The notes beneath the pieces are model-generated. The model had not been told where the DNA came from. It worked only from the letters and a program-made list of their open reading frames with translations, and searched no databases. 64,000 nucleotides of DNA from Flavobacteriaceae bacterium (GTDB lineage Bacteria; Bacteroidota; Bacteroidia; Flavobacteriales; Flavobacteriaceae): contig JALQTJ010000001.1 of NCBI GenBank assembly GCA_023264015.1, positions 103,832-167,831 of the forward strand, read 5' to 3'. A program made the translations under genes and the position numbers. Below, one piece after another: positions 1 through 64,000 of this stretch; position 1 is the first letter of the stretch; every line of letters begins with the position of its first letter.

Positions 1-53
1 GGTATTGGCGAAGCATACCAAAATGAACAACAAGGGGTGTCGAAATACGTTCA

Positions 54-893
54 TTAGGAAATCCATTTGTCCTTATCAAAATTGGGTTTTCTTTTCTCTA
101 AGAAAGCATCTCTACCTTCTTTAGCCTCATCTGTCATATAGGCTAAACGTGTTGCCTCTCCGGCAAATAGCTGCTGCCCTACCATTCCATCATCTGTCAA
201 GTTCATGGCATATTTTAGCATTTTTATAGAGGTAGGTGATTTTTCTAAAATCTCATTAGCCCATTCCACTGCAGTCTCTTCAAGTTTGTGATGAGGGACC
301 ACTTTGTTCACCATGCCCATTTCATAGGCTTCTTGGGCCGAATAGGTTTTACCTAAAAAGAAAATTTCTCGAGCACGCTTCTGCCCCACCATCTTCGCGA
401 GGTAAGCAGATCCGTAGCCTCCGTCAAAAGAAGTAACGTCTGCATCAGTCTGTTTGAATTTTGCGTGTTCTTTACTTGCTAGAGTTAGATCGCATGTAAC
501 GTGCAAACTATGGCCTCCTCCTACTGCCCACCCTGGTACAACAGCTATTACCACTTTCGGCATAAAACGAATAAGTCGCTGCACCTCAAGAATATTTAAG
601 CGATGCTTGCCGTCATCCCCTACATAACCCCGATTACCCCTAGATCTTTGATCTCCTCCGCTGCAAAAGGCGTATACACCGTCCTTTGGTGAAGGCCCCT
701 CTCCCGTTAAGAGTACCACTCCAATGGTCGGATCTTCTGAAACTGCATAGAAGGCATCATGCAATTCACTGGTGGTAGACGGACGAAAGGCGTTTCTTAC
801 CTCGGGTCTGTTGATAGCAATTCTCGCGATAGCTCCAGAACGTTTAAAGGTGATGTCTTTGTATTCCTTTACCGTTTCGAATATGGTTTCCAT
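54..893 (-). CDS. menB: 1,4-dihydroxy-2-naphthoyl-CoA synthase (MenB)
   Basis: 279 aa crotonase-fold ORF with FCSGGDQRSRG and GWAVGGGHSLHVTCDLTLAS motifs typical of MenB. Confidence 0.93.
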   Translation of the reverse strand: METIFETVKEYKDITFKRSGAIARIAINRPEVRNAFRPSTTSELHDAFYAVSEDPTIGVVLLTGEGPSPKDGVYAFCSGGDQRSRGNRGYVGDDGKHRLNILEVQRLIRFMPKVVIAVVPGWAVGGGHSLHVTCDLTLASKEHAKFKQTDADVTSFDGGYGSAYLAKMVGQKRAREIFFLGKTYSAQEAYEMGMVNKVVPHHKLEETAVEWANEILEKSPTSIKMLKYAMNLTDDGMVGQQLFAGEATRLAYMTDEAKEGRDAFLEKRKPNFDKDKWIS

Positions 894-919
894 AAGTTCA
901 CTTTATGAGGTGGAATCTG

Positions 920-2431
920 TTAAGACTCTATCCGTGCATAACTTTGAACAAGCTTAGTTCTCAGCTTACGGACATAATCTTCTTCTAACCACTCTCTATA
1001 GTTTTTAGTCGTGTTCATAATACAATAGGTGTATTGTTTTACACGATTCTTTATATCCTCATCAAGCAAAATCATCAATTGACGTGCTTCTGTAATAGAG
1101 TTACTGTTTTCAATGCACATTTGAGCGTGCTGTTCGATACTTTCTTCAAGCACCTTCTTTGGACGCTCTCCCCTTGCAAACAATTCTTTATAGCGTTCTT
1201 TTACATCAAAGGTAACTGATGAAGACTTAGAAAACTTCGCCTTAATTTCAGCGGGGATTTCATATTCAAAATTGCGCTCAATCTCTTCATCACTCTTAAT
1301 GCTTTCAAGATAAAAATCTGGAAAGTGAAAAATATCATTCCAGTCAATAGGGTCACTCCATGGACCAAAGCGCAATGTATTGTTTCCTAAATCAATAATA
1401 GAAAAGGTGTCTTTGTTTTTCAAAACTCTTGAGCCGCGACCAATCATCTGAAAATACAAGGTCAACGAACGGGTGGCACGATTCAATATGACCGTCTCAA
1501 CTGAGGGTTCATCAAAGCCAGTAGTAAGAATACTTACAGAGGTTAAAATGGCATCAGGCGTTTTCTTAAACCAAGAGAGAATTTCTTGGCGTTCTTTAGA
1601 AGAATGCTTGTTGTCGAGGTGACGTATAGGAAGGCCTACACGTTTAAATGTCTCGTAGACCGCTACAGAAGCATTGATTCCGTTATTGAATATAAGCGTT
1701 TTACTTCCCTTGGCGTTTTCATTGTAGGCAGTGAGAAGCTTACCTAGCATTCCGTAGTTCGCATAAAACGCGTCACTACTTTTAACCGTGTAATCTCCAT
1801 TGATTCCGAGTTTTAATCCCTGTAGACTTAAATCGTAGCGATGTACCACCGCTTTTGCTAGAAAACCTTTATCGATAAGAGACTGAATAGATTCCCCTAC
1901 TATTAATTTCTTGTAGAAATCTTTCATGGGAAGTTTAATATTCGAGCTCAATGGTGTCGCAGTAACCCCTAGAACATAGGGCTGCTCAAAGTATTTAAAA
2001 AGTTTTCGAAAGGAGTTGTAATGCGCCTCATCAATAATAACTAGTCCGATATTCTCGAGAATGATTTTTTCATCATTCAGTCGGTTATTCAAAGTCTCAA
2101 CCATTGCCACATAACACATGTGAGGATCATTGGGTTCAATCTCTTTAACCGAAGAGTTTATCACTTTATTAGTGACACCGAAATCGTTGAGCATTTTTGA
2201 GGTTTGAGCACTCAACTCTATTCGGTGCGTAAGCACTACTACCTTTTTATTTCGCTCTTGAATAAAGCGTTTAGCGATCTCACTAAAAACCACTGTTTTG
2301 CCTCCACCTGTGGGTAACTGATACAGCAAATTTGTACCCTCATCGACCGAATCAAGCGCATCAAAAATCCTCAAAAGGTCTTTCTTTTGATATGCATAAA
2401 GTTCTTTAGAATTGGATGGACTATTGGCCAT
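920..2431 (-). CDS. DEAD/DEAH-box helicase family protein (SF2)
   Basis: Walker A LPTGGGKT, DEAH box (VIIDEAH), QMIGRGSR motif VI. Start set to MANSPSN at 2431 because a TATTTTTG -7 box lies at 2451-2458 and the longer ORF (to 2620) runs into rpoD. Confidence 0.85.
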   Translation of the reverse strand: MANSPSNSKELYAYQKKDLLRIFDALDSVDEGTNLLYQLPTGGGKTVVFSEIAKRFIQERNKKVVVLTHRIELSAQTSKMLNDFGVTNKVINSSVKEIEPNDPHMCYVAMVETLNNRLNDEKIILENIGLVIIDEAHYNSFRKLFKYFEQPYVLGVTATPLSSNIKLPMKDFYKKLIVGESIQSLIDKGFLAKAVVHRYDLSLQGLKLGINGDYTVKSSDAFYANYGMLGKLLTAYNENAKGSKTLIFNNGINASVAVYETFKRVGLPIRHLDNKHSSKERQEILSWFKKTPDAILTSVSILTTGFDEPSVETVILNRATRSLTLYFQMIGRGSRVLKNKDTFSIIDLGNNTLRFGPWSDPIDWNDIFHFPDFYLESIKSDEEIERNFEYEIPAEIKAKFSKSSSVTFDVKERYKELFARGERPKKVLEESIEQHAQMCIENSNSITEARQLMILLDEDIKNRVKQYTYCIMNTTKNYREWLEEDYVRKLRTKLVQSYARIES

Positions 2432-2450
2432 TTTAAGAGGTCTAATTTTG

Positions 2451-2458
2451 CAAAAATA
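2451..2458 (-). promoter_or_regulatory. Bacteroidetes -7 box (TATTTTTG) for the helicase gene
   Basis: CAAAAATA on + strand, matches TANNTTTG, 19 nt upstream of the ATG at 2431; no clear -33 TTG seen. Confidence 0.5.
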
Positions 2459-2588
2459 GCCATAAATAGATGTATTACGAATGACTTTGTTCAAATTAAT
2501 CGCTTGGTGATAACTTCTTGATAAACCAACCAAGGTTCTATTGATTGGGCCTATTAAGGGTTGTAATATGTATTCAAATTTCAAGCCC

Positions 2589-3452
2589 ATGAGACAACTC
2601 AAAATCGTTAAGCAGGTCACGAATCGAGAATCTAAATCGCTGGATAAGTACCTTCAAGACATCAGTCGAATCGATCTAATTACCGCAGAAGAGGAGGTTG
2701 AACTTGCGCAGAAAATCAAAAAGGGTGACCAGCGAGCACTTGAAATATTAGTAAATGCCAATCTGAGATTTGTAGTCTCGGTTGCCAAACAATATCAAAA
2801 TCAAGGTCTCACGCTTCCTGATCTTATTAATGAGGGTAATCTTGGCTTAGTAAAAGCCGCTCAGCGCTTTGATGAAACACGTGGATTTAAGTTTATCTCT
2901 TATGCTGTTTGGTGGATTCGCCAAAGTATACTTCAAGCCTTAGCGGAGCAGTCTCGCGTGGTACGCCTGCCCTTGAACAAGATTGGTTCAATCAATAAAA
3001 TAAACAAGACCTTCTCTTATCTCGAACAAGCTCATGAACGTCCCCCATCGGCTGAAGAAATTGCGGAAGAGCTCGGATTGACAGTGACCGAAGTAAAACA
3101 ATCCTTAAAGAATTCAGGGAGACACATATCAATGGACGCTCCATTTGAACAGGGAGAAGATTCTAACCTATACGATGTGATGTCGTCAGACGTTTCACCC
3201 CTTCCCGACCATGATCTTATCAATGAATCATTGAGTACAGAGATTCACCGCGTCTTAGATACATTATCTGAAAGAGAGGCCGATGTACTGCGTTTGTACT
3301 ACGGAATAGGTCAAAATGCTACAATGACCTTAGATGAAATTGGAAGTGCATTTGACTTAACTCGTGAGCGCGTAAGACAGATTAGAGAAAAGGCCATTCG
3401 TAAACTTCGAAAGTCTGCAAAAAACGATCTATTGCAATCCTATCTTGATTAA
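2589..3452 (+). CDS. rpoD: RNA polymerase primary sigma factor RpoD/SigA (Bacteroidetes short form)
   Basis: [26 protein letters not shown]-terminus, region 2 ([37 protein letters not shown]) and region 4 ([27 protein letters not shown]); track ORF begins 16 codons upstream. Confidence 0.95.
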
Positions 3453-3487
3453 GAGAAACCTCCTCTTCGTTTAAAAACTACCCAATC

Positions 3488-3904
3488 ATGTCAACACGTT
3501 CTGAAAAGATTCTTCAGCAGCGGCCCCAGATTCCAACCTCTAAGATTCATGATAATATGAGCAGGGGTGAATATTTTCAGAACGCTACGTTGAGGCCTAT
3601 TCTGAAACTTCAAAATGAATTGTTCATTTCAGCGTTCAAGAATTACATAAAGAAACACAAAAATGTTTTTCACGAGTTGAGCCTTCCCAAGAAGCTAGAA
3701 TATATTGAGAATAGCATTCAACGGGATCAAAAATTCAGGAATAAGTTAAAAGGAATGATTATAGGCCAATTTACGGTAGAAGAATTTGAGTCGTATAGCG
3801 AAGACTCTTCTTCATTGAACAAACGCATGATGAATTTGCTCATTGAACGATTGAAAGATCAAATACAACTAATCGACAGTAATTCTCAAGTCTTATCAGC
3901 CTAA
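3488..3904 (+). CDS. conserved protein of unknown function (flavobacterial family)
   Basis: 138 aa ORF immediately downstream of rpoD; FRNKLKGMIIGQFTVEEF and NKRMMNLLIERLKDQIQL segments look like a conserved soluble helical family. Confidence 0.75.
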   Translation: MSTRSEKILQQRPQIPTSKIHDNMSRGEYFQNATLRPILKLQNELFISAFKNYIKKHKNVFHELSLPKKLEYIENSIQRDQKFRNKLKGMIIGQFTVEEFESYSEDSSSLNKRMMNLLIERLKDQIQLIDSNSQVLSA

Positions 3905-3909
3905 GCCTC

Positions 3910-5349
3910 TTATTCTAAACCAGAAAAATAACTGTTGTAAAGGTCGTTAAACGACGTTTTGTCGTCTAAACGGCTACTATTGAGTTTGTCTTTAGCAACG
4001 AGTCCCCAAAGAATGATTTCTTTAAAAAAATAGCGCTCTTCTTCACGGCAATCAGGATAATGATTTCTAAGCAACTCATCCAAGGGTTGGATGCGATCAA
4101 GTTCGCTCTTGTAAAAATCATCCGGAGCATCGTCTAACAATTCAATGGGGTCATTTTCAAAAAACCAAGTGTAGAGTCCGTCATAAGGAGTGGCTACTCC
4201 CTTTTTCTCTAATTTGTCAATCTTCGGAAAATGTTGTTCAAAAAGATGAAGTACAGCTTTCTTTATAAGCTCTTGTGCCACAAAATCTGCTCCCTCTTGT
4301 TCGCCTTCATAGACCAACTCAACTTTTCCGGTAATAGCTGAACTGCTGTTCATAATATCTAGGACTCTAAGACTTGACTCAGACTCATTATTCTGAAGCA
4401 TTCTCAACTCTGCCCCACTAATTGCATTCTCAAAGGCACTAATACTTAGTCGAGCCGAAACGCCACTCTTTGCATCTACGTATTCACTCTTTCGTGCTTC
4501 AAAGCCAATACTTTCAATTAAGTCACGCGCCGCTTCACTAATGTGAAGTCCTTCAATAGCAGGTTTGGCCTCCTGGCGTGTTATTTCTTTAGCGATTTCA
4601 ATCGATTTCGGATAGTGCGTGAGTATTTGCGATCCAATTCTGTCCTTTAGCGGTGTTACAATACTACCTCTGTTGGTGTAGTCTTCTGGATTAGCTGTAA
4701 AGACAAAAGAAACGTCAAGTGGCATTTTTAATTTGAATCCTCTTATTTGAACTTCTCCTTCTTGCAGTATAGAAAAGAGTCCTACTTGAATTCTTGCTTG
4801 TAAATCTGGCAATTCATTAATTACAAAGAGGCATCGATTGGCCCTAGGAACCATTCCGTAGTGTATCACCTCTTCATCTGCGTAAGAAAGTTTAAGGTTT
4901 GCAGCCTTAATAGGATCGATGTCTCCGATTAGATCGGCGACACTCACATCAGGCGTAGCGAGTTTTTCATAAAAGCGCTCTGATCGATGAAGCCATTCAA
5001 TAGGTGTATCATCTCCTTTATCTCGAATAAGTTCTACGGCATATTTAGAGATTGGCTTTAAAGGATCGTCATTAATTGGCGAGCCCTTTATCACAGGAAT
5101 CTCTTCATCAAGCAATTCAGTCATCAACCGTGCGATCCTTGTTTTTGCCTGGCCTCGTAAGCCTAGAAGATTAATATTGTGCTTTGATAAAATGGCCCTT
5201 TTTAATTGAGGAATGACAGAGTGTTCATAACCAATAATACCTTCAAACAGTGGCTTATCGTTCTGGATCCGATAAATCAAGTTCTTTCTCAACTCATCCT
5301 TAATGGATTGATATTCATATCCGGCACTTTTCAAAGCACCTAAGGTCAT
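3910..5349 (-). CDS. MoxR-type AAA+ ATPase (magnesium-chelatase I-like)
   Basis: GLRGQAKTRIARLM Walker A-like, FVINELPDLQARIQVGLFSILQEGEVQIRG; paired with VWA protein. Confidence 0.85.
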   Translation of the reverse strand: MTLGALKSAGYEYQSIKDELRKNLIYRIQNDKPLFEGIIGYEHSVIPQLKRAILSKHNINLLGLRGQAKTRIARLMTELLDEEIPVIKGSPINDDPLKPISKYAVELIRDKGDDTPIEWLHRSERFYEKLATPDVSVADLIGDIDPIKAANLKLSYADEEVIHYGMVPRANRCLFVINELPDLQARIQVGLFSILQEGEVQIRGFKLKMPLDVSFVFTANPEDYTNRGSIVTPLKDRIGSQILTHYPKSIEIAKEITRQEAKPAIEGLHISEAARDLIESIGFEARKSEYVDAKSGVSARLSISAFENAISGAELRMLQNNESESSLRVLDIMNSSSAITGKVELVYEGEQEGADFVAQELIKKAVLHLFEQHFPKIDKLEKKGVATPYDGLYTWFFENDPIELLDDAPDDFYKSELDRIQPLDELLRNHYPDCREEERYFFKEIILWGLVAKDKLNSSRLDDKTSFNDLYNSYFSGLE

Positions 5350-5366
5350 TGGCTTTTTCCATAGTT

Positions 5367-6512
5367 TTATTTTATCCTTCTTTTTCGATTAGCATTGTAG
5401 TCTTCAAAAATCATTTCACCCAAGTGATCGAGACCTGTGTAAAAAGCCTTTCCCTTATTGGCTTCAGTAAAACTTCGCACAAACTCCATGAGGTAAGGAT
5501 CTTGTGCGATCATGAAGGTGGTAACCTGAATGTTATTTTTTGCTGCATTTCTTGCTCGATTGTAGCATTGGGCAACAATTTCAGGGTCTAAACCAGCACT
5601 ATTTTTATAATAAGAACCATCCGGAAGATGTAAACAGCTTGGCTTGCCATCCGTAATCATAAAGATTTGTTTATTGGCGTGTTTTTTGCGAGCAAGGATC
5701 TTCATTGCTAAATCTAATCCTGCGACCGTATTGGTGTGATACGGACCGACATTAAGATATGGAAGCTCAGCAATTTTAATAGGCCAAGCATCATTTCCAA
5801 ATACAATGATGTCTAGCGTGTCTTTGGGATAGCGTGTGGTGATCATTTCGGCCAAAGCCATGGCTACTTTCTTTGCAGGAGTGATTCGATCCTCGCCATA
5901 GAGTATCATACTGTGACTGATATCAATCATCAGAACTGTGCTCATTTGACTCTTGTGTTCAGTCTCCTTAATCACCAAATCATCTTCTTGCATATTACTC
6001 AAGTCGAGACCGTGATTTCGCATCGCGTTTTGAACAGAGGCTTGCATATCTATATGCTCGATACTATCACCGAACCTGAATTCACGAACATCTCCGGAGT
6101 ATTGATCCCCCTGTCCAGTAGCCGATGTCTTGTGATTGCCTGCACTCTTCCGCTTGAGGTTACCAAAAAGCTGCTCTAAGGCTCTCTTTCGAAGTTCTCT
6201 TTCTAGTTTTGCGGTCATTTTTAGGGCTCGTTTTTGAGCCTCATCGGCTTCCTTCGAAGGTTCTCCACTAGAAGGTACCATCTCTTCTCTCAAATACCCT
6301 TTTTCTAAGAGATCTTCAAGAAAATCATCAATAGTATAGTTTTCGTCTGTCAGTTCGTATTCGCGATCCAATTGTCGAAGCCAATCTATGGCCTCGTCAA
6401 CATCTCCTGAAGTATGGGTGATAAGCTCTTGAAAGATATCGTACAGACGTTCAAAGGGAGTCTTGTTTCGTTCATTTCCAAGTGTAAAACGGTACCCAGC
6501 GTTCAAATTCAT
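5367..6512 (-). CDS. VWA domain-containing protein
   Basis: MIDISHSM (MIDAS DxSxS), FMITDGKPSC; partner of AAA+ gene 3910-5349. Confidence 0.88.
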   Translation of the reverse strand: MNLNAGYRFTLGNERNKTPFERLYDIFQELITHTSGDVDEAIDWLRQLDREYELTDENYTIDDFLEDLLEKGYLREEMVPSSGEPSKEADEAQKRALKMTAKLERELRKRALEQLFGNLKRKSAGNHKTSATGQGDQYSGDVREFRFGDSIEHIDMQASVQNAMRNHGLDLSNMQEDDLVIKETEHKSQMSTVLMIDISHSMILYGEDRITPAKKVAMALAEMITTRYPKDTLDIIVFGNDAWPIKIAELPYLNVGPYHTNTVAGLDLAMKILARKKHANKQIFMITDGKPSCLHLPDGSYYKNSAGLDPEIVAQCYNRARNAAKNNIQVTTFMIAQDPYLMEFVRSFTEANKGKAFYTGLDHLGEMIFEDYNANRKRRIK

Positions 6513-6536
6513 AGCACCATTAAAGATACAATAATA

Positions 6537-6558
6537 GACGTCTTTTATTGATGACGTC
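6537..6558 (-). terminator. possible weak hairpin at the 3' end of the his operon, spanning the hisIE stop codon
   Basis: Two GACGTC copies (6537-6542, 6553-6558) flank a 10-nt loop; only an interrupted T-tract follows on the minus strand. Confidence 0.3.
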
Positions 6559-7138
6559 CTTCGAGGATTTTCACCACATCTTTTAGAGTGAATCCTTTTT
6601 GCTCTAACAAAATCATATAATGAAACAGTAGATCAGCAGCTTCGTTTAAAAACAACTCGTCGTTACTGTCCTTCGCCTCAATAACCACTTCTACAGCCTC
6701 CTCTCCGACTTTTTGAGCAATTTTGTTCGCGCCCTTGGCAAAGAGCGAACTGACATAACTTTTTGCGTCGGGGTGTTGATGGCGCTGTTGAATGACGCTC
6801 GTAAGGGTATTCAAAAATTGAAGCCCCGTCGAATTTTCGTCCTTAAAGCAAGTAGCGCTTCCTGTGTGGCATACCGGCCCATTGGGATGAGCTTGAATCA
6901 AGATACTATCCGCATCGCAATCGATTTCATGTGACACATAATCAAGGGTATTGTCACTCGTCTCACCCTTCATCCAAAGGCGTTGTTTAGAACGAGAGTA
7001 AAACCACACCTTATTCGAATCAATGGTTTTTTTAAAGGCCTCTTCATTCATATACCCTTGCATTAAGACTGTACGTGTTGTAGCATCTTGGATTATTGCA
7101 GGAATCAAGGTATTCTTAATAAAATCAGGCGTTTTCAT
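6545..7138 (-). CDS. hisIE: bifunctional phosphoribosyl-AMP cyclohydrolase/phosphoribosyl-ATP diphosphatase
   Basis: [38 protein letters not shown] and C-terminal [18 protein letters not shown] domain. Confidence 0.96.
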
Positions 7139-7890
7139 AGGCGCACGGGTATATGGGCAGAAGCCAATTCTTGTTTTAATGGTTTAATCTCTATTTCTTC
7201 AAAATGGAAAACACTTGCCGCTAGTGCGGCATCCGCTTTTCCTTTTGAAAATACATCTATAAAATCTTGGATAGTCCCGGCACCTCCAGAGGCAATAATT
7301 GGGATACTTAGGCTTTGCGATAGCTCAGAAAGAATAGTGTTGGCAAATCCTGCTTTAGTACCGTCGTGATCCATTGAAGTAAACAAGATCTCTCCAGCAC
7401 CGCGTTCCTCACATTCTTTAGCCCAAGTCAAAAGTTTAAGCTTGGTTTTCTTTTTACCTCCTGTGGTATACACCCACCAATCTCCTTGTTCAAATTTGGC
7501 GTCAATGGCTACCACAAGGCATTGAGAACCATAAACCTTAGAGATTTGACTTACTAAATCTGGATTCATAACGGCAGAAGAGTTAATGGAAACCTTATCA
7601 ACTCCTTGGTGCAAAAGGCGTCCGACCTTTTCGACGGATTTAATGCCGCCCCCAACGGTAAAAGGAATAGAGAGTGTTTTAGCTACCTCATAAACCAGTG
7701 GTTCAAATGCATCTCGCTGTTCTTCAGTTGCCGAAATATCCAAGAATACGAGTTCATCCGCTCCTTTGTCACTATACATAGAAGCTAAAACCACAGGATC
7801 TCCCGCGTCTTTCAGTCCTACGAAATTAACGCCTTTCACTGTTCTGCCAGCTAGTATATCTAAACAGGGTATTATGCGTTTAGCTATCAT
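7135..7890 (-). CDS. hisF: imidazole glycerol phosphate synthase subunit HisF
   Basis: [42 protein letters not shown]. Confidence 0.97.
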
Positions 7891-7891
7891 C

Positions 7892-8620
7892 CTATGCGTT
7901 ATAATTTTTTATTTCTTCTAACTTCAGGGTTTCTTCATAAATGGCTTTCCCTACAATAGCACCATAGCAGCCGATTTGATTCAACGTTTCAATATCCTTC
8001 ATCGATCGAACACCCCCACTCGCGATGAGATTCCAAGGTTGCTCTATCGCTTGAAGTAGCGATTTGTACAATGAAATTGAAGGGCCCTGTAACATACCAT
8101 CCTTTGCAATATCGGTAGCAATTACAGTTTGGATTCCTTTTTGAATATAATCGCGAATAAAGGGCTCAACACTCAACTCAGAAGCCTCTTGCCAACCTGA
8201 AACAGCAATTTTCTCATGATGAGAGTCGGCTCCCAAAATAATGCGCTTTGAAGAATACTCCTGAATCCATTGCTCGAATAATCCTGGGTTTTTCACCGCA
8301 ATACTACCTCCTGTAACTTGATGAGCACCGCTTTCAAATGCAATTTTTAGGTCTTCGCTACTTTGAACTCCACCTCCAAAATCTATGTGTAAACTGGTTT
8401 TTGATGCGAGTTGCTCTAAAATCTTGTAGTTCACTATATGCTTTTCTCTTGCTCCGTCTAGATCCACAACATGTAAGTGTGTCACGCCAAGGTCTTCAAA
8501 ACGCATAGCTACATCTACGGGATTGTTGTCGTATACTTTTGCAGAGCTGTAATCGCCCTTAGTCAATCGCACGCATTTACCCTCAATCAAATCAATCGCC
8601 GGTATAATTACAGTCTTCAT
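7892..8620 (-). CDS. hisA: phosphoribosylformimino-5-aminoimidazole carboxamide ribotide isomerase
   Basis: [42 protein letters not shown]. Confidence 0.97.
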
Positions 8621-9204
8621 AGGTTTAAAAAATTCTTCAAAATTCGCTCTCCGACCTCTCCGCTTCGTTCAGGGTGGAATTGAACGGCAAAAAAATTGTC
8701 ATTTTGTAAGGCAGCACTGTAGGGCTGTCCATAGTTTGCAACGGCAATCGTTTGCGCTGAAAGAGGAGCGTAAAAACTGTGGACAAAGTAGACATGATTC
8801 CGAGCCTCTAGTCCAGCAAACAAAGGAGATTTAAGGTCCTCTAATCTATTCCATCCTACGCAAGGCACTTTTAATCCGCTCTCAAATCGTTTAATCTCCA
8901 GATCGAATAATCCTAAACCTTTGGTATCTCCTTCTTCTGAAGATGTGCACATCAATTGCATTCCTAAACAGATCCCTAACACAGGCTGGGTCAATTGTTT
9001 TAATACGTGGTCTAGACCCGATGCGCTGAGTTGCTTTGCCGCGACTTCAGCGTGTCCAACGCCCGGAAATATAACGTGTTTGGCATTTTCAATGGTAGTA
9101 ACGTCTGAGGTTAAAACTCCTTCCCAACCCAATCGATTCAAGGCAAATCGAATGCTCTGCACGTTTCCCACCCCGTAGTCGACTATGACAACTTCATTTT
9201 TCAT
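8617..9204 (-). CDS. hisH: imidazole glycerol phosphate synthase subunit HisH
   Basis: VIVDYGVGNVQS, VLGICLGMQLM, FFAVQFHPERSG. Confidence 0.97.
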   Translation of the reverse strand: MKNEVVIVDYGVGNVQSIRFALNRLGWEGVLTSDVTTIENAKHVIFPGVGHAEVAAKQLSASGLDHVLKQLTQPVLGICLGMQLMCTSSEEGDTKGLGLFDLEIKRFESGLKVPCVGWNRLEDLKSPLFAGLEARNHVYFVHSFYAPLSAQTIAVANYGQPYSAALQNDNFFAVQFHPERSGEVGERILKNFLNL

Positions 9205-10331
9205 AACAATCCCTTTGTGCTCGGCAACTGCATATGTGCTACATCCTTACGAATGGCCATCTTTATGGCCTTTGCAAAGGCCTTGAAAATGGCTTCTATT
9301 TTATGGTGTTCATTAATACCACTGGCCTTAATATTCAGGTTTGCCCCTGAAGCATCTGCAAATGACTTGAAAAAGTGAAAGAACATTTCTGTGGGTAGTT
9401 CACCAATTTTCTCTCTTTGAAATTTGGCATCCCACATTAGCCATGGCCTTCCACCGAAGTCTAGTGCCACTTGAGCGAGGCAATCATCCATCGGAAGGGT
9501 ATACCCATAACGTTCAATTCCTGCCTTATTTCCCAAAGCCTTTTTAAAGGCCTCTCCTAAGGCGATCGCGGTATCTTCTACGGTATGGTGCTCATCGATA
9601 TGCAAATCACCTTGACAGCTTAAGGTTAATGCTATTTGAGCATGCTTTGCCAATTGCTCAAGCATGTGATCAAAAAACCCGATTCCTGTGTTAATACGTG
9701 CCGGATCATTACTGTCGAGATCCAAAGCGATTTCAATTTTTGTCTCGTTCGTGTTACGCTTGTGAATAACCTTACGGCTAAGACGCGCTAATTCAAGATA
9801 AATAGTTCCCCAATCATCCGCCTTTTTTAAGATGATATCTTCTAACCTTTTCGGACTCGCCTTGACCTCTTGGTCTCCTAGTGTATTTAAGTTGATCGTT
9901 AGTGCACGAATTCCAAGGTTGTAGGCCAATTCAACATCAGTGAGCCTATCACCGACCACAAAACTGTTTTCTAGATCAAAACCTTGCATTAAATAGCCGT
10001 CTAATAACTTCGTAGACGGTTTACGCGTATCTGAAGGATTTTTAGCAAAGCTCCTATCGATGAATACATTCTCAAAATGCACTCCTTCACTTTCCAACAT
10101 CCGTAGCATTGCATTATGTGTTGGCCAAAAATCTTCCTCAGGAAAACTTGAAGTACCCAATCCATCTTGATTTGTGATCATCACAAGGGTGTACCCAAGC
10201 TGATGTTGAATTTTATTCAAATTCGAGACTACTCCCTGTAAAAACTCCAGCTTATCAATATGATCTACCTGATAGTCTTTTGGCTCTTTAATTAAAGTGC
10301 CATCACGATCAACAAAAAGTATCTTTTTCAT
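9201..10331 (-). CDS. hisB: bifunctional histidinol-phosphatase/imidazoleglycerol-phosphate dehydratase
   Basis: N-terminal HAD (FVDRDGTLI), C-terminal IGPD (IGFFDHMLEQLAKH, HHTVEDTAIALGEAF, HHKIEAIFKAFA). Confidence 0.97.
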   Translation of the reverse strand: MKKILFVDRDGTLIKEPKDYQVDHIDKLEFLQGVVSNLNKIQHQLGYTLVMITNQDGLGTSSFPEEDFWPTHNAMLRMLESEGVHFENVFIDRSFAKNPSDTRKPSTKLLDGYLMQGFDLENSFVVGDRLTDVELAYNLGIRALTINLNTLGDQEVKASPKRLEDIILKKADDWGTIYLELARLSRKVIHKRNTNETKIEIALDLDSNDPARINTGIGFFDHMLEQLAKHAQIALTLSCQGDLHIDEHHTVEDTAIALGEAFKKALGNKAGIERYGYTLPMDDCLAQVALDFGGRPWLMWDAKFQREKIGELPTEMFFHFFKSFADASGANLNIKASGINEHHKIEAIFKAFAKAIKMAIRKDVAHMQLPSTKGLL

Positions 10332-10332
10332 A

Positions 10333-12675
10333 TTACTTCTCTGTTAGATATGAGATTAATTTCTTGTTTTCTTCAACGGTCCCCACTGATATTCTAAGCG
10401 TATTTTCACAATTGAGTTGGGCGCTTCTATTACGAACCACAAAACCCCTTTCTACCAACGCATTGTATCTAGATGTAGCATCGTCTACCCGCACCAAAAT
10501 AAAATTTGAATCTGATGGAAATACCTTAGAAACCCATAGGCATTGCTCAAGAGCCTTTTTTAATTCCTCTCTTTGTTTTTTCAGCAATTCAATTTCACTA
10601 ACAATGTCCTTTGAGTTTTGAAGACGCTCTAAAGCAACGTTCTGACTCAATGCGTTTACATTGTAAGGAGGTTTAATGCGATTCATCCAGTTGACTAGCT
10701 CTGAGGATGTTACGGCAACACCAAGACGCAACCCGGCTAAGCCATATGCCTTAGAAAGCGTTCGCACTACAATTAGATTTGAATACTTCCCTAACCGTTG
10801 AACTAGCGAAGGACGCTCACTGAAATCTATATAGGCCTCGTCCACTACTACAAGGGTATTTGCCCGCTCTATGACTTGAATAATTTGCTCTAGGTTTAAA
10901 TGATTTCCTGTTGGATTGTTTGGCGAACAAATAAACACCATGGCCGTCATTGGATCTACGCTGGATAACAAGTTATTTGCATCGAGATCAAACTGCTCAT
11001 CTAAACCAACACGACGGTAATGAATGTCGTATTTCTCGGCTAAGACTTGATACATCCCATAAGAAGGATCAATGGCAACCACATTACTCTTCGAAGGCTT
11101 TGCGAACAACTGAAACAACAACTCTAGCACTTCATCACTTCCGTTTCCAATGAAAAGCTGACTGCGGTCAACTTCCCATAATTCAGCTAATTTCTCCTTC
11201 AACAGCATTTGTTGTGGATCAGGATAGCGATTGCGACCCGTATTAAATGGATTTTCGTTCGCATCTAACCAGGTGTAATCTTTGTTCTTGTCTTTAAATT
11301 CATCTCTGGCCGAACTGTAAACTTCAGCGGTTCTTAAATGAGGTTGAATTCGTTCTTTAAGGTTAAACTTCGGTTCTTGAATAGAATTTCCTTTAAGGAA
11401 CTCAAGACGCTTGGTGACAGCCCTTTCATGAGCCGTTAAAGATTCTGCTCTAGCCATTTCCTCTATCGCAGGTCCAAGTGTTGTAATACCCAAAGAGCTA
11501 ATGCGTTGAAAGGTTATCGCTTTTAAATAGCTGTCTAGGTTTACCCCGCTATATTGTCTAGCAAATCCATTGGTCGGCAATGTGTGGTTGGTTCCCGAAG
11601 CATAGTCTCCTGCACTTTCTGGAGTGAAATTTCCAACAAATACAGATCCGGCATTTCGAACGTGTTCGAGCATGATCTCAGGATACTCACTGGCAATGAT
11701 ATAATGCTCTGGAGCGTAGTAATTGATAAAGTCAGCAGCAGTCTTAGCATCATTAAAAACAACTGTTCTGCTATTCTCTAAGGCATCCTTAGCAAACCCT
11801 TTACGACTAAGCGATTCGAGTTGTACGTCAAGTTCTTTGTTTACTTTCTCAGAAAGCGACGCATCGGTGGTCACCAATACTACCTGACTGTCAGACCCGT
11901 GTTCTGCTTGACTTAACAAGTCAGCTGCTATAAAAGAAGGTATTGACGTCTCATCGCCATAAACCAGTAACTCACTAGGGCCGGCAGGCATATCAATTGC
12001 TACCCACTTTTGAGCCGCATACTGCTTCGCGGCAGTGACATATTGATTACCTGGACCAAAAATCTTGTAGACTTTAGAAACTGATTCTGTACCGATAGCC
12101 AATGCCGCTATAGCCTGTACCCCTCCTAAAGGGTGAACTGATGAAACTCCGCACAACTTGGCTGCGTATAGAATTTCAGGTGCAATCGGCCTATCGGCCT
12201 GTTGCGGGGTACAGAGTACAATTTCTTTACAGCCCGCAATAGTTGCAGGAATAGCGAGCATCAACACCGTAGAAAACAAAGGTGCTGTTCCTCCTGGAAT
12301 GTAAATACCTACTTTCTCAATAGGCGTCTTTTTTTGCCAACACGAAACGCCTTGCTGCGTTTCTATGTAAACCTCTGAAGTGCGCTGAGCCTCATGAAAG
12401 TGTCTTATATTTTGCGCTGCAGTCTGAATAGCATTTTTAAGCGTTTCTGAGAGCTTTTCTGCTGCTTCATCAATTTCAGAAGTACTAACTCGCAATGCTG
12501 ACAGCTTAGCCTTGTCGTATGTATGTGCAAATTCAATGAGTGCCTTGTCGCCTCGTTTTTCAACCTCTTGAAAAACACGCTCTACAAGCGTGTTGAGTTC
12601 GCTGTAATCCCTTGTTGGGCGCTCGATTAAGGCTTCCCAACTTTTCGGTTCTGGATTAACAAAACACTTCATCAC
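10333..12675 (-). CDS. hisDC: fused histidinol dehydrogenase - histidinol-phosphate aminotransferase
   Basis: One uninterrupted 780 aa ORF: HisD (IDMPAGPSELLVYGDETS, NHTLPTNGFARQYSGVNLDSY) then HisC (DANENPFN, FICSPNNPTGNHLN, LSKAYGLAGLRLG) joined by a short linker (LKGNSIQEPK). Confidence 0.93.
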   Translation of the reverse strand: MMKCFVNPEPKSWEALIERPTRDYSELNTLVERVFQEVEKRGDKALIEFAHTYDKAKLSALRVSTSEIDEAAEKLSETLKNAIQTAAQNIRHFHEAQRTSEVYIETQQGVSCWQKKTPIEKVGIYIPGGTAPLFSTVLMLAIPATIAGCKEIVLCTPQQADRPIAPEILYAAKLCGVSSVHPLGGVQAIAALAIGTESVSKVYKIFGPGNQYVTAAKQYAAQKWVAIDMPAGPSELLVYGDETSIPSFIAADLLSQAEHGSDSQVVLVTTDASLSEKVNKELDVQLESLSRKGFAKDALENSRTVVFNDAKTAADFINYYAPEHYIIASEYPEIMLEHVRNAGSVFVGNFTPESAGDYASGTNHTLPTNGFARQYSGVNLDSYLKAITFQRISSLGITTLGPAIEEMARAESLTAHERAVTKRLEFLKGNSIQEPKFNLKERIQPHLRTAEVYSSARDEFKDKNKDYTWLDANENPFNTGRNRYPDPQQMLLKEKLAELWEVDRSQLFIGNGSDEVLELLFQLFAKPSKSNVVAIDPSYGMYQVLAEKYDIHYRRVGLDEQFDLDANNLLSSVDPMTAMVFICSPNNPTGNHLNLEQIIQVIERANTLVVVDEAYIDFSERPSLVQRLGKYSNLIVVRTLSKAYGLAGLRLGVAVTSSELVNWMNRIKPPYNVNALSQNVALERLQNSKDIVSEIELLKKQREELKKALEQCLWVSKVFPSDSNFILVRVDDATSRYNALVERGFVVRNRSAQLNCENTLRISVGTVEENKKLISYLTEK

Positions 12676-13529
12676 AAGAACATTTTTTCAATACTACTCA
12701 CCAAAATCCCCTCAGCCCCGTTTTCTTTTAGCTTTTCAATGACTTGCCAAAACGTTTTCTCTTCAATAACCGTGTGAACTGAAACCCAATCCTTATCTGC
12801 CAATGGAAGTACGCTTGGACTCCGCATTCCAGGAAGTAATCGTACAACCGCGTCTAGGTTAGCCTTTGGAACGTTCATGAGCACATACTTATGCCCTCTT
12901 GCGCGTAAAACCCCTCTAAGTCTAAAAAGAAGGTCTACTATACGAGGATCTTCTGCTTTACAAAGTGGAGATAGTGCCAGAACTGCTTGGCTTTTTAATA
13001 ATACCTCAACCTCTTTTAAGTTGTTTTTAAAAAGCGTGCTTCCACTACTTACGATATCGCAGATAGCATCTGACAAGCCTATATTTGGCGCGATCTCAAC
13101 TGATCCATTGATGACGTGAATATCTGCATCAATGCTGTTCTTAGATAAGAATCCTTTAACGGTATTAGGATAAGAAGTAGCAATGCGTTTACCGTCTAGA
13201 TCTTTTACCGAATTGAAATTACTTCCTTTGGGTACAGCGATGGATACACGACACTTTGAAAAGCCAAGACGCTCAATAACTGGTATTTCATCTCCTTTCT
13301 CCACCAAAAGATTCTCCCCAATGATCGCCAGATCTACCACCCCATCTTTGAGATAATTAGGAATATCTCCATTTCTGAGGTAATACACCTCTAAGGGATA
13401 GGTGTGCGATTCTACCTTTAGCTGGTCTTTGCCGTTGAACAAAGAGATGCCAGCCTCTTTTAGCAAGGCAAGAGAGTCTTCATTAAGTCTCCCTGATTTC
13501 TGAATTGCGATTTTTAATCTCTCACTCAT
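12672..13529 (-). CDS. hisG: ATP phosphoribosyltransferase (long form)
   Basis: LKIAIQKSGRLNEDSLALL, DLAIIGENLL, C-terminal regulatory domain. Confidence 0.96.
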   Translation of the reverse strand: MSERLKIAIQKSGRLNEDSLALLKEAGISLFNGKDQLKVESHTYPLEVYYLRNGDIPNYLKDGVVDLAIIGENLLVEKGDEIPVIERLGFSKCRVSIAVPKGSNFNSVKDLDGKRIATSYPNTVKGFLSKNSIDADIHVINGSVEIAPNIGLSDAICDIVSSGSTLFKNNLKEVEVLLKSQAVLALSPLCKAEDPRIVDLLFRLRGVLRARGHKYVLMNVPKANLDAVVRLLPGMRSPSVLPLADKDWVSVHTVIEEKTFWQVIEKLKENGAEGILVSSIEKMFL

Positions 13530-13533
13530 AGGT

Positions 13534-13572
13534 AAAAAATTAAGGCCCGAATGAATGCTTCAAACGGGCCTT
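13534..13572 (-). terminator. intrinsic terminator/attenuator hairpin between the his leader peptide and hisG
   Basis: Minus strand AAGGCCCG TT TGAA GCA TTCA TT CGGGCCTT AA TTTTTT: 8-bp GC-rich stem, 2x2 internal loop, 4-bp upper stem, then T6 (13539-13534). Confidence 0.88.
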
Positions 13573-13596
13573 TAGTGAATATATTAGACAACACCA

Positions 13597-13650
13597 TTAA
13601 CTCGTCTGAGCGGAGCAAAAAATATGGTGATGTGTGTGATTTAAAAACAT
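13597..13650 (-). CDS. hisL: histidine operon leader peptide MFLNHTHHHIFCSAQTS (17 aa)
   Basis: ATG TTT TTA AAT CAC ACA CAT CAC CAT ATT TTT TGC TCC GCT CAG ACG AGT TAA; four His codons within five, directly upstream of a terminator and hisG. Confidence 0.88.
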   Translation of the reverse strand: MFLNHTHHHIFCSAQTS

Positions 13651-13654
13651 AAGA

Positions 13655-13685
13655 CAAAAGTAAACTTCTATTTTGACTTACAAAA
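13655..13685 (-). promoter_or_regulatory. his operon promoter (TTTTG-N18-TACTTTTG)
   Basis: Minus strand -33 TTTTG (13685-13681), 18-nt spacer, -7 TACTTTTG (13662-13655), matching Bacteroidetes TTTG-N(~19)-TANNTTTG; 4 nt upstream of the leader ATG. Confidence 0.82.
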
Positions 13686-13686
13686 T

Positions 13687-14502
13687 TTAATTATTCCCGA
13701 GAATTAAGGGTAAACCGCTATCTCCTGATCCTACCACTACAACTTTACTGTTTGGAGATTCCGAAAGCTTAAGCGTAGCATCTATCCCTTTATCTTGCAA
13801 AATTTTATCCGTCAATGAAGCGCTTAGAATACGGTTCGCATCTGCTTTTCCTTTCGCTTCGATGCGCTGACGTTCGGCCTCCTTTTCAGCAGTCACAAGG
13901 CGAAACTCATACTCTAAAGTTTCTTGCTCTTGCCTTAACTTCTTTTCAATAGCCTCGCGAATGGTCGGAGGAAGGGTAACGTCTCTTACCAGAATTTCAT
14001 TCAGTTGAATATACTGGTCATCAACAATCATTTTGGTCTCAGTGAATATTTCTTGCTGAATGGCATCTCGTTTAGAAGAATAGAGTTGTTCAGGGGTATA
14101 ACGCCCGACAACACTTCGTGCAGCCGAACGAATAGCCGGCAACAAAATACGATTGACGTATTGCTCACTCTTTTCTTGATGGAGCTTTCCTAAAGTCTCG
14201 TACTTTGGTTGAAACCAAGCTGAGGCATCGATTTGAATTTCAAGTCCATTCGATGAGAGCACCTTCATCTTCTCAAAAAGCTCTTGTTGACGTACCTCAT
14301 AAACAAAAACCCGGTTCCAAGGTGCTACGATATGAAAACCTTCGCCTAAGGGGCCTTCGTCAGTGACTACCCCACCACCAAAAGTTCTATACAACACACC
14401 TGCCTGACCAGATCCAATAGTAATGGCAGATTTAGAAATCAGGATGATTAAGACAAAAAAGCCTAAGATTCCTGGCAATACGTATTTCGGTAATCGTTCC
14501 AT
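13687..14502 (-). CDS. prohibitin/SPFH (band 7) family protein
   Basis: N-terminal TM, SPFH domain with LSSNGLEIQIDASAWFQP, AARSVVGRYTPEQLYSSKRDAIQQEI. Confidence 0.87.
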   Translation of the reverse strand: MERLPKYVLPGILGFFVLIILISKSAITIGSGQAGVLYRTFGGGVVTDEGPLGEGFHIVAPWNRVFVYEVRQQELFEKMKVLSSNGLEIQIDASAWFQPKYETLGKLHQEKSEQYVNRILLPAIRSAARSVVGRYTPEQLYSSKRDAIQQEIFTETKMIVDDQYIQLNEILVRDVTLPPTIREAIEKKLRQEQETLEYEFRLVTAEKEAERQRIEAKGKADANRILSASLTDKILQDKGIDATLKLSESPNSKVVVVGSGDSGLPLILGNN

Positions 14503-14513
14503 AATAAATGAGT

Positions 14514-15257
14514 TTAAGTTAACATTCCGCCATCAACCAGAAGTACCTGTCCAGTAACATAAGAAGAAAGGTCTGAAGCAAAAAATAGGCAAGCATTTGC
14601 TACATCTGTAACGGTGCCACCTCTTTTAAGCGGGATTCCATCTCTCCATTGTTGAACAACAGCCTCATCGAGTTGAGCGGTCATTTCTGTTTCTATAAAT
14701 CCGGGTGCGATAGCGTTTGATCGTATGTTTCTAGATCCCAACTCTAAAGCAATTGATTTTGTAAATCCAATTATCCCTGCTTTTGAAGCTGCATAATTCG
14801 CCTGACCTGCATTTCCTTTGACTCCTACAATAGAACTGACATTGATGATAGACCCAGATCGTTGCTTTAGAAATCCGCGTTGAAATGCTTTTGTCATATT
14901 AAAAACAGACTTTAAGTTCACTCGAATTACTTCGTCAAATTCTTCTTCCGACATACGCATCAGCAAGTTGTCTCGGGTAATCCCTGCATTATTAATGAGT
15001 ACGTCTACTGTTTCGAAATCAGAGGCCACTTCACTAGCCAAGAGTTCGCAAGCCTCAAAACTTGCCGCGTCGCTTTTGTATGATTTCACTTTTACTCCAT
15101 AAGTAGAAAGCTCCTTTTCAAGCGCTAACGCCTTGCTCTCACTTGAACTGTAGGTGAAAGCTACGTTCGCTCCATTTTGAGCAAACACTTCAGCGATTCC
15201 TCTTCCGATTCCTCTACTAGCTCCTGTAATAACTGCAGTTTTACCTTTTAAAAGCAT
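14514..15257 (-). CDS. fabG: 3-oxoacyl-[ACP] reductase
   Basis: TGASRGIGRGIA, NNAGITRDNLLMRM, YAASKAGIIGFTKSIALE, DGGM. Confidence 0.94.
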   Translation of the reverse strand: MLLKGKTAVITGASRGIGRGIAEVFAQNGANVAFTYSSSESKALALEKELSTYGVKVKSYKSDAASFEACELLASEVASDFETVDVLINNAGITRDNLLMRMSEEEFDEVIRVNLKSVFNMTKAFQRGFLKQRSGSIINVSSIVGVKGNAGQANYAASKAGIIGFTKSIALELGSRNIRSNAIAPGFIETEMTAQLDEAVVQQWRDGIPLKRGGTVTDVANACLFFASDLSSYVTGQVLLVDGGMLT

Positions 15258-15266
15258 ACATAAAAA

Positions 15267-16139
15267 TTAGGATAAAACTTCTTTCACCTTTTCCCCAATA
15301 AGTGCAGGAGAATCAACTACATGAATACCGCACTCGCGCATAATGCGTTTCTTCGCTTGAGCCGTATCATCGCTTCCGCCTACAATAGCACCAGCATGCC
15401 CCATGGTTCTACCTGCAGGAGCTGTTTCTCCGGCAATAAATCCGATAACAGGTTTCTTGATACCACTGTTTTTATACCAGTGAGCGGCATCCGATTCTAA
15501 TTGTCCACCTATTTCGCCAATCATAACTACAGCATCGGTTTCTTCATCATTCATCAAGAGCTCTAAGGCTTCTTTAGTGGTGGTACCGATAATCGGATCT
15601 CCACCAATACCAATCGCAGTAGAAATACCTAGGCCTTGACGTACCACTTGATCTGCTGCCTCATACGTTAACGTACCCGATTTCGACACCAATCCCACAC
15701 GCCCTTTCTTAAACACAAAACCTGGCATAATACCTACTTTGGCCTCCTCTGGTGTAATTACTCCCGGACAGTTAGGGCCAATCATACGGCAATCGTGCTT
15801 TTTAAGATAATCGTAAACCTTCACCATATCAGCTACTGGAATACCCTCTGTGATCGTGATGATCACTTTGATTCCTGCATTGGCTGCCTCCATGATCGCA
15901 TCCGCTGCGAAAGCTGGCGGAACAAAGAGAATCGAAGTGTCAGCACCCGTTTCTTTGACGGCATCTCTAACGGTATTAAAAACAGGTAGATTTAAATGTG
16001 TTTGGCCTCCTTTTCCAGGGGTTACACCACCAACAACGGGTGATCCGTATTCAATCATCTGCTCTGCATGGAAGGTACCTTCGGTTCCGGTAAAACCTTG
16101 TACAATAATCTTTGAATCTTTATTAACGAGTACGCTCAT
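15267..16139 (-). CDS. sucD: succinyl-CoA ligase alpha subunit
   Basis: [45 protein letters not shown]. Confidence 0.95.
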
Positions 16140-16155
16140 GTTGTATAATTTGTTG

Positions 16156-16163
16156 CAAAAATA
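16156..16163 (-). promoter_or_regulatory. -7 box TATTTTTG for sucD
   Basis: CAAAAATA on + strand, 16 nt upstream of the sucD ATG. Confidence 0.45.
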
Positions 16164-16193
16164 GGACGTATAGTTGGAACGAGAAGGTGATCT

Positions 16194-16760
16194 TTATTCT
16201 TTAACGCGTTCAATGTAAGTTCCCTTTTCTGTATCTACCTTCACCTTGTCTCCTTCATTGATAAATAAGGGTACATTGATACGTGCTCCTGTTTCGAGTA
16301 CTGCAGGTTTTGTCGCATTCGTTGCGGTATTTCCCTTAACTCCAGGCTCAGAAGAGGTTACCTCTAATACTACACTAGCAGGCATTTCAATACTCAAAGG
16401 CATATTGTCTTCAGCACTGAATAAGACAGAAACCACTTCGCCTTCTTTCAAAAGATCTGCAGCCTCTAAAAGTGAACGCTGAAATTCCATCTGATCGTAA
16501 TCTTCAGTATTCATAAAATGAAACGTATCTCCTTCAGCATACAAAAACTGAAAACTACGGGTCTCTACACGCACGTCTTCGATCTTGTGTCCAGCCGAAA
16601 AAGTATTGTCCAACACTTTACCATTTGTAACACTTTTGAGTTTTGTGCGCACAAAAGCAGGACCTTTTCCGGGTTTTACGTGAAGAAATTCAATGATTTT
16701 ATAAATGTCGTTGTTGTATCGAATACACAACCCTTTTCTAATGTCTGATGTACTTGCCAT
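16194..16760 (-). CDS. efp: elongation factor P
   Basis: RYNNDIYKIIEFLHVKPGKGPAFVRTKLKSVTNGKVLDNTFSAG; KPGKG loop. Confidence 0.96.
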   Translation of the reverse strand: MASTSDIRKGLCIRYNNDIYKIIEFLHVKPGKGPAFVRTKLKSVTNGKVLDNTFSAGHKIEDVRVETRSFQFLYAEGDTFHFMNTEDYDQMEFQRSLLEAADLLKEGEVVSVLFSAEDNMPLSIEMPASVVLEVTSSEPGVKGNTATNATKPAVLETGARINVPLFINEGDKVKVDTEKGTYIERVKE

Positions 16761-16763
16761 AAG

Positions 16764-17549
16764 TTATGAGTGATTAAAATAGCCTTTCATAATCCCGCGC
16801 TTAGAGGCACGGATAAATTCCAATATTTCATCCCGTTCTTCAGTGGCTTCCATTTCGGCCTCAAGAATTTGAACAGCTTGGGTATTGTTATAGTTCTTTT
16901 GATAGAGTATGCGGTAGATATCCTGTATCTCACGCACTTTTTCCGTAGAGAAACCGTTTCGCCTTAAACCGACAGAATTGACTCCAACAAACGAAAGAGG
17001 TTCGCGAGCCGCCTTTACGAAAGGGGGCACATCTTTTCGAACCAGTGCACCGCCAGTAACAAAGGCATGATGACCTATAGAGACAAACTGATGAACGGCA
17101 ACCATACCTGCCATAACAACGTTTTTTCCGACCACAACGTGTCCGGCAAGTGTCGAATTATTGCTGAAAATGCATCCATCCGATACAATACAATCGTGAG
17201 CAATATGGCAGTACGCCATGATCAAACAATTTGACCCAACCTGTGTCTTGTAGCGATCAGTAGTACCCCTATTGATGGTTACACACTCTCTAATGGTAGT
17301 GAAATCACCGATTTCAGTGGTTGTTTCTTCACCGTTATATTTTAGATCTTGTGGGGGTGCTGAAATAACAGAACCCGGAAAAATATTACAATTCTTTCCG
17401 ATACGCGCACCTTCCATGATCGTCACATTCGACCCTATCCAAGTACCCTCTCCGATTTCAACATTATTGTGAATCATTGCGAAAGGTTCGATGACTACAT
17501 TTTTAGCAATCTTAGCACCGGGGTGAACGTAGGCTAAAGGTTGATTCAT
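16764..17549 (-). CDS. lpxA: UDP-N-acetylglucosamine acyltransferase
   Basis: Left-handed beta-helix hexapeptides; NRGTTDRYKTQVGSNCLIMAYCHIAHDC. Confidence 0.95.
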   Translation of the reverse strand: MNQPLAYVHPGAKIAKNVVIEPFAMIHNNVEIGEGTWIGSNVTIMEGARIGKNCNIFPGSVISAPPQDLKYNGEETTTEIGDFTTIRECVTINRGTTDRYKTQVGSNCLIMAYCHIAHDCIVSDGCIFSNNSTLAGHVVVGKNVVMAGMVAVHQFVSIGHHAFVTGGALVRKDVPPFVKAAREPLSFVGVNSVGLRRNGFSTEKVREIQDIYRILYQKNYNNTQAVQILEAEMEATEERDEILEFIRASKRGIMKGYFNHS

Positions 17550-17563
17550 TTATGTGGTATAGC

Positions 17564-18949
17564 TTATTTAGTTTTTACGATTTGAGCCATCAACTCGGCC
17601 TCTGAAACCAACTTCTCTCCCACAAAAGCCGTAGCTTTCATATGACAGATACCTCGGCGAATTGGGGTGACTAGTTCACAATTAAAGATGAGGGTATCGC
17701 CTGGGTTTACTTGGTGTTTAAATCTCACGTTATCCATCTTCATGAAAAACGTTAGATAATTTTCAGGGTCTGGAACAGTACTTAATACCAGAATACCTCC
17801 TGTTTGCGCCATAGCCTCCACCTGTAAGACACCGGGCATAACAGGAGCTCCCGGAAAGTGACCCACAAAGAACGATTCATTCATGGTTACGTTTTTCAAC
17901 CCTACCACATGAGAATCGCTAAGCTCAAGAATCTTATCTATTAGCAGAAATGGCGGACGATGCGGTAAGATCTCCATTATTTTCACCGTATCCATTAAAG
18001 GCTCGGCGTTTACATCAACCTTCGGTCTACCAGTACGGCGCTCTTCTTTAATTTTTTTGTGGAGGAGTTTAGCAAATTCTGTATTTACAAAATGACCCGG
18101 CTTACACGCAATAATCCTCCCCTTGAATTTGGTTCCTACTAAAGTTAAGTCTCCAATAACATCTAATAATTTATGACGGGCTGCTTCGTTCGAATGTTTT
18201 AACTCTAGGTTATTCAATATCCCGTTCGGAGTGACCTCAATATCGTCACGTCCAAAGGCCTTTTTTAGCTTTTCTAGTGTAGCGGCTGAGAGCTCCTTGT
18301 CTACGTATACAATGGCATTATTCAGGTCTCCACCCTTGATTAATCCTTCATCTAAAAGGGTCTCTATATCATGTAAGAAACTGAAGGTACGAGCATCAGC
18401 AATTTCTGTAGCAAACTCATTCAGTGAATTCATGCTTGCATTCTGCGTGCCTAAAACATTTGTTCCAAAATCAACAAGTACAGATAACTCGTAGGTGTCA
18501 GAGGGTAAAACAATAACCTCGCTACCTGTCTTTTCATCTTTAAAATGTATCGGGTCTATCACCTCATAGACGTCGCGCTCTTCTTCTTGCTCAACGCTAC
18601 CTCCTTTTTGAAGTGCTTCTACAAATGCAATGGCTGATCCATCCATTATCGGAGGTTCACTCGCATCTAACTCAATAATGGCGTTATCGTAATCTAGACC
18701 TGTAAGTGCAGCTAAAACGTGTTCAGAGGTATGAATTTCAACACCATCTTTATCCAAAACTGTACTGCGTTGGGTGCGCGTCACATACTTAGATAAAGCC
18801 GGAACCTCTGGAGTTCCAGGAAGATCTACGCGTCTAAAAACAAATCCAGTATTTGGTTCTGCAGGACAAAAGGTAACCGTTACCTTTTTCCCTGTATGTA
18901 ACCCAATTCCTGACAGAGAAACGGGTTGTGCTAGCGTTTTCTGATTCAC
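17564..18949 (-). CDS. lpxC/fabZ: bifunctional UDP-3-O-acyl-GlcNAc deacetylase / 3-hydroxyacyl-ACP dehydratase
   Basis: LpxC N-half (SGIGLHTGKKV, SEHVLAALTGL, KHSNEAARHKLLDVIGDL) plus FabZ C-half (ILPHRPPFLLIDKI, GHFPGAPVMPGVLQVEAMAQ). Confidence 0.96.
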   Translation of the reverse strand: MNQKTLAQPVSLSGIGLHTGKKVTVTFCPAEPNTGFVFRRVDLPGTPEVPALSKYVTRTQRSTVLDKDGVEIHTSEHVLAALTGLDYDNAIIELDASEPPIMDGSAIAFVEALQKGGSVEQEEERDVYEVIDPIHFKDEKTGSEVIVLPSDTYELSVLVDFGTNVLGTQNASMNSLNEFATEIADARTFSFLHDIETLLDEGLIKGGDLNNAIVYVDKELSAATLEKLKKAFGRDDIEVTPNGILNNLELKHSNEAARHKLLDVIGDLTLVGTKFKGRIIACKPGHFVNTEFAKLLHKKIKEERRTGRPKVDVNAEPLMDTVKIMEILPHRPPFLLIDKILELSDSHVVGLKNVTMNESFFVGHFPGAPVMPGVLQVEAMAQTGGILVLSTVPDPENYLTFFMKMDNVRFKHQVNPGDTLIFNCELVTPIRRGICHMKATAFVGEKLVSEAELMAQIVKTK

Positions 18950-19980
18950 GAGTTTTGTGTTTTGAGTTGTTGCTCTAATTCCTTTATTCGTTGCTCTAAT
19001 TTGGCAAGATTCTTAAACAGTACGTAAGACTTATTGTAATTCGTATAATCGATTGCGGGAGTGCCCTGTAACTTTTCATTATCCTTAACATTTCGAGCAA
19101 TTCCTGTCTGTGCTTGAACCTTCACGTCATTTCCTATTGAAAGATGCCCAACAATACCCACTTGACCTCCTATTAAGGCACGTTTTCCTATTTTGGTAGA
19201 TCCTGCAATACCTGATTGAGCTGCGATAGCCGAATGGGCCCCAACGGTAACATTATGGGCTAAGTGTATCTGATTGTCAAGTTTGACACCCTCTTCAATT
19301 ACAGTACTGCCAAAGGTTGCTCTATCTATGGTGCAGCACGCTCCAATCTCGACATGGTCTTTCACAACCACATTGCCTAATTGTGGAATCTTAGAATAAA
19401 CCCCTTCAGCATCTGGAGCAAACCCGAAACCATCTGATCCTAAAACAGCGTTTGCATGTACAATCACATGTTGACCAATTTGAGTGCCGTGATAAAGCTT
19501 AGCACCTGTAAACAAAACACTATGGCGACCTATCTTAACACCTTCTCCCACAAATACTTGAGGATGAATCTCTACGCCTTCTTCAATCACCGCTCCTTTT
19601 GAGATGACAGCGCCTTCTCCGATGTAACAACTTGGATCTACTTGAGCGCCTTCATGTATACATGCAGACGAACTAATCCCTTCATAGGTAGGTCGTACCA
19701 TCTTTTCATACATTCGAAGCAATGCAGTAAAACTCGCATAAGGGTTTTTGACTTTAAGCAAAACAGCTTTAACAGGATGTTTGAGCTCTAAACCCTCATC
19801 TACAATAACAGCCGAAGCCTCGGTGGTGTATAGGTAATTTTCGTATTTCGGATTCGCCAAAAAAGACAAGCCTTTTGGGTTCCCTTGTTCAATAGCTGAA
19901 AAGTGGTCGATTTCAACAGAAGGGTCTCCAACTACCTTTGCCTCAATCCATTCTGCAATTTGTTCAACCTTGAAAATCAT
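18946..19980 (-). CDS. lpxD: UDP-3-O-(3-hydroxyacyl)glucosamine N-acyltransferase
   Basis: LpxD N-domain and hexapeptide repeats (LGSDGFGFAPD, HIDRATFGST-like region). Start set to MIFKVEQ at 19980 because the track start (19989) lies within a -7 box. Confidence 0.95.
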   Translation of the reverse strand: MIFKVEQIAEWIEAKVVGDPSVEIDHFSAIEQGNPKGLSFLANPKYENYLYTTEASAVIVDEGLELKHPVKAVLLKVKNPYASFTALLRMYEKMVRPTYEGISSSACIHEGAQVDPSCYIGEGAVISKGAVIEEGVEIHPQVFVGEGVKIGRHSVLFTGAKLYHGTQIGQHVIVHANAVLGSDGFGFAPDAEGVYSKIPQLGNVVVKDHVEIGACCTIDRATFGSTVIEEGVKLDNQIHLAHNVTVGAHSAIAAQSGIAGSTKIGKRALIGGQVGIVGHLSIGNDVKVQAQTGIARNVKDNEKLQGTPAIDYTNYNKSYVLFKNLAKLEQRIKELEQQLKTQNS

Positions 19981-19986
19981 AGAGCG

Positions 19987-19994
19987 CAAAGTTA
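19987..19994 (-). promoter_or_regulatory. -7 box TAACTTTG 6 nt upstream of the lpxD ATG
   Basis: CAAAGTTA on + strand. Confidence 0.5.
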
Positions 19995-20008
19995 AACAAT
20001 TCTAAGGT

Positions 20009-21265
20009 TTAGAGCGTCGGAGAACACAGGTAGTTTTTGCGGTGTATCGCAGAGAATGCCTGAGTTCCCAAATACTTACTTGCCCTCATGAAATCTTGAA
20101 CAGACTGATCTCGAAATAAGATGCGAATAGGCTCCTTGGTTTCGTCATAAGCCCTGTTCCACAAAGAACCTGTATACACCAAGTAAGAGGATTGATGCTC
20201 ATCTAACCCATAACGCTCACTCACCTTACTTAGCGTTTGTTTAAGGAGTTCCTCAGAAACTGGTTCTTCACTAAATCGCACATCGAGTAATGTTCTGTCT
20301 AAAATAGAAGAACTTAAAAACGACAAAACAAAATCTTTTGACTGTCTCCAGCGCTTTAGAGCACTGATCACATCATAATCATCTAAAATGGCAAATCCAT
20401 TAATGTCAATACCCTCAATGTTAATTTGCCCAGTGGTTAGTGCTGAATTTAAAAATCCATCAAGCGGTGACGCTATGGCGTGTTCGTCATTAAGAAGTAA
20501 CAATTCTCTTGCACGCTCAATTGCCTTTGACAGCATGAGTTCTGCAACGATACTTGTTTTGTGTAGGTAGACTTGCCAATACATAAAACGCCTGGCCATC
20601 AAAAATTTTTCGACAGAGTAGATTCCTTTTTCTTCAATAACCAACTGGTCGTCTACAACGAAAAAAGTATTGATTAAACGTTCTGAATTGATATTTCCTT
20701 CAGTCACCCCGGCATAAAAGCTATCGCGCTTTAAATAATCCAAACGATCTACATCCAATTGACTTGAAACAAGTTGATTTAAAAACGCTCGGGGATATTC
20801 TCCTTTAAAAATGGCTATAGCGGTATTTAAAGCTCCGTTAAACTCCTTATTGAGTTCGTGCATAAACGCGAGGGTTAACACCTCATGATGCGCATGAATC
20901 AGCTTGTATTCGAGTGCATGAGAAAAAGGGCCATGCCCGATATCATGCAGCAATATGGCAATCAATAAGCCTTCTTCTTCTTGATCGCTTATCGATACAC
21001 CTTTAGCCCTAAGAGTGCGAATAGCCTTGTCCATAAGATGCATGGCGCCTAGGGCGTGATGAAATCTAGTGTGATGGGTGCCTGGATATACGAGATAAGA
21101 CAAGCCCATTTGAGAAATCCGTCTTAACCTCTGAAAATAGGGATGACTTATAATATCAAAGATGAGAGGGCTTGAAATACGAACAGCATTGTAAACGGGA
21201 TCGTTTATAACCTTTAACTTTTTAGGCGCACTCACTATCTTTAAATTTGGATGGTAAAGATCCAT
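20009..21265 (-). CDS. HD domain-containing phosphohydrolase
   Basis: HD signature HTRFHHALGAMHLM...LLHDIGHGPFSHALE...DVDRLDYLKRDSFYAG. Confidence 0.9.
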   Translation of the reverse strand: MDLYHPNLKIVSAPKKLKVINDPVYNAVRISSPLIFDIISHPYFQRLRRISQMGLSYLVYPGTHHTRFHHALGAMHLMDKAIRTLRAKGVSISDQEEEGLLIAILLHDIGHGPFSHALEYKLIHAHHEVLTLAFMHELNKEFNGALNTAIAIFKGEYPRAFLNQLVSSQLDVDRLDYLKRDSFYAGVTEGNINSERLINTFFVVDDQLVIEEKGIYSVEKFLMARRFMYWQVYLHKTSIVAELMLSKAIERARELLLLNDEHAIASPLDGFLNSALTTGQINIEGIDINGFAILDDYDVISALKRWRQSKDFVLSFLSSSILDRTLLDVRFSEEPVSEELLKQTLSKVSERYGLDEHQSSYLVYTGSLWNRAYDETKEPIRILFRDQSVQDFMRASKYLGTQAFSAIHRKNYLCSPTL

Positions 21266-21270
21266 AGAAT

Positions 21271-21711
21271 ATGTCAGAAACCAAATCGGACTCAGAATAT
21301 ACCTCCCTTGTATTCACTTTAGACTCTATCGATGCAGTTGCAGAAGCGATTGTCGAGCAAATGAAACATAAGGTGTTTACCATTGTGGGTCAAATGGGTG
21401 CCGGAAAAACAACTTTAATCAAGGCTATAGCCAAAAAGCTGGGAGGTAGAGACGAAGTTTCTAGCCCTACCTTTTCAATCGTAAATACCTATTTAACGCA
21501 TTCTAAACATCCTATTTTTCATTTTGATTTGTATCGCGTTCGTTCAATTGAGGAATTATTTGAACTCGGATTTGAAGCATATTTTGAAGAGAATGGGTTT
21601 ATCTTTATCGAGTGGCCTGAACATTTATTTGACTTTAAACTTCCTGAACACCATAGTTTAGAACTTGAAGTTATTTCAGACGACAAAAGAAAATTACGTC
21701 TAAAAGGATAG
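21271..21711 (+). CDS. tsaE: tRNA threonylcarbamoyladenosine biosynthesis ATPase
   Basis: GQMGAGKTTLIKAI, SSPTFSIVNTY, FHFDLYR, FIEWPE. Confidence 0.94.
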   Translation: MSETKSDSEYTSLVFTLDSIDAVAEAIVEQMKHKVFTIVGQMGAGKTTLIKAIAKKLGGRDEVSSPTFSIVNTYLTHSKHPIFHFDLYRVRSIEELFELGFEAYFEENGFIFIEWPEHLFDFKLPEHHSLELEVISDDKRKLRLKG

Positions 21712-21721
21712 CGTCACGAAG

Positions 21722-22924
21722 TTGATAAGAATGAGTAAATCTCCATTTTCTAGGCAAGAGTTGCTTCCTCAAGAAGAGAGGCTGGCAATTGTAGATTCTT
21801 CTTCTACCCTGAATATTTCGTTTGCGAAGTCTTCATCATTACAAGAGAGAAGGGCCCCTATCTCACCAGATGGTGTAGCAGTACTTACTTCACACCTACA
21901 TCAGGTCACCGTAGAATCTGGAATCGGTATAGCTGCGGGTTATTCAGACAGAAGCTACTCTGAAGCTGGTGCAAAAATCACCTCTGACCTTTCAGAACTC
22001 TATCAATCTCAGATTATTGTTAAAGTCGACCCCCCTTCACTCGATGAAATCAAGTTCATACAAAAGGGGGCGACATTAATCTCTGCGCTACAGATCAAAA
22101 CGAGAGAAAGGCGTTTTTTTGAAGCCCTTTTTAAAAAGCAAATCGTTGCTATTGCCTTGGAATTTATTCAAGGAAGTCAAGGCAGTTATCCGTTCGTAGA
22201 AAGCTTAGGCGAAATTTCAGGGATTAGCTCTGTGCTCACTGCCGGTGAATTGTTGGCGTCATCTGTACATTCAAAAGGGATGCTATTCGGAAACATCAGT
22301 GGGGTCAAACCCTTAAAAACCGTTGTAGTGGGTGCCTCTGCACCAGGATTAGTAGCCGCTCGAACCGCCCATGCATTAGGTAGTTCTGTTGAGCTCTTCG
22401 ATCTTGATATCTCTAAACTGCGCAAAGCAAAGCTTGAAATCTCTCCTCAACTCTCAACTCAATTGATCGCCGATGCGGCACTTTTTGAATCTTTAAAAAG
22501 CGCCGACGTTGTTATTGGCGCTCTTTTTGGAGAACGCCGAGCGCCTGTGGTGATTCGAAGTGCAATGGTTGATCAGATGCAAGAAGGATCTGTGATTATA
22601 GATATTTCGATTGACAGTGGAGGTTGCGTAGAAACCTCTGAACTCACCACTCACGACAACCCTACCTCAGTATACAATGGGGTAATTCACTATGGAGTAC
22701 CTAATATTCCCTCTAGATATCCTAAAAGTTCAACAGATGCATTAAACGCCCTTCTAACTCCGTTTGTTATGAAATTGGCAAATGGAGGATCTATTGAAGA
22801 GGCGGTAAGCAAAGAACCCTATCTGGCTTCAGGAGTTTATAGCTATAAAGGCAAAGCAACGAACCTAAGCCTTACAGATTGGTTTGGTTTTGAATACCAC
22901 GACCTTAAACTCTATTTAATTTGA
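21722..22924 (+). CDS. alanine dehydrogenase family protein
   Basis: ERRAPISPDGV, VVVGASAPGLVAARTAHALGSSVELFD Rossmann, GGCVETSELTTHDNPTSVYNGVIHYGVPNIPS. Confidence 0.88.
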   Translation: MIRMSKSPFSRQELLPQEERLAIVDSSSTLNISFAKSSSLQERRAPISPDGVAVLTSHLHQVTVESGIGIAAGYSDRSYSEAGAKITSDLSELYQSQIIVKVDPPSLDEIKFIQKGATLISALQIKTRERRFFEALFKKQIVAIALEFIQGSQGSYPFVESLGEISGISSVLTAGELLASSVHSKGMLFGNISGVKPLKTVVVGASAPGLVAARTAHALGSSVELFDLDISKLRKAKLEISPQLSTQLIADAALFESLKSADVVIGALFGERRAPVVIRSAMVDQMQEGSVIIDISIDSGGCVETSELTTHDNPTSVYNGVIHYGVPNIPSRYPKSSTDALNALLTPFVMKLANGGSIEEAVSKEPYLASGVYSYKGKATNLSLTDWFGFEYHDLKLYLI

Positions 22925-23265
22925 AACGAACTCTTTCTACCTTCCTAAAGCGTCTTTTATACTTTTCAATAGGACTGTCGCTTGGTATCGTTTTTTTAAA
23001 TTTTATCATTGATAAAAAAACAAATGGGCAAGGAATGGACTTTTGTTACTTGCCGAATTGTAGAGTGCTTAAAGAACTCAGAAACACACCCTTAAGACCT
23101 ATTCAAGATTCTGCAGTAATCGCGCCTGTTCTTTTAAATGGTAAAGTGGTGTTCTCAGAGAGTGATCCTCGAAGAAAGCCTTGCAAGCAATATGTGGTTA
23201 CTTATCAAGGTGAGCGCTATATTTTTGAGCGTTGCGACACGTATCTCACTTACCACAAGCCTTAA
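22921..23265 (+). CDS. DUF4258-like membrane-anchored protein
   Basis: N-terminal TM; MDFCYLPNCRVLKELRNTPL; overlaps the end of the ald-like gene. Confidence 0.65.
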   Translation: MKRTLSTFLKRLLYFSIGLSLGIVFLNFIIDKKTNGQGMDFCYLPNCRVLKELRNTPLRPIQDSAVIAPVLLNGKVVFSESDPRRKPCKQYVVTYQGERYIFERCDTYLTYHKP

Positions 23266-24425
23266 GAACTTCTTCTTTTCTGTTCAGCTCTCAAAAGCTT
23301 TAACTCACGCCCCGTCTGACCTGCAATCGAGGTGTTTTCTTCCGCTCTACGCACTAAATAAGGCAACACTTCTTTTACTGGACCATAAGGAATCAATTTT
23401 GCAACTCTCGCTCCAACATGAGACAAATTGTAGGTGATTTGATCGCTCATTCCCTGAAGCTGTCCAAACCAGACATTGGGGTGATTCACAGTGCCGTAGG
23501 TTTTCAAGGCTAATTGTGCCGCTTTTTCAGTACTCTTTTCGTTGTGGGTTCCCAGAAAGACAGAAACGCGTTCAGGATATTCAAAAGCTAAAGTTACTCC
23601 TTTGTCGAATAGTTCGTCAGTAGCGTCTTTTGAGATACACACGGCAGAAGGAATACCCATTTTTTTAGCATATGCTCTTTCCTTTTCCATATAGGCGCCA
23701 CGAACGAACTTTACTCCTAACTTAAAGTCCCTAGACTTTGCGCGTTCAATCCATGCTTCTAATCGCTCGTAACTGTCTGCTAAATACATTTGAAGCGTGT
23801 TGTAGATGATCACTTCTTCTTGGTTAAAACGCTCCATGAGTGCTAAGGCCAATTCATCAGCAGATGCTTGCATCCAACTCTCTTCGCCATCAATCATGAT
23901 ACGCTGTTTCAATGTTTTAGCCGTTTCGCCAATAGAGAAATAACGCTCTTTAATACGATCAAATTCAGGCGATTCTGCAGTAGGATCTTTTGAAAGCAGT
24001 TCAAAGGTCGCTAAACGACCAATCGATGTAGGTTTAAAAACCGCAAACGCCACGCCCTCATTGGATGCGGCATTTTTAATCTCTTCTTGAATCAAGAGGG
24101 TGTTTTGATCAAACTGTTCCTCTGAATCTTGCCCTTCAACAGAATGATCCAATATGGCATGAACCCCTGACTCATTAAGCTTTTCAACTAAAGAAGCGCA
24201 ATGGTCTAAAGAAATTCCTCCGCAAAAATGCTTAAATACAGTCGCTTTAATAATCCACTCAACGGGTAGTTTTAAAGCTAAAGCCCATTGCAGTAGCTTA
24301 TTCGAGAAATTTACCAGTTGTCTATTTTTAAGGATTTCAAAAAGCAATCGCGCACGGGTGAGTTCCGTATTTGATTTCGAAGCAAAAGCTATTTCAGTAT
24401 TTTGAAAATCGACGATCTTATCCAT
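23262..24425 (-). CDS. proline dehydrogenase
   Basis: FVRGAYMEKERAYAKKMG, LGTHNEKS, YGPVKEVLPYLVRRAEENTSI. Start set to MDKIVDF (24425); the track TTG start at 24449 overlaps the TATATTTG -7 box (24447-24454). Confidence 0.92.
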   Translation of the reverse strand: MDKIVDFQNTEIAFASKSNTELTRARLLFEILKNRQLVNFSNKLLQWALALKLPVEWIIKATVFKHFCGGISLDHCASLVEKLNESGVHAILDHSVEGQDSEEQFDQNTLLIQEEIKNAASNEGVAFAVFKPTSIGRLATFELLSKDPTAESPEFDRIKERYFSIGETAKTLKQRIMIDGEESWMQASADELALALMERFNQEEVIIYNTLQMYLADSYERLEAWIERAKSRDFKLGVKFVRGAYMEKERAYAKKMGIPSAVCISKDATDELFDKGVTLAFEYPERVSVFLGTHNEKSTEKAAQLALKTYGTVNHPNVWFGQLQGMSDQITYNLSHVGARVAKLIPYGPVKEVLPYLVRRAEENTSIAGQTGRELKLLRAEQKRRSS

Positions 24426-24446
24426 TCTCAATCTGCAATTTTTGGG

Positions 24447-24454
24447 CAAATATA
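24447..24454 (-). promoter_or_regulatory. -7 box TATATTTG for proline dehydrogenase
   Basis: CAAATATA on + strand, 21 nt upstream of the ATG at 24425. Confidence 0.5.
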
Positions 24455-24487
24455 CCCTAATTGGGTCTTGGAATAATGCAGAGAATG

Positions 24488-24495
24488 TATCTTTA
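24488..24495 (+). promoter_or_regulatory. -7-like box TATCTTTA 4 nt upstream of aroB ATG
   Basis: 7/8 match to TANNTTTG. Confidence 0.4.
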
Positions 24496-24499
24496 AATC

Positions 24500-25546
24500 A
24501 TGATTCAGCCACCAGAACTATATTTTAATGCAGCAGCACAGTCGTATCTGAACAATTTAAATGAGCAGCTACGTTTTTCTAAGCTTTTTGTTTTGACAGA
24601 TACTAATACTTCAACTCATTGCTTGCCTGCATTTAAAGAACAACTCGGACATTCAGATTTCACTGAAATCACTTGTGAAGCGGGCGAATTAAATAAAAAC
24701 ATTCAAACTTGCTCTAAAATTTGGAGCGTTCTCACAGCACATAAAGCAGATCGAAATGCTCTAATAGTTTTGCTAGGAGGAGGTGTACTCACTGATATGG
24801 GGGCATTCGCGGCAAGTTGTTATAAGAGAGGAATACGCTTTTTAAATATCCCCACTACATTACTTGCTATGGTAGATGCCTCTACCGGGTCAAAAACAGG
24901 GATTGATTTTGAAGGGCTTAAAAATCATATCGGCTTATTTTCTTCACCTGTAGCTACTTTAGTGGATCATCAGTATCTAAAAACGCTAGACCAGCGCAAT
25001 TTGAAGAGTGGGGTTGCTGAAATGTTTAAACACGGATTAATTTACAATCGAGAGCATTGGAAAAACCTATTAGAGCAACAATCAAAACCTGAAAGTCTCA
25101 TTGCGGATTCGGTGGCTATCAAAATTGAAATAGTCAATCAAGACCCAACTGAAAAAGGATTGCGTAAAATTTTGAATTTTGGACACACTTTAGGTCATGC
25201 CATAGAGACCCACTTTCTAGAAACATCGCAGCCACTTCTTCATGGTGAGGCAATTGCGTTAGGAATGATACTCGAAGCTTATTTATCGCATGCTTACGGT
25301 TCGTTAGCAAAAGAAGAGCTCACCGAGATCACAGCAACCTTGAGCTCCTTCTATGACTTACCTGAACTGACCGCTGCAGATCGCAAAGCGATTGTCCCTC
25401 TTCTTCAACACGACAAAAAAAACACGTCAAACGCCATTCAATTTGTAGGGTTAAAACAAATAGGTAAAGCACTTTATGATGTTCAGTATAGTTCAGAGGC
25501 TATCAATGATTCCTTTGACTATTACGAAGGAATTACATGTCGTTGA
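24500..25546 (+). CDS. aroB: 3-dehydroquinate synthase
   Basis: LGGGVLTDMGAFAASCYKRGIRFLNIPTTLLAMVDASTGSKTGID, NFGHTLGHAIE, HGEAIALGM. Confidence 0.96.
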   Translation: MIQPPELYFNAAAQSYLNNLNEQLRFSKLFVLTDTNTSTHCLPAFKEQLGHSDFTEITCEAGELNKNIQTCSKIWSVLTAHKADRNALIVLLGGGVLTDMGAFAASCYKRGIRFLNIPTTLLAMVDASTGSKTGIDFEGLKNHIGLFSSPVATLVDHQYLKTLDQRNLKSGVAEMFKHGLIYNREHWKNLLEQQSKPESLIADSVAIKIEIVNQDPTEKGLRKILNFGHTLGHAIETHFLETSQPLLHGEAIALGMILEAYLSHAYGSLAKEELTEITATLSSFYDLPELTAADRKAIVPLLQHDKKNTSNAIQFVGLKQIGKALYDVQYSSEAINDSFDYYEGITCR

Positions 25547-26012
25547 AGATTCTGTGCATCAGCCTCTTCTTGTCATTAATCGACTCTTCCATTGATATCA
25601 TAGTCTCGGTGCGGCTTACACCATCAATATCATCGATCTTAAAGATGATATTTTTCGCATGAGTGGTATCTCTTGCCCTGATCTTACAAAAGATGTTGAA
25701 TTTACCAGTGGTGATGTGCGCCACAGTTACAAAGGGTATTTCTTCAAGACGTTCTAAGACAAATTTGGTTTGGTGCGTCTTTTCTAGATATATACCGATG
25801 TAGGCGATAAAAGAGTAGCCCAATTTCACATAGTCTAGCGTAAGAGAAGACCCTTGAATGAGCTCCGCATCCTCCATTTTTTTTACACGAACGTGAACTG
25901 TTCCAGCAGAGATGAGCAACTTTTTGGCAATATCGGTGTAAGGCACACGCGTGTTTTCAATAAGCATATCAAGAATCTGATGGTCTATTTCGTCAAGTTT
26001 AATCTTTGCCAT
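25533..26012 (-). CDS. Lrp/AsnC family transcriptional regulator
   Basis: HTH LDEIDHQILDMLIENTRVPYTDIAKKLLISAGTVHVRVKKME plus RAM domain. Confidence 0.93.
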   Translation of the reverse strand: MAKIKLDEIDHQILDMLIENTRVPYTDIAKKLLISAGTVHVRVKKMEDAELIQGSSLTLDYVKLGYSFIAYIGIYLEKTHQTKFVLERLEEIPFVTVAHITTGKFNIFCKIRARDTTHAKNIIFKIDDIDGVSRTETMISMEESINDKKRLMHRIFNDM

Positions 26013-26046
26013 AAAATGCGGTTATTTTACGAATTATTGTGAATTA

Positions 26047-26061
26047 TAGAATAATTTTCGA
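26047..26061. promoter_or_regulatory. candidate Lrp-type operator upstream of the Lrp/AsnC gene
   Basis: TAGAATAATTTTCGA matches 13/15 of the E. coli Lrp consensus YAGHAWATTWTDCTR; within an AT-rich region with an AATTATT...AATAATT inverted repeat. Confidence 0.4.
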
Positions 26062-26113
26062 TGAATGGCAAAAATAATTAAGAATTCTTCGAAAATCGAA
26101 AGAGTTGCCAACT

Positions 26114-27100
26114 TTATTTTAATCCACGAAAAAAGAAGAAATCATTGGCCACGGGATCTAATTTTTCGAAGGCCTGGTCTTTAAATACAACACCATTATC
26201 ACCCAAATGCTCTGAGTATCGCATTCCAAACCATTGTTCCTTTAGCGTATCAAAATACCCCAAATCGTATCCGTATTTCGTGTTTTCTGGTATAGTCAAA
26301 TAGGTTTCGAGCGCATCTGTTTCTGAAGAAGTTGCACTAAACCCTACTATTATGTGATGCAAGGTCTCATAAACTAAACGACGGGTAATTACACGATCGT
26401 AATCACTACCCCATTGACCCGCTTCTACCAAAATAGTAGGCACTCCTTTTTGAGTAAGATAATCTCCAAAACATTGGGCGTTGAAACTGTCGTCGAACCT
26501 CCCAATTCTAGATTGAACAGAACGATTGAACTGTTGATATACATAGCTAATAACCCGAACAGCCTCCAAACGGGCTTTTGTCCATGTTCTTGCTGTATCT
26601 GCCGATGGTGCCAAAAATGAAAGAGCCGCTTCTTTTTTAGTAGTTCCAACCGTAAATAAGGTTCTTTGATCGTGGAGATTCAGGCAGAGGTCAGGTGCAT
26701 ATACTTCAAAAAAATCCATAAATGCCTTCGTCTCAGGCTGTGAAACGGCTAAGGCATCTCGATTAAGATCTACCCCATTCGCATTCTCTCGAGTATAACG
26801 AAAGGCTCCATCAGGATTCAATTGCAGTATAAAGGCAAAACTACATTGGCTCAATAGCTGTTTATCGCCTTTTATTCGTTCGATAAAATCAAATAAACCC
26901 CTTGTTGTAGTGGATTCATTTCCGTGCATCTGAGACCAACCAAGTATCTTCTTAGATCCTGTTCCAAGACGCAAACAATATATAGATCGCCCCTCTACCG
27001 ATTGACCAATTGAAACACATTCAAGCTTAGTATCAACAGCTTCCATAAGTAGTTCCTGAGGTAGGTAACGATAAGGAAAGACAGAAAACGCTTTGGTCAT
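26114..27100 (-). CDS. M14-family zinc carboxypeptidase
   Basis: SQMHGNESTTTRGLFD (HxxE), NPDGAFRYTRENANGVDLNRDA, LNLHDQRT, ILVEAGQ. Confidence 0.88.
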   Translation of the reverse strand: MTKAFSVFPYRYLPQELLMEAVDTKLECVSIGQSVEGRSIYCLRLGTGSKKILGWSQMHGNESTTTRGLFDFIERIKGDKQLLSQCSFAFILQLNPDGAFRYTRENANGVDLNRDALAVSQPETKAFMDFFEVYAPDLCLNLHDQRTLFTVGTTKKEAALSFLAPSADTARTWTKARLEAVRVISYVYQQFNRSVQSRIGRFDDSFNAQCFGDYLTQKGVPTILVEAGQWGSDYDRVITRRLVYETLHHIIVGFSATSSETDALETYLTIPENTKYGYDLGYFDTLKEQWFGMRYSEHLGDNGVVFKDQAFEKLDPVANDFFFFRGLK

Positions 27101-27120
27101 TCTATACGGTTTTAGGAATG

Positions 27121-27128
27121 TATCTTTG
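27121..27128 (+). promoter_or_regulatory. -7 box TATCTTTG 4 nt upstream of ATG 27133
   Basis: Exact TANNTTTG match. Confidence 0.5.
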
Positions 27129-27132
27129 TTTT

Positions 27133-27522
27133 ATGAAACAATTGAAAGCTACAAAAATAGGATTCGCAACAGTAATACTCACCCTTACAGGTTGTTATTC
27201 TTTACCCGAGAGAGACTGTGCAGCTTATAAAACGGGTTTATTTGAGTTTGTCTCAGTGGTTGAAGGAGATACACTCAGAAGCACTTTTGAGCGCTTTGAA
27301 GATTACGAAATTGATTTTTATGAAGGTAAAACCGATACTTCTAGTGTAAAGTGGATTAATGAGTGTGAATTTGTACTGCGCAACCAAAATCCAAAATCAA
27401 TTAGTGAACAACAAGCGGTTCACATCAAGATCCTAAGTACCGATAAAGAGGGTTATTCTTTTGAATACGGTGTTCTTAAGGACAGTAAACGACTCAAAGG
27501 TTACGCTCGGGTTTTAAAATAA
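27133..27522 (+). CDS. small putative lipoprotein of unknown function
   Basis: MKQLKATKIGFATVILTLTGC lipobox-like; start moved from 27118 to 27133 because of the -7 box position. Confidence 0.75.
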   Translation: MKQLKATKIGFATVILTLTGCYSLPERDCAAYKTGLFEFVSVVEGDTLRSTFERFEDYEIDFYEGKTDTSSVKWINECEFVLRNQNPKSISEQQAVHIKILSTDKEGYSFEYGVLKDSKRLKGYARVLK

Positions 27523-30102
27523 TCGAAGATCGCCGTTTTCTGACTCTTCAACATCGTCTTCCGAACCCCCTTCATTTTTGCTTTCTTGAACCTCTTCTTC
27601 ATAGGGCAATGGCTCATTTACGACGATCTGCTTGATCTTGTGCGCAGTTAGCTGGTTACCGATCGCTTTGATCCCCTTAACAGCAATAAAATCAGCTACA
27701 TCTACTTCTAAAGGCGGTAGTTCGTCTTTACCTCTAGGTTTTACAAACTCAATTTTTATGGAAGGGCGATAGTCTGAAAGTATCGCCATTAAAGTAGCTC
27801 CCTTGGTATCTGTGAGTACAGACTCTTCTTTCTCCTCTTGTTCGATAAGAAAACGCTTGATATAATAACGATCGCGTTCAGGATCAAAGTGAATTACAGA
27901 TAGAGGTTTCTTAGGTACCCACTTTTCAATCAGCACCGTATTTTCTGCGATGTGAAGACTGAGGTCAGGCATAACTGTTTTTACTAATCCGTCCTCGGTC
28001 GCAATGAGTAATAAATCATTTGATGTGAAATCACCCAAATAACGTCCACGCTTGTCTGTATTAAGTCGTAAAGTGACATCATCAAACCAAATTGACCTTG
28101 GCTTAAGCGTACTTTTCCCAGGAGACTTAAACTCTACTCTCTTAACGGGATACTTAGAAACTATATTTCCTTTTGAGGCTCTTCCCTTGATGAGAATGTC
28201 TGAAAAATCAATATCCCATTTTAGTTTCTTAACACTTCCTGTTTGCCTTAATAACACCGTTACGACCTCTGCCTCTCCGTTCGGGTTTGCTGAGAAATAG
28301 AGCACTGATGCCCCTTCAACATCTCCCACAAGACTATAAGATTTATCTCTAGTGATGGAAGTAACATTAAAGCGTTTAATATATGAGGCCCCCCCTTTTG
28401 GAAGCTTGTAGATCATATTGTATACCATCCGCTGGTCATTCTTCTTGAAGACTCCAGCGTAAAGGATATCCTTACCCACAAAAACCTTAGCATCGACCTT
28501 TGTGACCATCATTGTTCCATTCTGCAAAAAGACTATTACATCATCGATGTCGCTGCACTCTGCGACATATTCGTCTTTTTTTAATCCCGTACCAATGAAG
28601 CCCTCTTCTCTATTCATATAGAGTTTGAGGTTACGTATAACTACTTTGGTCGCTTCTATAGCGTCGAATACTCGAATTTCTGATTTGCGCTCTCTCCCTT
28701 CACCGTATTTTTTCTTTAATGCTTTAAAGTGCTGTATGGCATAGTCAACGATGTTATCTAGATGGTTCTTCACCTCTAAAATGTCGCCCTCTAGAGATTC
28801 GATAAGCGCAGCAGCTTTATCGATATCGAACTTTGAAATTCTCTTAATACGAATCTCGGTTAACTTCTCTATATCTTGTTCAGTAACAGCTCTCTTTAAA
28901 TTTTTTACGTGAGGCGCTAATCCTTTGCTAATAGCGGCTAAGACACCCTCCCAGGTTTCTTCCTCCTCTATGTCTCGGTAGATTCTATTTTCTATAAAGA
29001 TGCGTTCAAGAGATGCAAAATGCCATTGTTCTTCGAGTTCTTGAAGCTGAATATTGAGTTCTGCTTTTAGAAGCGCTACAGTTCTATCTGTAGAACGCTT
29101 TAGAATTGTTTTTACATCTAAAAATGCAGGTTTATTGTCTTCAATTACACAAGCCAAAGGTGCTATCGATTGTTCGCAACCGGTAAAGGCGTACAAGGCG
29201 TCTAAAGTCTTATCAGGCGATATGCCTGATGGAAGGTGAATAAGGATCTCTACATGTTCAGCGGTATTATCCTCTATCTTCTTGATTTTGATTTTTCCCT
29301 TCTCATTCGCCTTCAAAATAGATTCGATCAAAGAAGAAGTATTGGTTCCAAAAGGAATCTCTCGAACGACCAAGGTATTCTTGTCTTGAATATCAATCTT
29401 AGCGCGCACCCGGATACGTCCTCCTCTTAAGCCGTTATTGTAATTTTCAACATCTATAAGACCTCCAGTCGGAAAGTCTGGTACCAACGTAAACGATCGG
29501 TTGTTCAAATAGGCGACACTGGCATCGATGAGTTCGTTAAAATTGTGAGGTAGAATTTTTGTCGACAACCCCACCGCTATTCCCTCGGCACCCTGAGCGA
29601 GTAACATTGGGAACTTAACGGGTAAATTAACGGGTTCCTTTTTTCTGCCGTCATAAGACATCTGCCACTCGGTAACCTTAGGGCTAAAAACCACCTCTAA
29701 GGCAAACTTAGAAAGGCGTGCTTCTATGTAACGAGATGCTGCCGCACTGTCTCCGGTTAGAATATTTCCCCAGTTCCCTTGAGTGTCAATTAGCAGGTCT
29801 TTTTGACCCATTTGAACCATGGCGTCAGAAATACTCGCATCTCCGTGCGGATGGTATTGCATCGTATGTCCGACTACGTTCGCTACCTTATTGTAACGCC
29901 CGTCATCGAGCTCTTTTAACGCATGCATGATTCGCCTTTGTACCGGCTTGAATCCATCTTCAATAGCGGGTACTGCACGTTCAAGAATTACATAAGAAGC
30001 ATAATCTAAGAACCAGTCTTTGTACATACCGGTTACGGTGATCATGCGCTCTTGGTTCAGATCTTGAGCTTCTTCAGCATTATGTAGCGATTCATCACTC
30101 AT
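27514..30102 (-). CDS. parC: DNA topoisomerase IV subunit A
   Basis: [58 protein letters not shown]. Confidence 0.93.
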
Positions 30103-31942
30103 CGGCCACGTCCAATTCTACTTTTAAATTCTGTATGACAAACTCTTGACGCTCAGGCGTATTCTTACCCATGTAGAAATCGAGCAGTTGATCGATACTC
30201 ATTGCTCGATCAAGTAGCACGGGTTCAAGACGAATTTCTTCTCCTATAAAGTGTTTGAATTCATCAGGAGAAATCTCTCCTAGTCCTTTAAATCGAGTAA
30301 TTTCTGGCTTTCCCGTAAGTGCCTGAAGGGCTTCTTTGCGTTCTTTCTCGCTATAACAGTAATACGTCTTCTTTTTGTCACGCACTCGAAATAAGGGTGT
30401 CTGTAAGATATACAGGTGGTTTTCTTTTATAAGCTCAGGAAAGAACTGAAGAAAAAAGGTGATTAGCAAAAGGCGGATATGCATTCCGTCCACATCAGCA
30501 TCTGTTGCTATTACGATGTTATTGTAGCGCAGGCTCTCTATTGATTCTTCAATATCTAAAGCCGATTGAAGCAGATTAAACTCTTCATTCTCGTAGACGA
30601 TCTTTTTAGACATTCCAAAAGAATTAAGAGGCTTTCCTCTCAAACTAAAAACGGCTTGAGTATTTACATCTCTAGACTTTGTAATCGAACCTGAGGCCGA
30701 GTCACCTTCGGTAATGAAGAGCGTACTTTCTAATCTTCGGTCGTTTTTAAGGTCGGTTAGATGAACACGACAATCTCTTAGTTTTTTATTGTGTAAACTC
30801 GCCTTCTTAGCACGTTCTTTTGCCAACTTTCGAATACCCGACAACTCTTTGCGCTCGCGCTCCGCTTGGATAATCTTGCGTTGAATGGCCTCTGCCGTTT
30901 CTGGGTTTTTGTGGAGGTAGTTGTCCAAGTGATGCCCTACAAAATCATTAACATAGGTTCTGACCGTTGGAAGTTCTCCGCCCATATCTGTAGACCCCAG
31001 CTTTGTTTTGGTTTGGCTCTCAAAAACGGGCTCCATCACCTTAATAGCGACTGCAGAAATGATAGATTTTCGAATGTCAGAGGCATCGTAATTCTTTCCG
31101 TAAAAATCTCGAATGGTCTTTACCACAGCCTCTCTAAATGCAGATTGGTGTGTACCTCCTTGGGTAGTATGCTGGCCATTGACAAAAGAATGGTATTCTT
31201 CACTGTATTGCGATTTGCTATGAGTAATCGCAATTTCAATGTCTTCTCCCTTCAGATGTATGATCGGATATAAAAAGTCGTCACTCGAGTTCTGATCTTC
31301 TAAGAGGTCTTTTAATCCATTCTCAGAATAAAATTTTTGACCGTTATATTGAATGGTCAAACCCGGATTCAGAAACACGTAATTTTTGAGCATGCGCTCT
31401 ACGTATTCATCTCTAAACCTATAATTTTTAAATATGGTTGGGTCTGGAACAAACTCAATAAGGGTTCCGCTTCGCTGTTGTTTTTCTTCTTGTTGTTCAT
31501 CGATTAAAACTCCTTGTTCAAACGAAGCGATCTTGCGTTGACCTTCTCTAAATGAAGAGACTTTAAAACTGCTTGAAAGCGCATTCACCGCCTTAGTCCC
31601 TACTCCATTTAGACCTACTGATTTTTTAAAGGCTCGTGTGTCGTATTTACCCCCTGTATTCATCTTTGAAACGACATCAACTACTTTACCCAGGGGGATA
31701 CCGCGTCCGTAATCGCGGACACTCATATGTCTTTCGTTGAGTGAAATTTCGATAGTTTTTCCGGCTCCCATGACGAATTCATCAATACTATTATCGATGA
31801 TTTCTTTAAGTAAGATGTAAATACCGTCATCTGCAGATGAACCGTCACCCAACTTACCTATATACATACCCGGACGCAGGCGAATGTGCTCGCGCCAATC
31901 TAGAGAACGGATATTATCTTCAGTATAGGTGTTTTGAGACAT
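30095..31942 (-). CDS. parE: DNA topoisomerase IV subunit B
   Basis: GHKL ATPase [33 protein letters not shown] and [17 protein letters not shown]. Confidence 0.94.
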
Positions 31943-32041
31943 GAGAACGGTCAGGGAAAAAACTAGGATGCAATATACTTGACCAGAGCCCTTTAATTAA
32001 GAGGGTTCCCATGAAAGTAATTAACAAAACGGAAGGAAGTT

Positions 32042-33136
32042 TTACACATTAAAACGAAAATGCATCACATCTCCGTCTTTCACTACGTATTCTTTTCCTT
32101 CGACACGCATTTTTCCGGCCTCTTTAACCTTTTGCTCGCTCTCAAAGGTGATGAAATCATCAAAGGCGATAACCTCCGCTCTAATAAAACCTTTTTCAAA
32201 ATCGGTATGAATCACACCGGCTGCCTCTGGAGCAGTGCTTCCTGAGGGAATTGTCCAAGCCCTTACCTCTTTCTTGCCCGCTGTAAAATAGGTTTCGAGT
32301 CGAAGCAATTCATACGCCTTACGAATGAGTTTTGCTGATCCCGGTTCGTCCAATCCAACGTCTTCGAGAAAAAGTTGTTGCTCTTCATGCGTTTCTAATT
32401 CAGCAATATCAGCCTCTAATCCTACAGCTAAGACAAGTACTTGAGCATTCTCGGCGGCAACGAATTCTTTAACGCGCTCTACATGCGCATTCGTACCACT
32501 GGCTGAAGACTCATCTACATTACAGACGTATAGCACCGGCTTGTCAGTAATGAATTGAAGAGTGGCAACAAATTCTTCACGTTCAGTATCTGAAAGTTCC
32601 ACGGCTCTAACAGATATTCCTTGTAGTAGGGCCTCTCTTACCTTATCAAGGGTATTTTTTTCATTCTGAGCCTCTTTATTTCCTGTTTTAGCCGCCCGCG
32701 ATACTTTATCTAATCGTTTCTCTACCGTTTCAAGATCTTTGAGCTGAAGCTCGAGGTCTATGGTTTCTTTGTCGCGAATGGGATCAACCGAACCGTCTAC
32801 ATGAACAATGTTGTCGTTATCAAAACAGCGCAAAACGTGAAGAATAGCATCTGTTTCTCGAATATTTCCTAAAAACTGATTTCCCAATCCCTCTCCTTTA
32901 CTTGCACCTTTCACAAGACCCGCAATATCAACGATTTCTACGGTTGCCGGTATGACGCGCTCTGGCTGAACCAAAGCCTCTAATTGTTTTAACCTTGGAT
33001 CTGGCACGTTAACGACACCGATATTTGGTTCAATGGTACAAAACGGAAAATTTGCACTCTGTGCTTTGGCGTTAGACAAACAATTGAATAAGGTGGATTT
33101 TCCCACATTGGGCAATCCAACAATGCCTGCTTTCAT
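32042..33136 (-). CDS. ychF: redox-regulated ATPase YchF
   Basis: GIVGLPNVGKSTLFNCLS, NFPFCTIEPN, VDIAGLVKGASKGEGLGNQFLG, TGS C-terminal domain. Confidence 0.97.
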   Translation of the reverse strand: MKAGIVGLPNVGKSTLFNCLSNAKAQSANFPFCTIEPNIGVVNVPDPRLKQLEALVQPERVIPATVEIVDIAGLVKGASKGEGLGNQFLGNIRETDAILHVLRCFDNDNIVHVDGSVDPIRDKETIDLELQLKDLETVEKRLDKVSRAAKTGNKEAQNEKNTLDKVREALLQGISVRAVELSDTEREEFVATLQFITDKPVLYVCNVDESSASGTNAHVERVKEFVAAENAQVLVLAVGLEADIAELETHEEQQLFLEDVGLDEPGSAKLIRKAYELLRLETYFTAGKKEVRAWTIPSGSTAPEAAGVIHTDFEKGFIRAEVIAFDDFITFESEQKVKEAGKMRVEGKEYVVKDGDVMHFRFNV

Positions 33137-33145
33137 ATTTTAGAA

Positions 33146-33499
33146 TTAGGAGTTAGGGTGCATTAACTGCTGCTTACCCAAGAGTTGGGTTTCAGTCTCA
33201 ACATGATTCGGATCTGGCACACAGCAGTCAACCGGACATACGGCAGCGCATTGAGGCTCTTCGTGGAATCCCATACATTCTGTACACTTATCTGGAACGA
33301 TATAATACAATTCATCGTTCAGCGCTTCGTTCACTGCATCTGCATCAATGGTTTGACCCGAAAGCAAGTCTACTGAACCTTTTAGACTAGTACCATCACT
33401 ATATCTCCAAGAATCCGCACCCTCATAAATAGCCGTATTAGGACACTCTGGTTCACATGCCCCACAGTTAATACATTCATCAGTGATAACGATTGCCAT
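33146..33499 (-). CDS. 4Fe-4S dicluster ferredoxin
   Basis: [13 protein letters not shown] and [22 protein letters not shown]. Confidence 0.93.
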
Positions 33500-33509
33500 A
33501 GTCTTTAAT

Positions 33510-33525
33510 TACTTTTGCAAAAGTA
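33510..33525. promoter_or_regulatory. palindromic divergent promoter core TACTTTTGCAAAAGTA
   Basis: Perfect 16-bp palindrome of two back-to-back TANNTTTG -7 boxes; minus strand also has TTG with 20-nt spacer (TTG-N20-TACTTTTG). Confidence 0.6.
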
Positions 33526-33548
33526 CTTCTGACCTCACTTAAAAACAA

Positions 33549-34580
33549 ATGCAAGAAGCCGCTTTAAAAAAGAGAATCACTACTCTTGATCAATTGGGTA
33601 AAACCCTAAGCGCATTATTGAAGGCTCCCCTTTCAGAAAATGAGCCTTTAGCATCACTAATGCGAATTGCTGAAGCTCAAAACAAGTGGTTTACGGCTGA
33701 ATATACGCTTAAAGCCTTAAGTTATTGGTCTAAACAATTGAGCGCCGAAAAGCTATTGAAATGGACCGCTCCCTACATGCTAAACCCTGAACGTGAAAAG
33801 CGGGTGCTATTAATAATGGCCGGAAACATTCCTCTAGTAGGTTTTCACGATCTTATTAGTGTATATCTTTCGGGGCATCATTGCATTATAAAACCTTCTC
33901 AAAAAGACAGTTCACTCATACGTTTTATGGTTGAGCAAATACACCTATTTGATAATGAAGCCACTCAATCCGTCCAAATTCGCATTAACCCTGGAGCAGA
34001 TTTTGACGCCGTTATCGCCACTGGATCAAATAATTCTGGAAGGTACTTTGACTATTACTTTAAAAAATATCCACACCTGATCCGAAAAAACAGAAATAGT
34101 GTAGCGCTACTTACTAAAGACACCCAAAAGCATGAACTTGAGCTCTTGGCGAACGATATTTTTGATTACTTCGGATTAGGCTGTCGAAATGTTACACAAC
34201 TTCTTATTGAACAAGGATTTGAGCTTGATGCACTCACCCGGGTTTTATCGTCGCGAAATGAATTATTACAACACAATAAGTATGCGAACAATGTAGAATA
34301 TCAGCGTTCTTTGTTGTTGTTAAACCAAGCTGAGTTCATTGACGCCGAAACGATTTTAATGATAGAAGACGAATCAATTCACTCGCCTATCGGAGTACTC
34401 CATTACAAATGGGTCGAAAACCTAGATGCGGCTAATCATTGGACCACCGTTCATTCAGATGAGATTCAATGTAGTGTAGGTCCGTTCCCTCAAGGAATTC
34501 CTTTCGGGCAATCTCAACAGCCCGCATTAGATACTTATGCCGATCAAATCGACACCTTAACCTTCTTATCCAATCTATAG
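33549..34580 (+). CDS. acyl-CoA reductase (LuxC-like)
   Basis: ALDH-like fold: NPEREKRVLLIMAGNIPLVGFHDL, GLGCRNVTQLLI, EIQCSVGPFPQGIPFGQSQQPAL. Confidence 0.82.
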   Translation: MQEAALKKRITTLDQLGKTLSALLKAPLSENEPLASLMRIAEAQNKWFTAEYTLKALSYWSKQLSAEKLLKWTAPYMLNPEREKRVLLIMAGNIPLVGFHDLISVYLSGHHCIIKPSQKDSSLIRFMVEQIHLFDNEATQSVQIRINPGADFDAVIATGSNNSGRYFDYYFKKYPHLIRKNRNSVALLTKDTQKHELELLANDIFDYFGLGCRNVTQLLIEQGFELDALTRVLSSRNELLQHNKYANNVEYQRSLLLLNQAEFIDAETILMIEDESIHSPIGVLHYKWVENLDAANHWTTVHSDEIQCSVGPFPQGIPFGQSQQPALDTYADQIDTLTFLSNL

Positions 34581-35648
34581 ATGAAGAAAATTAATTTTGG
34601 TGCAGGACCCTGTATTTTACCACAATCTGTTTTTGAATTAGCCGCTGAAGCGGTAATTGACTTTGATCAACTTGGGTTGTCAATTTTAGAAATAAGTCAC
34701 AGGTCTCAAGCGTTTATAGATGTAATGGAAGAGGCACGATCTCTTGTTCTTGAGTTAATGGATCTCGACGTGTCAACCCATACCGCTCTTTTCTTACATG
34801 GTGGAGCCAGTCAACAATTCGCTATGGTACCCTACAACTTTCTTAACAAAACAGCGGCTTATATTGATACAGGCGTATGGAGTCAAAAGGCCATTAGCGA
34901 AGCTAAAAAGGTAGGTCGAGTAGAAACTATTGCCTCTTCAAAAGAAAATGGATACAAATCTGTTCCAACAGACATCCCTATTAAAGGCACCTATGACTAC
35001 GTGCACCTGACATCAAATAATACCATTTACGGAACTCAATTTGATGCGTTTCCTTCATTCGCTGATATACCAGTGATTGCCGACATGAGTTCGGATATTT
35101 TATCAAGACCAAGAACTTATACTGCCTTTGATTTAATTTATGCAGGAGCACAGAAAAATATTGGACCAGCAGGAACAACCCTTGTGGTAATAAAAAATGA
35201 TTTTTTAAGCCATCTGAATGCACTCGATAGATTTAAATTTCTTGACTATAGTGCTCATATTAAGGCAGAAAGTATGCTAAATACCCCAACGGTATTTTCT
35301 ATTTATACAAGTCTACTCAATTTGCGCTGGATTAAACAACGTGGATTGGCTGCTATATTTTCTGAAAATCAACAAAAGGCATCCCTACTTTACAAAACAC
35401 TAGATAAGACCGAATGGATTCTTCCTTTTGCAGAACCTTCAAGCAGATCCTCTATGAATGTAACTTTTACCATTCCCGATGCCTCTCATGCAGCTCTTTT
35501 TGACTCGTATTGCAAGAAGTACGATCTTCACGGTCTGAAAGGGCATCGCCTTGTTGGAGGCTACAGAGCTTCTCTCTACAATGCGCTTTCGCTATCAAGT
35601 GTAAAAATACTAACCGACGTTATAGACGAAGTCAATACGCATGTCTAA
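34581..35648 (+). CDS. serC: 3-phosphoserine aminotransferase
   Basis: NFGAGPCILP, LFLHGGASQQFAMVPYNF, DMSSDILSRP, AGAQKNIGPAG, LKGHRLVGGYRASLYNAL. Confidence 0.96.
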   Translation: MKKINFGAGPCILPQSVFELAAEAVIDFDQLGLSILEISHRSQAFIDVMEEARSLVLELMDLDVSTHTALFLHGGASQQFAMVPYNFLNKTAAYIDTGVWSQKAISEAKKVGRVETIASSKENGYKSVPTDIPIKGTYDYVHLTSNNTIYGTQFDAFPSFADIPVIADMSSDILSRPRTYTAFDLIYAGAQKNIGPAGTTLVVIKNDFLSHLNALDRFKFLDYSAHIKAESMLNTPTVFSIYTSLLNLRWIKQRGLAAIFSENQQKASLLYKTLDKTEWILPFAEPSSRSSMNVTFTIPDASHAALFDSYCKKYDLHGLKGHRLVGGYRASLYNALSLSSVKILTDVIDEVNTHV

Positions 35649-35952
35649 ATCACCATTGTTTACTCGATTAAAAAAGAAATGGGGAATCTCCTCAAACCTT
35701 CAATTTACCCTCATTTTTATTGTTTTCGGGTTAACCGGTACCGCCGCATCGCGTTTAGCAGGACCGGTTATGCACTGGCTTTTTGAAGAACCCGAGACAC
35801 TTAACCCATTGGTGTATTGGCCACTACGAATTGGTTTAATATTTCCGTTATACCAAGTTTTATTGGTATTGATCGGGGCGCTATTCGGACAGTTTGACTT
35901 TTTTTGGGGATTTGAAAAGAAGATGTTAAGGCGTTTCGGTTTGAAGCTTTAG
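35641..35952 (+). CDS. DUF6787-like small membrane protein
   Basis: KKWGISSNLQFTLIFIVFGLTGTAASRLAGPV with two predicted TMs; overlaps serC by 8 nt. Confidence 0.7.
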   Translation: MSKSPLFTRLKKKWGISSNLQFTLIFIVFGLTGTAASRLAGPVMHWLFEEPETLNPLVYWPLRIGLIFPLYQVLLVLIGALFGQFDFFWGFEKKMLRRFGLKL

Positions 35953-35972
35953 CTCCTTTTACAAAAGCACAG

Positions 35973-36512
35973 TTAACTCTTTAAATAGTCCTTTAAAGCG
36001 GCTCTGAGGTGGGCCAGTTTCGGGGCAATAATCACCTCGCAATAGCGCATGTCAGGATTTCTTTCATAGTACCTATGGTGCTCTTGTTCTGCTTCGTAGA
36101 AACTGCTATAAGGCAATACCTCGGTGACTATTGGAGAAGGGAATACTCCTTTATCTGTCAATTGGGTAATGAAATCTTGAATACCCTTCTTTTGATCCTC
36201 AGAAGTATAGAATAAAGCACTTCGATATTGTGTACCCACATCATACCCCTGGCGATTAAGTGTGGTAGGATCATGTGTTGAGAAAAACGCAGATAGCAAC
36301 ACGTCTAATGAAATTTCTTTAGGATCGTATTCCACGCGAACGCATTCTGCGTGACCAGTGGTTCCATTGCACACTTCTCTATAACACGGGTTTTTCACAA
36401 ATCCTCCGGCATAACCTGAACGTACTTCTACTACCCCCCTAAGAGTAGTAAATACGGCTTCGGTACACCAAAAGCAGCCACTCGCAAAAAGCATCATTTG
36501 ATTGTCGTTCAT
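35973..36512 (-). CDS. msrA: peptide-methionine (S)-S-oxide reductase
   Basis: FASGCFWCTEAVFTTLRGVVEVRSGYAGG, GHAECVRVEYDP, YRSALFY. Confidence 0.96.
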   Translation of the reverse strand: MNDNQMMLFASGCFWCTEAVFTTLRGVVEVRSGYAGGFVKNPCYREVCNGTTGHAECVRVEYDPKEISLDVLLSAFFSTHDPTTLNRQGYDVGTQYRSALFYTSEDQKKGIQDFITQLTDKGVFPSPIVTEVLPYSSFYEAEQEHHRYYERNPDMRYCEVIIAPKLAHLRAALKDYLKS

Positions 36513-36547
36513 TATCTTTCGGTACTTTACACAAAAATATAGCGAAT

Positions 36548-37210
36548 ATGCTTCTCAAAGCATCTCACATCTTTAAAACGAAACAGCATGTTGATATTTT
36601 AAATGATGTTAGTTTAGCACTCAATGCTTCTGAAATAGTAGCAATTACGGGACCTTCAGGCGCAGGTAAAACCACGCTATTGAATATTTTAGGAACCCTA
36701 GAGCAACCCGATAAACACCCCAACACCTCATTAGAATTCGATGGCCGTTCACTGCTAGCTTTGAACGAGCAGCAATTGGCTGAAGTACGCAATCAATCCA
36801 TTGGCTTTATTTTTCAACATCATGGGCTCTTAGAAGAATTTACTGCACTAGAAAATATTTGTCTTCCGGGGCTTATCATGAAAACGCCTCAAAAGAGGGT
36901 TCAAGAGTATGCCCATGAACTCTTAGACACTTTAGGACTATCACATCGATCCAATCACAAACCACAGGCGCTATCTGGCGGAGAAAAACAACGTATTGCA
37001 GTGGCACGGGCTTTAATCAATCATCCAAAGTTGGTACTTGCGGATGAACCTAGCGGAAACCTTGATAGTCCGAATGCACTGCAGTTACACGAACTCTTTC
37101 ACCAGCTTGTAGATCAATTAAAATGTTCTTTTTTAGTGGTTACTCACAACCAAGAAATTGCTCAAAAATCAGATCGGATACTAGTATTGCGCGATGGGAA
37201 AATGGAATAG
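36548..37210 (+). CDS. ABC transporter ATP-binding protein (LolD/MacB-like)
   Basis: GPSGAGKTTLLNILGTLEQPD, LSGGEKQRIAVARALINHPKLVLADEPSGNLD. Confidence 0.9.
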   Translation: MLLKASHIFKTKQHVDILNDVSLALNASEIVAITGPSGAGKTTLLNILGTLEQPDKHPNTSLEFDGRSLLALNEQQLAEVRNQSIGFIFQHHGLLEEFTALENICLPGLIMKTPQKRVQEYAHELLDTLGLSHRSNHKPQALSGGEKQRIAVARALINHPKLVLADEPSGNLDSPNALQLHELFHQLVDQLKCSFLVVTHNQEIAQKSDRILVLRDGKME

Positions 37211-37970
37211 CACTGATCTCAAAATTTATCTCGATGAAAAGGCTGAACAGTATGAAAAGCCTGGATTTCTTGAAACAGACCCTTTGGGTATACTTCATGA
37301 ACTTGATCATCCTTCTGATCAAGAAATTTTAGGTCTTTTAGTCGCAACCATCGCATGGGGAAACCGTGCGTCTATTATTAAAAGTGGATGTGATTTGCTC
37401 AAACGCTTAGATCATCAACCCTATACTTTTATTGTAAACGCCACTGAATTGGAGCTCAAACAAATGAGTAAAGGTTTTGTACATCGGACATTTAATGAAA
37501 ATGACCTTTTTTTCTTTTTAAGTAGTCTTAAGTGCGCATATACCCAATCCTCAAGTTTAGAATCATTTTTCATCTCTCCAGAGTCCCGATTGGATCAAGG
37601 AATTATCAATCTAAGGACCTTTTTACTCCAGACCCCTCATGAGACCCGCACCCGAAAACATCTTGCAGATCCAGAAAAGTCTAGCGCATCAAAACGGCTC
37701 CATCTCTTTTTAAGGTGGATGGTTAGAGGCGCAGAAAAAGGTGTTGATCTAGGAATTTGGAAACAGGTTAAGACTTCTCAATTGTCTTGCCCACTTGACG
37801 TTCACTCAGGTCGTATCGCTCGATCTTTGGGCCTTTTAACCCGAAAGCAGAACGATTTGAAGGCATTAATCGAATTGGATACTAAGCTCAGAGCCTTCGA
37901 TTCTAATGATCCGGTTAAATACGATTTCGCCCTTTTTGGGATTGGTGCCTTTGAATTTGTAGATTTGTAG
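37194..37970 (+). CDS. TIGR02757/DUF2400 family protein
   Basis: DPLGILHELDHPSDQEILGLLVATIAWGNRASI, KRLHLFLRWMVR, CPLDVHSGRIARSLGLL. Confidence 0.85.
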   Translation: MGKWNSTDLKIYLDEKAEQYEKPGFLETDPLGILHELDHPSDQEILGLLVATIAWGNRASIIKSGCDLLKRLDHQPYTFIVNATELELKQMSKGFVHRTFNENDLFFFLSSLKCAYTQSSSLESFFISPESRLDQGIINLRTFLLQTPHETRTRKHLADPEKSSASKRLHLFLRWMVRGAEKGVDLGIWKQVKTSQLSCPLDVHSGRIARSLGLLTRKQNDLKALIELDTKLRAFDSNDPVKYDFALFGIGAFEFVDL

Positions 37971-37986
37971 GATTTATTTTGATTCT

Positions 37987-39225
37987 GTGAATAAGCTTCT
38001 TCAATCTGTAACGCTGCATGAACCCTCACATTCTTTACATCAAACAGTTGTTGATATTCGGATTGTTGATGGAAAGATCAAACAGATCGCAAAGAAAATC
38101 AAACCGCTTTCCTCTGATTCAATAGAAGACCTAAAGGGCCTTCACGTTTCTTATGGGTGGTTTGATCCTGAGGTAAACTTCAGTGAACCAGGATACGAGT
38201 CCAAAGGGCGCTTCGTAGACGATTTAAATAGTGCAGCCCATTGCGGATATACTGCTTTGGGAATTATGCCTGATACCCTTCCCCATCCGAATAACGGAAG
38301 TGCATTAGCTTTTTACAATGGTTTTAGTGCTCATCCCGTTAACGTCCACCCCTTTGGGACTTTAACACATGATGCAAAGGGAGTCGATCTTTCTGAATTA
38401 TATGATTTACAAAAGGCAGGTGCCCTCGGATTCTATGACTACAAAAGACCACTAGTAGAATCTAACCTTCTTAAACTTGCACTTCAATACAGCAAAGGAT
38501 TCGACGGAAAAATAATGGTTTATCCTCAAGACGCTTCAATGAGTAAAGGCGGACAATTAAGAGAAAGTCCATTAAACCTTACACTCGGGCTTAAGTCTAT
38601 TCCTGATTTGAGTGAATACTTGGCGGTGCAAATGTGCATTGAGTTATTGCGCTATACCAATGCTAAGCTTCATTTGACAGGAATTTCGACAGCAAGTGCG
38701 CTTACTCTAATTAAGAAAGCAAAAAAGGAGGGTCTCAATCTCAGCTGCAGTACGACCATAGGGTTATTGTATTTTGATGAAAAAGAGCTTCAGGCCTTTG
38801 ATCCTAGATACAAGCTTGCGCCTGCGCTAACAGACCAAAAAACGCGAAAGGCACTCAAAGACGCACTTTCTAGTGGGGTGATTGACTATGTAACTTCTGA
38901 TCATAATAATGTGTCGGTTGAAGAAAAAGATGTTGAGTTTTCTGATGCTGTTTTTGGTAGCAGAAGTTTAAACGCACTGTTTCCGGCCTTATGTGATCTC
39001 TTTGGGCTAGAAAAGGCCATCGAACTAATGAAAAGACCCTATGCAACCTATGGTTTAGGAAGGGCAGAAATCAAAGAAGACACTAGGGCACAACTCTCGC
39101 TTTTCAAAATCCAAAAACACCGCATTCAAGAGCGTGAAAATCAGACCCACCTCTTTAATAATCAAGAGTTTACTCATAAAGGTGTCGGAGTATTTTCTAA
39201 AGGTCAATTCATGGTTTCCCTTTAG
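37987..39225 (+). CDS. dihydroorotase family amidohydrolase
   Basis: DLKGLHVSYGWFDPEVNFSEPGYESKG, LHLTGISTASAL, DYVTSDHNNVSVEEKDVEFSDAVFGSRSL; GTG start. Confidence 0.85.
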   Translation: MNKLLQSVTLHEPSHSLHQTVVDIRIVDGKIKQIAKKIKPLSSDSIEDLKGLHVSYGWFDPEVNFSEPGYESKGRFVDDLNSAAHCGYTALGIMPDTLPHPNNGSALAFYNGFSAHPVNVHPFGTLTHDAKGVDLSELYDLQKAGALGFYDYKRPLVESNLLKLALQYSKGFDGKIMVYPQDASMSKGGQLRESPLNLTLGLKSIPDLSEYLAVQMCIELLRYTNAKLHLTGISTASALTLIKKAKKEGLNLSCSTTIGLLYFDEKELQAFDPRYKLAPALTDQKTRKALKDALSSGVIDYVTSDHNNVSVEEKDVEFSDAVFGSRSLNALFPALCDLFGLEKAIELMKRPYATYGLGRAEIKEDTRAQLSLFKIQKHRIQERENQTHLFNNQEFTHKGVGVFSKGQFMVSL

Positions 39226-39229
39226 TATC

Positions 39230-39862
39230 ATGATGGACCTAAGCTTTCTCTATCAAGCACCTGAACAAGAAAGCCATAAAGCTATCTTCTTGATTCACGG
39301 CTACGGAAGTTCTGACAAAGACTTGTTTCAATTTGCTCCTCACCTCCCTAAGGATTATCATATTTTCTCGCTCAGAGGTCCTTATACATTAGGATACGAG
39401 CAGTTTGCATGGTATGCCATCCATTTTGATGAAAATCAGAAAAAATTTAACGATCTAGATCAAGCTAGGAGTTCCTTAAATGCAATAAAAGCGTTCATCG
39501 ATACCGAGAAAGAAAAATTAAAACTCCATCACATCGACCTCATGGGTTTTAGTCAAGGATGCATTTTGAGTCTAGCCTTAGCCCTAAACCATCCTGGATG
39601 CTTTAACCGCGTAGCAGGACTCAGCGGTTATCTCAATCTTGAAATGCTTGAGCATGCTGAAGCTATTGAAAAGCAAACCACAGCATTCTTTTTATCTCAC
39701 GGTCTAGAGGATGCTGTCATTCCGTTTACATGGGCCCAAGAGACACGAGATTTATTACTTAAGCACGACTTAAATGTAGCATGGCATGAATACCCTACCG
39801 GTCATACCGTCTCTTACGACAACTTCAAAGATCTAATTACCTTCTTGAGCGTTCAGGTCTAA
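39230..39862 (+). CDS. phospholipase/carboxylesterase-type alpha/beta hydrolase
   Basis: FLIHGYGSSDKDL, LMGFSQGCILSLALAL (GFSQG), SHGLEDAVIP; track ORF start at 39134 is inside the preceding gene. Confidence 0.87.
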   Translation: MMDLSFLYQAPEQESHKAIFLIHGYGSSDKDLFQFAPHLPKDYHIFSLRGPYTLGYEQFAWYAIHFDENQKKFNDLDQARSSLNAIKAFIDTEKEKLKLHHIDLMGFSQGCILSLALALNHPGCFNRVAGLSGYLNLEMLEHAEAIEKQTTAFFLSHGLEDAVIPFTWAQETRDLLLKHDLNVAWHEYPTGHTVSYDNFKDLITFLSVQV

Positions 39863-40036
39863 TTTAGCGGTCGCTTCTAATTGTTCAATCTTTTTGTTTA
39901 GTCCTTCGATCACCTTTTCTTGACGCTCAATTTTTTGATTCAGCGCTATAAACGTCTTGTTAGAATTAACTAATTGAAACAATAAAATGAGTGCAGTAAA
40001 AACAAATAGATAGAGAAAAATGGAGCGTTTAAGCAT
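39833..40036 (-). CDS. small single-TM coiled-coil protein
   Basis: 67 aa: hydrophobic N-terminal segment then heptad-like NQKIERQEKVIEGLNKKIEQLEA; in tandem 2 nt after the MBL-fold gene. Confidence 0.6.
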   Translation of the reverse strand: MLKRSIFLYLFVFTALILLFQLVNSNKTFIALNQKIERQEKVIEGLNKKIEQLEATAKLDLNAQEGN

Positions 40037-40038
40037 TG

Positions 40039-40809
40039 TTATAGGGTTACGGTTAAGGTGTCATAGGCCAAGAACATCTGCTCTGGAAGTGACTCTTGTA
40101 TCTCCTTATGAAATCCAAGAGTATGACTAATATGGGTGAAATAGGTTCTCTTTGCCCGAAGCTCATGAGCTAATGCTATTGCTTCGTTTAACGACAAATG
40201 AGAGTGATGAGGCTCGTGACGTAATGCATTCAATACAAGTACTTCACAATCCATAAGCAGTGCTTTTTGATCGGGTGTAATCGATTTAATGTCGGTTACA
40301 TAAGCCATGTCTTGTATTCTAAATCCGAAAACAGGCATTCCGGCATGATCGACTTCAACCGGTAACATGGTGAGATCCTTAATTTGAAACGACTGATTCT
40401 TTTGTATTTCGTGCTTGGTTATCTCAGGAATCCCTGGATAATTAAAATTTGGATCAAAAATGTAATCAAATCGTTTACTAAGCGAAGAAAAAACTCTAGC
40501 ACTAGCATAGAAATGGATATCTCCTTGTCGAAAGAAAAAAGGACGAATATCATCTAATCCCATCGTATGATCTGCGTGCTCATGGGTCAATAAGATTGCA
40601 TCAAGATGATCAACGGGATTTCTTAAAATCTGCTGTCTAAAATCCGGACCGCAATCGATGACAATGTTCCCCTTATTCCAAGAAATTAAAACAGAGCTTC
40701 TGAGTCGTTTGTCTCTAGGGTCTTCACTTTTACATACAGGATGGTCGCTTCCAATTACTGGAATCCCTTGAGAGGTACCCGTTCCTAAGAAGGTTAAATT
40801 TAAGCTCAT
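40039..40809 (-). CDS. MBL-fold metallo-hydrolase (PhnP-like)
   Basis: LTHEHADHTMGLDDIRPF, VEVDHAGMPVFGFRI, YFTHISHTLG. Confidence 0.9.
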   Translation of the reverse strand: MSLNLTFLGTGTSQGIPVIGSDHPVCKSEDPRDKRLRSSVLISWNKGNIVIDCGPDFRQQILRNPVDHLDAILLTHEHADHTMGLDDIRPFFFRQGDIHFYASARVFSSLSKRFDYIFDPNFNYPGIPEITKHEIQKNQSFQIKDLTMLPVEVDHAGMPVFGFRIQDMAYVTDIKSITPDQKALLMDCEVLVLNALRHEPHHSHLSLNEAIALAHELRAKRTYFTHISHTLGFHKEIQESLPEQMFLAYDTLTVTL

Positions 40810-40859
40810 TATAAGGTTAAAAATAGGTCGTTTTAACGAGACTTAGCCCTCTTTAGTCT

Positions 40860-40867
40860 TACCTTTG
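40860..40867 (+). promoter_or_regulatory. -7 box TACCTTTG for gene 40896-42380
   Basis: Exact TANNTTTG match 28 nt upstream of the ATG. Confidence 0.45.
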
Positions 40868-40895
40868 AATAGGAATATAATACCATAAATGCGCT

Positions 40896-42380
40896 ATGAG
40901 TAAGATCGTTTTTAGAGAGAATGAATATGAGGTAGTCCCTTCTATACAAGACAAAACACTTCGTATAAACCTCAATCAAAACATCTACGGCTCTTTTGCA
41001 GAAATAGGCGCGGGTCAAGAAACAGCACGCCACTTCTTTAGAGCAGGGGGAGCATCAGGAACGATTGCAAAGGCCATGAGCGCCTACGACAAGTCATTTA
41101 GTGACGCCGTGTACGGACGCGAAGAAGACGGAAGATACGTCACCGAGTCGCGTTTAAATAAGATGCTTGACCACGAGACGAACCTTCTCGAAGAGCGCAT
41201 AGATCGTTCAAATAACCCTGAGTACCTCTTTTTCACCTATGCTAACACGGTAGCCACCATTGATTTCTCTAAGCGCTACAAAGGACACGGATGGATCGGT
41301 ATTCAATTTCAATTAGAGCCTAATCAAAAAGAATATAACCGTATCGTACTTCACGTACGATTCAAACAAATTGAGGCACGCCTTCAGCAAGAAACTTGCG
41401 GTATTGTGGGGGTTAATCTTATCTACGGTGCATTTTACAAGCACGATGAGCCCAAAAAGCTTTTGCGTTACCTCTACGATCATATCGACAAAGACACTCT
41501 AGAGATCGATATGATTAACTTTTCGGGTCCTCATTTTAGTCAGGTTGACAATCGTCTAATGAGTCTACAGTTGATTAAAAATGATATGACCGAGGCAGTA
41601 ATGTTTGGCCCAGACGGAAACAATATGCTGCCTGCAGCCCTACTCTACAAAAAGAATATACTTGCCTTACGCGGAAGTTTCCGTCCCGTTACTAAGGTCA
41701 ATATAGACATGCTCGAAAAGTCACAAGAACTCTTTTGTACCATCCCTAAGGTCGCTAAAGCGAATACAGAAATCATATTCGAAATAACGCTAGAAAACCT
41801 CAAAGCCTACGGAGATATTGATGAGAAAGACTTCTTGGCTAGAGCCGAATTGATAGGCTCTTTAGGACATATCGTAATGATTTCAAAATTCAAGGAGTAC
41901 TACAAACTCGTAGAATATTTCGACAAATACACGAAGAGCCGCATTGCCTTGAGCATGGGGGTCAATAGTCTAGTAGATATTTTTGACGAAAAATATTACC
42001 GTCACCTAAGCGGTGGTATTCTTGAGGCTTTCGGTAAGCTCTTTTTCAAGAATGTTCAAGTCTATCTTTATCCGATGAAAGATCCGAATACTGGAGCTAT
42101 CATCAATAGTGACAATCTTATAGTTAGTGAACAAATGAAGGATCTTTACAAATTCTTCAAACACAACAATAAACTTACCGATATAAAGGATTACGAAGAA
42201 GCGAACCTCTCTATTTATTCAAGAGAGGTCCTACAAATGATTTCCAATGATGTTCAAGGGTGGGAGGCTATGCTTCCTGAGGGTATAGCAGATATCATTA
42301 AGAAAAATCAACTGTTCAAGAACACAAAAGTTTCTGAAGAGGTATTCCCATACAAAAACGTATTACCCAATCAGCTCTAA
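40896..42380 (+). CDS. large conserved soluble protein of unknown function
   Basis: 494 aa; motifs GAGQETARHFFRAGGASGTIAKAMSAYDKSFSDAVYG, FGPDGNNMLPAALLYKKNILALRGSFRPVTKVN; no signal peptide or barrel pattern. Confidence 0.85.
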   Translation: MSKIVFRENEYEVVPSIQDKTLRINLNQNIYGSFAEIGAGQETARHFFRAGGASGTIAKAMSAYDKSFSDAVYGREEDGRYVTESRLNKMLDHETNLLEERIDRSNNPEYLFFTYANTVATIDFSKRYKGHGWIGIQFQLEPNQKEYNRIVLHVRFKQIEARLQQETCGIVGVNLIYGAFYKHDEPKKLLRYLYDHIDKDTLEIDMINFSGPHFSQVDNRLMSLQLIKNDMTEAVMFGPDGNNMLPAALLYKKNILALRGSFRPVTKVNIDMLEKSQELFCTIPKVAKANTEIIFEITLENLKAYGDIDEKDFLARAELIGSLGHIVMISKFKEYYKLVEYFDKYTKSRIALSMGVNSLVDIFDEKYYRHLSGGILEAFGKLFFKNVQVYLYPMKDPNTGAIINSDNLIVSEQMKDLYKFFKHNNKLTDIKDYEEANLSIYSREVLQMISNDVQGWEAMLPEGIADIIKKNQLFKNTKVSEEVFPYKNVLPNQL

Positions 42381-42824
42381 GAGTTGATTCGCGTGATCTT
42401 TCGTTTTTACCTTTTCGATTACATGTGAGATAATTCCTTCTTTATTAATCACGAAAGTAGTTCTGTGAAGTCCGTCGTATTCTTTACCCATGAATTTCTT
42501 AGGACCCCAAACTCCATATTTCTCAATGATTTCGTGCTCAGTATCTGCCAGTAGCGGATACTGAAAATTGTATTTCTCTTTAAAGGACCGTTGTTTCTTT
42601 GGGTTATCTTCACTTACCCCGAAAATACGATACCCTTTTTCACTGAGTTCCTTATAACCGTCCCTAAGACTGCAGGCCTCAGCCGTACAACCTGGAGTAT
42701 TTGCCCGAGGGAAGAAAAAAAGGATATAGGCGGTACCTTGTAAAGATTTAGAATCTACCGTATTTGACATTTCGTCGAGAACTGAAAAATCAGGGGCTTT
42801 ATCCCCTACTTTGAGCATATTCAT
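42363..42824 (-). CDS. bcp: thioredoxin-dependent thiol peroxidase (Bcp/PrxQ)
   Basis: FFFPRANTPGCTAEACSLRD with peroxidatic Cys. Confidence 0.94.
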   Translation of the reverse strand: MNMLKVGDKAPDFSVLDEMSNTVDSKSLQGTAYILFFFPRANTPGCTAEACSLRDGYKELSEKGYRIFGVSEDNPKKQRSFKEKYNFQYPLLADTEHEIIEKYGVWGPKKFMGKEYDGLHRTTFVINKEGIISHVIEKVKTKDHANQLLELIG

Positions 42825-42852
42825 AGTTATTTTTGTTTTAAAGTTACACTAA

Positions 42853-43512
42853 ATGAAAAAGAGTGAAAAGGTATCTTTTTGCATCGAAACACTTGAAGAA
42901 CTGTATCCAGAGGTTCCTGTCCCTTTAGATCACAAAGATCCGTACACCCTTTTAATAGCTGTTTTACTTTCTGCTCAAAGCACCGATGTCCGTGTCAATC
43001 AAATCACCCCTCTCCTGTTTGCTAAAGCAGACAATCCTTACGATATGGTAAAGCTTTCTGTTGAAGAAATTCGTGAGATTATAAAACCTGTAGGTTTATC
43101 GCCAATGAAATCTAAAGGCATACACGGATTGTCTCAAATACTTATAGAGCGCTATAATGGAGTCGTCCCCCAAGAGATCGAGGCCTTGGAAAAATTTCCT
43201 GCTGTGGGCCATAAAACCGCAAGTGTTGTCGTTTCACAAGCCTTTGGAATACCTGCCTTTCCGGTAGACACGCATATACATCGTCTTATGTATCGATGGG
43301 GATTTTCATCAGGTAAAAGTGTGGTTCAAACCGAGAGAGATGCCAAAAGATTGTTTCCGCAAGAAAAATGGAACAAGCTTCACCTCCAAATCATCTGGTA
43401 CGGTCGAGAGTATTCGCCAGCAAGAGGATGGAATATTGAGAACGATCCAATTACCAAGACCATAGGAAGAAAAGCTGTGATAGACGCCTATTATAAAAAG
43501 TCGAAGCCTTAA
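42853..43512 (+). CDS. nth: endonuclease III
   Basis: LLSAQSTDVRVNQITPLLF, KFPAVGHKTASVVVSQAFGIPAFPVDTHIHRLMYR. Confidence 0.93.
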   Translation: MKKSEKVSFCIETLEELYPEVPVPLDHKDPYTLLIAVLLSAQSTDVRVNQITPLLFAKADNPYDMVKLSVEEIREIIKPVGLSPMKSKGIHGLSQILIERYNGVVPQEIEALEKFPAVGHKTASVVVSQAFGIPAFPVDTHIHRLMYRWGFSSGKSVVQTERDAKRLFPQEKWNKLHLQIIWYGREYSPARGWNIENDPITKTIGRKAVIDAYYKKSKP

Positions 43513-43513
43513 T

Positions 43514-46282
43514 ATGAAATCCAACGAAATCTACATAAAAGGCGCTCGCTTACATAACCTTAAAAACATAGATGTTCGAATACCTCGAAATAAGCTAACC
43601 GTTATCACGGGGCTTTCGGGATCAGGAAAATCATCTCTCGCTTTTGACACCCTTTATGCTGAAGGACAACGCCGGTATGTTGAAAGCTTATCGAGTTACG
43701 CACGGCAATTTCTTGGAAAACTCGACAAACCTAATGTAGATGCCATTCAGGGTATTGCCCCTGCAATTGCGATTGAACAAAAAGTGAATAGCACCAATCC
43801 GCGCTCTACGGTCGGTTCAACCACTGAAATCTATGACTATCTCAGATTACTATTCGCTAGGATAGGTGAAACCTATTCTCCTATAAGTAATGAAAAGGTT
43901 CAAAAAGATACCGTCAGTGATGTAGTAGATTACATCTTACAACAGCCCGCTGGAACCAAACTCTTACTTGTTGCACCTATTGTATTAAAAAAACATCAAG
44001 AACCGCTTAAAAAGGCACAGTTGTACAATGCGGCGGGCTTTGCACGAATTTATGTAAACAACCAGATCGTACGGATTGATCAACTTGATGACACGTTCAA
44101 CGAAGATTTTAGTTTGGTAGTAGATCGCGTGGTAGTGCAACAGGATGATGAAGACTTTACCAATCGTCTTTCTTCTGCCGTTGACAACGCCTTTTATGAG
44201 GGCCAAGGACAGTGTGAGGTGATCCATTTAGAGGATGAAGCAAAGGCTGTTTTCAATGACAAATTTGAAAGAGATGGAATCGTGTTTGATGAACCTAGCA
44301 TTCACCTTTTCAATGCCAATAATCCCTTTGGAGCATGCCCACGCTGTGAAGGATACGGAGATGTACTCGGAATCGATCCCGAATTGGTGATTCCCGATAC
44401 GAGAAAGTCCATTTATGAAGGAGCTATTGCTCCATGGAACGGCGATCGCTTCGCAAAATTTAAAGACCAACTCGTCGAAGGAGCGGCACAAGTAAAAATC
44501 CCCATTCACAAACCTTGGTTTGAGCTTACAGAAGATCAGCAAGAAATGGTGTGGAATGGCACTCAATCTTTTAGAGGGATTTATCAATTCTTTGAAAAGA
44601 TCGAAGAGAAAACCTATAAGATTCAGAATCGTGTACTGCTCTCTAGGTATAGAGGAAAATCAAAGTGTCCGAGTTGTAAAGGTAATAGGCTTAGAAAAGA
44701 GGCGAATTACGTCAAAGTTGATGGATATGCGATTACAGACCTCTTGAATATGTCGATCAAAGAGTTGATCAAAGTCGTTCATTCAATTCAGCTTAACCCC
44801 TACCAACAATCCGTTTCAAAGCGAATACTTTTGGAATTGAAAACGAGATTAGAATACCTCAATCGCGTAGGCCTTTCTTATCTCACTCTAAATAGAAAAT
44901 CTAATACACTATCGGGTGGAGAAAGTCAGCGTATTAATCTAGCAACCTCTGTAGGTAGCAGTTTAGTCGGGTCAATGTATATCCTAGATGAGCCGAGTAT
45001 TGGACTTCACTCTAAGGATACAGAAAACCTGATTAGCGTACTAAAATCACTTCGAGATCTAGGAAACACTGTTATTGTTGTCGAGCATGATGAGGACATT
45101 ATGAAAGAGGCAGATCACATTATAGATATAGGCCCTTTAGCCGGAGCACTTGGCGGTCATGTAGTGGGTGAAGGTCCTTATGAAACCTTCACGAAACTAG
45201 ATACGCTAACTGCCCACTATTTGACGCATCAGAAACAAATTGAAATTCCTAAAAAAAGAAGAGTTTCTAAGCATTCAATTAAGTTTAAAGGCGCCCGTCT
45301 GCATAACCTAAAAAATGTAGAAGTACAAATTCCATTAAATGCAATTACGGCAGTCACAGGGGTTTCTGGAAGTGGAAAAAGCACTTTAGTAAGCGATATC
45401 ATCCATCAAGGTCTTCTACATCATTTAGGGGGGTATCAAGGACGATTCAAATATCTAGACGAACTCAGTGGTGATTTGCATAAAATAAAGGCAGTAGAGT
45501 TTGTTGATCAAAATCCTATCGGTCGATCTTCAAGATCAAATCCAGTTACCTACATCAAGGCCTATGACGATATTCGTTCCCTTTATGCAGCCCAACCTCA
45601 GAGTAAAGTATTTGGGTTACAACCTAAACACTTTTCATTCAATGTCGAGGCCGGACGTTGTGAAAATTGTAAAGGCGAAGGGACTGTAACTATCGAAATG
45701 CAATTTATGGCCGATGTTGTACTAGAATGCGAAGAGTGTAAGGGAAAACGATTCAAATCTGAAATATTAGAAGTACGCGTAAACGAAACTTCGATTTACG
45801 ATTTATTACAGTTAACCGTTGACGAGGCGATGCTCTTCTTCAATCAAAACGGGAACGAAAAGATTGCACAAAAATTAAGCCTCCTCGCACAGGTTGGACT
45901 AGGGTACATCACCCTGGGACAGTCTTCTTCAACCCTATCTGGCGGTGAAGCACAGCGCATTAAACTCGCTTCATTCCTGAGTAAAGGAAATCAAAGCTCA
46001 CCAACCCTTTTCATTTTTGACGAACCCACGACAGGTTTGCATTTTGAAGATGTACGTACCCTTAAAAAAGCCTTTGATGCATTGATAGATAACGGACATA
46101 CGATTATTCTCATTGAACACCATTTAGATCTTGTCAAAGGAGCTGATTATATTATCGAATTAGGACCTGTTGGCGGAACCGAAGGGGGTTATTTACTCGC
46201 CACAGGAACTCCCGAAGAAATTGCCGATTCAGAGGCGTCGGTCACGGGCTCTTACCTTAAAGAGAAGCTACTAGAGGCTTAA
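43514..46282 (+). CDS. uvrA: excinuclease ABC subunit A
   Basis: [58 protein letters not shown], zinc-finger CxxC pairs, two LSGGE signatures. Confidence 0.96.
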
Positions 46283-47689
46283 GAAGGATTTAGTAAGAAC
46301 TTTATAGCGTATCAATAAGAGTACAGAAAGCGCAAATCCAATGAAGTAAAAGAGTGTACTCAGCGTATGATCAGGAATGAATTCTAGAGCCATCAGAAAA
46401 ACTACCAATACTCCGGGCCAAAAATGTGTACGAGAAAGTACCTGAACGTCTAAAATCATATAGGCTAATCCCACCTTTACAGCGCTGAATAAAGAAACAG
46501 CTATAAATGAAGCTAATGCCGCCCCAAAGATTCCATACTTGGGGATCATCCACAGGTTAAGAAAAACCATAGACACTAAAAACAAACTACTGATCGACAA
46601 ATACCATCTGTAATAACGCGTATACTGAAAGATTATACCGGCAGGAGAAAAAGCACTGTCCATTATTTTTAAGACCAGTACAATAGGAAAAATTGCAAAG
46701 GCCTCGTGGTAAGCCATTGGCAAAAAAGAAAGCATTAAAGGTTCGGTAAATAGTAAAAGTGCCACGATAAAAACCCCAATAACAAGGCTTATCTCAATGG
46801 CCTTCTGAACCAGTGTATTAAGTTGCTCCCGTTGACCATGGGCCAAAAATTTTGCAGACTTTGCATTAAAAACAGGTTGCACAGCCCGAAGAGGTATAGC
46901 TACGGTAGTAGCAATAAAAACAATGACGGTGTATAAAGCCACTTCAGAAGCATTTCTAAGACTATGTAGCATCACCTTATCAATTTCTAAAAAGGCCATA
47001 CTTAACCCACTTCCGATTACCACCAACGCACCGTATCGCAAATAGGTAATTCTTCGGTGAAGGTCAAGGCCGTAAAAAAAATGAAACGGAAGTAAACGAT
47101 AAGACCTAAGTCCCATCAAAAAAGCACGAATCACGTACACCGTAATTAGTACTTGTATGAAACCTTCTAACGAAAGTGGGTTGAGCCAATAATGAGTGCT
47201 TAATACTATTGTGATCACAAGTCTAGGAAACACTTCTTTAAAGAAAATCCCTCCCGTAGATCGGTAATTCACTTTCGACCAGGAAAAGAACAGCTCAAAA
47301 AAAGCCATTGAGATCGCTACTGCAGCCATTGAAAAAAGAGCGGTCTGTGACAGGGTATTTTTTGCTTCTAAAACACTACGCAACTCAGATTCAAAAGCGT
47401 ACACCAATACAATCACTAGAATACTGACCAATACCAATAGCTGAAGGCTATTTGCCATAAGTGCTTTACGGCCATTTTCATCATTGGATTCAAAAAATCG
47501 AATAATAGTTTGTTGAACACCCAAAGAAATCAGTGGAAATACAAGTGTTGCACTTGCCAAAATAAAAGACAGGGTTCCGTAGGCTTCAGGAGTAAATACT
47601 CGAGTGTAGAGAAAGAGCACGTTTATGGCTCCTAAGAGAAATCCAAAGGCAATTAAAAGTCCATTGTACTTAACTTGATTGTCACTCAT
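46271..47689 (-). CDS. polysaccharide flippase (MATE/Wzx-like, MOP superfamily)
   Basis: 12+ TM pattern; FGFLLGAINVLFLYTRVFTPEAYGTLSFILASATLVFPLISLGVQQTIIRFF. Confidence 0.85.
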   Translation of the reverse strand: MSDNQVKYNGLLIAFGFLLGAINVLFLYTRVFTPEAYGTLSFILASATLVFPLISLGVQQTIIRFFESNDENGRKALMANSLQLLVLVSILVIVLVYAFESELRSVLEAKNTLSQTALFSMAAVAISMAFFELFFSWSKVNYRSTGGIFFKEVFPRLVITIVLSTHYWLNPLSLEGFIQVLITVYVIRAFLMGLRSYRLLPFHFFYGLDLHRRITYLRYGALVVIGSGLSMAFLEIDKVMLHSLRNASEVALYTVIVFIATTVAIPLRAVQPVFNAKSAKFLAHGQREQLNTLVQKAIEISLVIGVFIVALLLFTEPLMLSFLPMAYHEAFAIFPIVLVLKIMDSAFSPAGIIFQYTRYYRWYLSISSLFLVSMVFLNLWMIPKYGIFGAALASFIAVSLFSAVKVGLAYMILDVQVLSRTHFWPGVLVVFLMALEFIPDHTLSTLFYFIGFALSVLLLIRYKVLTKSFLSL

Positions 47690-48984
47690 AAGCTTCGAAT
47701 ATATGTAGCTAATGCTTTAGTAAGCTCTTTATGTTGGAACTTAGCGACATCTCTTTGTAAACGCGGGGGCTTTTGATCTTGATTGAATGCAGAACGGCAA
47801 CGTTCAATAAAGGGTATGATAGGTGCTTCTTCATGATGAGATAATGAAAGAATCATCGGGTAATCTTTTACCATCTCAGTCACCTCCCATCCCTCAGGTC
47901 CTATAATCATTAAGGGAGCCTGAATCGAAAGATATTCAAAAAGTTTACCTGGGATGACGTAATCGTACGCCTCAGACTCTCCCTCAACAAGCAGTAGTAA
48001 TGAAGCTTTTGAAGTATATTCATGGAGTTTGTCTTTGGGAACATATCCAAAAAATGAACATTGATCTTCTAAATCGTGGGCTCGTAAAGAGGCTTTCACC
48101 CTTTCATCTACCTCTCCAACAAACCAGAGTTTCATCTTAGATGAGGCATACTTCTCTTGCATAGAAATGGTCTGGATACAATGCCATAATCTTTCTGGGT
48201 TGCGATGGGCAAATAAGGACCCAACATGAAGTAGAATAAATTCTTCAGTAGCTTCATCTACTTTTGAATTCAGTTCAGAAAAACCATTGGTAACGGATTC
48301 ACAAGATATAGAGTAGCTACTTTTGAAATGATATGCCAACCGCTGGGTTGTTGTTAAAACCAAAGAAGCTTTTCGAAGTACTTGAGCTTCTAAGTGTTGA
48401 TGTCTTTTTTTCGCTAAAGCACTCATAGGTAGCAATTGATGGTATCCAATATCTGTCCACGGATCCCTGAAATCGGCGATCCATTTAAGATTACTTAATT
48501 GCGACGTTAATTTTAAGCCCGTTAAGTGAACGCTGTGAGGTGGCCCTGTAGTGATTAGCAAACGAATAGAGCGCTCATCAATAAGCCTGCGGACCACACG
48601 GGTAACGGGTTTAACCCAAAAAACACGTGAGTCAGGAACAAATAAGCTTCCGCGAATACTAAATAGAAGTTTTTGTATCCATCCCTTAGGCCGATCAGGT
48701 AGTAGTCCTTTGGCGTATTCTTTAGTGTTCGAAAATCCTAATCGCCTTGCCCATCTTAAGGGTTCAATGATAGGCACACGGATCACTTCAAGTTCCTTGA
48801 TAGCGGTATCTGATAAACTCGTATCTACTTGCGGATAAAAGGGGTTTTCAGGTACAATCACAATGGGATTAAATCCATTTTCTGTAAAGTATCTGGTAAA
48901 GCCCAACCATCTTTGAACACCTGGACCCCCTGCTGGTGGCCAATAATAGGCGATTACAACGACCGACTCTAACCCTTTCTCCAT
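47686..48984 (-). CDS. glycosyltransferase (GT4-like)
   Basis: YYWPPAGGPGVQRWLGFTRYF, ADFRDPWTDIGYH, IPGKLFEYLSIQAPLMIIGPE. Confidence 0.9.
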   Translation of the reverse strand: MEKGLESVVVIAYYWPPAGGPGVQRWLGFTRYFTENGFNPIVIVPENPFYPQVDTSLSDTAIKELEVIRVPIIEPLRWARRLGFSNTKEYAKGLLPDRPKGWIQKLLFSIRGSLFVPDSRVFWVKPVTRVVRRLIDERSIRLLITTGPPHSVHLTGLKLTSQLSNLKWIADFRDPWTDIGYHQLLPMSALAKKRHQHLEAQVLRKASLVLTTTQRLAYHFKSSYSISCESVTNGFSELNSKVDEATEEFILLHVGSLFAHRNPERLWHCIQTISMQEKYASSKMKLWFVGEVDERVKASLRAHDLEDQCSFFGYVPKDKLHEYTSKASLLLLVEGESEAYDYVIPGKLFEYLSIQAPLMIIGPEGWEVTEMVKDYPMILSLSHHEEAPIIPFIERCRSAFNQDQKPPRLQRDVAKFQHKELTKALATYIRSL

Positions 48985-51380
48985 CTTATCAGTGGAATTA
49001 GTAGCAATACAATTAGAAATAAACCTTGGGCCGGAATACGAATAAGATCAGCCCTTTCAATAATTCGAGGTCTAAAATTAAGCTTTACCCGGTGTTCTCC
49101 TGCGGGTAATTCAGCCCCAATTAACGCATAATTAGCGCGATATAATGGAATATTCTTGCCATCTACTTTCATCACCCAATCTTCAGGACTCGGAGTATAA
49201 AACCACTCTGAGAAAACAGCGAAACTATTTTCAGCGGCTGAATAGCGGTATTCTATCTCACCCTCTTCAGCATGTACGACTTCAATAAAGTCAGCGTCAC
49301 TTCGGTTGTAATCCATTTGACTTGGCAGTGTACCTATAATAGAAGCCTCGCTATGGTAGTCTTGGTCCTTCAATGCCAGTAGCGCTTCTTGATCACTTTC
49401 TACAGTAAATAGCGAAGAAACAAACCATGCAGGTCCAAGCGTAGATGGGTAAGGAACACTAATTTCCTCCCCATTTTGATCAGTGGTAATCAAATACTTT
49501 ACATTGAGAATATCCAATACCTCAGGGTGGTCTTGATAGACTAAGTATTCAGTGACATGATCAATAAATGCTGGCTTTGCCGCATGATAACCACCAAGAG
49601 ATCTATGAAAATAAGAGGTTCTAGCCCCATTTAAACCCTCGTTAATATTGAATACCTTGAAGTAAGAAGTATCCTTTTTAAGTTCAAGATCTACTGCTGA
49701 AGCTTGAAAAGGCCGATCTACTCGTGATTGACTTACAAAATCGTCTGGGGTTATATACCGTTTAGCCACACCACCCAAGTCGAAAACTACTAAAGCTCCG
49801 ATGAGCAGGTAGTTGTACTTCTTCACTCTTGGCACATCTTGAAAATAAAGAACGAGTACCACGAGCACTCCTAGAACTAATGAACGTATGAGATCGGAGT
49901 AAAAAACATCTTGACGATCTCTAATGAGGGCATCGACAAAAGCATTCCCATAGTTATCTTGATATAGAACATCCGAAGCACCCGTAAAATCACTTAGAAG
50001 TCCATATGCGAGGGCCAATCCACCCATTACTAAAAGTCCTATAGATAATGATTTTAAGAGTGTTTTCCTCGGTACTTTTAGATACTGATACAGCCCATAA
50101 GCTCCGAGTAGAGGTACCAATAAAGAGAGTGTCACTTGAATGGATGAAACCGCTCTAAACTTATTGTAAAGCGGAACGTATTCTATCATAAAGGAAGTAA
50201 GTGAAGAAAAATTCTTACCCCAGGAAAGGGCCAAAAAGACTAGACCCATAGAAATCAATGTCCATCTATAGGTGCGATTGAGATACCAAAGACCAATGAA
50301 TGCGAGTAAAACTAGGGTTATTCCTAAATAGGCAGGCGCTGCTACGATGGGTTGACTCCCCCAGTACAAAGGAGCATTTTGTATAAAATCCAAAGCCGAT
50401 ATCCGCGGAACGTTATTCGCTCTAAGGAACTGGAAAAGCGCTGAGTCTTCTCCTAACGGTTCGGCGTTTCCACCTCCAACAAACCTAGGAAACAAAAGAT
50501 TTAGAGATTCCATTATTCCGTAGCTATATTGAGTGATATACTCAAAGCTTAGACCATCTACAGGTTCTATTGGATTCCCTTGCGCATCTATGGTTAATGT
50601 CGATTCTCCTCTAGTACTAAACGCTGCATATTCTCGCGTGGCCAAAATTGAAGTGGCATTTAAGGCTATCGCCCAAATTAACGCCAAAGCAAACATTCCT
50701 GAAGAAAGAGCAAAATCTCGTATCTGCTTTGTTTTCAAGTGCTGCCATCCTATGACCAACCACAACAAACCAATAGCCATAAAGAGGTAATAGGTCATCT
50801 GGTAATGATTCGCATAAATTTCTAGGCCCATAAACAAGGTCAGCGCTAAAGTAAAGAGCATCTTACGCTTACCCAGAAACAATCCGTAAAGCGCGGCCAA
50901 AACAAATGGAAAGTATCCTATTGCGTGAGCTTTAGCATTGTGACCCACATCTAGAATAATCAAATGATACGTTGCTAATGCAAAACCGAGGGCTCCAATT
51001 ACCGCTCCCCTGTATCCTACTCCAATTAATAGCAAAAATAAATAGGCCCCTGTAAGATACAGAAACACATAATCAGCTGGCCTCGGCAGAAATCGAATGA
51101 CCCTATCCAATGCTCTTAGCATGTTATAGCTATAATGTGCCCCTAATTGATAAGTAGGCATACCCCCAAAAGCAGCTTGTGTCCAGTACGATTCTTTTCC
51201 TTCAAGTCTTACCTGGTCCCGAAAGTGAGCCATTCCTTTGTACTGGGCAATGTCAGATTGATATAACGCCTTCCCTTGGAGAATTGGATAAAATAACCCT
51301 AGAGAGAGCCCCACAAAGCCCAATCCGACAAGAAGGTGTGTTCGCAATGATCTCATGATGCTTATCAACTGCTCTTTCAT
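48969..51380 (-). CDS. YfhO family membrane protein
   Basis: 803 aa multi-TM with QSDIAQYKGMAHFRDQV, GGYHAAKP, LNVKYLIT, EWFYTPSPEDWVMKVDGK. Confidence 0.85.
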   Translation of the reverse strand: MKEQLISIMRSLRTHLLVGLGFVGLSLGLFYPILQGKALYQSDIAQYKGMAHFRDQVRLEGKESYWTQAAFGGMPTYQLGAHYSYNMLRALDRVIRFLPRPADYVFLYLTGAYLFLLLIGVGYRGAVIGALGFALATYHLIILDVGHNAKAHAIGYFPFVLAALYGLFLGKRKMLFTLALTLFMGLEIYANHYQMTYYLFMAIGLLWLVIGWQHLKTKQIRDFALSSGMFALALIWAIALNATSILATREYAAFSTRGESTLTIDAQGNPIEPVDGLSFEYITQYSYGIMESLNLLFPRFVGGGNAEPLGEDSALFQFLRANNVPRISALDFIQNAPLYWGSQPIVAAPAYLGITLVLLAFIGLWYLNRTYRWTLISMGLVFLALSWGKNFSSLTSFMIEYVPLYNKFRAVSSIQVTLSLLVPLLGAYGLYQYLKVPRKTLLKSLSIGLLVMGGLALAYGLLSDFTGASDVLYQDNYGNAFVDALIRDRQDVFYSDLIRSLVLGVLVVLVLYFQDVPRVKKYNYLLIGALVVFDLGGVAKRYITPDDFVSQSRVDRPFQASAVDLELKKDTSYFKVFNINEGLNGARTSYFHRSLGGYHAAKPAFIDHVTEYLVYQDHPEVLDILNVKYLITTDQNGEEISVPYPSTLGPAWFVSSLFTVESDQEALLALKDQDYHSEASIIGTLPSQMDYNRSDADFIEVVHAEEGEIEYRYSAAENSFAVFSEWFYTPSPEDWVMKVDGKNIPLYRANYALIGAELPAGEHRVKLNFRPRIIERADLIRIPAQGLFLIVLLLIPLIRWRKG

Positions 51381-51417
51381 ATTCTGATTTTAGACTATGC
51401 TTTCTTGAATTTTGAAG

Positions 51418-51425
51418 TACTTTAG
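51418..51425 (+). promoter_or_regulatory. -7-like TACTTTAG 4 nt upstream of ATG 51430
   Basis: 7/8 match to TANNTTTG. Confidence 0.35.
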
Positions 51426-51429
51426 AAGC

Positions 51430-52548
51430 ATGATTTCTATCGAAGAATTACACGGCAAGAAAGCACTTGAGATCTTTATACGTTTTCCTTTTGAACTCTA
51501 TAAAGGTAATAAGTATTGGGTACCCCCAATTATCGCCGACGAATTAGATTTCTTTGATCCTGAAATCAATCCCGTTTTTGAGCACGCTGAAGCACGCTAT
51601 TTCATAGCGAGAAAAGATCATAGAATAGTCGGACGTATAGCCGCCATCATAAATCGCCTTGAAATCAATGAACAAGGTGTACCTAAAATGCGTTTTGGAT
51701 GGTTCGATTTTATCGATGATTACGAAGTTTCTAAAGCGCTCTTAGATGAGGTTGTTGAAATTGGAAAGAAAGAACAACTCTCCTTCATTGAAGGGCCTGT
51801 GGGCTTTTCTAACATGGACAAGGTTGGGGTGTTAACCGAAGGATTTGAGCGAATCGGTACAATGATATCGTGGTACAATCACGAGTATTATGAAAACCAT
51901 TACAAACGATACGGTCTTAAGGCTGAAAAGAAATACCGTGAGAGCGAGTTTCTAATCTCAAATGTAGACTCTAAACTCATTGAAAAATCTAGTGATCTGA
52001 TACAAAGAAGGTATCAATTGCGTATCAAGAATTTCACAAAGACTTCAGAGGTGCTCTCCTCTGCAGATCAAATGTTTGATCTTTTTAATGAATCCTACGC
52101 CAGTCTTCCTTCTTTCGTACCAATTAGTGAACGTCAGAAAGATTATTTCAAGAAGAAATACCTCACTTTTATCAATCCAGAGTACATCAAATTTGTTTTT
52201 GATAGTGACGGCAACATGATCGCCTTTGCCATCACGATGCCTTCATTTTCAAAAGCATTGCAGCGTGCAAATGGAAAGCTGTCTTTATGGGGAATCTTGA
52301 ATCTTTTGTGGGCAAAGCGTCATTCAAAAACAGCAATTCTCTACCTCATAGGAGTACATCCAGAATTCCAAAACAAAGGTATTACGGCCTTACTCTTCGC
52401 AGCCCTAAAGAAGGAATACGACAAAAGAGGGGTGAAAATTGCTCACAGAACTCCAGAACTAGAAGACAATCTAGCCATACAGCGATTGTGGAAAGACTTT
52501 GACCCTTACGTCACCCAAAAAAGGGCTACCTATAAAAAAGAAATTTAG
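51430..52548 (+). CDS. GNAT-fold acyltransferase-like protein
   Basis: FPFELYKGNKYWVPPIIADELDFFDPEINPVFEHAEARYFIARKDHRIVGRIAAIIN; YLIGVHPEFQNKGITALLF acetyl/acyl-CoA binding motif; start corrected from TTG 51412. Confidence 0.8.
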   Translation: MISIEELHGKKALEIFIRFPFELYKGNKYWVPPIIADELDFFDPEINPVFEHAEARYFIARKDHRIVGRIAAIINRLEINEQGVPKMRFGWFDFIDDYEVSKALLDEVVEIGKKEQLSFIEGPVGFSNMDKVGVLTEGFERIGTMISWYNHEYYENHYKRYGLKAEKKYRESEFLISNVDSKLIEKSSDLIQRRYQLRIKNFTKTSEVLSSADQMFDLFNESYASLPSFVPISERQKDYFKKKYLTFINPEYIKFVFDSDGNMIAFAITMPSFSKALQRANGKLSLWGILNLLWAKRHSKTAILYLIGVHPEFQNKGITALLFAALKKEYDKRGVKIAHRTPELEDNLAIQRLWKDFDPYVTQKRATYKKEI

Positions 52549-52554
52549 CGCGAA

Positions 52555-53814
52555 CTACTCGTTCATAGCAGCTGAAACAGCTGCCGACAACCTCTTATAG
52601 GTTCCGTTTTCAAGTCGTTCCCTAATAGAAGAGAATGCGTCTAGCGTGATCGCAACGTCTTCAAGTGTGTGTGTCGCCGTAGGAATCATTCTTAACAAAA
52701 TAAGACCTTTAGGAATTACAGGATAGACAACAATCGAACAGAAAATACCATAGTTCTCACGTAAGTCTTTAACCAAGGCCATTGCCTCTGGGATACTCCC
52801 GTTCAAATAAACGGGGGTTACACAACTTGAAGTGGTTCCGATGTCAAAACCACGTTCTTTGAGGCCGTTTTGAAGGGCATCTACATTCTCCCATAGTTTC
52901 TGCTTGATTTCAGGCTTACTGCGCAGCATATCAAGGCGCTTCAGCGCTCCTTTTACGTAAATCATTGGAAGCGACTTAGCAAACATCTGAGAGCGCAAAT
53001 TATACTTCAGGTAATCGATGATTTCTTTATCTGCCGCAAGGAATGCCCCAATACCAGCCAATGATTTAGCGAAGGTAGCAAAGTAAACATCTATGGCATC
53101 TTGGACCCCTTGTTCTTCACCGGCCCCTGCTCCTGTAGCACCTAAGGTTCCGAAACCGTGTGCGTCGTCTACTAAAAATCTGAAATTGTATTTCTCTTTT
53201 AGCGCAGCAATTTCTTTAAGCTTACCCTGTTCTCCACGCATTCCGAATACTCCCTCAGAAATCACCAGAATTCCTCCATTTTGTTGTTCTGCAAGCTTCG
53301 TTGCGCGCTCTAAGTTCTTTTCTAAGCTTTCAATGTCATTGTGCTTGAAGGTGAAACGCTTACCGAGGTGCAAACGCACACCATCAATAATACAAGCGTG
53401 ACAATCCACGTCATAAACAATGATGTCATCTTTACTCACCAAGGCATCAATAGCAGACATAATACCTTGATAACCAAAGTTTAAAAGATAGGCTGCTTCT
53501 TTATTCACAAAAGAAGCCAATTCATTTTGTAATTGTTCATGAGCATCTGTATGACCACTCATCATTCGTGCTCCCATCGGATAAGCTGCACCATAAGTAC
53601 TAGCAGCCTCTGCATCTACGGCCTTTACTTCATCTAGATTTGCCAAGCCCAAATAGTCATTAATACTCCAGGTGATGACTTCTCTACCCTGAAACTTCAT
53701 CCTATTTGAAATCGGACCTTCTAGCTTTGGAAAAACAAAGTAACCTTCAGCATGTTCAGCCCATTTACCTAGTGGACCTTTATTTTCAATGATACGATCG
53801 AATAAATCTCTCAT
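52555..53814 (-). CDS. alpha-oxoamine synthase family PLP enzyme (candidate cysteate/serine fatty acyltransferase)
   Basis: DYLGLANL, GARMMSGHTDAHEQLQNELASF, VDDAHGFGTLGATGAGAGEEQGV, TFAKSLAGIGAF (PLP lysine). Confidence 0.85.
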   Translation of the reverse strand: MRDLFDRIIENKGPLGKWAEHAEGYFVFPKLEGPISNRMKFQGREVITWSINDYLGLANLDEVKAVDAEAASTYGAAYPMGARMMSGHTDAHEQLQNELASFVNKEAAYLLNFGYQGIMSAIDALVSKDDIIVYDVDCHACIIDGVRLHLGKRFTFKHNDIESLEKNLERATKLAEQQNGGILVISEGVFGMRGEQGKLKEIAALKEKYNFRFLVDDAHGFGTLGATGAGAGEEQGVQDAIDVYFATFAKSLAGIGAFLAADKEIIDYLKYNLRSQMFAKSLPMIYVKGALKRLDMLRSKPEIKQKLWENVDALQNGLKERGFDIGTTSSCVTPVYLNGSIPEAMALVKDLRENYGIFCSIVVYPVIPKGLILLRMIPTATHTLEDVAITLDAFSSIRERLENGTYKRLSAAVSAAMNE

Positions 53815-53894
53815 AAAGTTTTAAATCAATGTGTGTGGAAGTACTGGCAAAAGTAAGATTAAAACTTAAATGCTGTACACGTTTAAATGGGTCA

Positions 53895-54956
53895 TTATTG
53901 GACGCTTTTTGAGGGTTCAGCAGTGGTCTTAATTGCCTCTTCTTCTGTAAAGCCCTGATCTAGCATCCATTGATCATTGTAGATCTTACTCAAGTATCTT
54001 GAACCGTGATCTGGAAATATAACCACAATCACGCTGTTCTTGTTGAACGCACCCTCTTCAGCGTATTGCAAAACTCCTTGCAAGGCAGCACCAGAGGTAT
54101 ATCCCGCAAAAACGCCCTCTGTTTTTGCCAAGTTCCGTGCACTAAATGCGGCATCTTTATCGGTTACCTTTATAAATCGGTCAATACTATCAAAGTCTGT
54201 AGCCGTAGGTATTAAGTTTTTACCTAATCCCTCTATTCTGTACGGATGGATCTCGTTTTCGTCAAGCTCACCTGTTTCGTGGTATTTTTTAATAACAGAC
54301 CCGTAGGCATCAATACCAAGTATTTGAATGTTTTTATTCTTTTCTTTCAAATAACGGGCAGTACCGGAGATAGTCCCCCCCGTACCGCTACATGCCACCA
54401 AATGAGTAATGGTACCCTTGGTCTGATCCCAGATTTCAGGACCGGTAGTGAGGTAATGCGCTTCTGTATTTAGCGCATTGAAATACTGATTGATGTAAAT
54501 GGAGTTCGGTGTCTCTTGGTGAATACGCTTCGCGACCTCATAATACGATCGTGGATCTTCGGCTGAAACATGCGCCGGACAAACGTGCACCTCAGCGCCC
54601 ATTGCCTTCAACGTATCAATTTTATCCTGAGATGATTTAGAACTAACCGCCAAAATACACTTATATCCCTTAACCATACTGGCCATAGCGAGACTAAAAC
54701 CTGTATTTCCTGAAGTAGTCTCTACAATAGTGTCTCCAGGCTTTAACAACCCTTTCTTCTCAGCATTCTCAATAATGTGGAGGGCGATTCGATCTTTAGA
54801 AGACTGACCTGGATTAAACCATTCAAGTTTAGCGTAAACAGTACCAGGGACAGATGAAACAGAGCGATTGAGTTTTAATAAAGGTGTGTTCCCTACTAAA
54901 TGAAGGAAAGAATCAACCGCTTTAACTTTTTTTCGTTTACTAAAAGGTAGAAACAA
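53895..54956 (-). CDS. cysteine synthase/cystathionine beta-synthase-like PLP enzyme (candidate cysteate synthase)
   Basis: [58 protein letters not shown] start with TATATTTG -7 box at 54971-54978. Confidence 0.85.
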
Positions 54957-54986
54957 ACCAAAAATTTTGACAAATATAATTAAACT

Positions 54987-57050
54987 CTAAAAAGTCTGAT
55001 TATCAGCCAGTTCAATGATAAAGGCGTATTCCTTCGCAATCTCCTTGAGTTGCTCAAACCTCCCAGATGCCCCTCCGTGTCCTGCAGATAAATCAATATC
55101 CAAGAGCACTTTAGTAGCTGCAGTGTTGTGTTTTCTGAGTTTTAATACCCATTTCGCAGGCTCCCAATATTGTACTTGAGAATCGTGAAAACCTGTACTG
55201 ACATAAATATGAGGGTAATCTTGAGTTTTCACGTTATCATATGGAGAATACGAAAGCATAGTGTAGTATTCTTTTTCATTATTAGGATTACCCCATTCGT
55301 CATACTCTCCGGTAGTAAGGGGAATAGAATCATCAAGCATAGTTGTAACAACATCGACAAACGGAACCGCTGCTATCACCCCTTGATAAAGATGAGGAGC
55401 CTTATTGAGAATGACACCCATTAGTAATCCACCAGCAGATCCACCCATGGCGAAGAGTTTGTCTTTATGCGCAATACCAGAAGCTAAAAGATGTTCAGAG
55501 ACCGCTATGAAATCGTTAAAGGTATTCTCCTTGTGCTCCATCTTACCCAAATCGTACCACGGTCTACCTAAGTATTGAGATCCTCTAACATGAGCGATTG
55601 CAAAGATAAAACCGCGATCTAATAACGATAAGCGAGAAATCGAAAAAGTAGGATCAACGGTGTGACCGTAAGACCCATAGGCGTACAAGAGCGTTGGCGC
55701 CTGCTCTGTAGCATCTTTGCGTTTCACTAGGCTTACCGGAATTTCAGCTCCGTCTTTAGCGGTTACCCAAATGCGGGATGAGACGTACTGGGTTTCATCA
55801 TATCCACCAACAATTTCTTGCCGTTTCAGCAGTGTTGAGGACTTCTCCTTAACATCATAAGCATATACACTAGCAGGAACAGTCATTGAATTCACATAAT
55901 AGCGAATAATCGAAGTATCAAACTCTGGGTTATCGTAAAGGTCACAGACATAGGTCTCCCCTTCCATAGGAATAAAAAAATCATCCGATCCATCCCATTT
56001 TATGATGCGTAATCGAGTTAGCCCCCTTTCTCGCTCGGCGAGCACATAGAATTTGCGAAAACAATCAAAATCTTCTAACAAAACTTCAGGGCGGTGGTCT
56101 AAAAACATTTGCCAATGGGCAGCGGACGTTTGATCGACTGAAGTCCGCATCAATTTAAAATTCGTCGCCCCATCCTTATTGGTAAGAATGTAAAAGTGAT
56201 CTCCAAAATGATCGATGCTGTACTCTAATCCGCGTTCTCTAGGACTAAACAAGTCAAATGAACCAAAGGGATCTGAAGCTGAGAGGATTTGGTATTCAGT
56301 CGTTAAGGTAGACCCCGATACGATGATAATATACTTTTTGCTTTTAGACAGGTAAACCCCAACATTAAAGGTTTCATCTTCTTCTAAAAACACACAAGTA
56401 TCTTCGGTAACATCAGAGCCTATAACATGTCTATATACAGCATAGGCTCTAAGTGTTTCAGGGTCTTTTTTGACGTAAAAAAACACCTGATTACTTTCAC
56501 TCCAGCAACCCGATCCCGTGGTGTTCTCAATGCGATCTGGTAAGAGTGTTCCGTCTTGCAGTGATTTTATACCAATAGTGTACTGTCTTCTTGATATAGG
56601 ATCTTCAGCGTAGAGTGCAAACTGATTGTCGAAACTTACACGTATTCCCTTTAGATCATAATAATCATGACCTTTTGCCATGGCATTCACATCAAAAAGA
56701 AGTTGGGCTTCTTTCTTCAGCTTCGGATCCTTGTAACGCACGTGAATAGGATACTCTAACCCTTCTTTAAATCTCGATTCGTACCAATAGCCATTTCGAA
56801 ATACAGGCAAGGTCGTATCGTCTTCTTTGATACGCGATCTAATCTCTTTGTAAAGCGTTTCTTTAAGAACGCGCTGCTCTGCTGTAACCCCTTCATAATA
56901 GTCTTTCTCTCGTTGTAAATGAGCTAAGACCTCAGGCGATTCACGCTCTCTGAGCCAATAATACGGATCTACTCTGGTATGGTTGTGCTTCTCTAAGGTA
57001 TACGGATGTTCCACCGCAATCGGCGGAACTAAAGGATTTTTTTTCGGCAT
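54987..57050 (-). CDS. S9-family oligopeptidase B / prolyl oligopeptidase
   Basis: DPYYWLRERESPEVLAHL, AMGGSAGGLLMG (Ser nucleophile), GFHDSQVQYWEPAKWV, DLSAGHGGASGRF. Confidence 0.94.
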   Translation of the reverse strand: MPKKNPLVPPIAVEHPYTLEKHNHTRVDPYYWLRERESPEVLAHLQREKDYYEGVTAEQRVLKETLYKEIRSRIKEDDTTLPVFRNGYWYESRFKEGLEYPIHVRYKDPKLKKEAQLLFDVNAMAKGHDYYDLKGIRVSFDNQFALYAEDPISRRQYTIGIKSLQDGTLLPDRIENTTGSGCWSESNQVFFYVKKDPETLRAYAVYRHVIGSDVTEDTCVFLEEDETFNVGVYLSKSKKYIIIVSGSTLTTEYQILSASDPFGSFDLFSPRERGLEYSIDHFGDHFYILTNKDGATNFKLMRTSVDQTSAAHWQMFLDHRPEVLLEDFDCFRKFYVLAERERGLTRLRIIKWDGSDDFFIPMEGETYVCDLYDNPEFDTSIIRYYVNSMTVPASVYAYDVKEKSSTLLKRQEIVGGYDETQYVSSRIWVTAKDGAEIPVSLVKRKDATEQAPTLLYAYGSYGHTVDPTFSISRLSLLDRGFIFAIAHVRGSQYLGRPWYDLGKMEHKENTFNDFIAVSEHLLASGIAHKDKLFAMGGSAGGLLMGVILNKAPHLYQGVIAAVPFVDVVTTMLDDSIPLTTGEYDEWGNPNNEKEYYTMLSYSPYDNVKTQDYPHIYVSTGFHDSQVQYWEPAKWVLKLRKHNTAATKVLLDIDLSAGHGGASGRFEQLKEIAKEYAFIIELADNQTF

Positions 57051-57055
57051 ATTAT

Positions 57056-59470
57056 TTATTCAAACGAACACATCATGTCCATTCCGATAGGAGACCCATC
57101 CGGAATAGTCACTACTTCTAAATCAGATTTGTACCCTCTCGGATTTCCTAAAAATCGATCTATTTCTTTTCTCATATAAATTGAGGTAGGATCGGCTTGC
57201 TGATCTCCTAAAAACGTTTTCAATCGCATCATTTCAAATACTATTGCCTCCGTCACTTGAGGATATACCGTGTCACTAGAAGCTAATTCCATCAATCGTT
57301 TTAGTACGGTAAACTGAATCACCTCCTGCACCATCCCCTCAAAGCCATTGAGCGCTTTTTGTCTCAACGTCTTTTCAAAGACAATTTTCAAGAATTCAGG
57401 GAATCCCAATTGCTCCTTGTCTAACATGGATTGATAAACTACGCGATTAGCTCGTTCAGGATTAAACAAGAAGGTAAGCGTAAAATCAGTAGCTGTTTCA
57501 GCAGCTGCAATCGGATCAAAAGCTACCCCCAATTTTGACTTGAACGACTCGCGGGTACGACCGTAACCATAGGTGCGTGGTCCAAAAAGCTGCAATTTAT
57601 CTTCAGGAATACTCAATGCATATGGAGAAAGTGTTTGCAATACCCCGTCTAGGGCACTCAATTGTTCTTCTTTAGAAACAAAAAACCAAGGCTCGTAACT
57701 CTCTTTATAAGCGTGCTTGTAATGAATACCTCCTATTAATTTGGCAACTGCCTCAGTTTGATAACGGTGCATAAAGTACACAGGAGCAAATACATCTTCA
57801 AGCTCAGACATACTCGATGTAGATGGAATATTATCTATCGAAAACTGGTCAATCACTTTATCCCTTAACGACAACATACGCTGTAATTCGTAAGCAACAT
57901 CTCGCCCATTATCCCAAAGGTGTGCCGTAGCGCTGGCTGAAGAAACAGGACGCGCATCACTATCGGTTAAATAACGGTACCCCATGGCGTTTGAGCGTTC
58001 TAAAATTTCATTTAGGGCTGCTTTTTCATTTGTTCCTTCTGGAAAATCACTATAGGCATAAGCCACTGAGATCTTATCCCATTCTCCTATTCCTACTTCG
58101 TAAGCCTGTTCGAAATTGAGCTGATCTCCTTCAGCATCTAGCACAAACATATGCGGATAGTCCATGACCGAATTTCTATTGACGGTGCTTGCCGCAAAAT
58201 TGTGTGCAAAGCCTAAAGTATGTCCCACCTCATGAGCCGACAATTGTCGAATACGTGCTAGCGCCATTTCTAGCATTTGCTTTTCAGCTTCAGATTGCTG
58301 TGCGTAAGGTTTGTTCATTAAACCCTGAGCAATAAGATAATCTTGACGAATTCTAAGACTCCCTAAGCTTACATGTCCTTTCAAAATCTCTCCGGTTCTC
58401 GGATCAACAACCGAAGATCCATAACTCCAACCTCTGGTAGAGCGGTGTACCCACTGAATAACGTTGTAACGCACATCGAGCGGATCTGCATCGTCTGGCA
58501 TAATTTCAACTTGAAACGCATCTTTATACCCTGCTGCCTCGAAGGCCTGATTCCACCATTTAGCCCCGTCTAAAAGCGCAGACCGTATGGGTTCAGGGGT
58601 TCCGTTATCTAAGTAATACACTATTGGTTCAACCGCTTCACTGATGGCTGCCTCTGGATCTTTCTTCTCGAGGCGATGACGTCTAATAAACATCTTGTCA
58701 ATGGGCTCGTTTACTGCAGCAGAATAATCACTATAGCTAAAGGGATAAGACCCAGAACGCGCGTCATAAGGGCGAAGCTCAAAAGAAGACAATTCTGGCA
58801 ATTCAATGAATGAATGGTGCTGATACACGGTAACTAAGGTCGGCTCGGGTGTGACTGAACGAATTTCATACGACTTAGGCTTCCCTGAAAAGGTCAGCAT
58901 CAAATCAATTTCAATATTCTTTTCAAAAGACTTCGTTCTAGCAGTATTTAAAGCACTTTTTGAACGGTCTAAAGCGTAATTACCTTGTCCCCTAGACGCT
59001 AGGCGATCAACAACGCCGTGAACATCTTGAAACAAGAAGGGGGTAATATCGATCAGAAACTTATCCTCTGAGGCTTCTATAACCTCAAATCCGTAAAGCA
59101 CCGATGAGGCGAAGGCTTGTGTAATTGACTTCATCTCATTCTCGTTAGACGAGGATCCTCTATAATCTAAATTCGGTTGAATTAAATAAATGCGATTCCC
59201 CATCTTTTCAAAACGAACCACCCGCTGTGGTCCAAGTTGTCCACGATCTAAGCCGATGTCATTGCTCCCAATCCCTGAACTTAGAGATGAAACGTGCAAA
59301 AAGTCTTCATTGAGTTGCGAAACCGCGAGATACACCTTATCCGATGCATCATCAAAATACAATACCTGAAAACCTTCAACCTTTCGCATGCCGCTGGTAT
59401 ACTCGAAATCTTGAGCACTGTAGGCGTGGGTAATAAGTAGAACGAAAATTGAAGTCAAGAGCTTTTTCAT
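57056..59470 (-). CDS. zinc-dependent metalloprotease (DUF5117/5118-type)
   Basis: Signal peptide; SAHEVGHTLGFAHNFAAS (HEVGHTLGFAHN); IKGHVSLGSLRIRQDYLIAQG. Confidence 0.88.
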   Translation of the reverse strand: MKKLLTSIFVLLITHAYSAQDFEYTSGMRKVEGFQVLYFDDASDKVYLAVSQLNEDFLHVSSLSSGIGSNDIGLDRGQLGPQRVVRFEKMGNRIYLIQPNLDYRGSSSNENEMKSITQAFASSVLYGFEVIEASEDKFLIDITPFLFQDVHGVVDRLASRGQGNYALDRSKSALNTARTKSFEKNIEIDLMLTFSGKPKSYEIRSVTPEPTLVTVYQHHSFIELPELSSFELRPYDARSGSYPFSYSDYSAAVNEPIDKMFIRRHRLEKKDPEAAISEAVEPIVYYLDNGTPEPIRSALLDGAKWWNQAFEAAGYKDAFQVEIMPDDADPLDVRYNVIQWVHRSTRGWSYGSSVVDPRTGEILKGHVSLGSLRIRQDYLIAQGLMNKPYAQQSEAEKQMLEMALARIRQLSAHEVGHTLGFAHNFAASTVNRNSVMDYPHMFVLDAEGDQLNFEQAYEVGIGEWDKISVAYAYSDFPEGTNEKAALNEILERSNAMGYRYLTDSDARPVSSASATAHLWDNGRDVAYELQRMLSLRDKVIDQFSIDNIPSTSSMSELEDVFAPVYFMHRYQTEAVAKLIGGIHYKHAYKESYEPWFFVSKEEQLSALDGVLQTLSPYALSIPEDKLQLFGPRTYGYGRTRESFKSKLGVAFDPIAAAETATDFTLTFLFNPERANRVVYQSMLDKEQLGFPEFLKIVFEKTLRQKALNGFEGMVQEVIQFTVLKRLMELASSDTVYPQVTEAIVFEMMRLKTFLGDQQADPTSIYMRKEIDRFLGNPRGYKSDLEVVTIPDGSPIGMDMMCSFE

Positions 59471-59561
59471 GAGAGTAACAATTTGAGGGCCTTAAATTAT
59501 TGATTTTTTCAGCAGCTCTTATCAGAGTCACTATTTTTGCACCAATTACTATTCCATACAA

Positions 59562-60663
59562 ATGACGAAGAACGAACAGTTCAAAGATCTCATTGATCGC
59601 CTAGGTGCGTTAAGGAGGTATCTTTGACATAGATGCCAAGCGAATCGAAATAGAGCATCAAGAAGAGAAATCCGCAGCTCCCGGCTTTTGGGACGACCCT
59701 AAAACTGCCCAAGAACATATGAAAGTCTTAAAAGGACTTCAATCTTGGGTTAAAGAATACGAAGAAGCCGTTGAAGTAAAAGACGAAGTAGAAATATTGC
59801 TCGAGTTTCTGAATTCCAATGAAGTGGCTGAGGAGGAAGTCACTCAAAAACTTGGTGCGCTCTCTAATCATGTCGAAGCCTTAGAATTCAAAAACATGCT
59901 CTCAGACGAAGGAGACGAACTTTCTGCAGTCATTCAAATCACTGCGGGTGCTGGCGGAACAGAAAGCTGCGATTGGGCTTCTATGCTCATGCGTATGTAC
60001 CTCATGTGGGCTGAGTCGAAACGATACACAGTGCGTGAACTGAATTATCAAGAAGGTGATGTAGCAGGCATTAAAACGGTCACGTTAGAAATCCAAGGTG
60101 ACTTTGCTTTTGGATGGCTCAAAGGGGAAAACGGGGTACACAGATTGGTGCGTATATCGCCCTTTGACAGTAATGCAAAACGCCACACTTCATTTGCGTC
60201 TGTATACGTTTACCCCTTAGTCGATGAAAGTATAGAGGTAGAAATCAATCCAGCGGATATTGAAATCACTACTGCACGTTCAAGTGGAGCTGGAGGCCAG
60301 AATGTCAATAAAGTGGAGACAAAAGTGCAACTTGTTCACAAACCGACAGGTATACAGATCAGTTGTTCAGAGACGCGTTCACAACACGACAATCGCGCAA
60401 GAGCGCTTCAGATGTTGAAATCGCAGCTCTATGAAATCGAATTGCGTCGTAAAATGGAGGCGAGAAAAGAAATTGAAGACGCAAAAATGAAGATCGAATG
60501 GGGTTCTCAAATCAGAAACTACGTCATGCATCCTTATAAATTAATCAAGGATGTTAGAAGTGGTGAAGAAACCGCAAATGTAGAAGGTGTGATGAACGGA
60601 GATATCGATGCCTTTTTGAAGGCTTATCTAATGGTAAATGGACAGAAATCATCTGCCGAATAA
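59562..60663 (+). CDS. prfB: peptide chain release factor 2, with programmed +1 frameshift
   Basis: ATG at 59562; AGGAGG TAT CTT TGA C (59613-59628): in-frame TGA at 59625-59627, +1 shift to GAC restores the frame; downstream GGQ ([16 protein letters not shown]). Confidence 0.95.
59613..59628 (+). promoter_or_regulatory. RF2 programmed +1 frameshift site (AGGAGGTATCTTTGAC)
   Basis: SD-like AGGAGG, 3-nt spacer, CUU UGA C slippery stop, same layout as E. coli prfB. Confidence 0.95.
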
Positions 60664-60705
60664 TCTCTAAATAATAGAATTTAAAATGTTAAAATCTACT
60701 TGAAT

Positions 60706-61188
60706 ATGAAACGATATTACTTTTTGGCATCATTGTTGGTATTGCTAACGTGTTTTGAAAGTTTTGGCCAGTTTGGAATGCCAATGGGACGAGGCGGAAT
60801 GATGGGAAACCCCTACGGGAACCCCATGAGAGGTATGAATCAATTTCCGTCACGAACTCAAGAAGAGGAACCCTTAACGGCTGAAGATATTGTCGAGCTT
60901 TCAATAAACAGGGTTAAAGAAACTATTGAAATCAATGCCTTTGAAGAAGCGGTCTTGCGTTCTATCATGCTAGAAGCAACCAAAAAGCGCATCGAACTTC
61001 AAATTTTGAATCTTGAGCCCAATGCGATGAAAACGGCTTTAGAAGAGATTGAATCTCTAGAAGATGCCAGACTAGAAAACGAGTTGCCGCCCGCTTTGTA
61101 TGCCCATTTAAAAGCATTGAAAGAAGAGCGCAACCCAAAAACAAAACGCAAAAAAGAAAAAAAGAAAAAAAGTAAAACGAAGACATGA
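60706..61188 (+). CDS. exported small protein of unknown function, Met/Gly-rich N-region and Lys-rich tail
   Basis: Signal peptide-like MKRYYFLASLLVLLTCFESFGQ, FGMPMGRGGMMGNPYGNPMRGMNQ, C-terminal KTKRKKEKKKKSKTKT; ATGA overlap with next gene. Confidence 0.7.
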   Translation: MKRYYFLASLLVLLTCFESFGQFGMPMGRGGMMGNPYGNPMRGMNQFPSRTQEEEPLTAEDIVELSINRVKETIEINAFEEAVLRSIMLEATKKRIELQILNLEPNAMKTALEEIESLEDARLENELPPALYAHLKALKEERNPKTKRKKEKKKKSKTKT

Positions 61189-63716
61189 AAAGACTGACTC
61201 TGCTGATTGTATCCCTGATAGGTTTAACACAGCTCAATGCCCAGCAATTCTCTCAGAGACCTGCAATGCAACCTATAACAATCAGCGGTAAAGTTGTTGA
61301 TAAAGAAACAGGAACTCCTCTAGAATACGCAACTTTAGTATTGCAAAGCGTTCGATTCCCAGAGCGTGTTACCGGAGGAATTACCGACGAGAACGGTCAA
61401 TTCAGTGTGGAAACCTTTCCTGGAGCCTATAACCTTCGTGTTGAATTCATATCCTTTACTTCTTATACACAAGACAACGTAAGGTTTACCGCTTCTACCG
61501 ATCTCGGCACTATCAGTCTTGAAGCCAACGTGGAGCAGTTAGACAATATAGAGCTGGTAGCAGAGCGAACCACCGTAGAACTTAGGTTAGATAAAAAAGT
61601 TTACAACGTAGGCCAAGACCTTACCGTGAAAGGAGGTACGGTTACCGACGTATTAGACAATGTGCCTTCTGTCAGTGTTGATGTAGAAGGAAACATTGCG
61701 TTGCGCGGAAATGGAAGTGTTCAAATCTTAATAAACGGTAAGCCTTCTGCCCTATCTGGTTTAAGCACAGATGCTCTTCAGCAGCTTCCTGCCGATGCTA
61801 TAGAGCGTGTTGAAATCATTACCAACCCCTCTGCTCGTTATGATGCAGAAGGATCAGCAGGTATTATCAATATCATCTTAAGACAAGAAAAAACAAAAGG
61901 AATTAATGGATCTGCTACAGCCTATGTAGGTTCGCCAGAAAACACTGGAGGCAACCTTAACCTCAATTTACGTCGCAAATCGTTCAACCTCTTCTCAAAC
62001 ACTTCGTACCGCAAGACCAATTCGCCTGGTAACGGTATCAATGAACAAACGAATTACGATCTGGCCGGTAACGTTTTAAGCTATCAAAATGAGATTGGCA
62101 GAAACGATCGATTAAGAGACGGTTTCAATACCAATATTGGGTTAGAGTTACTTTTCAATGAGAAGACCTCTCTCACCCAAACGTTTTTCTACAGAACTCA
62201 AGAAGGCCAAAACATCAATAGGACTCAGTTCTTTAATTTCGACGAGAACTATGACCCAACCATCTCTAGAGAACGTATCAACTCAGGCGACGAAACAGAC
62301 ACCAACTATCAGTATGCCATCAACTTCGTCAAAGATTTCGAAAAAACGGGGCATAAGTTAACGGCTGACTTTCAGTACTCAACTGGTGAAGAATTAGGAA
62401 ACAATTACATTGATGAGAACGTTAATGAAGATGCCTCAATTTTTGTTCCGTCTGAATACACCTTCACCGGTGAATCTCAGATCAACCGCTTATTTCAATT
62501 TGATTATGTATTGCCTTTAGGTGAGAAAGGTCAAGGGCAATTCGAAGCGGGTTACCGCGGAACATTCAATGATTTCTACACCGACTTTGAATTTGAGATT
62601 CAGCAAGAAAACGGAGGTCCCTTGGTACGCAACAATGAGCTAAGCAATGAATTAGAATACAAAGAATACGTGAATGCTGCCTACATGCAATTAGGAAGTA
62701 AATTCAATAAATTCTCAGTTCTAGGGGGATTGCGTATGGAGGCTTCTGACATCCAAGTCAATTCAACAAGTGAAACCCAAGAGAGTAGAAATGAGAAGAT
62801 CTATTCCAACTGGTTCCCTTCGCTTTTCTTGGGATATGAGATCTCAGAAATGGAACAATTTACGCTCAGCTACAGCAAGCGTTTGAGAAGACCTCGCTCT
62901 TGGTTTATTAATCCGTTTATTAGAAGAAACAGCAATACCAACCTGTTCAGTGGTAACCCAGATCTTGATCCAGCCTATACAGATGCTTTCGATTTCGGAT
63001 ACCTGAAACGTTTTGGAAAGTTAACGCTGAACACCTCAGTATATTACAATCAAACTTCAGGGGTATTTCAGTTTATTCAGCGCGAAACCGGTGAAACGGT
63101 GAGCATTGAAAATCCTGAAGGCGGATTCGTTGAGGTTCCTGTTCAATTGCGCTCTCCTATTAACCTCGCTTCTGAATACAGAACAGGTGCTGAACTTACC
63201 ACCTCCTATTCACCAAAACGCGGTGTTAGATTTTCATGGAATTTCAATGTATTCCAACAAGGTTTAGAAGGAGACTTCACCTACACCAACAGTAAGGGAG
63301 AAACCATATCTCAGGTATTCAACACTGACAATTTTACCTGGTTCTCACGAGCAAGTGCTCAGTTTCCATTACCAGGAAAAATCGATTTTCAGACCAATGC
63401 CTTTTATAGAGGAAATTCAGTGAATCCGCAAGGAACAGACAAAGGTATCTTGTCTATGAACCTTGCCATGAGTAAGCAAATTTTAAAAGACAAAGGTTCA
63501 ATTTCATTTAATGTAAGCGACCTCTTTAATAGCAGAAAGCGTATCTCAGATATCCGCACAGCTACTGTAGCTACGTATAGTGAATTCCAGTGGAGACAGC
63601 GTCAAGCCACGTTGACATTCAGATATCAATTCAACGAGCAAGACAATAATCAAAGAAGAAGAAACAATCGCCAAGACATGGGCGGTGAAGAAGAAATGGA
63701 GTTCGGAACTCCATAA
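61185..63716 (+). CDS. outer-membrane beta-barrel protein (TonB-dependent receptor-like with carboxypeptidase-regulatory-like domain)
   Basis: Signal peptide, ISGKVVDKETGTPLEYATLVLQ, plug-like DVLDNVPSVSVDVEGNIALRGNGSVQILINGKPSALSG, repeated beta-strand barrel. Confidence 0.9.
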   Translation: MKRLTLLIVSLIGLTQLNAQQFSQRPAMQPITISGKVVDKETGTPLEYATLVLQSVRFPERVTGGITDENGQFSVETFPGAYNLRVEFISFTSYTQDNVRFTASTDLGTISLEANVEQLDNIELVAERTTVELRLDKKVYNVGQDLTVKGGTVTDVLDNVPSVSVDVEGNIALRGNGSVQILINGKPSALSGLSTDALQQLPADAIERVEIITNPSARYDAEGSAGIINIILRQEKTKGINGSATAYVGSPENTGGNLNLNLRRKSFNLFSNTSYRKTNSPGNGINEQTNYDLAGNVLSYQNEIGRNDRLRDGFNTNIGLELLFNEKTSLTQTFFYRTQEGQNINRTQFFNFDENYDPTISRERINSGDETDTNYQYAINFVKDFEKTGHKLTADFQYSTGEELGNNYIDENVNEDASIFVPSEYTFTGESQINRLFQFDYVLPLGEKGQGQFEAGYRGTFNDFYTDFEFEIQQENGGPLVRNNELSNELEYKEYVNAAYMQLGSKFNKFSVLGGLRMEASDIQVNSTSETQESRNEKIYSNWFPSLFLGYEISEMEQFTLSYSKRLRRPRSWFINPFIRRNSNTNLFSGNPDLDPAYTDAFDFGYLKRFGKLTLNTSVYYNQTSGVFQFIQRETGETVSIENPEGGFVEVPVQLRSPINLASEYRTGAELTTSYSPKRGVRFSWNFNVFQQGLEGDFTYTNSKGETISQVFNTDNFTWFSRASAQFPLPGKIDFQTNAFYRGNSVNPQGTDKGILSMNLAMSKQILKDKGSISFNVSDLFNSRKRISDIRTATVATYSEFQWRQRQATLTFRYQFNEQDNNQRRRNNRQDMGGEEEMEFGTP

Positions 63717-63718
63717 AT

Positions 63719-63750
63719 AAAAAGGCCCCGCGATTGCGGGGCCTTTTTTT
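63719..63750. terminator. bidirectional intrinsic terminator
   Basis: A5 GGCCCCGC GATT GCGGGGCC T7: 8-bp perfect GC stem flanked by A and T tracts, between convergent genes. Confidence 0.95.
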
Positions 63751-63771
63751 AATCCTATAACGAAAGGAGAC

Positions 63772-63942
63772 TTAGCTTTTAGAAGCTTCGCGCTCCTTTT
63801 TCTTTTCTTTTAAGAATTCAATGAGACTTCCTGTTACCCAATAAGGGATTACGAAAGTCAAAAGAAAAATCATCAACCAAAACCCAATGGTTAGAATGGT
63901 TAAAAAGGCAATAAATCCTAAATATTGATCGAATTCAATCAT
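63772..63942 (-). CDS. 56-aa small membrane protein (below ORF-track cutoff)
   Basis: MIEFDQYLGFIAFLTILTIGFWLMIFLLTFVIPYWVTGSLIEFLKEKKKEREASKS*; hydrophobic core and charged tail, stop facing the bidirectional terminator. Confidence 0.65.
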   Translation of the reverse strand: MIEFDQYLGFIAFLTILTIGFWLMIFLLTFVIPYWVTGSLIEFLKEKKKEREASKS

Positions 63943-64000
63943 GCTGTTTCTTTTACGCTACGAATATAAGTCGATTTCAATGTACAGTACAAACCTGAAG

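Follow-up and report, generated by a model that had tools for sequence, protein, structure and literature searches.

A conserved leader and terminator upstream of hisG in Flavobacteriaceae form a predicted ribosome-mediated attenuator with counterparts across Bacteroidia

Within the 64,000-nucleotide stretch of Flavobacteriaceae DNA analysed here (the window), the histidine operon is preceded by an element that is highly likely to be a ribosome-mediated transcription attenuator of that operon. Its His-codon leader, its three conserved helices (1:2, 2:3 and 3:4), a fixed spacing between the control codons and a pairing arm, and its position before hisG all support the classical his attenuation that a preliminary description of this DNA had proposed. 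As judged by sequence comparison, the switch is conserved across Bacteroidia, and it is not catalogued as an RNA family in Rfam. The features of the locus are collected in Table 1.

Table 1. Features of the his leader region and the first operon genes, in window coordinates.
Feature	Position	Strand	Details
Predicted sigma-A promoter	13655..13685	-	TTTTG 13685-13681; -7 box TACTTTTG 13662-13655
Leader peptide ORF	13597..13650	-	MFLNHTHHHIFCSAQTS + TAA; 17 codons; ATG at 13650; His codons 5, 7, 8, 9
His codons 7-9 (control codons, region 1)	13624..13632	-	Sequence; 17-nt spacing to the antiterminator arm
Antiterminator 5' arm (region 2)	13603..13609	-	UCAGACG; within leader codons 14-16
Post-stop segment	13589..13597	-	Partner of the His codons in the 1:2 helix, or inner part of the antiterminator
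Terminator 5' arm (region 3)	13560..13572	-	Stem strand AAGGCCCG 13572-13565; contains CGUUUGA 13566-13560, also the antiterminator 3' arm
Terminator 3' arm and T6 run (region 4)	13534..13549	-	CGGGCCTT 13549-13542; T6 13539-13534; sequence, folding and pairing in relatives
hisG	12672..13529	-	First gene of the controlled operon; ATG at 13529; Pfam HisG (E 4.8e-48), HisG_C (7e-30)
hisD-hisC fusion	10333..12675	-	Second operon gene; hisB, hisH and hisA follow

The operon runs on the minus strand in the order hisG, hisD-hisC fusion, hisB, hisH and hisA, and the HisG encoded in the window shares 96% identity with its counterpart in the metagenome-assembled Flavobacteriaceae isolate JM.27. The fusion is one 780-codon frame with a Histidinol_dh domain (residues 18-424) and an Aminotran_1_2 domain (478-776). 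The HisD frame likewise continues into HisC at loci L032-L035 and stops after HisD at L037 and L042; the fusion looks like the marker of a small clade.

The promoter box TACTTTTG, the 4-nt gap between it and the leader ATG, the 17-codon frame with His codons at positions 5, 7, 8 and 9, the GC-rich hairpin and hisG all lie where the preliminary description had placed them. Four of the 17 leader codons are thus codons for the amino acid that the operon makes, and this property is conserved. Among the 1272 open reading frames of 8-30 amino acids on both strands of the window, the leader is the only one with four or more His within six residues. An identical peptide is encoded at a locus whose hisG is 96% identical (L032), and other hisG loci have His-rich counterparts. 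A sigma-70 scan found no match at the leader, its consensus being unsuited to this phylum. Of 75 relatives, 46 have a TAnnTTTR box whose end lies 7-8 nt upstream of the leader start. According to a transcriptome report, the TAnnTTTG box of Flavobacterium psychrophilum spans -12 to -5, and 5.5% of the mRNAs are leaderless (PMC9723704). From this box position we predict that transcription in the window starts with the A of the leader AUG and that most relatives have 3-4 nt before the AUG.

Conservation was assessed at several levels. HisG was used to scan GTDB genomes, which yielded 80 loci; within the family, hisG was found in 126 of 151 genomes; and 75 divergent Flavobacteriaceae leaders were aligned (alignment A2). 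At nearly every locus examined a leader such as MRNNNTHHHFYTCAQAR and then a terminator such as AACCCGTTTGAGCAATCAAACGGGTTTTTT stand upstream of hisG. The preliminary description had named a lack of conservation in relatives as grounds for rejecting its proposal; the His leader, the hairpin and the pairings are clearly kept. Three mutually exclusive helices are retained in the 75 leaders, namely 1:2, the antiterminator (2:3) and the terminator (3:4). The motif-plus-arm pattern CTCARGYGAG..CCGTTTGA occurs in 22 of 61 genomes and nearly always adjoins hisG, while a reversed control gave no match. Searched for before other operons, this pattern proved to belong essentially to hisG alone, and a single match among the 22, located at the end of a contig in genome G049, was not tied to hisG.

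The terminator lies between the leader and the first gene and is the best preserved of the helices, with 99.3% of cells paired in the 75 leaders, 11 double-change cells against 1.2 in shuffles, and a T run. In the window the hairpin and the T6 run are both present as first described, except that two A's intervene between the stem and the T6 run, which ends 4 nt upstream of the hisG ATG. Folding of the 129-nt leader-terminator RNA, a check suggested at the outset, showed it to be more stable than its shuffles (z = -3.75). A simple terminator scan did not call the window hairpin, its consensus being unsuited to the phylum or to the loop. At three loci (L049, L083 and L109) extra sequence separates the terminator from hisG, and the distance to the gene is freely variable.

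The preliminary description had seen no strong antiterminator and suggested that the switch may differ from the enterobacterial one. An antiterminator is present, its arm being hidden inside the last codons of the leader ORF, where UCAGACG pairs with the CGUUUGA of the first terminator arm. In relatives the corresponding motif in the last leader codons is UCARGCG, the complement of the same CGUUUGA. When the RNA was folded from the motif to the first terminator arm, nearly all sequences gave one long hairpin with an AU-rich inner stem; the stem around it is formed by CUCARGCG, a bulged A and GGU on one side and by ACC and CGUUUGAG on the other. The mean z for this segment is -4.65, and 94.7% of the helix cells are paired in the 75 leaders, as compared with 22-54% in slid controls. 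Within the family the arms vary too little for much covariation. The antiterminator and the terminator share the CGUUUGA arm, so that they exclude each other. An extension of the antiterminator by pair 52-120 was dropped, as it is not conserved. At L004, L039 and other Salinimicrobium loci the arm has UU in place of AA (CUCUUGCG), giving a 2x2 mismatch with the flanking pairs kept. At two Maribacter loci (L078 and L088), where the element lies about 100 nt upstream of hisG, a premature TAG falls in the arm (CUUAGGCG), and the peptide is shorter while the arm keeps its pairing with CGUUUGAG.

In the 1:2 helix CAUUUUUAC.CUUGC, from the end of the His region, pairs with GCGAGGUAAAAAUG across the stop codon. 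The stem noticed at the outset, in which CATCACCAT (13632-13624) faces ATGGTGTTG (13597-13589) with 8 of 9 positions paired, was confirmed and is the version of this helix found in the window. RNAalifold returned no consensus 1:2 structure on the 75 aligned leaders, probably because the varying number of His codons shifts the alignment, and the helix was therefore counted explicitly. Counted in this way, 79.9% of its cells are paired (slid controls, 36-56%), with 40 double-change cells against 16.6. The stop codon in the helix matches the leader codon that it faces: UGA goes with a C-initial (CAY) codon in 16 of 20 cases, and UAA or UAG with a U-initial codon in 42 of 43 (Fisher 2e-10, uncorrected). 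Since the HisG tree offers only three well-supported independent contrasts, which go nearly always in the expected direction, this covariation is suggestive.

The distance between the control codons and the antiterminator arm is nearly invariant. Measured from the start of the final His codon of the run, the distance to the arm is exactly 17 nt in 72 of 75 leaders, whether there are three or four His codons. With this spacing, the arm would lie clear of a ribosome stalled on His and beneath a ribosome positioned at the stop codon. We modelled these positions with a ribosome footprint of 12 nt past the first A-site base, a textbook value that was assumed. Placing the ribosome on either the first or the last His of the run makes the antiterminator the lowest-energy structure of the nascent RNA in all 75 leaders; when the ribosome is at the stop codon, the antiterminator forms in none of them and the terminator in all 75. 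Once the transcript is complete, the terminator is the more stable structure in 70 of 75 even when the ribosome sits on the last His, so the switch must be kinetic, with the antiterminator winning by forming first. With no ribosome, 44 of 75 leaders, that of the window included, have the antiterminator as their best nascent fold, and most of the others form a 1:2-type hairpin; the modelled default state in the absence of translation is therefore uncertain.

Codon usage at the end of the leader also bears on the arm. Ten different amino acids are encoded by the codon whose third position is U54, and this position is U in 74 of 75 leaders; the leader Ala codon is GCG in 69 of 70 cases, compared with 15% in hisG. 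The bases of the antiterminator arm are constrained as RNA pairing and not as peptide.

From this anatomy we infer the following course of events. RNA polymerase would start at the leader AUG or a few bases from it. When charged tRNA-His is short, the leading ribosome would stall on His codons 7-9, leaving UCAGACG free to pair with CGUUUGA as soon as the latter is made; formation of the antiterminator would block the terminator, and hisG would be transcribed. A ribosome that reaches the stop codon would instead cover the UCAGACG arm. In the absence of a stalled ribosome, pairing of the His codons with the post-stop segment may keep the arm out of the antiterminator.

We then looked beyond the family. 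A covariance model (R1) searched against other families of the class gave strong matches in other Bacteroidia families (E to 1e-16); among the best 30 loci a leader was present in 29, and a HisG reading frame follows the leaders. In 40 hisG upstream regions sampled across Bacteroidia, all outside the family of the window, a His-rich short ORF was found in 30, accompanied by a stable terminator in 24. The arms change together across families, with the pairs UCARGCG/CGUUUGA, UCAGGCG/CGUCUGA, GGUAAGC/GCUUACC and GCGGGCC/GGCUCGC found in different groups, and in most Bacteroidia groups the sequence that pairs with the terminator arm is no more than about 20 nt away from the leader stop codon. In 26 representatives the pairing of leaders with their own arm is better than any obtained by swapping arms in 20000 permutations, a comparison that overstates independence because groups share arms by descent. 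Outside Bacteroidia, 18 regions give a partial picture, with a leader and terminator in one family (f84) and nothing in most. In another family of the same phylum (f91, loci L234 and L238), His-rich short ORFs with 10 His stand upstream of hisG without an obvious terminator, and perhaps represent another kind of control.

Other readings of the element have to be weighed against these data. The hairpin could act on translation, hiding the hisG start region so that the leader controls hisG initiation instead of termination; the compact layout of the window, where T6 all but abuts the hisG ATG, and the similar layouts of L032 and L033 would suit such a role. In most relatives, however, the hairpin lies several tens of nucleotides or more upstream of hisG and is directly followed by a T run, the signature of intrinsic termination, and we regard control of initiation as improbable. 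It is less probable still that the end of the leader peptide (AQAR or AQAS) is a nascent-chain arrest signal with RNA pairing secondary. The C-terminal residues are indeed conserved in most leaders, yet conservation is strongest at wobble positions while the amino acids vary. Moreover, the premature stop in the two Maribacter leaders removes QAR and leaves the pairing of the arm intact, and in other families a different arm and peptide end go with a different terminator arm.

We give almost no credence to the idea that the hairpin merely terminates transcription of the Band 7 gene upstream and that the His-rich ORF is an accident. That gene does end about 115 nt short of the hairpin, at 13687, but the conservation of the promoter box, the leader and the three alternative helices tracks hisG, and no other such His-rich ORF exists in the window. 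Transcription attenuation by the leading ribosome is the reading that we retain.

Among known systems, the his attenuator of E. coli and Salmonella (the Rfam His leader) shares the His-codon leader before hisG, the alternative antiterminator and terminator hairpins and the readout of ribosome position. The element described here differs in having no sequence match to it, only 3-4 His codons in the run, an antiterminator arm inside the leader ORF and a predicted near-leaderless start. The enterobacterial version also has an extra hairpin (PMC1183508), whereas the flavobacterial layout is a simple 1:2/2:3/3:4 scheme without it. That three-helix scheme is the one of the E. coli trp attenuator, except that His codons replace Trp codons and region 2 occupies the final leader codons, beside the stop codon. 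A design close to this arrangement of region 2 has been predicted to give low basal read-through (PMC1183508). At the Rfam gathering score neither the window nor ten relatives matched any model, including the His leader and the Bacteroid-trp RNA (RF01692, PMC2864571); the latter is likewise a predicted cis-regulatory RNA of Bacteroidetes, and by its name serves a different operon, trp. A search of 13500-13700 at E up to 10 returned chance-level matches and none to the His leader, Bacteroid-trp or T-box families.

Attenuators of his genes have been credited to Proteobacteria and Firmicutes (PMC9413887, PMC2965389). Those of Firmicutes likewise combine short His-codon leaders with a terminator and antiterminator before his genes; they belong to another phylum, and the two papers do not mention Bacteroidetes. 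A 2021 survey of Bacteroidota his genes mentions attenuation, in its accessible text, only for enterobacteria (PMC8305728). The 2021 transcriptome of F. psychrophilum reports structured 5' elements before hisG and pheA and clues for leader-peptide attenuation upstream of amino-acid operons; as here, the hisG element is conserved in other genera of the family and absent from Rfam (PMC9723704). It is very probably the same element, and the available sections of that report, unlike the present analysis, describe neither an antiterminator nor a spacing rule, nor any occurrence outside the family. Attenuators of Bacteroidetes may also be listed by Lopatovskaya et al. (2010, Mol Biol).

Taken as a whole, a precise model for the class, with a fixed 17-nt rule within Flavobacteriaceae, makes the element a family that could be deposited in Rfam, and the attenuator model would explain the structured 5' element already present in the F. 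psychrophilum transcriptome data. We suggest, tentatively and at somewhat less than even confidence, that the leader is translated from a leaderless transcript, ribosomes loading the switch at a bare 5' AUG with no Shine-Dalgarno sequence, and that one his attenuator design, with the antiterminator arm in or next to the leader stop codon, has been kept through Bacteroidia while its sequence was replaced several times. An attenuator of this kind would imply that translation and transcription are tightly coupled in a phylum where Shine-Dalgarno initiation is hardly used.
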